DNA of 32,997 bases from Candidatus Omnitrophota bacterium (GTDB lineage: Bacteria > Omnitrophota > Gorgyraeia > Gygaellales > Profunditerraquicolaceae): the NCBI GenBank assembly GCA_028717885.1, contig JAQUMX010000014.1, forward strand, positions 1-32,997, in the 5' to 3' direction. This document shows, piece after piece, positions 1 to 32,997 of this stretch. The notes beneath the pieces were generated by a model that saw nothing but the letters and a program-made list of their open reading frames with translations, did not search any database and had not been told where the DNA came from. A program made the translations under genes and the position numbers. Position 1 is the stretch's first letter, and each line of letters starts with the position of its first letter.

Positions 1-3000
1 GTAGTTGCAGCATCGGAAACTTTGCCTGCCTTTGCCTGCTCTTCGGCAATTGCCACTAAAGCTTCGGATTTTTGGCAATCGTCCAGAATGGTATCCGCAG
101 TGCCCAAAGCAATCTCAAACTGACCTGCTGCAGCCTGCGCCCGGGAAATAGCGATCAAGGCAGAATTTTTATTAAACGTTTTATCAATCTTCTTTGCGGT
201 TTCTATAGAATCGCCAATCAAACCTGCTTCTGCCTGCGCCTGGGCAATAGCCCTTAAAGGATCGGATTGAGAAGCTGACGGAAGAGCTAATGTGCTAAGT
301 AACGCCTTCTGAAACGTATCTGCTGCTTGAGTGGTCTGGCCTGCTTTTGCCTGGGCTTTGGCAATGGCTGCTAATGGGATAATTTTATCAAGATCAACAG
401 TAATGTGATTTACCGTCGCCAAGGCATCATCAATCAAACCTGCTTCTGCCTGCGCCTGGGCAATAGCCCTTAAAGGATCGGATTGAGAAGCTGACGGAAG
501 AGCTAATGTGCTAAGTAACGCCTTCTGAAACGTATCTGCTGCTTGAGTGGTCTGGCCTGCTTTTGCCTGGGCTTTGGCAATGGCTGCTAAAGCCATATTC
601 TTATGCGTACTAAAAGGGATTTTGTCTACACTCTGAAAAACGCTGGCAATCCAGCCTACTTCCGCTTGGATCTCTGCAATTGCAAGCATGGCAAATGACT
701 TATGGTCGAAGTCTCGAATATCTTCTGCTGTTCTGATAGCTTCCTCAAAAGTTTCCGTTGCCGCAGTAGTTAACCCGGCCTTAGCCTGGGCTTTTGCAAC
801 AGCCACTAAAGCAGTAACTTTACTCCAGGGATCCACAATCCCGCGAGCATCTTCTAAAGCTTGCGCAAACAACTTTCCGGCTTTTTCCTGGGCTTTTTCG
901 CTGCTCTTTTTTTCTTGTGCCGTTAACACAGGCGGCTGTACCAAAAATTGATTGATCGCCACAGAATCCAACTCGCCCAAGCTTTCCGTCAAGCCCATAT
1001 CAACAATAATTACATTAGGCCTAACCTCTGTTACCTCGTAAGAAACATACACCTCTTCTGCAGTAATAATGTTTACTCTTTGTAAAAGTGACTTGAATTC
1101 TTTCTCTTCCTCCTGGCTTAATTGTCCTCTGCGGCTTGCCAATTCTACCAGGCGTGCCCCTAATTCTTCGCTTATTACTATACACCCTTCTTGTTTAATA
1201 AACGGCAGGCGTTCTTCTTGTGATAAATCAACCAAGTGCCTGATATCGAACTCTCTAACTGCCCGGGTACTATCTGCGGTAAAAGCAGCAACTAATACAG
1301 GCAAATGCCTGTTGCCCCCGACAGTTACTCCCGGAATAATCTGCGCGCCTAATTTCCGGAAGCTTTCTGCGCCTTGCCATTGAAAGAGTTTTTCGTGCAG
1401 GAAGATTACCTTTGGTTTATGCGCAACAGCCAGCCGAGAAAACGCCCGGCCATGCGGCAGGATAATATAGCCTTGTGCCTCTAGCCCCCGCAGGATCGGC
1501 GCTAAAAGTTCGCCTGCGCGTGCGCGTAAAGCAGTGACGATAAATTCGTTGTTAGGGTTCCCCTGGATCAAACCATCTAAACCGACGATAATCGTATTGA
1601 TATAATGCACCTTTTCAAGCGCAGAAAGCGTAGGGTGCTGGACGATCTTTTCTAAAAGATGCTCTATTGCAATTTGAAAGCGTGTTTTTCCGGAACCTCT
1701 TAAGTTCTGCTGTAAAACAATATTATCCCTGGCTTCTGTAACATCCATTAATGCAGCGCATTCTACTAATAGCCCGCCGCTTACCGTAGCGCCTTCAACA
1801 ATCTCATCTGATACGTCAACGGCAGTAATAACTTCTCCATTACGGCCGAATGAGATCCGGTGCGGCATATTGGGTCCGGTGCAGTGCACGACTTTTGTCT
1901 TAGTCAATTCTTCCTGCACTGCTTCGGGAGTCTCTAGCTGTGGAGTATCGCGATTACCTTCCTTCGGCACAAACATGCGCGCCAAAGTTTGTGCATTCAT
2001 TCCGCTGCCATTATCAACTACTGCGATGCTGAATTTTCCTATTGCTACTTGCACAAAACGGCCTTCGGATCCATGCGCAGAAGACGTGGGTTCTCCTGCC
2101 GGGACTATCACTGCCATATCCTCAAATCCATTTATTGCTTGTGCTTCCTGGCCTGCTTGTTGAGTAAATATATCTACCTCTGTAACAAAAGGGTAGCGCT
2201 CTCGAATTTTATTGATCAGTGTCTCCTGGGAAACCGGATGAGCCTTATCCGCATCTTGATCTAAAGCAGGGATAGGATCGACCGTAGCAACCGTAAGGAC
2301 TGTGCCTGTTTCAAGATCGCGCCCGGCATGCTTCCGGGCAATTGCCTGAAATTCTTCAAGCGGAACCTCCTGAATATTGATCCGCAGCCTGTTATCTTCT
2401 CCCCTAATAATCGTCAGCTGGTATGCTGGGCCATCGGTGGCGCGCGTAACAACCCTTACCTGATCTACGCCGTTAGGCTGCAGCCAGTACAAAATCTGTT
2501 TTATGCCTTTTCCGAACTGCCCGATATGAAAACCAAGTGCATCCAAGCTATTCGAGATTGCCTCCATGATTGACTGCAGCCGCGGCCCTTTATTTTGATA
2601 TTCGATTTCTATTTCCAGGCGAGGATCAGTGTAAGTCCCTTGATTAATCAAATCTATGACTTCAGGAGGATAATTACTTTCGATCAATCTCTGATATATC
2701 TGCGCGACAGCTTCCTCGCCAGATAGATTGCGCGGCAAATCTAAACTTGCCAAAACATCGTGCAATAACTGCCCCTTAAGAAGGCCACGCGCTATTTTCA
2801 TTTGCGCTGCGATAAAATGTTCCAGATCGACAAACCTATCTTTATTAACACTGGGCCGCTTTTTAACAGGCTCTATTTTCGGCCTAAATTGCTTTCTAAA
2901 CCATTCTCTAAAATCACGCAGAATGCGTCTGGGGTCAAATCTTGCTTCTTCATTTACGGCGTCGCCGCCCTCCATCGCCCTGTCTACAGCTATGCCTTGA

Positions 3001-5612
3001 TGTGCTTTCTGGCGTTGTTTGTCTTGGGGCCGGGTAAAGCCTTGAGAGTCTTTGAAGAGGCCTTCGATAAGCATGGGGATCTCTTCTGCGGAGATACCTT
3101 TTCTTTCGCACCAGATAGCCATGCCTTCATGGAAGAGTAGGTTGAGCTTAGTGTCTTTTCCTTCGCTTAGGGATTGAGGGGTAGTTTCATCTGAGAGAGC
3201 TTCCCAGTAGGAGTCTACTACTAATACCTGTTCTCCCTGGCGGACGGCTGATTGGCTGGGAGCTAAAGTATCCATCTCTGCCTGGGAAATGAGCTTGATT
3301 TGCGGTAGATGGAAGTCTGGGCCAAAGAAGCCTTCGGGATGTTCTGGAGTGCGTTCATTAATGATCCTGCCAGCTTCTGCAGGAGTAGGTACTTCTCTAC
3401 CAGAATACTCCCAGAGAGAATCGAAGGCAGAGGTGTCGATTGTGGAAATACCACCTTGGAAGCCAGCATCAAAAGAAGGTTCTTGTTGAAGGCCTGCCTT
3501 ACCTACTTCTTGAAGAAAAACAAAAGTTCCTGGCTGCTCAGGTTCTTCTAATGCGCTGCTGGGATTTCTGGCAACGGCATCAGAGGCAATTGGCAGCCTA
3601 GCACCATGCAATATTATTACCCTCTTAGGTTTTCTGCCTAGCATCGCGCCTACAGCCGCTCCAACCCTGGATTGTTTTAATGTTTTACTTAAATACTGCT
3701 GGATCGCTGCTTGCCAATCAGGGATATTTAAGTTTAAACGCGCAGCATCGCGGGCAGGATAAGAACGACTTGTAGCGGTTTCATCCTCGCTGCCAGATAA
3801 TTGAATCTCCGCCTTAACCGGGATTATTTTATTCTTTAGGTTCTGCGGGACATTGCCTCTTATAAACTCAAATAAGTGCACTGGCACAAATATCGCCTCA
3901 ACCAATTCAGCGCTTAGCTTCTGAAACGTATACATGGTCCCGGGCTGGCGCCGGCCTTCCAATTTTTCGAAGGAATCGTGGTCCGTTGATAATAAAATGA
4001 TTGCACCGCTACGCATCCTTTCTTCCAACTCAGGCTTGTCGGCTTCTTCCTCCAACAAGCTACCAGAACTTCTTTCCCCGATTATTTCGATAGGATTGTT
4101 ACCCGCTCCAGCCCCACTCAAAAGCTCCCAAATACAATTCTGAAAATAATCTTGATATAATCTTGCGCGTTCTGCAGCAGGCATGTCAGCAGGAATACGA
4201 TAACGAGATCGCCAGGCATTTTCATCCATGATCTCTATCGCAGTCGCAAAGACCTCGCCTGCGTCTTTATTCGCTCCCGTTAATAGGTCTAACCCTTCTT
4301 CCTTAGCCTTGTTACTGCCAACTAAGCCATTTTGCAGGATGGAATTTATAATCCTAACGCCTTCTGACCGCGCTCCATTTTCTCCTATTTGAGAAGTGCC
4401 TTTTTCTGGCGTAGATGATTGGCCCAATTGTTCCGATGCATACTGATCAACAGTTAAGCTCACATCGGTAATTGAATCCCCCAGAGCTGCGCGTATCCCC
4501 ACTAGATATCCGGTAGATTCAACTATGGCCGGTACGGGATTATTCACGCTGCCCTGCACATAAATCGTGCCTGCCCCAATGTCGCCTAAAGCAACACCGC
4601 CGGAAAAATAGCTTCTGATGGAACGGCCAAAAAGAGTATTGACCGGTTCTTTAATATTGTATTCGCCGTTTTTGAAGGATTGCTGATACGCATTAAAATA
4701 GGTGGTTTTATACCATGCCTCCTGCGAAGTCAGGCCCGTCAGATTTTCCTGGTCAATTAAGGCAGCATAAGCAGGATTTTTCTGTGTACATTTATCCTTA
4801 AACCACTGAGCGAGAATTAACGAATAATAAACCTGGCGCAAAGGCGCATAGCGCTTGGAATTATTGATCTCTTTAGTAATCTTGGGAATAATGAATTCGC
4901 GGATTAATTGCGAGGAATATTCGTTTAGCTCCTTCAGCCGTTGATCGTCAAAGTTGTACACTGCGGAATCTTTCAGATAGTCCTGCTCCAGCATTACCTT
5001 TAAGGTAGCCTTGTAAACATAGGCACTGCCGGGAGTTTCGCGAACAATGACCTCATCCGGCACAATCCAAGGCCGGGTCAAAGTCGGTATAGTAACATCG
5101 CTTGAGCCGAACAGCTCGGATGCTTTCTTGTAAAGCTTATCCCAATACTCTTTTCCTTCGGGGGTTTGAGGAGAAGTAAAACGAGCGGTATCCTTCTTTA
5201 ACTGCAGGTCTGCCTCTAATAAAATTTTTCCTATATCGGTTTGTCCTAATTTGTCATCGATAATGCTGTCTGCGGAATCCGGCCTAAGGTTAACCCAAAA
5301 AGAACTGTTCGGCAGCGTGACACCGATTAAAAAATATTTTAAAAGCGTAGAACTGGATTCTTTTAAGAAGCCTGCGCCTAATTCCTGATTGTCGCCTTTA
5401 TCTAAAAGTAATTGAAAATTATTTTCCCCGGGATTAAAGGCAAGGTATCTTAAATGCAGCGGCCGGAATTTATCCGCAACAATAGTGCTGCGCAATTGCG
5501 CCAAATATCCGGAAACATTCAGTTGGCCGGCAACTTGCGCGAAACCGCTTTGCTCAAAAGCAAGAAAAAAGCAAAGCAATAAGGATAATATTCTTACGAC
5601 TCTCCGTGGCAT
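1..5612 (-). CDS. Giant exported multidomain protein, C-terminus truncated by window edge: predicted signal peptide, unknown N-terminal region, GHKL-ATPase-like region (about 1850-2640), C-terminal TPR-like alpha repeats (about 3-930)
   Basis: Manual translation from ATG at 5612 (MPRRVVRILSLLLCFFLAFEQSGFAQVAGQLNVSGYL...) stays open for about 1870 codons with no stop seen. Motifs EAISNSLDA, GQFGKGIKQ, DNGSGM and repeated ALxAIAxAQAKAG units. Missing from ORF track because its stop is outside the window. Confidence 0.85.
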   Translation of the reverse strand, partial: MPRRVVRILSLLLCFFLAFEQSGFAQVAGQLNVSGYLAQLRSTIVADKFRPLHLRYLAFNPGENNFQLLLDKGDNQELGAGFLKESSSTLLKYFLIGVTLPNSSFWVNLRPDSADSIIDDKLGQTDIGKILLEADLQLKKDTARFTSPQTPEGKEYWDKLYKKASELFGSSDVTIPTLTRPWIVPDEVIVRETPGSAYVYKATLKVMLEQDYLKDSAVYNFDDQRLKELNEYSSQLIREFIIPKITKEINNSKRYAPLRQVYYSLILAQWFKDKCTQKNPAYAALIDQENLTGLTSQEAWYKTTYFNAYQQSFKNGEYNIKEPVNTLFGRSIRSYFSGGVALGDIGAGTIYVQGSVNNPVPAIVESTGYLVGIRAALGDSITDVSLTVDQYASEQLGQSSTPEKGTSQIGENGARSEGVRIINSILQNGLVGSNKAKEEGLDLLTGANKDAGEVFATAIEIMDENAWRSRYRIPADMPAAERARLYQDYFQNCIWELLSGAGAGNNPIEIIGERSSGSLLEEEADKPELEERMRSGAIILLSTDHDSFEKLEGRRQPGTMYTFQKLSAELVEAIFVPVHLFEFIRGNVPQNLKNKIIPVKAEIQLSGSEDETATSRSYPARDAARLNLNIPDWQAAIQQYLSKTLKQSRVGAAVGAMLGRKPKRVIILHGARLPIASDAVARNPSSALEEPEQPGTFVFLQEVGKAGLQQEPSFDAGFQGGISTIDTSAFDSLWEYSGREVPTPAEAGRIINERTPEHPEGFFGPDFHLPQIKLISQAEMDTLAPSQSAVRQGEQVLVVDSYWEALSDETTPQSLSEGKDTKLNLLFHEGMAIWCERKGISAEEIPMLIEGLFKDSQGFTRPQDKQRQKAHQGIAVDRAMEGGDAVNEEARFDPRRILRDFREWFRKQFRPKIEPVKKRPSVNKDRFVDLEHFIAAQMKIARGLLKGQLLHDVLASLDLPRNLSGEEAVAQIYQRLIESNYPPEVIDLINQGTYTDPRLEIEIEYQNKGPRLQSIMEAISNSLDALGFHIGQFGKGIKQILYWLQPNGVDQVRVVTRATDGPAYQLTIIRGEDNRLRINIQEVPLEEFQAIARKHAGRDLETGTVLTVATVDPIPALDQDADKAHPVSQETLINKIRERYPFVTEVDIFTQQAGQEAQAINGFEDMAVIVPAGEPTSSAHGSEGRFVQVAIGKFSIAVVDNGSGMNAQTLARMFVPKEGNRDTPQLETPEAVQEELTKTKVVHCTGPNMPHRISFGRNGEVITAVDVSDEIVEGATVSGGLLVECAALMDVTEARDNIVLQQNLRGSGKTRFQIAIEHLLEKIVQHPTLSALEKVHYINTIIVGLDGLIQGNPNNEFIVTALRARAGELLAPILRGLEAQGYIILPHGRAFSRLAVAHKPKVIFLHEKLFQWQGAESFRKLGAQIIPGVTVGGNRHLPVLVAAFTADSTRAVREFDIRHLVDLSQEERLPFIKQEGCIVISEELGARLVELASRRGQLSQEEEKEFKSLLQRVNIITAEEVYVSYEVTEVRPNVIIVDMGLTESLGELDSVAINQFLVQPPVLTAQEKKSSEKAQEKAGKLFAQALEDARGIVDPWSKVTALVAVAKAQAKAGLTTAATETFEEAIRTAEDIRDFDHKSFAMLAIAEIQAEVGWIASVFQSVDKIPFSTHKNMALAAIAKAQAKAGQTTQAADTFQKALLSTLALPSASQSDPLRAIAQAQAEAGLIDDALATVNHITVDLDKIIPLAAIAKAQAKAGQTTQAADTFQKALLSTLALPSASQSDPLRAIAQAQAEAGLIGDSIETAKKIDKTFNKNSALIAISRAQAAAGQFEIALGTADTILDDCQKSEALVAIAEEQAKAGKVSDAAT
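215..374. repeat. Copy 1 of a 160-bp perfect direct repeat inside the giant gene
   Basis: caatcaaacctgcttctgcc...gcaatggctgctaa is identical to 431-590, offset 216 bp. Confidence 0.95.
431..590. repeat. Copy 2 of the 160-bp perfect direct repeat
   Basis: Identical to 215-374; the 216-bp offset equals 72 codons, so frame is preserved. Confidence 0.95.
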
Positions 5613-5633
5613 TTTAGAGTTTTATTAGTTAGG

Positions 5634-5660
5634 TCCTCCTGCCCTGCGGGCTAAGGAGGA
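5634..5660. repeat. Hairpin in the 5' leader of the giant gene
   Basis: TCCTCCT-GCCC-tgc-GGGC-ta-AGGAGGA: 11-bp stem with a small bulge. Confidence 0.6.
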
Positions 5661-5884
5661 TGCCTCGCCCGAACTTTAAACAAGCGAGCCATTTATCAGC
5701 CAATTATGTTTAAAGTGTATATTATATATAGGTATAAACAAGAGTGTTAGGGGGGGGTTTGGAAAGCGGTTTCTAGGACTCGTCAAAATATAATTTTAGG
5801 CCAATACCGAACGAGCTACGCAACCTTTACCTTGACCTAGACTACAGATTGGACATTTTTAAAGCAAAAAATCCAGATTGGACA

Positions 5885-6538
5885 TTAAATTATAACCACA
5901 AACTCGCCTTTTGGAGGGGATTTCTTGAATTTTTCGATGATTTTTGCGGGCTTATCGCGGATTATTTCTTCGAATTTTTTGGTCAATTCTCTGCCTACGA
6001 CCACCTCAATATCGCCATACACGCTTGAGATATCTCCTAAAGTAGCAATAATTCTATGGCAGGATTCATAAAAAATCAGAGTATTTTTTTCTTTGGCAAA
6101 TTCCTTAAGGCGGTTACGCCTGGCAATAGTGCGGTTAGGAAGAAAGCCGGCAAAGAAAAATTCGTGCGTCGGTTTTCCGGATACAACCAATGCATTCACA
6201 AAAGCAGTCGGCCCAGGGATTACTGTAATGGAAATATTATTTTTTATTGCCAAGTTAATAATATGGAACCCGGGATCTAAAATCCCCGGGGTTCCCGCAT
6301 CAGAAACCAAGGCAACATCCTTGCCTTCTTTTAGCAAGCTCAACAGATACTCCCCTTTGCTCAGGCGGTTGTGCTGAAAATAACTTGTCGTAGGCTTTGA
6401 GATATTGTAATGGTCGAGTAGGATTTTGGTATGGCGGGTATCTTCGCAGGCAATAAGATCGACGGACTTTAGGACTTCGATAGCGCGAAAGGTGATATCT
6501 TTTAAATTTCCTATCGGTGTGGCAACGATATAAAGCAT
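5885..6538 (-). CDS. rsmI: 16S rRNA (cytidine(1402)-2'-O)-methyltransferase
   Basis: MLYIVATPIGNLKDITFRAIEVLKSVDLIACEDTRHT...; the ATG at 6538 overlaps the glmS stop by 1 nt (TAATG), so the tracked start at 6589 is probably too far upstream. Confidence 0.93.
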   Translation of the reverse strand: MLYIVATPIGNLKDITFRAIEVLKSVDLIACEDTRHTKILLDHYNISKPTTSYFQHNRLSKGEYLLSLLKEGKDVALVSDAGTPGILDPGFHIINLAIKNNISITVIPGPTAFVNALVVSGKPTHEFFFAGFLPNRTIARRNRLKEFAKEKNTLIFYESCHRIIATLGDISSVYGDIEVVVGRELTKKFEEIIRDKPAKIIEKFKKSPPKGEFVVII

Positions 6539-8376
6539 TATTCCACAGTCACTGATTTTGCCAGGTTGCGCGGCTGGTCTACATCGCATCCGCGTTTTAC
6601 CGCGATATGGTAGGCTAACAATTGTAACGGCAGCGCTACGACTAACGGCGAAAGAAATTCACTGGTTTTAGGAAGATAGATTACTTCAGAAGTCAACTCC
6701 TTGATTATTTTATCGCCGCAGCTGGCAATAGCAATAATCTTGCCTTTTCTGCTGCGGATCTCCTCGATATTAGAGATCATTTTTTCATAAATTTTCGAGG
6801 CTGGCGCAATACAAACCACTGCCCGGTATTCATCGATTAAAGCGATCGGCCCGTGTTTCATTTCTCCTGCAGCATAGCCTTCTGCGGGAATATAGGAAAT
6901 TTCTTTCAGCTTCAAAGCGCCTTCCAAAGCAGAAGGAAAATTAATATTCCTGCCCAAATATAAGAAAGAGCCTAAATGCGAGTGATTGCGCGCGATTTTA
7001 GCGATAATATGCTGGTCTTTTAAAATCGCCTCTTGCAGCTTCGGGATACGCTGTAATTCCTCAAGAAATTTATTGATTTTCTCTTTCGCAACAACATTGC
7101 GCAGCCTTGCCAGATAAAAAGCAAATAAATATAAGGCGATTAATTGCGCAGTATATGCTTTTGTGGAAGCAACGCCAATCTCCGGGCCGGCATGCGTATA
7201 GATTACGCCGTCGGATTCCCGGGTCAAGGTTGAGCCCAAGACATTACAAATCGATAAAACGCTGCAGCCGCGTTTTCTGGCTTCTCGGACTCCGGCCAAA
7301 GTGTCGGCAGTTTCTCCTGACTGGCTAATTGCAATTACTAAAGAATGTTTGTCTACAAAAAGATCGCGGTAGCGGAATTCGCTGGAGACGTCTACATTAA
7401 TCGGTAAGCCGCATAAAGCTTCGAGAATGTATTTTCCGACCAGGCCGGCGTGATAGGCCGTGCCACATGCAACGATAGAGATATTTTTAATACTCTTAAG
7501 TTTTGCTTCCGGAATATGCTGCTCTGAAAAGATAATCTTATTTATGCCTTTCGCGATCCTTAAATTCAAAAGGTCGGCAAGAATCCTGGGCTGCTCATTA
7601 ATTTCCTTGAGCATGAAATGTTTATACCCCTGCTTCTGGGTCTGGGCGATATCCCAGTTAATCCGGGTAATATTCTTGGTAATCGCCTTACCGTGCAAAT
7701 CGGTTATCCGGACATTATCTTTCGTTAAAACTGCTATTTCCCCTTCTTCTAAAAAGATTACGTCTTTGGTAGAATCCAAGACTGCCGGCACATCAGAAGC
7801 AATAAAGTTTTCTCCTTGCCCGACGCCTACGATCAATGGGCTGCCGGAACGGGCGCTGATTATCTTTTCCGGTTCACGCCGGGAGATTACGCCGATAGCA
7901 AATGACCCGCGCACCAACGCTAGGGTTTTGCGCACCGCTTCTTCCAGGCAGGCATGCCGAGAAAACTTCTCGATCAAATGCACCAGTACTTCCGTGTCGG
8001 TCTGGCTTTTAAAAATATGGCCTTCTTTGATCAAACTTGTTTTTAAGGGTTCGTAATTTTCGATGATCCCGTTATGCACCACGGCGATTTCTCCGTCGCA
8101 ATCATCGTGCGGATGGGCATTGACCTGATTAGGGGCGCCGTGTGTTGCCCAGCGTGTATGCGCAATTCCCAGAAATCCGGAGAGTGGTTTTTTAGAAATA
8201 ATTTTTTCCAGGGCGCTGATTTTTCCGGGAGTTTTACGGATGGAGATTTGTTGTTTGCGGGAGAGTAAAATTGCCATGCCGCTGGAATCATAACCGCGGT
8301 ATTCCAGCCGCTTTAAACCATTAAGCAGGATTTCCTGTGCCTGCCTATTACCAACGTAGCCAATTATGCCACACAT
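6538..8376 (-). CDS. glmS: Glutamine--fructose-6-phosphate aminotransferase (isomerizing)
   Basis: MCGIIGYVGNRQAQEILLNGLKRLEYRGYDSSG..., two SIS domains, C-terminal KSVTVE. Confidence 0.97.
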   Translation of the reverse strand: MCGIIGYVGNRQAQEILLNGLKRLEYRGYDSSGMAILLSRKQQISIRKTPGKISALEKIISKKPLSGFLGIAHTRWATHGAPNQVNAHPHDDCDGEIAVVHNGIIENYEPLKTSLIKEGHIFKSQTDTEVLVHLIEKFSRHACLEEAVRKTLALVRGSFAIGVISRREPEKIISARSGSPLIVGVGQGENFIASDVPAVLDSTKDVIFLEEGEIAVLTKDNVRITDLHGKAITKNITRINWDIAQTQKQGYKHFMLKEINEQPRILADLLNLRIAKGINKIIFSEQHIPEAKLKSIKNISIVACGTAYHAGLVGKYILEALCGLPINVDVSSEFRYRDLFVDKHSLVIAISQSGETADTLAGVREARKRGCSVLSICNVLGSTLTRESDGVIYTHAGPEIGVASTKAYTAQLIALYLFAFYLARLRNVVAKEKINKFLEELQRIPKLQEAILKDQHIIAKIARNHSHLGSFLYLGRNINFPSALEGALKLKEISYIPAEGYAAGEMKHGPIALIDEYRAVVCIAPASKIYEKMISNIEEIRSRKGKIIAIASCGDKIIKELTSEVIYLPKTSEFLSPLVVALPLQLLAYHIAVKRGCDVDQPRNLAKSVTVE

Positions 8377-8405
8377 CGAGCACCTTATTCTTTTATCTGG
8401 CGAAG

Positions 8406-8457
8406 TCCTCCGAGCCCCGCAAAAACCATTACTTATCTATTAAGGGGCGAAGGAGGA
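8406..8457. repeat. Intergenic inverted repeat (tcctccgagcccc / ggggcgaaggagga)
   Basis: Near-complementary arms around an AT-rich loop between glmS and tRNA-Glu. Confidence 0.55.
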
Positions 8458-8467
8458 AAATTTAAAA

Positions 8468-8542
8468 TGTCCCCAACCGGATTTGAACCGGTGTCGAGAG
8501 CTTGAAAAGCTCTTGTCCTAGACCAGGCTAGACGATGGGGAC
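8468..8542 (-). tRNA. tRNA-Glu(UUC)
   Basis: Cloverleaf on reverse strand: GTCCCCA/TGGGGAC acceptor, D arm GTCTAGCCTGGTCTAGGAC, anticodon loop ttTTCaa, T arm CCGGTTCAAATCCGG; no encoded CCA. Confidence 0.95.
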
Positions 8543-8548
8543 GGAAAT

Positions 8549-10984
8549 TTATTCCTCTTCTTCTTCGGCAATTACCGGCGCTACACAGGAAACGCGGTCC
8601 TTGTCCTGCAGTTTAATCAGGCGCACGCCCTGGGCTGACCTGCCGGTCTCGCGGATGTCTTTTACCGCACAACGCAAGAATATCCCGTTTTGCGTAATGA
8701 CCATCAATTCGTCATTGTCGCTCACGGTTTTTAAATTTACCGCTTCGCCGTTTTTGTCGGTAACTTTTATATTAATTACGCCTTTGCCGCCGCGCGAGGT
8801 TAAACGGTACTCATCTATCGTGGTACGCTTGGCAAAACCTAGACTGGTGACGGTGAGGATGGCCGAATCTTTTTTCGGCACTACCATATCAATTACTTCA
8901 TCTTTCTTCGCCAGAGAAATCCCGCGCACACCGCGCGCGGCTCTGCCCATATCGCGTACCTTGGCTTCGGAGAATCGGATCGCCTTGCCTTGCCGCGTGC
9001 CGATCAACAACTCTTCTTTGCCGTCGGTAAGCTCAACGCCGATCAGCTGGTCGTCTTTATCCAAGGTAATCCCAATGATCCCGCCTTTGCGCGGGTTGCC
9101 GTAGGCGTCAAGCCGGGTCTTCTTAATATTCCCCTCTTTGGTCACCATCACTAAATATTTGTCCGGAGAAAATTCTTTTACCGGAACAGTAGAACTGATC
9201 TTTGAATTAGCCACCATCTGGACTAAGTTAACAATGGCCTTGCCTTTAGAGATTTTGCTTGCCTGCGGAATTTCATAAACTTTGAGCCAATGCACCTGGC
9301 CCTTATCCGTAAAGATAAGCAGGTAATCTTTGGTTGAGGCGACAAAAAGATGCTCGATAAAATCCTCTTCCTTAAGATCCGCTCCGGTTGTACCTCTTCC
9401 CCCGCGTTTTTGCTTACGGTATGCGCTAACTGGCAAACGCTTGATATATCCGGCATGACTGATCGTCACTACTACGTCCTCTTCGGCAATTAAATCCTCT
9501 ACTGCCAACTCCTCTACTTCGCCGACAATATCAGTCCTGCGCTCGTCACCGTATTTATTTTTCAGGCCTTCCAGCTCTTCTTTAATAATGGCTTCGATCT
9601 TTTTTTCAGAGGCAAGGATCGCCCGGCAAAGCTCGATCTTCTTTAAAAGTTCCGCATATTCTGCGTCGATTTTATCGCGCTCAAGGGCAGTGAGGCGCTG
9701 CAATTGCATTTCCAGGATTGCCTGCGACTGGATTTCCGAAAGCTCGAATTCTTTCATCAGGCGTTCCTTCGCGGCTTCGGTATTCTTTGAGGTCTTTATC
9801 GTCTTGATAATCCGGTCTATAAACTTTAAAGCGATCTTTAAGCCTTCCAGGATATGCGCGCGCTTTAAGGCCTTGTCTAATTCGAATTGCGTCCTGCGGC
9901 GGATAATTTCTTTTCGATGGGCAATATAACAATCCAGTATCTGGCGTAAATTTAAAACCCGCGGCCGGTTCTCCACCAACGCCAGCATAATAATTCCGAA
10001 GGTGGTTTCTAATTGGGTGTGCTTAAAAAGCTGGTTTAAAATTATCTGCGGCTCAACGTCGCGCTTTAGCTCCACCACAATCCGCATCCCGTCCTTATCG
10101 GATTCATCGCGGATGTCGGAAATACCTTCGATTTTTTTCTCTTCCACCAAACCGGCAATTGCTTCAATCAGCCCGGCTTTCTGTACTTGATAAGGAATTT
10201 CCGTAATTACGATAAAATCTTTTCCGTTCTTCTGTTGCTCTACTGCCGCCCGGGCGCGTACGGTTAATTTGCCCTTACCCGTGGCATACGCTTCTTTAAT
10301 TCCGCCCTTGCCGCAAATTACACCGCCCGTCGGAAAATCCGGGCCTTTAACATAACGCATCAAATCTTTAATTTCTGCCTGCGGATTTTCCAGAATATGA
10401 ATAATTGCGTCTGCGATTTCGTTTAAGTTGTGCGGCGGGATATTGGTTGCCATGCCTACGGCAATACCGCTGGAGCCGTTTACCAAAAGATTAGGTAGAG
10501 CTGCCGGTAACAACAACGGTTCACTTAAAGAGGCGTCGAAGTTTGGCCCGAAATTAACCGTTTCCTTATCGATATCCGCAAGCATCACATCGGAAATAGC
10601 CGCGAGCCTTGCTTCGGTATAACGCATTGCCGCTGCCGTATCGCCATCGACAGAGCCAAAGTTTCCCTGGCCTTCTACCAGAGGATAGCGCAAAGAGAAA
10701 TCCTGCGCCATTCTCACTAAAGTATCATAAACCGCAACGTCTCCGTGCGGATGGTACTTGCCTAATACCTCTCCGACGATACGCGCGCATTTTTTATAGG
10801 GCTTGCTATGGTCAAGGTTCAGTTCCTGCATCGCAAAAAGAATCCTGCGGTGCACAGGCTTCAAACCATCGCGCACATCCGGAAGGGCGCGGCCGACGAT
10901 TACGCTCATCGCGTAATTTAGATATGAATCTTTTACTTCTTCTTCGATATAAACCGGGACTACTTTTTCGTTTCTGGCGTACAT
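8549..10984 (-). CDS. gyrA: DNA gyrase subunit A
   Basis: [23 protein letters not shown], catalytic Tyr in MRYTEARL, GyrA-box-like QKRGGRG, acidic tail. Confidence 0.98.
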
Positions 10985-10998
10985 TTTATAATTCCTTA

Positions 10999-13748
<2,750 letters not shown>

Positions 13749-13770
13749 AATAAATGCACACTGGCCAATC

Positions 13771-13786
13771 CGTCCTTACAAGGACG
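13771..13786. other. Short hairpin in the dnaN-DUF721 gap
   Basis: cgtcct-taca-aggacg, 6-bp stem with 4-nt loop. Confidence 0.4.
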
Positions 13787-13828
13787 CACTTGACAATCCA
13801 ATATGCCAACGTGCGACATGGACAGGTG

Positions 13829-14920
13829 TCATCCTAAGCGCATCGGCAACACGATATAGATATAGCCGTCGATACGGATTACTGCCGGCTTCTCGCTGTC
13901 GCTTAATTCCAGTTCCACGGTTTCCGTGGTTAAGTTCTTTAAAACATCGATCAAATATACCGGATTAAAGCCGATGACCAATTCTTTGCCGCGGTAATCC
14001 ACCCCTACTTCTTCCCGGGACTCTCCTATATCCGGCGTAGATTTAGAAACCACTAATTTATCTTTGAACACTTCCAATTTCACCGCCTGATAATCCGGGG
14101 TCACCAATAAAGCCGCGCGCTTAATTGCCAATAACATTTCTTCCCTGTTAACCTTGATTTTATTTTCTGAAACCGCGGGCACTACCTGGCTATAATCCGG
14201 AAACTCGCCTTCAATCAAACGGGAAATAATCATCACTTTGCCCAGGTCAAACATTGCCTGATTGGCGCCCAGCACTAACGAAAGCTCCCCCTCTTCTTTC
14301 AGGTTGCGGTTTAACTCCTGGATAGTTTTAATCGGCACAATCATGGTAACTTCTTTATCCACATCCTGCCTTAATTTACGCTCCACAATCGCCAGGCGCT
14401 TACCGTCGGTAGCCACCAGGGTAAGGATATTTTTCTTAATCCTAAAAAGAATGCCGTTCAAAATATAACGGGTTTCGTCAAAAGAAACCGCGAAAGACGT
14501 AAGCCCTAAAATTTCTTTTAGGCCGGCCTGGTCCAGCTTAATCACTTCTTTATCCTTAAATTCCGGCAGCCGGGGAAACTCCTCTTTTGATAATCCCATA
14601 ATCTTAAACTGGCAGGTTTTACTTTCAATCACCACTAAATCATTCTTTTTAGTATTTACTCCGACGCTCTCACTCGGCAATTCCCTGATAATATCGCCAA
14701 ATCTTTTCGCGGGAATCGTGATTGCTCCTGTCTCCTGGATATTCACAGGTATTGCACAACTTATCCCGATATCCAAATCCGTAGCAGTGAGCCTTAAATT
14801 ACCCCCTTGCGCTTCTATTAAAATATTCGATAATATCGGCAAAGCTGTTTTAGGAGTAATTACGTTCTGCACAGTTTGAATTCCGGAAAGTAAGACGTCT
14901 TTTTCCACACTAAACTTCAT
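13829..14920 (-). CDS. dnaN: DNA polymerase III sliding clamp (beta)
   Basis: MKFSVEKDVLLSGIQTVQNVITPKTALPILSNILIEA..., C-terminal YIVLPMRLG. Confidence 0.97.
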   Translation of the reverse strand: MKFSVEKDVLLSGIQTVQNVITPKTALPILSNILIEAQGGNLRLTATDLDIGISCAIPVNIQETGAITIPAKRFGDIIRELPSESVGVNTKKNDLVVIESKTCQFKIMGLSKEEFPRLPEFKDKEVIKLDQAGLKEILGLTSFAVSFDETRYILNGILFRIKKNILTLVATDGKRLAIVERKLRQDVDKEVTMIVPIKTIQELNRNLKEEGELSLVLGANQAMFDLGKVMIISRLIEGEFPDYSQVVPAVSENKIKVNREEMLLAIKRAALLVTPDYQAVKLEVFKDKLVVSKSTPDIGESREEVGVDYRGKELVIGFNPVYLIDVLKNLTTETVELELSDSEKPAVIRIDGYIYIVLPMRLG

Positions 14921-14950
14921 TTTTCAACACTCCTTTACATAAAAATGTAC

Positions 14951-14974
14951 CCCGATTTATCCTTTAAAGTCGGG
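14951..14974 (-). promoter_or_regulatory. Hairpin in the dnaN 5' leader
   Basis: CCCGA-c-TTTA-aagga-TAAA-TCGGG on the minus strand, 9-bp stem with a bulge. Confidence 0.4.
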
Positions 14975-15107
14975 TGCTATTATTATAAATATATTAATAA
15001 ATATAAACCGTATTAATAATAAGAGGGCTGTATTTCTGTTAACAAGAATATAAATTATTGATTTTAAATAACTTATTCAAAATAGTTCTTGTGAATATCT
15101 TCTGGGT

Positions 15108-16448
15108 TTATTGTTTAATAATCTGTAAAACCCGCTCTATTTTGTTTTTTAATATTTCATTATGACTAATATCTTCCTTTATTTTATTTACTGAGTGTAA
15201 AACTGTAGTATGATCTTTTCCTCCAAAGAAGTCCCCAATTTCGGGTAATGATAAGTCGGTTAACTCTCTGCTTAAATACATGGCAATCTGGCGCGGCAAA
15301 ACCACGGTTTTATTACGCTTTTTAGCGCGGAAGTCCGCTAAGGCGATTCCAAATTCCTCGGCGACACAGCGCTGAATAAAATCAACGGTAATTAATTTTT
15401 GCGGTTCGCGCAATAAATCTTTTAAAACCTCTTTTGCCAGATCCAGGGTAATAGGCTTTTCCTCTAATAATGAATAAGCGATGGTGCGGATAAGCGCCCC
15501 TTCCAGTTCCCGAATATTAGTCTTGATTAATTGTGCGATAAAAAAAATCACTTCTTGCGGCACAGCTACTGGTTCGCGCTCAATTTTCTTTTTTAAGATT
15601 GCTACCCGGGTTTCTAAATCGGGCGGCTGAATATCAGTTGCCAGCCCCCAGCTGAAACGCGACACCAGGCGGTCCTGCAAGTTGGAAATCTCTTTTGGCG
15701 GCCGGTCGGAAGAAATTATAATTTGTTTGTGTGCGTCATATAGGGCGTTAAAGGTGTGAAAAAATTCCTCCTGCGTGGATTCTTTGCCGGCGATAAACTG
15801 GATATCATCGACAACCAGGACATCAACCTTATTTCTGTATTGTTGGCGAAACGAAGAAGTAGAATGATGTTGAATCGCGTCGATTAATTCATTGGTGAAG
15901 CGCTCCGAAGTAAGATAACAAATTTTTGCGCCTGGGGAATTTTTTACGATTTGATGGCAGATCGCCTGCATCAAATGGGTTTTGCCCAGGCCTACTCCTC
16001 CGTAAATAAAAAGCGGGTTATAAGTTTTTGCCGGGGCCTCAGACACTGCCAGGGAGTACGCGTGTGCGTGGCGGTTAGAAGAGCCAATCACAAAATTATC
16101 AAAAGTGTAGCGCGGGTTTAAGCCAGCGTAAGACGGCTGGTCAGTGCTTATCCTGGTCGCCCCCTCTTTCTTATTTGCTCCTTCTGTTGCTGATGCAACA
16201 GGCAGGGTGTTGACTGCCAGGCTAATTTCCATCTTTTTGGTAAAAGCACGTTCAGCTGCCTCTTGAAGCAAGGGCAGATAATGGCTCTCTACCCAGTCTT
16301 TAAAGAAATTGTCCGGAGCCAGGATGATTAAGCGGCCCTCTCCATCCGGTTGGGCGTTTAGCGGCGCAATCCAGGTGTCAAAGGTAGTTTTCCCCAATCG
16401 TTCCGTGAGGTGCTGCCTTGCTTTTTCCCAGGCTGTTTGAATGTCCAT
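15108..16448 (-). CDS. dnaA: Chromosomal replication initiator DnaA
   Basis: MDIQTAWEKARQHLTERLGKTTFDTWIAPL..., Walker A GGVGLGKTHL, HTH GGKDHTTVLHSV. The tracked GTG start at 16484 overlaps DnaA-box-like sites; ATG at 16448 fits the family start better. Confidence 0.96.
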   Translation of the reverse strand: MDIQTAWEKARQHLTERLGKTTFDTWIAPLNAQPDGEGRLIILAPDNFFKDWVESHYLPLLQEAAERAFTKKMEISLAVNTLPVASATEGANKKEGATRISTDQPSYAGLNPRYTFDNFVIGSSNRHAHAYSLAVSEAPAKTYNPLFIYGGVGLGKTHLMQAICHQIVKNSPGAKICYLTSERFTNELIDAIQHHSTSSFRQQYRNKVDVLVVDDIQFIAGKESTQEEFFHTFNALYDAHKQIIISSDRPPKEISNLQDRLVSRFSWGLATDIQPPDLETRVAILKKKIEREPVAVPQEVIFFIAQLIKTNIRELEGALIRTIAYSLLEEKPITLDLAKEVLKDLLREPQKLITVDFIQRCVAEEFGIALADFRAKKRNKTVVLPRQIAMYLSRELTDLSLPEIGDFFGGKDHTTVLHSVNKIKEDISHNEILKNKIERVLQIIKQ

Positions 16449-16465
16449 TACGATCTTTTCTTTGG

Positions 16466-16507
16466 CTATCCACAGATTATGCACATCTTGAATAAATCTG
16501 TGGAAAT
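16466..16507. promoter_or_regulatory. Cluster of three DnaA-box-like sequences
   Basis: CTATCCACA 16466-16474, TTATGCACA 16477-16485 (matches TTWTNCACA), TGTGGAAAT 16499-16507 (reverse ATTTCCACA). Confidence 0.6.
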
Positions 16508-16556
16508 GTTCTAAGAGGGCGAAACCTCATTACAATAAAAAAAGTTACGTGTCTGT

Positions 16557-16584
16557 ATTATACAATATAATTAACCGCAGTCAA
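16557..16584 (-). promoter_or_regulatory. dnaA promoter
   Basis: Reverse strand TTGACT -16 bp- TATAAT. Confidence 0.75.
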
Positions 16585-16600
16585 CAAAAAGTTTTTTCTA

Positions 16601-16628
16601 TTGACCGCCAAGGACTTTATGTTATAAT
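16601..16628 (+). promoter_or_regulatory. rpmH operon promoter
   Basis: TTGACC -16 bp- TATAAT. Confidence 0.8.
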
Positions 16629-16660
16629 GTGTGAAACTTTTTGAAGGAAGGACTGTCTCT

Positions 16661-16798
16661 ATGAAGAAAAATATCAAGACTCCCACAAAAATTGTCGCTA
16701 AGAGGCGGCAAGGGTTTCGTAGCAGAATGAGCTGCAAGGCCGGCAGGGCTTTATTGGCCCGTCGACGGAAAAAGGGCAGAAAACAACTGTCTATTTAG
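16661..16798 (+). CDS. rpmH: 50S ribosomal protein L34 (below ORF-track cutoff)
   Basis: MKKNIKTPTKIVAKRRQGFRSRMSCKAGRALLARRRKKGRKQLSI*. Confidence 0.93.
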   Translation: MKKNIKTPTKIVAKRRQGFRSRMSCKAGRALLARRRKKGRKQLSI

Positions 16799-16801
16799 TT
16801 G

Positions 16802-17017
16802 ATGCTCAAAAGGATAGCACTCGGTTTAATCAGGCTGTACCAATGTTTTTTACGGCCTTTACTGCCATGCAGTTGCCGCTTTGTTCCCAGCTGTTCTGAA
16901 TATGCAAAAGAAGCGCTGGAACGCTACGGTTTTTTTAAGGGGGCAACTTTGTCCCTAAAAAGATTGCTAGCATGCCATCCTTTTTCCGGCAAATCTGGAT
17001 ACGATCCACTAAAATAG
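16802..17017 (+). CDS. yidD: Membrane protein insertion efficiency factor YidD
   Basis: [36 protein letters not shown] at 16802, 3 nt after rpmH stop. Confidence 0.93.
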
Positions 17018-17030
17018 GAAAACAAAAACT

Positions 17031-18551
17031 ATGGAAAAACGTTTAATTTTAGCAATTAGTGTTTCAATGTTGGTGCTCTTGGCCTGGTCAGCAATTATGC
17101 CTAAACCGCCGGTTCCGGTTAAGGCTGAAGCAGTATCTGTTGTCACTAAAACAGCACAAGCGGTAACGCAAACAAGTAAAGAAAGTGTGTCCACGCCGCC
17201 AAAAGAACAAGCTGTGTTTACTGAGGCCAAGTTTGCCACCTCACTTTTTAGCTTAAATTTCTTTGAACCTATTGCCGCACTTAATGATGCAATATTTAAA
17301 CAGTACCAATCCCACCGTGTTGTATTAAGTTCAAGTTTTTTGTTAGGAGGCCAGGATTTAATTTTCCATAGGGAAAATTCTGCACCTGGCACTTTAGTTT
17401 TTGTCCAATCTGACAACACTAAGAAGATTAAAAAAGAATTTATTTTTTCTAAGAATAGTTATGCCATAGATTTAGTAATAACAATTAGTAATTTGTCCAA
17501 TCTGAATTTCAATTATAATTTACCATTGAGTATTGGGAAACTGAATTTTTCCGGAGATCAAAATATTGCCCGTTTTGAAGATGTAATGATTGCAACTAAG
17601 GAAAAGAAGTTCTTTCTTAATGGGAAAAAAGATGCCCAGGAAGACAATGTAAAATATGTCGCCATTAGAGAAAAGTACTTTACTCTAATTGCTGAGCCCG
17701 AGAACGAGAGCAGCGCGTTTGTTAAAAAAATCGATGCCAAAGATTCGGAAATCGGCTTATTGCCGAAAAATATCAATATCGCGCCTGGTGGACAATTTGT
17801 GCAAAAAGTGCATATTTATTTAGGGCCTTTGGATCTTAAGCAGATCAATGCGGTCAAGCCGGAGTGGGGAAATGTAGTAAATTACGGCACCTTTGATTTT
17901 ATCGGCCAAATCGTATTGCAATTATTGGAATTTTTTCATCGCTTGGTAGGCAATTGGGGAGTGGCAATTATACTCCTAAGTTTAGGGATTTATCTTTTAC
18001 TTTACCCCTTTACTTTGAAGCAGATGCGTTCAATGAAGGAAATGCAAGCCTTGCAGCCTAAAGTGGAAGCACTGAGAATTACCCACAAGGATAACCCGCA
18101 AAAATTGAATAAAGAGATCTTGGAGCTCTACCGCGAGCATAAAGTGAATCCTTTGGGAGGCTGCTTGCCCTTGCTCTTACAAATGCCGGTTTTCTTTGCG
18201 CTCTATCAGGTAATGATACGTTGTGTAGCGCTGAAGGGGGCAAAGTTTCTCTGGATTAAGGACCTTTCAGAGCCGGATAAGTTATTTTTGTTACCGACGA
18301 ATTTGCCGGTTTTGGGGAATGAATTTAATTTGCTGCCGCTTTTAATGGCAGCTTTAATGTTCGTGCAGCAAAAAGCTTCTTTAGTCTCCTCAGGTTCAAC
18401 TTCTGAGGAACAGCAGAAAATCATGATGATTGTGATGCCGATTATGTTCGGAGTGATTTTCTACCGCATGCCGTCTGGATTGGTATTATATTGGTTTGTG
18501 AATAGCTTGTTAATGTTGATTTATCAATTGAAAGTTAAGAGTGGAAAATGA
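17031..18551 (+). CDS. yidC: Membrane protein insertase YidC
   Basis: N-terminal TM, periplasmic domain, NWGVAIILLSLGIYLLLYPFTLKQMRSMKEMQALQPKVEAL, NPLGGCLPLLLQMPVFFALYQV. Confidence 0.97.
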   Translation: MEKRLILAISVSMLVLLAWSAIMPKPPVPVKAEAVSVVTKTAQAVTQTSKESVSTPPKEQAVFTEAKFATSLFSLNFFEPIAALNDAIFKQYQSHRVVLSSSFLLGGQDLIFHRENSAPGTLVFVQSDNTKKIKKEFIFSKNSYAIDLVITISNLSNLNFNYNLPLSIGKLNFSGDQNIARFEDVMIATKEKKFFLNGKKDAQEDNVKYVAIREKYFTLIAEPENESSAFVKKIDAKDSEIGLLPKNINIAPGGQFVQKVHIYLGPLDLKQINAVKPEWGNVVNYGTFDFIGQIVLQLLEFFHRLVGNWGVAIILLSLGIYLLLYPFTLKQMRSMKEMQALQPKVEALRITHKDNPQKLNKEILELYREHKVNPLGGCLPLLLQMPVFFALYQVMIRCVALKGAKFLWIKDLSEPDKLFLLPTNLPVLGNEFNLLPLLMAALMFVQQKASLVSSGSTSEEQQKIMMIVMPIMFGVIFYRMPSGLVLYWFVNSLLMLIYQLKVKSGK

Positions 18552-18757
18552 CCCCTGAGCCTTTAAAAACAAGCATAGAGATTGATGGAAAGACTGTTGA
18601 AGAAGCGGTGAAAAAGGCGCTCAAAACATTAAAGGTGGAGCGTAGCAAGGTAAAAATCGAAGTACTCTCTGAAGAACAGAAGGGGCTTTTTGGAATGCCT
18701 GGCGCAAAACCGGCCAAAGTACGAGTAAGTATTATTAAAGGTAAAGAAAAAACTTGA
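18548..18757 (+). CDS. Stand-alone Jag N-terminal domain protein
   Basis: SIEIDGKTVEEAVKKALKTLKVERSKVKIEVLSEEQKGLFGMPGAKPAKVRV; ATGA overlap with yidC; no KH or R3H domain before the stop. Confidence 0.8.
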   Translation: MTPEPLKTSIEIDGKTVEEAVKKALKTLKVERSKVKIEVLSEEQKGLFGMPGAKPAKVRVSIIKGKEKT

Positions 18758-18784
18758 CAAAGAAAGCATTTTTGTCATAATGAA
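18754..18784 (+). promoter_or_regulatory. parA promoter (TTGACA / CATAAT)
   Basis: acTTGACA-aagaaagcatttttgt-CATAATg, 16-bp spacer. Confidence 0.75.
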
Positions 18785-18786
18785 AG

Positions 18787-18802
18787 TGTTCCGCGGGGAA
18801 CG
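18787..18802. promoter_or_regulatory. parS: parS-like site 1
   Basis: TGTTCCGCGGGGAACG; compare TGTTCCACGTGGAACA-type parS. Confidence 0.65.
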
Positions 18803-18808
18803 TTTTAG

Positions 18809-18824
18809 GGTTCCGCGTGGAACA
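18809..18824. promoter_or_regulatory. parS: parS-like site 2
   Basis: GGTTCCGCGTGGAACA; 22 bp from site 1. Confidence 0.7.
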
Positions 18825-18840
18825 TAGCGTAACCATATAA

Positions 18841-19647
18841 ATGTCAATGGGTAAGATAATTACAGTCTGTAATCAAAAAGGTGGCACTGGCAAAACTACC
18901 TCGGCAATTAATATTGCTTCTTTTCTTGCTGTATTAGGGAAAAAAGTTTTGCTTATTGATCTGGATCCGCAAGCTAACGCCACCAGCGGAACAGGCATTA
19001 ATAAACATAACATTCAAAAAAGCACCTACCATGTTTTATTGGAAGAATTAGACGTTAACGAAGTCTTACAGCCCACCGCAATTCCCAATCTTTTTTTAGC
19101 TCCCTCGAATTTGGACCTTACCGGCGCAGAAGTAGAATTAGTTGGAGTGCTGGGAAGAGAATATCGTCTTAAGCGCGCCTTACATAAAATCAAAAATCAA
19201 TTCGATTTTTTTATTATCGATTCTCCGCCATCATTAGGCTTATTAACCATTAATGGATTATGCGCGGCAGATTCAGTGCTCATTCCTGTGCAGTGCGAAT
19301 TTTATGCCTTGGAAGGTTTGACGCAACTCAATAATACTATTAGACTTGTGAGAGATAATATCAATCCGCATTTAGAGATCGAAGGCGTGCTTTTAACCAT
19401 GGCTGATTATCGCACTAACCTTACTAAGGAAGTAATTCAAGAAGCGCGCAATTATTTCAAAGACCGGGTTTACAAAACCGTGATCCCGCGCAACGTCCGT
19501 TTGACTGAGGCGCCAAGTTTTGGTAAACCGATTTATCTTTATGACAAAGATTCTTTGGGCGCAAAAAAATACGAGGAACTTTGCAAGGAAATTTTAGGCC
19601 TACCTTTAACTCCCAGTTTAGCCACCTCTACAGAAGGAGAATCTTAG
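18841..19647 (+). CDS. parA: Chromosome partitioning ATPase ParA/Soj
   Basis: MGKIITVCNQKGGTGKTTSAINIASFLAVLGKKVLLIDLDPQANATSG. Confidence 0.97.
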   Translation: MSMGKIITVCNQKGGTGKTTSAINIASFLAVLGKKVLLIDLDPQANATSGTGINKHNIQKSTYHVLLEELDVNEVLQPTAIPNLFLAPSNLDLTGAEVELVGVLGREYRLKRALHKIKNQFDFFIIDSPPSLGLLTINGLCAADSVLIPVQCEFYALEGLTQLNNTIRLVRDNINPHLEIEGVLLTMADYRTNLTKEVIQEARNYFKDRVYKTVIPRNVRLTEAPSFGKPIYLYDKDSLGAKKYEELCKEILGLPLTPSLATSTEGES

Positions 19648-19648
19648 G

Positions 19649-20503
19649 ATGGAAAGAAGAGCTTTGGGAAAAGGAATCAGCGCGTTAATTCCGGAAAGAG
19701 AAGCTGAGCACAAAAATGAAATTATAAATGTCCAATCTGAACAAATCAAGCCGAATCCTTTTCAACCACGTGAAGATTTTGATAATAGTAGCATAGAAGA
19801 GCTGGCACAGTCGATTAAAGAAAAAGGCGTGATCCAGCCGTTGATCGTTCGGCGTAGGGGCGATTATTATGAATTAATCGCTGGTGAGCGCAGGTTACGT
19901 GCTTGTAACTTATTGAATATCAAAGAGATACCAATTATAGTGCGAGAAGCAGAGGATCGCGATGCTTTAGAACTGGCCTTAATTGAAAATGTCCAAAGAG
20001 AAAATTTGAACCCAATTGAAGAAGCGCATGCTTTTCAGCATCTGATTGATAAGTTTCAAGTGACCCAGGAAAAAATCAGTGAAGTGCTAGGAATCTCAAG
20101 AGTATCAGTCACTAATACATTAAGGCTTTTGAAATTGCCGCACGAAATTCAGCAAGAAATGAAAAAAGGAAGAATTAGCTTTGCGCATGGCAGGGCCCTT
20201 TTGGAGATCGAAGACGCTAATCAGCAGCGCCGCCTGGCACAGGAAATCATCAGTAAGGAATTATCCGTACGCGAGCTGGAGAATTTAGTAAAGGTGCACC
20301 GCCCGAAGAATTCTAAAAGAAAAATTGGCCCCTCGATCCGCGAGCCTTTTGTGGCAGTGCTCGAGGATGAATTGCAGCAAGCGCTGGCAACCAAGGTGCG
20401 AATTAGCAAGCGCAAAAAACGCGGGCATATTCTGATTGAATTTTATTCGCAGGAAGATCTGGAGCGTATCGCGAACAGTATTAGGGGAGGCAGAAAAACA
20501 TGA
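19649..20503 (+). CDS. parB: ParB/Spo0J centromere-binding protein
   Basis: IKPNPFQPREDFDNSSIEELAQSIKEKGVIQPLIVRRRGDYYELIAGERRLRA. Confidence 0.97.
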   Translation: MERRALGKGISALIPEREAEHKNEIINVQSEQIKPNPFQPREDFDNSSIEELAQSIKEKGVIQPLIVRRRGDYYELIAGERRLRACNLLNIKEIPIIVREAEDRDALELALIENVQRENLNPIEEAHAFQHLIDKFQVTQEKISEVLGISRVSVTNTLRLLKLPHEIQQEMKKGRISFAHGRALLEIEDANQQRRLAQEIISKELSVRELENLVKVHRPKNSKRKIGPSIREPFVAVLEDELQQALATKVRISKRKKRGHILIEFYSQEDLERIANSIRGGRKT

Positions 20504-21003
20504 GTCAGGCAGTCTTAATTCTTATTAAACCCGACGGGCTAAAGAAATCATTGACCGGTAATATCTTGACCCGTTTATCGGAAACAAAATTGGAGATCGT
20601 CGCAGCAAGAATGGTGCGTGTCCCTAAGGAGCTTGCCGAGGAACATTATAAGCATCTGAAAGAGAAGCCCTTTTTCTCGGAGATAATTAAATACCTACGC
20701 GGAGAACTGCATGACCGCAGAAAAGTGATGGCTTTGGTTTATTGGGGGAAGGATGCGATCAAGAAATGCCGCGAGCTTGCCGGCGCAACTAACCCGGAGG
20801 AGGCAGAGCCAACTTCTATCCGTGGCTCGTACGGGCGCATCACCACCAGCGGGGTTTATGAAAACGTGATTCACGTTTCTTCTGATGAGGCGGAAGCGCA
20901 GAGGGAGATAAAACTTTGGTTTAACCCGACGGAAATCATCGTCGACCTTTATCCGACAAAAGACGTAGTGGAAGAAAAAAAGAAAGTAAAGGTGTGGGCG
21001 TAA
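20500..21003 (+). CDS. ndk: Nucleoside diphosphate kinase (long form)
   Basis: LILIKPDGLKKS, GSYGRITTSGVYENVIHVSSDEAEAQREIKLWF with candidate catalytic His in NVIH. Confidence 0.9.
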   Translation: MSQAVLILIKPDGLKKSLTGNILTRLSETKLEIVAARMVRVPKELAEEHYKHLKEKPFFSEIIKYLRGELHDRRKVMALVYWGKDAIKKCRELAGATNPEEAEPTSIRGSYGRITTSGVYENVIHVSSDEAEAQREIKLWFNPTEIIVDLYPTKDVVEEKKKVKVWA

Positions 21004-21004
21004 A

Positions 21005-21832
21005 ATGATTAACAGTATGACCGGGTTTGGCGCCAAAGAATGCAAAGTGGCTAGTTTCGGCAAGGTTTGCGTGGAATTGAGGACCTCGAATCACAAATTT
21101 TTGGAGGTAGTGCTGCACCTGCCGGAAGGATTTTTAGCTTTAGAGGAAAAAGTGAAGAAAGAGATAGAAGCTAAAATCAAGCGCGGCCGGGTAGTTTGCG
21201 CGATTAATATTTCCGGCGGAGAAGCCGCGGCCGTATCCGTAAACGAAAAGCTGCTTAAAAACTATGTTGAAGCAACGAAAAAAATTCAGCGGCAATTCGC
21301 AATCAAAGACAGTATTAAGCTTGATACGCTTTTAAGTTTACCGGGGGTACTGTCATTAAGCGAAAGCACTTTGCCAAAAGAAAAAATCTGGCCAGTATTA
21401 AAAACAGTATTGGCGGACTCATTAGTAATGCTTTCAGCTGCGAGAAGAAAAGAAGGGGGGGCGTTGGCTGTGCATTTAAAAAAAGAAGCGCAGGCGCTTA
21501 AAGCTACCCTTGAAGGGGTCCGGCAAAGGTTTAAGAAGGTTATCAGGGAAAAAGCGCAGAAGATTGCGCTGGATGAAGAACGCGCAGCGTTTTTAAAAAA
21601 CTCCGATATTACAGAAGAAATGGAGAGGCTGTCGTACCATATTGCAAACTTCATGGCTCGGCTTTCTAAGGGGGGCAGCGTCGGGAAAGAGCTGGATTTT
21701 ATCGCCCAGGAGATGCAGCGCGAAACCAATACTATGGGCGCAAAATCCTGCGATACGGTGATCTCCGGAGAAGCCGTAGAGCTAAAAAGCCGGATCGAAA
21801 AGATCCGTGAGCAGGTACAGAACGTAGAGTAA
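21005..21832 (+). CDS. yicC: YicC/YloC family protein (endoribonuclease family)
   Basis: MINSMTGFGAKE..., C-terminal QEMQRETNTMGAKSCD...LKSRIEKIREQVQNVE. Confidence 0.93.
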   Translation: MINSMTGFGAKECKVASFGKVCVELRTSNHKFLEVVLHLPEGFLALEEKVKKEIEAKIKRGRVVCAINISGGEAAAVSVNEKLLKNYVEATKKIQRQFAIKDSIKLDTLLSLPGVLSLSESTLPKEKIWPVLKTVLADSLVMLSAARRKEGGALAVHLKKEAQALKATLEGVRQRFKKVIREKAQKIALDEERAAFLKNSDITEEMERLSYHIANFMARLSKGGSVGKELDFIAQEMQRETNTMGAKSCDTVISGEAVELKSRIEKIREQVQNVE

Positions 21833-21833
21833 G

Positions 21834-22424
21834 GTGAGACAGAATAAAGCACAAGTTTTCGTAATTTCTGGGCCTTCCGGGTCAGGGAAGACAACGCTCC
21901 TCTCCAGCGTGCTCAAGGAAAAAACGCTCCAGAAGAAATTTGCCCGGTCCGTATCTTTCACTACTCGCCCGCGTAGGTCAAAAGAGCAAAACGGCAAAGA
22001 CTATTTTTTTATTTCCGAAGCAGAGTTCAAGAAGAGTTTACGGGCAAAAAAAATCCTTGAATGGACCCGTTATTTAAGCTATTATTACGGCACTCCTAAA
22101 GAGTTCGTAGATAATCAGTTAAAAACCGGAAAACATATTCTCTTGTGCCTGGATTTTAAAGGCGCTTTAAGGATAAAGAAGCTTTATGGCAACCACTGCA
22201 CGACAATCTTTATTTTGCCGCCCTCTTTGACCGAGTTAACCAAGCGTATTGAAAAACGTTGCCACTTAACCAAAAGAGAAGAGATCGAGCAGCGCCTGCA
22301 ATTGGCAAAAGAGGAGATTAGTACTGCCAGTAAATACGATTATTGCCTTTTAAACGATAACTTAAAAACGGTAGTTGAAGAATTGAAAGCAATTATTACA
22401 AAGAAAATTAATCCACAGAGCTAG
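21834..22424 (+). CDS. gmk: Guanylate kinase
   Basis: VFVISGPSGSGKTTLLSSVL, SVSFTTRPRRSKEQNGKDYFFI; GTG start. Confidence 0.95.
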   Translation: MRQNKAQVFVISGPSGSGKTTLLSSVLKEKTLQKKFARSVSFTTRPRRSKEQNGKDYFFISEAEFKKSLRAKKILEWTRYLSYYYGTPKEFVDNQLKTGKHILLCLDFKGALRIKKLYGNHCTTIFILPPSLTELTKRIEKRCHLTKREEIEQRLQLAKEEISTASKYDYCLLNDNLKTVVEELKAIITKKINPQS

Positions 22425-22436
22425 AGGGGAGACGCC

Positions 22437-22643
22437 ATGGTTTATGTGCCGCTGGAAAAAGTTTTGGATAAAGATGAGAAGTCAATTTATAAACTGGTGA
22501 TTTTGGCTTCGAAAAGGGCGCTGGAGATTGCCGAAGGCCAGCCGAAATTGGTCAATGTAAACGCGGCCGTGAAACCTTCGACCGTAGCGCTTTACGAAAT
22601 CGCCGACGGAAAAATCAAATACAAAGCAAACGCTAAAGAATAA
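22437..22643 (+). CDS. rpoZ: DNA-directed RNA polymerase omega subunit
   Basis: SIYKLVILASKRALEIAEGQPKLVNVNAAVKPSTVALYEIADGKIKY, located after gmk. Confidence 0.88.
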   Translation: MVYVPLEKVLDKDEKSIYKLVILASKRALEIAEGQPKLVNVNAAVKPSTVALYEIADGKIKYKANAKE

Positions 22644-22646
22644 AAA

Positions 22647-23180
22647 ATGGCAAAACAAATAATTTTAGGCGTTACAGCGAGTATCGCAATTTATAAGGCC
22701 TGCGATTTGATCGGCAGGCTAAAGGACCAGAATATTGCTACTACGGTAGTAATGACCCGCGAGGCCGAGGAGCTGATCAGGCCGATTGTCTTTCAGAGTC
22801 TTTCGGGGAATAAGGTTTACCGAGGTTTGTTTGATTTGCCGGAAGCTTGGGAGATCGAGCATGTAGCTTTGGCTGAAAAAGCAGATTTGATATTAATTGC
22901 CCCTGCCACCGCCAATATTATTGCAAAGATCGCTTCCGGAATTTGTGATGATCTTTTAACTTGTATTGTAGCTGCCACGAAAGCCCCGGTATTGATTGCC
23001 CCGGCGATGAATGAAAACATGTACCAGAATAAAATTACCCAGGACAATATTAGGAAGCTAAAGTCCTTAGGGTTTAAATTTATCGAGCCAAGAAAGGGCA
23101 GGCTTGCTTGCGGCAAGGCCGGTGTGGGTTGCTTGGCAGAGGTTGAAGAAATTGTCCGGCAGGTAAAAAATAATTTCTAG
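22647..23180 (+). CDS. coaC: Phosphopantothenoylcysteine decarboxylase (flavoprotein domain only)
   Basis: ILGVTASIAIYKACDLIGRLKD..., IAPAMNENMY, GRLACGKAGVGCLAEVEEI; stops without a CoaB domain. Confidence 0.88.
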   Translation: MAKQIILGVTASIAIYKACDLIGRLKDQNIATTVVMTREAEELIRPIVFQSLSGNKVYRGLFDLPEAWEIEHVALAEKADLILIAPATANIIAKIASGICDDLLTCIVAATKAPVLIAPAMNENMYQNKITQDNIRKLKSLGFKFIEPRKGRLACGKAGVGCLAEVEEIVRQVKNNF

Positions 23181-23186
23181 GACTTC

Positions 23187-23261
23187 GGCGACGTAGCCAA
23201 GTGGCAAGGCAGCTCTCTGCAAAAGAGCTATTCAGCGGTTCGAATCCGCTCGTCGCCTCCA
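23187..23261 (+). tRNA. tRNA-Cys(GCA)
   Basis: GGCGACG...CGTCGCC acceptor, loop ctGCAaa, U73, encoded CCA. Confidence 0.95.
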
Positions 23262-23291
23262 AAAAATTTTTCGACAAGAAAAATTTTTTGG
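23259..23291. repeat. Perfect 14-bp inverted repeat starting in the tRNA-Cys CCA end
   Basis: CCAAAAAATTTTTC-gacaa-GAAAAATTTTTTGG. Confidence 0.85.
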
Positions 23292-23354
23292 ATACTGAAC
23301 GAGCGCAGCGAGGCGACAAGCCGAGCAGCGAGAGAAGTATCTGTTCATAATTTC

Positions 23355-23437
23355 GGGCAAGTGGTGGAATGGCATACACGAAGGACTTAAAATCCTTTGG
23401 CCGTAAGGTCGTGAGGGTTCAACTCCCTCCTTGCCCA
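23355..23437 (+). tRNA. tRNA-Leu(UAA)
   Basis: GGGCAAG...CTTGCCC, loop ctTAAaa, long variable arm, no encoded CCA. Confidence 0.95.
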
Positions 23438-23442
23438 TTAGC

Positions 23443-23516
23443 GGGCTCATAGCTCAGTTGGTTAGAGCGTTGCGTTGACATCGCAAAGGTCTGAGGTCCG
23501 AGTCCTCATGGGCCCA
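23443..23516 (+). tRNA. tRNA-Val(GAC)
   Basis: GGGCTCA...TGGGCCC, loop ttGACat, no encoded CCA. Confidence 0.93.
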
Positions 23517-23526
23517 CTTTTAAAAA

Positions 23527-23554
23527 TTCAAATTGCAAAATGCAAAACTCAAAA
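23527..23554 (+). repeat. Four-unit heptamer array across the thrS start codon
   Basis: TTCAAAT TGCAAAA TGCAAAA CTCAAAA; ATG at 23540 spans a unit junction. Confidence 0.7.
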
Positions 23555-25273
23555 GATAATTTAGAAACCCTACGCCATTCCTGTTCCCACGTTTTAGCTA
23601 TGGCAGTAAAAGAGCTCTGGCCGGACACTAAATTGGCAATCGGCCCGGCAATCGAAGATGGGTTTTATTACGATTTCGATAAGAATGAGCCATTTACCGA
23701 CGAGGATTTACAAAAAATCGAAAAGAAGATGGCGGAAATTATCGGCCGCAATGAGCCTTTTGTGCGCAAAGAAGTTGCCAGGGCCGAAGCAGAGAAATTA
23801 TTTTTAGGCCTGCATGAAGATTACAAAGTAGAATTAATCCGCGCAATAACAGAAGATCAAGTGTCGCTTTACGAGACAGGAAATAAATTCGTGGATCTAT
23901 GCCGCGGGCCGCATATAAATTCTACCGGCGAAATCAAGGCATTTAAATTATTGTCGCTGGCCGGCGCCTATTGGCACGGGATTGAAACTAATCCCATGCT
24001 GCAGAGAATTTACGGCACCTGCTTCGAAACAAAAAAGGAATTAGACGAATACTTAAAGAACCTGGAAGAAGCAAAGCAGCGCGACCACCGTAAATTAGGG
24101 CCCGCCTTGGAATTCTTTAATATTTACCATGAAGAAGCAGGGGCCGGGCTGGTTTTTTATCATCCCAAGGGCGCGTTGCTGCGCACTTTGATTGAAAATT
24201 ATGAAAAAAGCGAACACTTAAAGCGCGGATATGAAATCGTGATCACCCCGCATATTATGCAGGCAGAACTATGGAAGACTTCCGGGCATCTTGATTATTA
24301 CAAAGAAAACATGTATACTCTTTTGGTTGACGGCAAAGAGTTTGTTTTAAAGCCGATGAATTGCCCGGGCCACATTTTGATTTACAAATCTAAGATGCGT
24401 AGCTACAAGGACTTACCAATCCGGCTTTTTGAATTGGGTACGGTTTATCGCCATGAAAAAGCGGGAGTTTTGCACGGCCTTTTACGCGTGCGCGGGTTCA
24501 CTCAGGATGACGCACATATTTTTTGCCTGCCGGAACAGTTAAAGCCGGAAATAAAAGCGATCATTGACTTTGTTTTTGACACGATGAAAGTATTCGGGTT
24601 TAAAGATGTCGGCATCGAATTAAGCACGCGGCCGGAGAAATATATAGGTACAGAGCAGGACTGGGAAAGGGCTACAGCGGCACTGGAAGAAGCTCTTAAA
24701 GAAAAAGGCCTGAGTTATTCTGTCTGTGAAGGAGAGGGTGCGTTCTACGGCCCGAAGATCGACATTAAATTAAAAGACGCATTAAAGCGGCAATGGCAAT
24801 GTGCCACCATCCAATGCGATTTTGCACTGCCCAAAAGATTCGGGCTCGCCTATATTGATAGCGACGGAAAAGAAAAGCAGCCGATCATGCTGCACCGTGT
24901 GCTTTTAGGCAGCCTCGAGCGTTTTATCGGAGCATTGTTAGAGCATTACAAAGGAGCATTGCCAGTATGGTTAGCCCCGTTGCAAGTATTGATTATACCA
25001 ATTAACGATTCTGTGTTAGAATATAGTCAGTCGGTAAAACAAGCGTTGGAGACAATGGGAGCGCGTGTTGAGACTGACCGGCGCAATGAAACTTTGAATA
25101 AACGCATCCGCCTGGCAGAAACCGAAAAAGTTCCCTATACTTTGGTAATAGGAGAACGTGAAGCGCAGGCAAAAACCGTAGCAGTGCGCAAGCGCCAGGC
25201 AGGCGATCAGGGGAGCATGCCGCTGGAAAATTTTATCGGTATACTGAAACACGAAATAGAGAATAAAATATAA
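23540..25273 (+). CDS. thrS: Threonyl-tRNA synthetase lacking a TGS domain
   Basis: Starts MQNSKDNLETLRHSCSHVLAMAVKELWPDTKLAIGPAIEDGFYYDF; motif 2 RLFELGTVYRHEKAGVLHGLLRVRGFTQDDAHIF. Confidence 0.96.
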   Translation: MQNSKDNLETLRHSCSHVLAMAVKELWPDTKLAIGPAIEDGFYYDFDKNEPFTDEDLQKIEKKMAEIIGRNEPFVRKEVARAEAEKLFLGLHEDYKVELIRAITEDQVSLYETGNKFVDLCRGPHINSTGEIKAFKLLSLAGAYWHGIETNPMLQRIYGTCFETKKELDEYLKNLEEAKQRDHRKLGPALEFFNIYHEEAGAGLVFYHPKGALLRTLIENYEKSEHLKRGYEIVITPHIMQAELWKTSGHLDYYKENMYTLLVDGKEFVLKPMNCPGHILIYKSKMRSYKDLPIRLFELGTVYRHEKAGVLHGLLRVRGFTQDDAHIFCLPEQLKPEIKAIIDFVFDTMKVFGFKDVGIELSTRPEKYIGTEQDWERATAALEEALKEKGLSYSVCEGEGAFYGPKIDIKLKDALKRQWQCATIQCDFALPKRFGLAYIDSDGKEKQPIMLHRVLLGSLERFIGALLEHYKGALPVWLAPLQVLIIPINDSVLEYSQSVKQALETMGARVETDRRNETLNKRIRLAETEKVPYTLVIGEREAQAKTVAVRKRQAGDQGSMPLENFIGILKHEIENKI

Positions 25274-25287
25274 CAAGGAGGTGTGCA

Positions 25288-25794
25288 ATAAACAAGTACA
25301 TCCGTATTAATGAAAGGATCCGCGTCCCGCAAGTACGTTTAATCGGGCCGGATGGCGGCCAATTAGGCGTTGTGACAATACAAAAAGCCCTGGAATTAGC
25401 CAATCAGCATGAGCTGGACTTGGTAGAGGTGGCTCCTTTAGCCAGCCCTCCGGTTTGCCGGATCATTGATTTTAGCAAGTTTAAATATGATCAGGAAAAA
25501 AAGGAGCGAGAGGCAAAGAAGCACCAAAAACAAGGGCGTTTAAAAGAGATCCGAATTAAGCCTAATATCGACCCGCATGATTACCAGACAAAATTAAAAC
25601 AGGCAGTCGCCTTTTTAAATAAGAAAGACAAAGTGAAAATAAACCTCTTTTTCCGCGGCCGGCAGATGGAGCATATGGACTTAGGGAGAAAAATCCTCGA
25701 TAAATTTATCACCGATACGCAAAATTGCGCCCAGATGGAAAAAGAACCGGTCTTAGAAGGAAGGGTTATTTCGTTGGTCCTAAGCCCTAAATAA
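25288..25794 (+). CDS. infC: Translation initiation factor IF-3, apparent AUA start
   Basis: In-frame upstream extension (I/M)NKYIRINERIRVPQVRLIGPDGGQLGVVTIQKAL... matches IF-3 N-terminus. AAGGAGG at 25275-25281, then 6 nt, then ATA. Tracked start at 25372 drops 28 residues. Confidence 0.92.
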   Translation: MNKYIRINERIRVPQVRLIGPDGGQLGVVTIQKALELANQHELDLVEVAPLASPPVCRIIDFSKFKYDQEKKEREAKKHQKQGRLKEIRIKPNIDPHDYQTKLKQAVAFLNKKDKVKINLFFRGRQMEHMDLGRKILDKFITDTQNCAQMEKEPVLEGRVISLVLSPK

Positions 25795-25811
25795 CGGAAG
25801 GGAATCGAGCA

Positions 25812-26012
25812 ATGCCAAAATTAAAAACGAAAAAAGGTACGGCAAAAAGGTTTAAATTAACCAAGAGCGGCAAAATCAAGTTTTATTCCGGCGGGAAAAG
25901 CCACTTGGCTACCAGCAAACAGCCGGAAAAATTAAGGAAATTACGTAAGGCCCGAGTTTTTAAAAGCGGCAAAGAGCTAAAAGCAGTCAAAAGGCTATTG
26001 CCTTACGCATAA
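25812..26012 (+). CDS. rpmI: 50S ribosomal protein L35
   Basis: MPKLKTKKGTAKRFKLTKSGKIKF. Confidence 0.96.
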   Translation: MPKLKTKKGTAKRFKLTKSGKIKFYSGGKSHLATSKQPEKLRKLRKARVFKSGKELKAVKRLLPYA

Positions 26013-26041
26013 CACCCGGCCTTATCTGATAGGCCGGTGTA
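26013..26041 (+). promoter_or_regulatory. Hairpin between rpmI and rplT
   Basis: ACA-c-CCGGCCT-tatctgat-AGGCCGG-TGT. Confidence 0.55.
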
Positions 26042-26069
26042 CATCTCTATGTAAAGGAGAACATAAGAA

Positions 26070-26423
26070 ATGGCAAAGATCAAACATAGTGTAGCAACCC
26101 GAAGACGTAAAAAAAGATTACTCAAGAAAACCAAAGGATTTTGGGGCGACAGGAGCAAGCAGTATCGCCAGGCCCGTCGGGCGCTGGCAAAAGCGCTGGT
26201 GTATGCTTACCGCGACAGGCGCGCAAAGAAAAGAACCACGCGTGCGCTTTGGATTACGCGTATTAACGCTGCCTGCAGGCAGGAAGGCATTACTTACAGT
26301 CAATTTACCAGCGGCCTAAAGAAAGCGAAGATCGGGCTGAACAGGAAAATTCTTGCTGACCTCGCAGTCAGAGACCCACAGGTATTCAAAAAAATCGTGG
26401 AAGCTACCAAAGGCACACGGTAA
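26070..26423 (+). CDS. rplT: 50S ribosomal protein L20
   Basis: [51 protein letters not shown]. Confidence 0.97.
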
Positions 26424-26426
26424 AAA

Positions 26427-27071
26427 ATGTATGTAATCATTGTCGGATGCGGCAGAGTAGGCTCAGAACTAGCTAAGCTGCTTTCCAATGAAAGCCACAA
26501 TGTTGTGGTCATTGACAAGGCGCAAAGTTCCTTCGAGCGTTTGGGAGGGGCTTTTAATGGCCTGACATTGGTGGGCAATGGCTTTGATTTGGAATTATTA
26601 AAGCAGGCGGGCATTGAAAAATCCGATGCGTTCTGCTCGGTCACTAACGGCGATAATACCAATTTAATTTCCGCGCAAGTAGCAAAAAAAATCTTTAAGG
26701 TCCCCAAAGTAATTGCCCGCGTTTATGACCCGCAGCGGGCGCATATCTATGCGGCCTTAGGCATGGATATTATCAGCGGAACCATTCTTTTTGCGTCAAT
26801 GTTAAGAGACAAGATTATCGAAAGCCGCTTTTCCAGCTATCTTATCGAATCAAAAGACCTAGGGGTTATTGAAATCGAAGTTAAAAATAACCTCATCGGA
26901 AAAACAATCCAGGACATCAATTTGCCAAGTGAATTTATGGTAGTATCGATCACAAGGCTGGACGGTGTAATTATCCCTGAGCCGCAGACGGTTTTGAAGG
27001 CTAAGGATATGTTGGCGGGAGTGGTAAAAGTCTCCAGCCTCGAACGGGTCAAAGAAAAACTCAGGCTTTAA
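26427..27071 (+). CDS. trkA: TrkA-family K+ uptake regulatory protein (first copy)
   Basis: MYVIIVGCGRVGSELAKLLSNESHNVVVID; one TrkA-N plus one TrkA-C. Confidence 0.92.
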   Translation: MYVIIVGCGRVGSELAKLLSNESHNVVVIDKAQSSFERLGGAFNGLTLVGNGFDLELLKQAGIEKSDAFCSVTNGDNTNLISAQVAKKIFKVPKVIARVYDPQRAHIYAALGMDIISGTILFASMLRDKIIESRFSSYLIESKDLGVIEIEVKNNLIGKTIQDINLPSEFMVVSITRLDGVIIPEPQTVLKAKDMLAGVVKVSSLERVKEKLRL

Positions 27072-27087
27072 TTTTTTAGGGAAAATT

Positions 27088-27750
27088 ATGTATATCATAA
27101 TTGTCGGATCGGGGAAAGTGGGATTTTTTTTAGCCAAGCGCCTTTGTGCCGGTAAACATACCGTAAGTATCGTAGAAAAAGATAAGGGCGTTTGTGAAGA
27201 GATAGCCAAAGAAATAGAAGCTTTGGTGATTAACGGCGATGGCTGCGACCCGCGCATATTGGAAGAAGCCGGAGCAGAACGCGCAGATGTTTTGGCGGCG
27301 GTTACCGGAGACGACGAGGATAATCTGATCATTTGCCAGCTGGCTAAAGAAAAATTCAGCATTCAGCGCACGGTCGGACGAGTAAATAACCCTGATAACG
27401 AGCATACGTTTTCCGAACTGGGCATTGATGTGCCGGTTGACTCGACGAAAATCATTGCCAAGATCATCGAAGAAGAAGTTTCCTTCTCGGATTTTGTGAA
27501 CCTGATGAGTTTTAAGCGCGGGAAATTAGCGATTGTGCGCATAGACTTGCCCAAAGACTCTCCTATAATCGAAAAAACAGTGCAAGAAGTTTCCTGGCCA
27601 ACAGATTCGGCTTTGGTTTCCATTGTCCGGCAGGACGAAGTGATCGTTCCCAAGGGCACCACAGTTCTAAAAGCCGGAGACGACGTGATTGCTATTACCT
27701 TGGTGGGTAATGAGCCACAATTGTTGAATTTACTGGTAGGCAAGCTTTAA
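27088..27750 (+). CDS. trkA: TrkA-family K+ uptake regulatory protein (second copy)
   Basis: MYIIIVGSGKVGFFLAKRLCAGKHTVSIVEKDKG... Confidence 0.92.
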   Translation: MYIIIVGSGKVGFFLAKRLCAGKHTVSIVEKDKGVCEEIAKEIEALVINGDGCDPRILEEAGAERADVLAAVTGDDEDNLIICQLAKEKFSIQRTVGRVNNPDNEHTFSELGIDVPVDSTKIIAKIIEEEVSFSDFVNLMSFKRGKLAIVRIDLPKDSPIIEKTVQEVSWPTDSALVSIVRQDEVIVPKGTTVLKAGDDVIAITLVGNEPQLLNLLVGKL

Positions 27751-27752
27751 AG

Positions 27753-27869
27753 ATGACCAAGAAATTACTTTTGCAAGCTGTCCTCGGAATTGCCACTGAG
27801 ATATTTTATGCTGCGCTGATTATGTTGGCAGCGTTCTGCATTTGCCTGGCCTTAACCTTTAAAAGATGA
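27753..27869 (+). CDS. Putative 38-aa single-TM membrane microprotein
   Basis: MTKKLLLQAVLGIATEIFYAALIMLAAFCICLALTFKR*; fills the trkA-trkH gap, 4-nt overlap with trkH start. Confidence 0.6.
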   Translation: MTKKLLLQAVLGIATEIFYAALIMLAAFCICLALTFKR

Positions 27870-29368
27870 TCCTGCGGCCCACCTTAGAAGATATTAAACT
27901 TATCGGGTATTATTTGGGAAAAATTATCATCGCCTTAGGGCTAACGATGATTGTGCCGCTTGTCTTCGCGCTTACCCGCTCCGAGATAAATCCTACTTTG
28001 GACTTCCTGATTGCTACGGAAATTTCCTTGATCATCGGCTTATTATTGCTCAAAGTGTGCCGCACGGAAAAAGATTTGAACTGGATGCAAGGGATGATTG
28101 TGGTTTCGCTTTCTTGGGTGGTAGCCACTTTACTGGGGGCAATACCTTTGTACTTAAGCGGACATTGGCAGTCGTACCTGGATAGCTGTTTTGACGCAAT
28201 GTCAGGATTTGCTACCACGGGATTGGTCTTGGTGCAGGATTTAGACCACTTGGCGCTTTCCCATAATCTTTGGCGGCACATGATTATGTTCATCGGCGGC
28301 CAGGGAATTGTGATTGTTGCATTGTCGTTTTTTGTCAAAGGCTTTTCCGGGGCTTTTAAAATGTATGTTGGGGAAGCGCGCGATGAGCGGATTTTGCCGA
28401 ATGTGATTCATACTTCGAGGTTTATCTGGCTGGTGAGTTTCGTCTACTTAATTTTAGGGACGGTTGCGTTAGGGGTGGTCGGGATAATACTGGGGATGCG
28501 CCCCTTTAATGCCTTTTTCCACGGGGTGTGCGTTTTTATGGCTGCTTTTGATACCGGTGGGTTTGCTCCGCAATCGCAGAACATACTTTATTATCATAGC
28601 TTGGCATTTGAAATCGTAACTATCATGATCATGATTTTCGGGGCAATAAATTTTAAACTGCATTATTGCCTTTGGACAGGAAAACGCAAAGAGGTATTCA
28701 AGAATATCGAAACCCGCACCTTGTTTATTACGGTATTAATTACTTTTTTTATTACGGCATTGGGCCTGGCGCAGGTTAATATCTATCCCCGGGCAGTTGC
28801 CTTATTCCGCAAGGGATTTTATCAATTAATCTCCGGCCATAGCGGCACAGGGTTTCAGACTATCTATGCTGCGCAATTTAATCAGGACTGGAGCCATCTG
28901 GCAATAGTAGGAGTAATTTGCGCCATGGCTTTGGGCGGCGCCGTGTGTTCTACGACCGGAGCAATTAAAATGTTGCGTATCGGGATTATTTTTAAGGCGA
29001 TGATCGAGGACGTAAAAAGGATTATCCTGCCGGAAAGGGCGATAGTGGTGCAGAAATTCCACCATATCAAAGAAATATTCTTGGAAGACAAGCAAGCGCG
29101 CAGCGCGCTTTTAATCACTTTAGCGTATCTTGTGCTCTACGGTATTGGCGCATGCATCGGGATGTTTTTCGGGTATTCATTTTTAGATTCTTTGTTTGAA
29201 TCTACGTCTGCAGCTGCCAATGTGGGGTTATCCTGCGGAGTGACTTCACCGAGCATGCCGGTGGCGTTAAAGTACACCTATATCATTCAAATGTGGGCCG
29301 GCCGCCTGGAATTTATGTCTATATTTACCTTGATTGGTTTTCTTATTGCAGCGATAAAAGGGAAATAA
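27866..29368 (+). CDS. trkH: TrkH-family potassium transporter
   Basis: Multi-TM protein with four filter-like motifs: SGFATTGLV, AAFDTGGFA, SGHSGTGFQ, SAAANVGLS. Confidence 0.95.
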   Translation: MILRPTLEDIKLIGYYLGKIIIALGLTMIVPLVFALTRSEINPTLDFLIATEISLIIGLLLLKVCRTEKDLNWMQGMIVVSLSWVVATLLGAIPLYLSGHWQSYLDSCFDAMSGFATTGLVLVQDLDHLALSHNLWRHMIMFIGGQGIVIVALSFFVKGFSGAFKMYVGEARDERILPNVIHTSRFIWLVSFVYLILGTVALGVVGIILGMRPFNAFFHGVCVFMAAFDTGGFAPQSQNILYYHSLAFEIVTIMIMIFGAINFKLHYCLWTGKRKEVFKNIETRTLFITVLITFFITALGLAQVNIYPRAVALFRKGFYQLISGHSGTGFQTIYAAQFNQDWSHLAIVGVICAMALGGAVCSTTGAIKMLRIGIIFKAMIEDVKRIILPERAIVVQKFHHIKEIFLEDKQARSALLITLAYLVLYGIGACIGMFFGYSFLDSLFESTSAAANVGLSCGVTSPSMPVALKYTYIIQMWAGRLEFMSIFTLIGFLIAAIKGK

Positions 29369-29370
29369 AA

Positions 29371-29868
29371 ATGAGAATCGGTTTTCTTATAATCTGCGCC
29401 TTAAATTTCTGTGTTTATGGGATTGCTTACGCACAGCCTTTAAATAGTAATGAGTTGATTAATCAGGCAGGCCGTTATGACGGTAAAGTTATTACCTATG
29501 CCGGAGAAGTAGTAGGTGATGTAATGGTGCGCGGCAATTATGCCTGGATTAATGTTAAAGATAGCAGCAATGCAATCGGGATTTGGGTAGACAAAACTAA
29601 AGTTCAGGATATAATTTATACAGGAAGTTATAAATCGCAAGGAGATTGGATAGAAGTCTCCGGTGTTTTTCATCGCGCCTGTAGCGAACATGGCGCAGAC
29701 CTGGATATCCACGGAGAAGTAGTAAAAAAAATAGTACCCGGAAGGCCGATTAGTGAAGAAGCGGACCGGGAGAAAAGAAAAATCGCAGTGACGTTGTTAG
29801 GAGGCTTATGCCTGGCATTGATATTGCAGTTCTTCAAAAAACCATCGAAGAAGAAATCATCAAGATAA
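29371..29868 (+). CDS. Exported/membrane-anchored OB-fold-like protein
   Basis: MRIGFLIICALNFCVYGIAYAQ signal; GKVITYAGEVVGDVMVRGNYAWINVKDSSNAIGIWVD OB-like; C-terminal TM VTLLGGLCLALILQFF. Tracked TTG start at 29293 overlaps trkH and is unlikely. Confidence 0.75.
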   Translation: MRIGFLIICALNFCVYGIAYAQPLNSNELINQAGRYDGKVITYAGEVVGDVMVRGNYAWINVKDSSNAIGIWVDKTKVQDIIYTGSYKSQGDWIEVSGVFHRACSEHGADLDIHGEVVKKIVPGRPISEEADREKRKIAVTLLGGLCLALILQFFKKPSKKKSSR

Positions 29869-30833
29869 ATTCCTCGCAGGAGTTAGAGGCTTTTCGTCTT
29901 AAATATTTAGGGCGCAAAGGTGTAATTGCCGGTTTAACCGCGGCAATTCCTACCTTGGCCAAAGAAGAGCGTGCTACTTTTGGCCAACAAGCCAATGCCA
30001 TGAAAAATCGCCTCCTGGAATTAATTGCGGAGAAAGAGAAGTCATTTTCTGGCCAGCCTGCTGCAACGCAAAACCAGGCCATTGATATCGGTATGCCCGG
30101 GATTGCCCAGCAAATCGGCAGAGTCCATCCGATTACCCAGGTCGTCGAAGAAATCTGCACGATTTTTACCCGCATGGGTTTTTCTATTGTCGAGGGGCCG
30201 GAAATCGAAACCGAGTACAATAATTTTACCGGGTTGAATATAGCCTTGGAACATCCTTCCCGGGATGCCTTTGATACTTTTTATCTAAAGCCGCAAGAAA
30301 AAGGCTTGTTATTGCGCAGCCATACTTCCCCGGTGCAAATCCGGGTAATGAAAAGTTGTGAACCGCCTTTAGCCGTGGTTGTGCCGGGTAGGGTTTATCG
30401 TCCGGATGCTACCGATGCCTCTCATTTGTTCATGTTTCATCAAATTGAGGGGTTTATGGTGGATGCAGGAATAAGATTTTCCGATTTAAAAGGGATCCTG
30501 GAAACATTTGCCAAAGCTGTGTTTGGCGACGATATAAAAATGCGTTTCCGGCCGCATTTTTTCCCTTTTACCGAACCCTCCGCAGAAATGGATATCTCCT
30601 GTATTATTTGTAAGGGCAAAGGCTGTTCGGTGTGCGGCAGGAAAGGATGGCTGGAAATTTTAGGCTCCGGCATGATCCATCCAAATGTTTTTGAACACGT
30701 AGGATATGACTCGAAGAAATACACTGGTTTTGCCTTTGGCATGGGGATTGAAAGAATTGCCATGCTTAAATACGGTATTACCGATATCCGGATGTTTTGC
30801 GAAAATGACCTGCGGTTTCTGAATCAATTTTGA
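29808..30833 (+). CDS. pheS: Phenylalanyl-tRNA synthetase alpha subunit
   Basis: LEAFRLKYLGRKGVIAGL, GRVHPITQVVEEICTIFTRMGFSIVEGPEIETEYNNF, FAFGMGIERIAMLKYGITDIR. Confidence 0.96.
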   Translation: MPGIDIAVLQKTIEEEIIKINSSQELEAFRLKYLGRKGVIAGLTAAIPTLAKEERATFGQQANAMKNRLLELIAEKEKSFSGQPAATQNQAIDIGMPGIAQQIGRVHPITQVVEEICTIFTRMGFSIVEGPEIETEYNNFTGLNIALEHPSRDAFDTFYLKPQEKGLLLRSHTSPVQIRVMKSCEPPLAVVVPGRVYRPDATDASHLFMFHQIEGFMVDAGIRFSDLKGILETFAKAVFGDDIKMRFRPHFFPFTEPSAEMDISCIICKGKGCSVCGRKGWLEILGSGMIHPNVFEHVGYDSKKYTGFAFGMGIERIAMLKYGITDIRMFCENDLRFLNQF

Positions 30834-30851
30834 ACTTAGAGAAAACGACAA

Positions 30852-30931
30852 TTAGCTTTCAGCTATCAGACGTCGGCTTTCAGCATAAACCTGCCAGAGC
30901 TGACGACTGACAGCTGAGAGCTGACAGCTAA
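30852..30931. repeat. Imperfect inverted repeat of period-7 units between pheS and pheT
   Basis: Right arm 30899-30931 and left arm 30852-30884 are imperfect reverse complements built from about 7-bp units (AGCTGAC GACTGAC AGCTGAG AGCTGAC AGCTAAA). Confidence 0.75.
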
Positions 30932-30932
30932 A

Positions 30933-32990
30933 ATGAAAGTTACCTATAATTGGCTAAAAGATTTTGTGGAAATTAAAATTGCTCCGGAAGCACTTGCCGA
31001 TAAACTGACTATGGCGGGAATTGAAGTAAAGTCGGTAGAAGCAAAAGGAAATGATTTTGTTTTTGAAATCGTAATTACCTCAAACCGCCCGGACTGGCTA
31101 AGTGTTATGGGTTTAGCCCGGGAAGTAGCGACAATTACCGGAAAAAAACTAAAACACCACAAGATCACCTGCCTGTCCGGCAGGCAGGCAAAGTCGCACA
31201 CCATAAGTAAGGCTGCGCCGCCCTTACAAATAAAAATCGAAGAGCAAAAAGATTGTTCATTGTATACAGGCACAATCATTAAAGATGTGAAAGTAGCGGT
31301 ATCGCCTGCCTGGCTCAGGGAAAGATTAGAAGCAGTAGGCCTGCGCAGCGTCAATAATATCGTAGATATTACAAATTATATTTTGCTGGAATACGGAGAA
31401 CCATTGCACGCCTTTGATTTGGCTAAGCTCGCAACAGGCCAGAAGATTGATATTGCGGTTAGACGGGCAAAGAGCAGTGAGCAGATAACTACCATAGATG
31501 GAGTAGTGCGGAAATTAAGCCCCGAGACTTTATTGATTACCGCAGATAATAAACCTGTTGCTATTGCCGGGGTTATGGGCGGGAAAGATTCCGAAGTGTC
31601 CTTTAACACTAAGGATATTCTTTTGGAGGCAGCTATTTTTAATCCAATGTTGGTGCGCCGCGCCAGGCGTCAACTAGGACTGCAGACCGAGTCTTCTTAT
31701 CGTTTTGAAAGAGGAATAGATTGTGAAACCGTACAAAGAGCAAGGGAGCGCGCAATTGCCCTGATACAGGAGATCGCCGGAGGAAAATTAACAACTCTAA
31801 AGATCGATGGGAATACGAAATTAAGCGTAAAAAAAGTCTCTTTGGATGTGTGTAACGTATTGAAAATTTTAGGCACAGAAATAGCGGCGCAAAAAATTAA
31901 AACCTTGCTTATGCATTTAGGGTTTAAGGTAAAGCCTGCGAGCAAGAATTCATTCCTGGTCGAAATCCCCATGTCCCGGCCGGATGTACAAAAAGAAATT
32001 GATTTAGAAGAGGAAGTGGCGCGAGTATACGGTTACGATCAGATTCCCACGACCCTGCCGCATGTGTCACTAAAACCGAAAACCAATACCGTTTGGGAAT
32101 TGACCAGGGCATTAAAGTGTTTATTGAAGGCGAGCGGCTTAAACGAGGCCATTACTTACAGCCTGATTGAGAGAGAAGGGGTAAAAGATTTTTCCGTAAA
32201 TGCCCTCCCCGTAGAAATCGCCAATCCTTTAAGCCAGGAGCAGGAAATTTTAAGGCCGACTCTGCAGCTAAGCCTGGCAAAGGCAGTAGCGTTTAATTTG
32301 AATCAGAAACAGGAAGCAGTACAAATTTTTGAAATTTCCAAAGTTTTTGCTTTGGCGCACAATTCTTCCCCAAAAGAGGAATTGGTTTTGGGGATTGTTT
32401 TGTGCGGGGCAAAATCCTTGCTTTTGCCGCAGGGAAAGACGAGCTACGAATTGGGCATTTTAGATTTAAAAGGAATCATAGAAAATATTTTTATGGGATT
32501 ACGGATTAAAGACTACACCTTCGAAACTAATTCCGACGGAGCGATAAAGGTTTCCGTAAATAATATTAAGATTGGGGCCGTGAGCCTTCTGCCGAAGAAT
32601 ATCGCCCAGAAGCTTGACATAAAAAACAAGGACTTGGCAATCGCAGAATTAAACCTGGAATTGCTCTTTAAGCATGTAAATTTAGAGAAGAAATTTGCGC
32701 CCTTGCCGCTTTACCCGGGTATTACCCGAGATTTAAGTATTTTGATCAAAGAAGAGCTTTCGGCAAGCGTTATCCTGAAAGCGATCAAGGAGCAGGCAGG
32801 CCTCATCCTAGAGGAAGCGAAAATTACCGATTTTTATCGCGGAAAACAAATTCCCGCAGGATTCAAGAATCTGACCGTATCATGCTTTTTCCGTTCAAAC
32901 CAGCGCACCCTTACTGAAGATGAAGTTCAGCCGATATTGTCTAAAATTACACAGGCCTTAAGCGCGCAATTCGGCGTACAGCTGCGCTAA
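30933..32990 (+). CDS. pheT: Phenylalanyl-tRNA synthetase beta subunit
   Basis: MKVTYNWLKDFVEI..., TSNRPDWLSVMGLAREVA, IVDITNYILLEYGEPLHAFD, C-terminal FDX-ACB domain. Confidence 0.97.
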   Translation: MKVTYNWLKDFVEIKIAPEALADKLTMAGIEVKSVEAKGNDFVFEIVITSNRPDWLSVMGLAREVATITGKKLKHHKITCLSGRQAKSHTISKAAPPLQIKIEEQKDCSLYTGTIIKDVKVAVSPAWLRERLEAVGLRSVNNIVDITNYILLEYGEPLHAFDLAKLATGQKIDIAVRRAKSSEQITTIDGVVRKLSPETLLITADNKPVAIAGVMGGKDSEVSFNTKDILLEAAIFNPMLVRRARRQLGLQTESSYRFERGIDCETVQRARERAIALIQEIAGGKLTTLKIDGNTKLSVKKVSLDVCNVLKILGTEIAAQKIKTLLMHLGFKVKPASKNSFLVEIPMSRPDVQKEIDLEEEVARVYGYDQIPTTLPHVSLKPKTNTVWELTRALKCLLKASGLNEAITYSLIEREGVKDFSVNALPVEIANPLSQEQEILRPTLQLSLAKAVAFNLNQKQEAVQIFEISKVFALAHNSSPKEELVLGIVLCGAKSLLLPQGKTSYELGILDLKGIIENIFMGLRIKDYTFETNSDGAIKVSVNNIKIGAVSLLPKNIAQKLDIKNKDLAIAELNLELLFKHVNLEKKFAPLPLYPGITRDLSILIKEELSASVILKAIKEQAGLILEEAKITDFYRGKQIPAGFKNLTVSCFFRSNQRTLTEDEVQPILSKITQALSAQFGVQLR
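31168..31188. repeat. Palindrome inside pheT
   Basis: CCTGCCTG-tccgg-CAGGCAGG. Confidence 0.7.
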
Positions 32991-32997
32991 ACTTTCT

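Follow-up and report, generated by a model that had tools for sequence, protein, structure and literature searches.

Results

The window analyzed here is the whole contig G000:C14 (32,997 bases) of a 1.47-Mb genome. It begins with a minus-strand open frame (3-5612) encoding 1870 amino acids of a giant multidomain protein. The frame is open at the first base of the contig; its 3' end runs off the contig edge and the C-terminus of the protein is missing. All features of the protein given below lie on the minus strand. It starts with a signal-peptide-like hydrophobic stretch (MPRRVVRILSLLLCFFLAFEQSGFAQ, 5535-5612), which was recognized in the sequence and by a hydropathy scan and has similar counterparts in relatives. 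Family alignments, AlphaFold models and profile tests delimit a GHKL domain of transposed motif order together with a transducer-like domain (residues 993-1326, 1635-2636). A conserved helical and alpha/beta region (1035-1634) follows, as judged from the 30-member alignment and the AlphaFold model. The C-terminal part (3-977), which is cut by the contig edge, carries TPR-like repeats indicated by repeat copies and a weak TPR_7 match below the cut-off. Two exact 52-residue copies (AAIAKAQAKAGQTTQAADTFQKALL...) are located there at 216-371 and 432-587.

In Pfam and NCBIfam the window protein gave weak TPR matches alone and its GHKL domain stayed unnamed; Pfam returned no HSP90 match and a PDB sequence search no match at all. 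Besides, the string LLFHEGMAIW is found at 3111-3140, and the relatives L003 and L004 carry HEIFH and HEILH upstream of the ATPase domain. These strings suggest a metallopeptidase-like domain upstream of the ATPase domain, which would have decayed in the window protein. The giant gene adjoins an origin-type cluster (5885-19647) with an rsmI-like methyltransferase gene, a glmS-like gene, gyrA, gyrB, dnaN, dnaA, yidC and a parA-like gene; the assignment of the rsmI-like gene was judged from sequence.

A preliminary description of this DNA had reported GHKL motif strings at 1850-2640 in an unusual order with G1 last and had proposed a circularly permuted or segment-swapped fold and possibly a new GHKL family. 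All of these strings are present in one open frame and the residue numbers agree. The N-box EAISNSLDA (residues 1017-1025, 2538-2564), with E1017 and N1021 invariant in the alignments, is followed by the G2 motif GQFGKG (residues 1031-1036, 2505-2522) with a conserved K and Q coming next, by the T motif GTVLTV (residues 1103-1108, 2289-2306) and, last, by the G1 motif DNGSGM (residues 1200-1205, 1998-2015). G1 is part of a segment of beta hairpin, G1 motif and lid start (residues 1182-1224, 1941-2069), which was delimited by the position scan and the model. Next comes the transducer-like domain (residues 1239-1326, 1635-1898), defined by alignments and common to the canonical-order siblings described below; its conserved arginines are R1257 (SFGRN) and R1295 (EARDN). 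The sequence motifs of the GHKL superfamily, namely an N-box with Glu and Asn, G1 of the form DxGxG(M/I), G2 of the form GxxGxG and a T motif, were all found in the family, but the superfamily order N-box, G1, G2, T is not kept, as G1 is placed after the T motif. The match to the GHKL motifs is far beyond chance.

Conservation of the predicted ATP site was followed in two alignments. In 16 relatives with 31-45% identity to the window domain, the N-box residues E, N, D and A, the G2 residues G, F and G with the following K and Q, the G of the T motif, the D, G, G and M of G1 and the two arginines of the next domain are invariant. In 30 members reaching down to 23% identity the same residues are nearly invariant, and the pattern repeats with a Microgenomates member as reference. 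The order N-G2-T-G1 was found in 20 of 20 members measured, which represent two subfamilies. Relative to the N-box start, G2 is situated at 14-21, T at 73-95 and G1 at 148-188 residues in the transposed proteins. A conventional G1 between N-box and G2 does not occur, the gap being just 5-12 residues.

The domain is present in 4 of 97 close genomes, the window's own counted. Within the phylum its profile matches 23 genomes out of 386, in 16 cases with E < 1e-80, and a scan of 85,462 species genomes yielded 29 loci. These belong mostly to Candidatus Omnitrophota; several are from Patescibacteria, and single members are labelled Elusimicrobia, Auribacterota, FCPU426 and Marinamargulisbacteria. 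Motif order and ATP-site residues are kept in about 30 relatives from Omnitrophota, Elusimicrobiota, Auribacterota, FCPU426 and Patescibacteria, as well as in the second subfamily described below. In a sample of 384 Patescibacteria the sole full-length match was the query genome itself; therefore, the domain is rare there. Complete frames with the domain mostly measure about 1,850-5,000 amino acids and some are longer. A 13,907-aa open frame of Auribacterota (L149, G811:C52:34979-35773) matches the transposed domain. Elsewhere these proteins carry repeats; those of the window protein are TPR-like, whereas L031 has TPR and the Patescibacteria L055 and L057 have WD40 repeats. In L034 a second, canonical-type HATPase_c_3 match below the cut-off (residues 3820-3897 of a 4474-aa frame) occurs in addition to the transposed domain. 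Since the arrangement is conserved in more than 20 genomes, a misassembly is improbable and a chance arrangement was likewise rejected. No relative was found in viral contigs, tblastn with the window domain against phage records and with the Microgenomates member against plasmids returned none, and a mobile or viral origin was therefore dismissed. An anti-phage defence protein was also considered and rejected, as PADLOC gave no credible match.

AlphaFold predicted the window domain with a pLDDT of 86.0 and a pTM of 0.83 from 30 aligned sequences, and the domain of the Microgenomates member, which is 30% identical to the window, with 86.9 and 0.87. Helices and strands come in the same order in both models. 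In the window model the hairpin shows block-mean confidences of 91-97, and the transposed segment contains the strands 265-270 and 274-279 (numbering of the model). Fold searches with both models placed GHKL proteins first. With the window model, Foldseek against the PDB listed yeast Hsp90 at the top (E 5.4e-4, probability 0.89), with TRAP1, Topo VI and MORC3 following near the top and some unrelated chains in between. For the Microgenomates domain the first 36 matches were all Hsp90 or TRAP1, with E down to 1.2e-5 and a probability of 1.00. Superposition scores were low to modest, with global TM-scores to Hsp90 of at most 0.50 by query length, and the rmsd was high; an aligner that depends on sequence order would be expected to give such values with a transposed fold, but they do not prove one.

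The G1 segment, which covers construct residues 261-303 and window positions 1941-2069, was excised from the family alignment and reinserted at about 50 positions spanning residues 76-256. Restored HMMER profiles shifted in the same direction relative to native ones, albeit weakly, and histidine kinases preferred G1 before T. Therefore, the versions were compared by hhalign with HtpG, MORC-like, MutL and GyrB profiles. The native order scored 40.9 over 27 columns against HtpG. The score peaked at 90.3 (probability 98.1, 116 columns, 28% identity) with the segment placed after residue 106, which is the exact junction of N-box and G2; six residues further on it was 64.5. Similar peaks were obtained with the MORC-like profile at 106 (76.0), with MutL at 104 (59.8) and with GyrB at 107 (55.3). 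As controls, other segments of equal length were moved, for which the HtpG score did not exceed 58.4; among 14 cyclic rotations the highest scores were 64.3 with HtpG and 44.0 with the MORC-like profile. These comparisons, together with the sibling profiles given below, show homology of the segment with the canonical G1 hairpin and hence its transposition.

Weak matches led to a second subfamily with equally transposed order, called B, to which L021-L024, L026, L027 and the divergent L129 belong; B-like matches were further seen in Elusimicrobiota. With the profile of B we detected additional giant frames of the phylum (L126, L127, L131-L134) whose Hsp90-like GHKL domains keep N-box, G1, G2 and T in the canonical order. 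These canonical siblings have the same transducer-like domain downstream, with the conserved Arg in most, and genome G244 holds both transposed and canonical-order domains. The sibling domains are unnamed in the libraries searched and poorly covered by Pfam; the two tested there both match HATPase_c_3, one above the cut-off. In addition, the G2-T part of the B profile matches many frames of about 620-650 amino acids, one of which is an HtpG locus; this indicates that the closest relatives with a name are Hsp90-type domains. HtpG (PF00183) was found in just 3 of 96 genomes of the phylum sample.

From N-box to G2 the canonical siblings span about 64 residues and the transposed proteins 16-17; from T to the transducer arginine the respective distances are about 117 and 170-186. 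In medians, the N-box/G2 interval is about 47 residues shorter in the transposed proteins and the stretch from T to the transducer arginine about 53-69 residues longer. Against the canonical siblings the profile score of family A rose from 86.8 in native to 167.8 in restored order and that of subfamily B from 193.9 to 271.6. In a tree of the N-box, G1 and G2-T parts in common order (152 columns, rooted on HtpG, with some long branches), the transposed sequences, all 20 of them, group in a single clade (bootstrap 96, SH-aLRT 90) with the canonical siblings outside, and the label transposed or canonical needs one change. This supports, without proving, that the transposed order arose once, and the spacing of lost and gained residues agrees with the tree.

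Discussion

The domain described here is a topological variant of GHKL, since its motif order differs and its homology is established by the position scan and the sibling profiles. It resembles Hsp90, HtpG and TRAP1, which are the top structural matches, in having all ATP-site motifs and a G2 of the GQFG.G type, and the restored profiles align over 106-172 columns. Unlike them, it has a different motif order, no Pfam Hsp90-family match and a place in giant proteins with other repeats. With bacterial MORC-like, MutL and GyrB ATPases it shares the Bergerat-fold motifs, and the restored profile matches them better than the native one; however, their motif order differs and the similarity is weaker than to HtpG. 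The canonical siblings have the same motifs and the same transducer-like domain but carry G1 between N-box and G2. The reading as a GHKL domain with rearranged motif order, which Pfam and NCBIfam do not recognize, is supported.

We regard the domain, with a probability of about 80%, as an Hsp90-like GHKL (Bergerat-fold) ATPase domain with a transposed G1 hairpin that acts as an ATP-driven switch in giant proteins. What was computed is the motif order, the conservation of the ATP site, the homology once the order is restored, the canonical siblings sharing the downstream domain and the single transposed clade. About 45 residues comprising the adenine-binding G1 beta hairpin and the lid start would have moved from between N-box and G2 into the linker that joins the final strand of the ATPase domain to the transducer-like (middle-domain-like) domain. 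The relocated hairpin would re-enter the same sheet, and the ATP site is most likely unchanged in three dimensions. Judged by its position, the conserved Arg in (A/S)RD is found at a place comparable to the Hsp90 middle-domain arginine; Arg1295 presumably stands for the catalytic arginine there. In GHKL proteins ATP binding closes the lid and drives dimerization and clamp closure (PMC12733681). The domain would likewise bind and hydrolyze ATP, with Glu1017 as the putative catalytic base, dimerize in an ATP-dependent manner and pass the signal through the transducer-like domain to the rest of the giant protein, in which TPR or WD40 repeats may form the partner-binding part. We infer that the whole protein most likely acts as a clamp or switch that is driven by a nucleotide and coupled to repeats for partner binding.

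Several other explanations have to be weighed. A circular permutation, in which the old termini were joined and new ones opened, would also alter the motif order and could leave G1 last. However, no cyclic rotation of N-G1-G2-T yields N-G2-T-G1, and the best of the 14 rotations stayed far below the single-segment move (64.3 vs 90.3 for HtpG, 44.0 vs 76.0 for the MORC-like profile), which renders this origin extremely improbable. The domain is a segment transposition and not a circular permutation, so that of the two possibilities first proposed the segment swap stands and the permutation falls. It is also very unlikely that the late DNGxGM marks a second, degenerate GHKL-like domain while the first one lost its G1, leaving no single ATP site. 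Where they were inspected in transposed relatives, matches to the Pfam models HATPase_c and HATPase_c_3 do span the G1 stretch alone. Nevertheless, the late G1 is accompanied by no second N-box, G2 or T, G1 is absent from the early part of all members and the two halves show joint conservation. Moreover, the canonical siblings contain each motif once and the same transducer-like domain, and the removed length roughly equals the gained one.

The transposed hairpin might instead complete the ATP site of the partner subunit, so that the transposition would have made an obligate intersubunit active site by a dimer domain swap. GHKL proteins of the Hsp90, MutL and GyrB types work as N-terminal dimers, and the segment now lies in the linker before the transducer-like domain. 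The single-chain models are nevertheless confident right through the hairpin, and this arrangement appears unlikely to us. Another conceivable, though rather doubtful, explanation would be a non-catalytic scaffold in which the fold is retained but ATP no longer used, for instance because the domain is exported. By hydropathy, most 5'-complete Omnitrophota members (L031-L058) begin with a signal-peptide-like stretch and have no further strong hydrophobic segment before the domain, which may consequently reside outside the cytoplasm, where ATP is scarce. On the other hand, Patescibacterial members with a visible start have no such N-terminus. Even divergent members share, without exception, the catalytic Glu, the Mg-binding Asn, the adenine-binding Asp and the glycines, which is unusual for pseudo-ATPases, and the preservation of the complete ATP site speaks in favour of nucleotide use.

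To our knowledge, the GHKL motif order has been taken to hold universally, from histidine kinases up to Hsp90 and gyrase, and it is built into the family models. Therefore, transposed proteins are missed, and the window protein stays without a match. In the open-access literature we found no report of a permuted GHKL fold, although one in a subscription journal could be missed; a relocated G1 segment in a GHKL domain has apparently never been described before. Non-circular permutations have been described for the HK97-like capsid fold of phage BPP-1 (PMC3863775) and for RNA (PMC10085705). The segment order is altered there as well and the place in three dimensions is kept, but the cases concern neither GHKL nor any other ATPase.

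The occurrence of transposed and canonical siblings in the same phylum, even in one genome, provides a rare before-and-after pair for the study of how folds tolerate rearrangement. Giant open reading frames of Omnitrophota are known; their roles have been called poorly understood, and adhesion or predation has been proposed (PMC10066038). Our results raise the question why a seemingly intact ATPase domain comes after an export signal. Quite tentatively, a single ancestral transposition might have created a new stable Bergerat topology that spread over several phyla in giant, apparently exported proteins and serves, outside the cell that produces it, as an ATP-driven clamp akin to Hsp90, e.g. 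in an ATP-containing neighbouring or host cell. With this finding, giant proteins of obscure function in Omnitrophota and related bacteria gain a likely ATP-driven motor.
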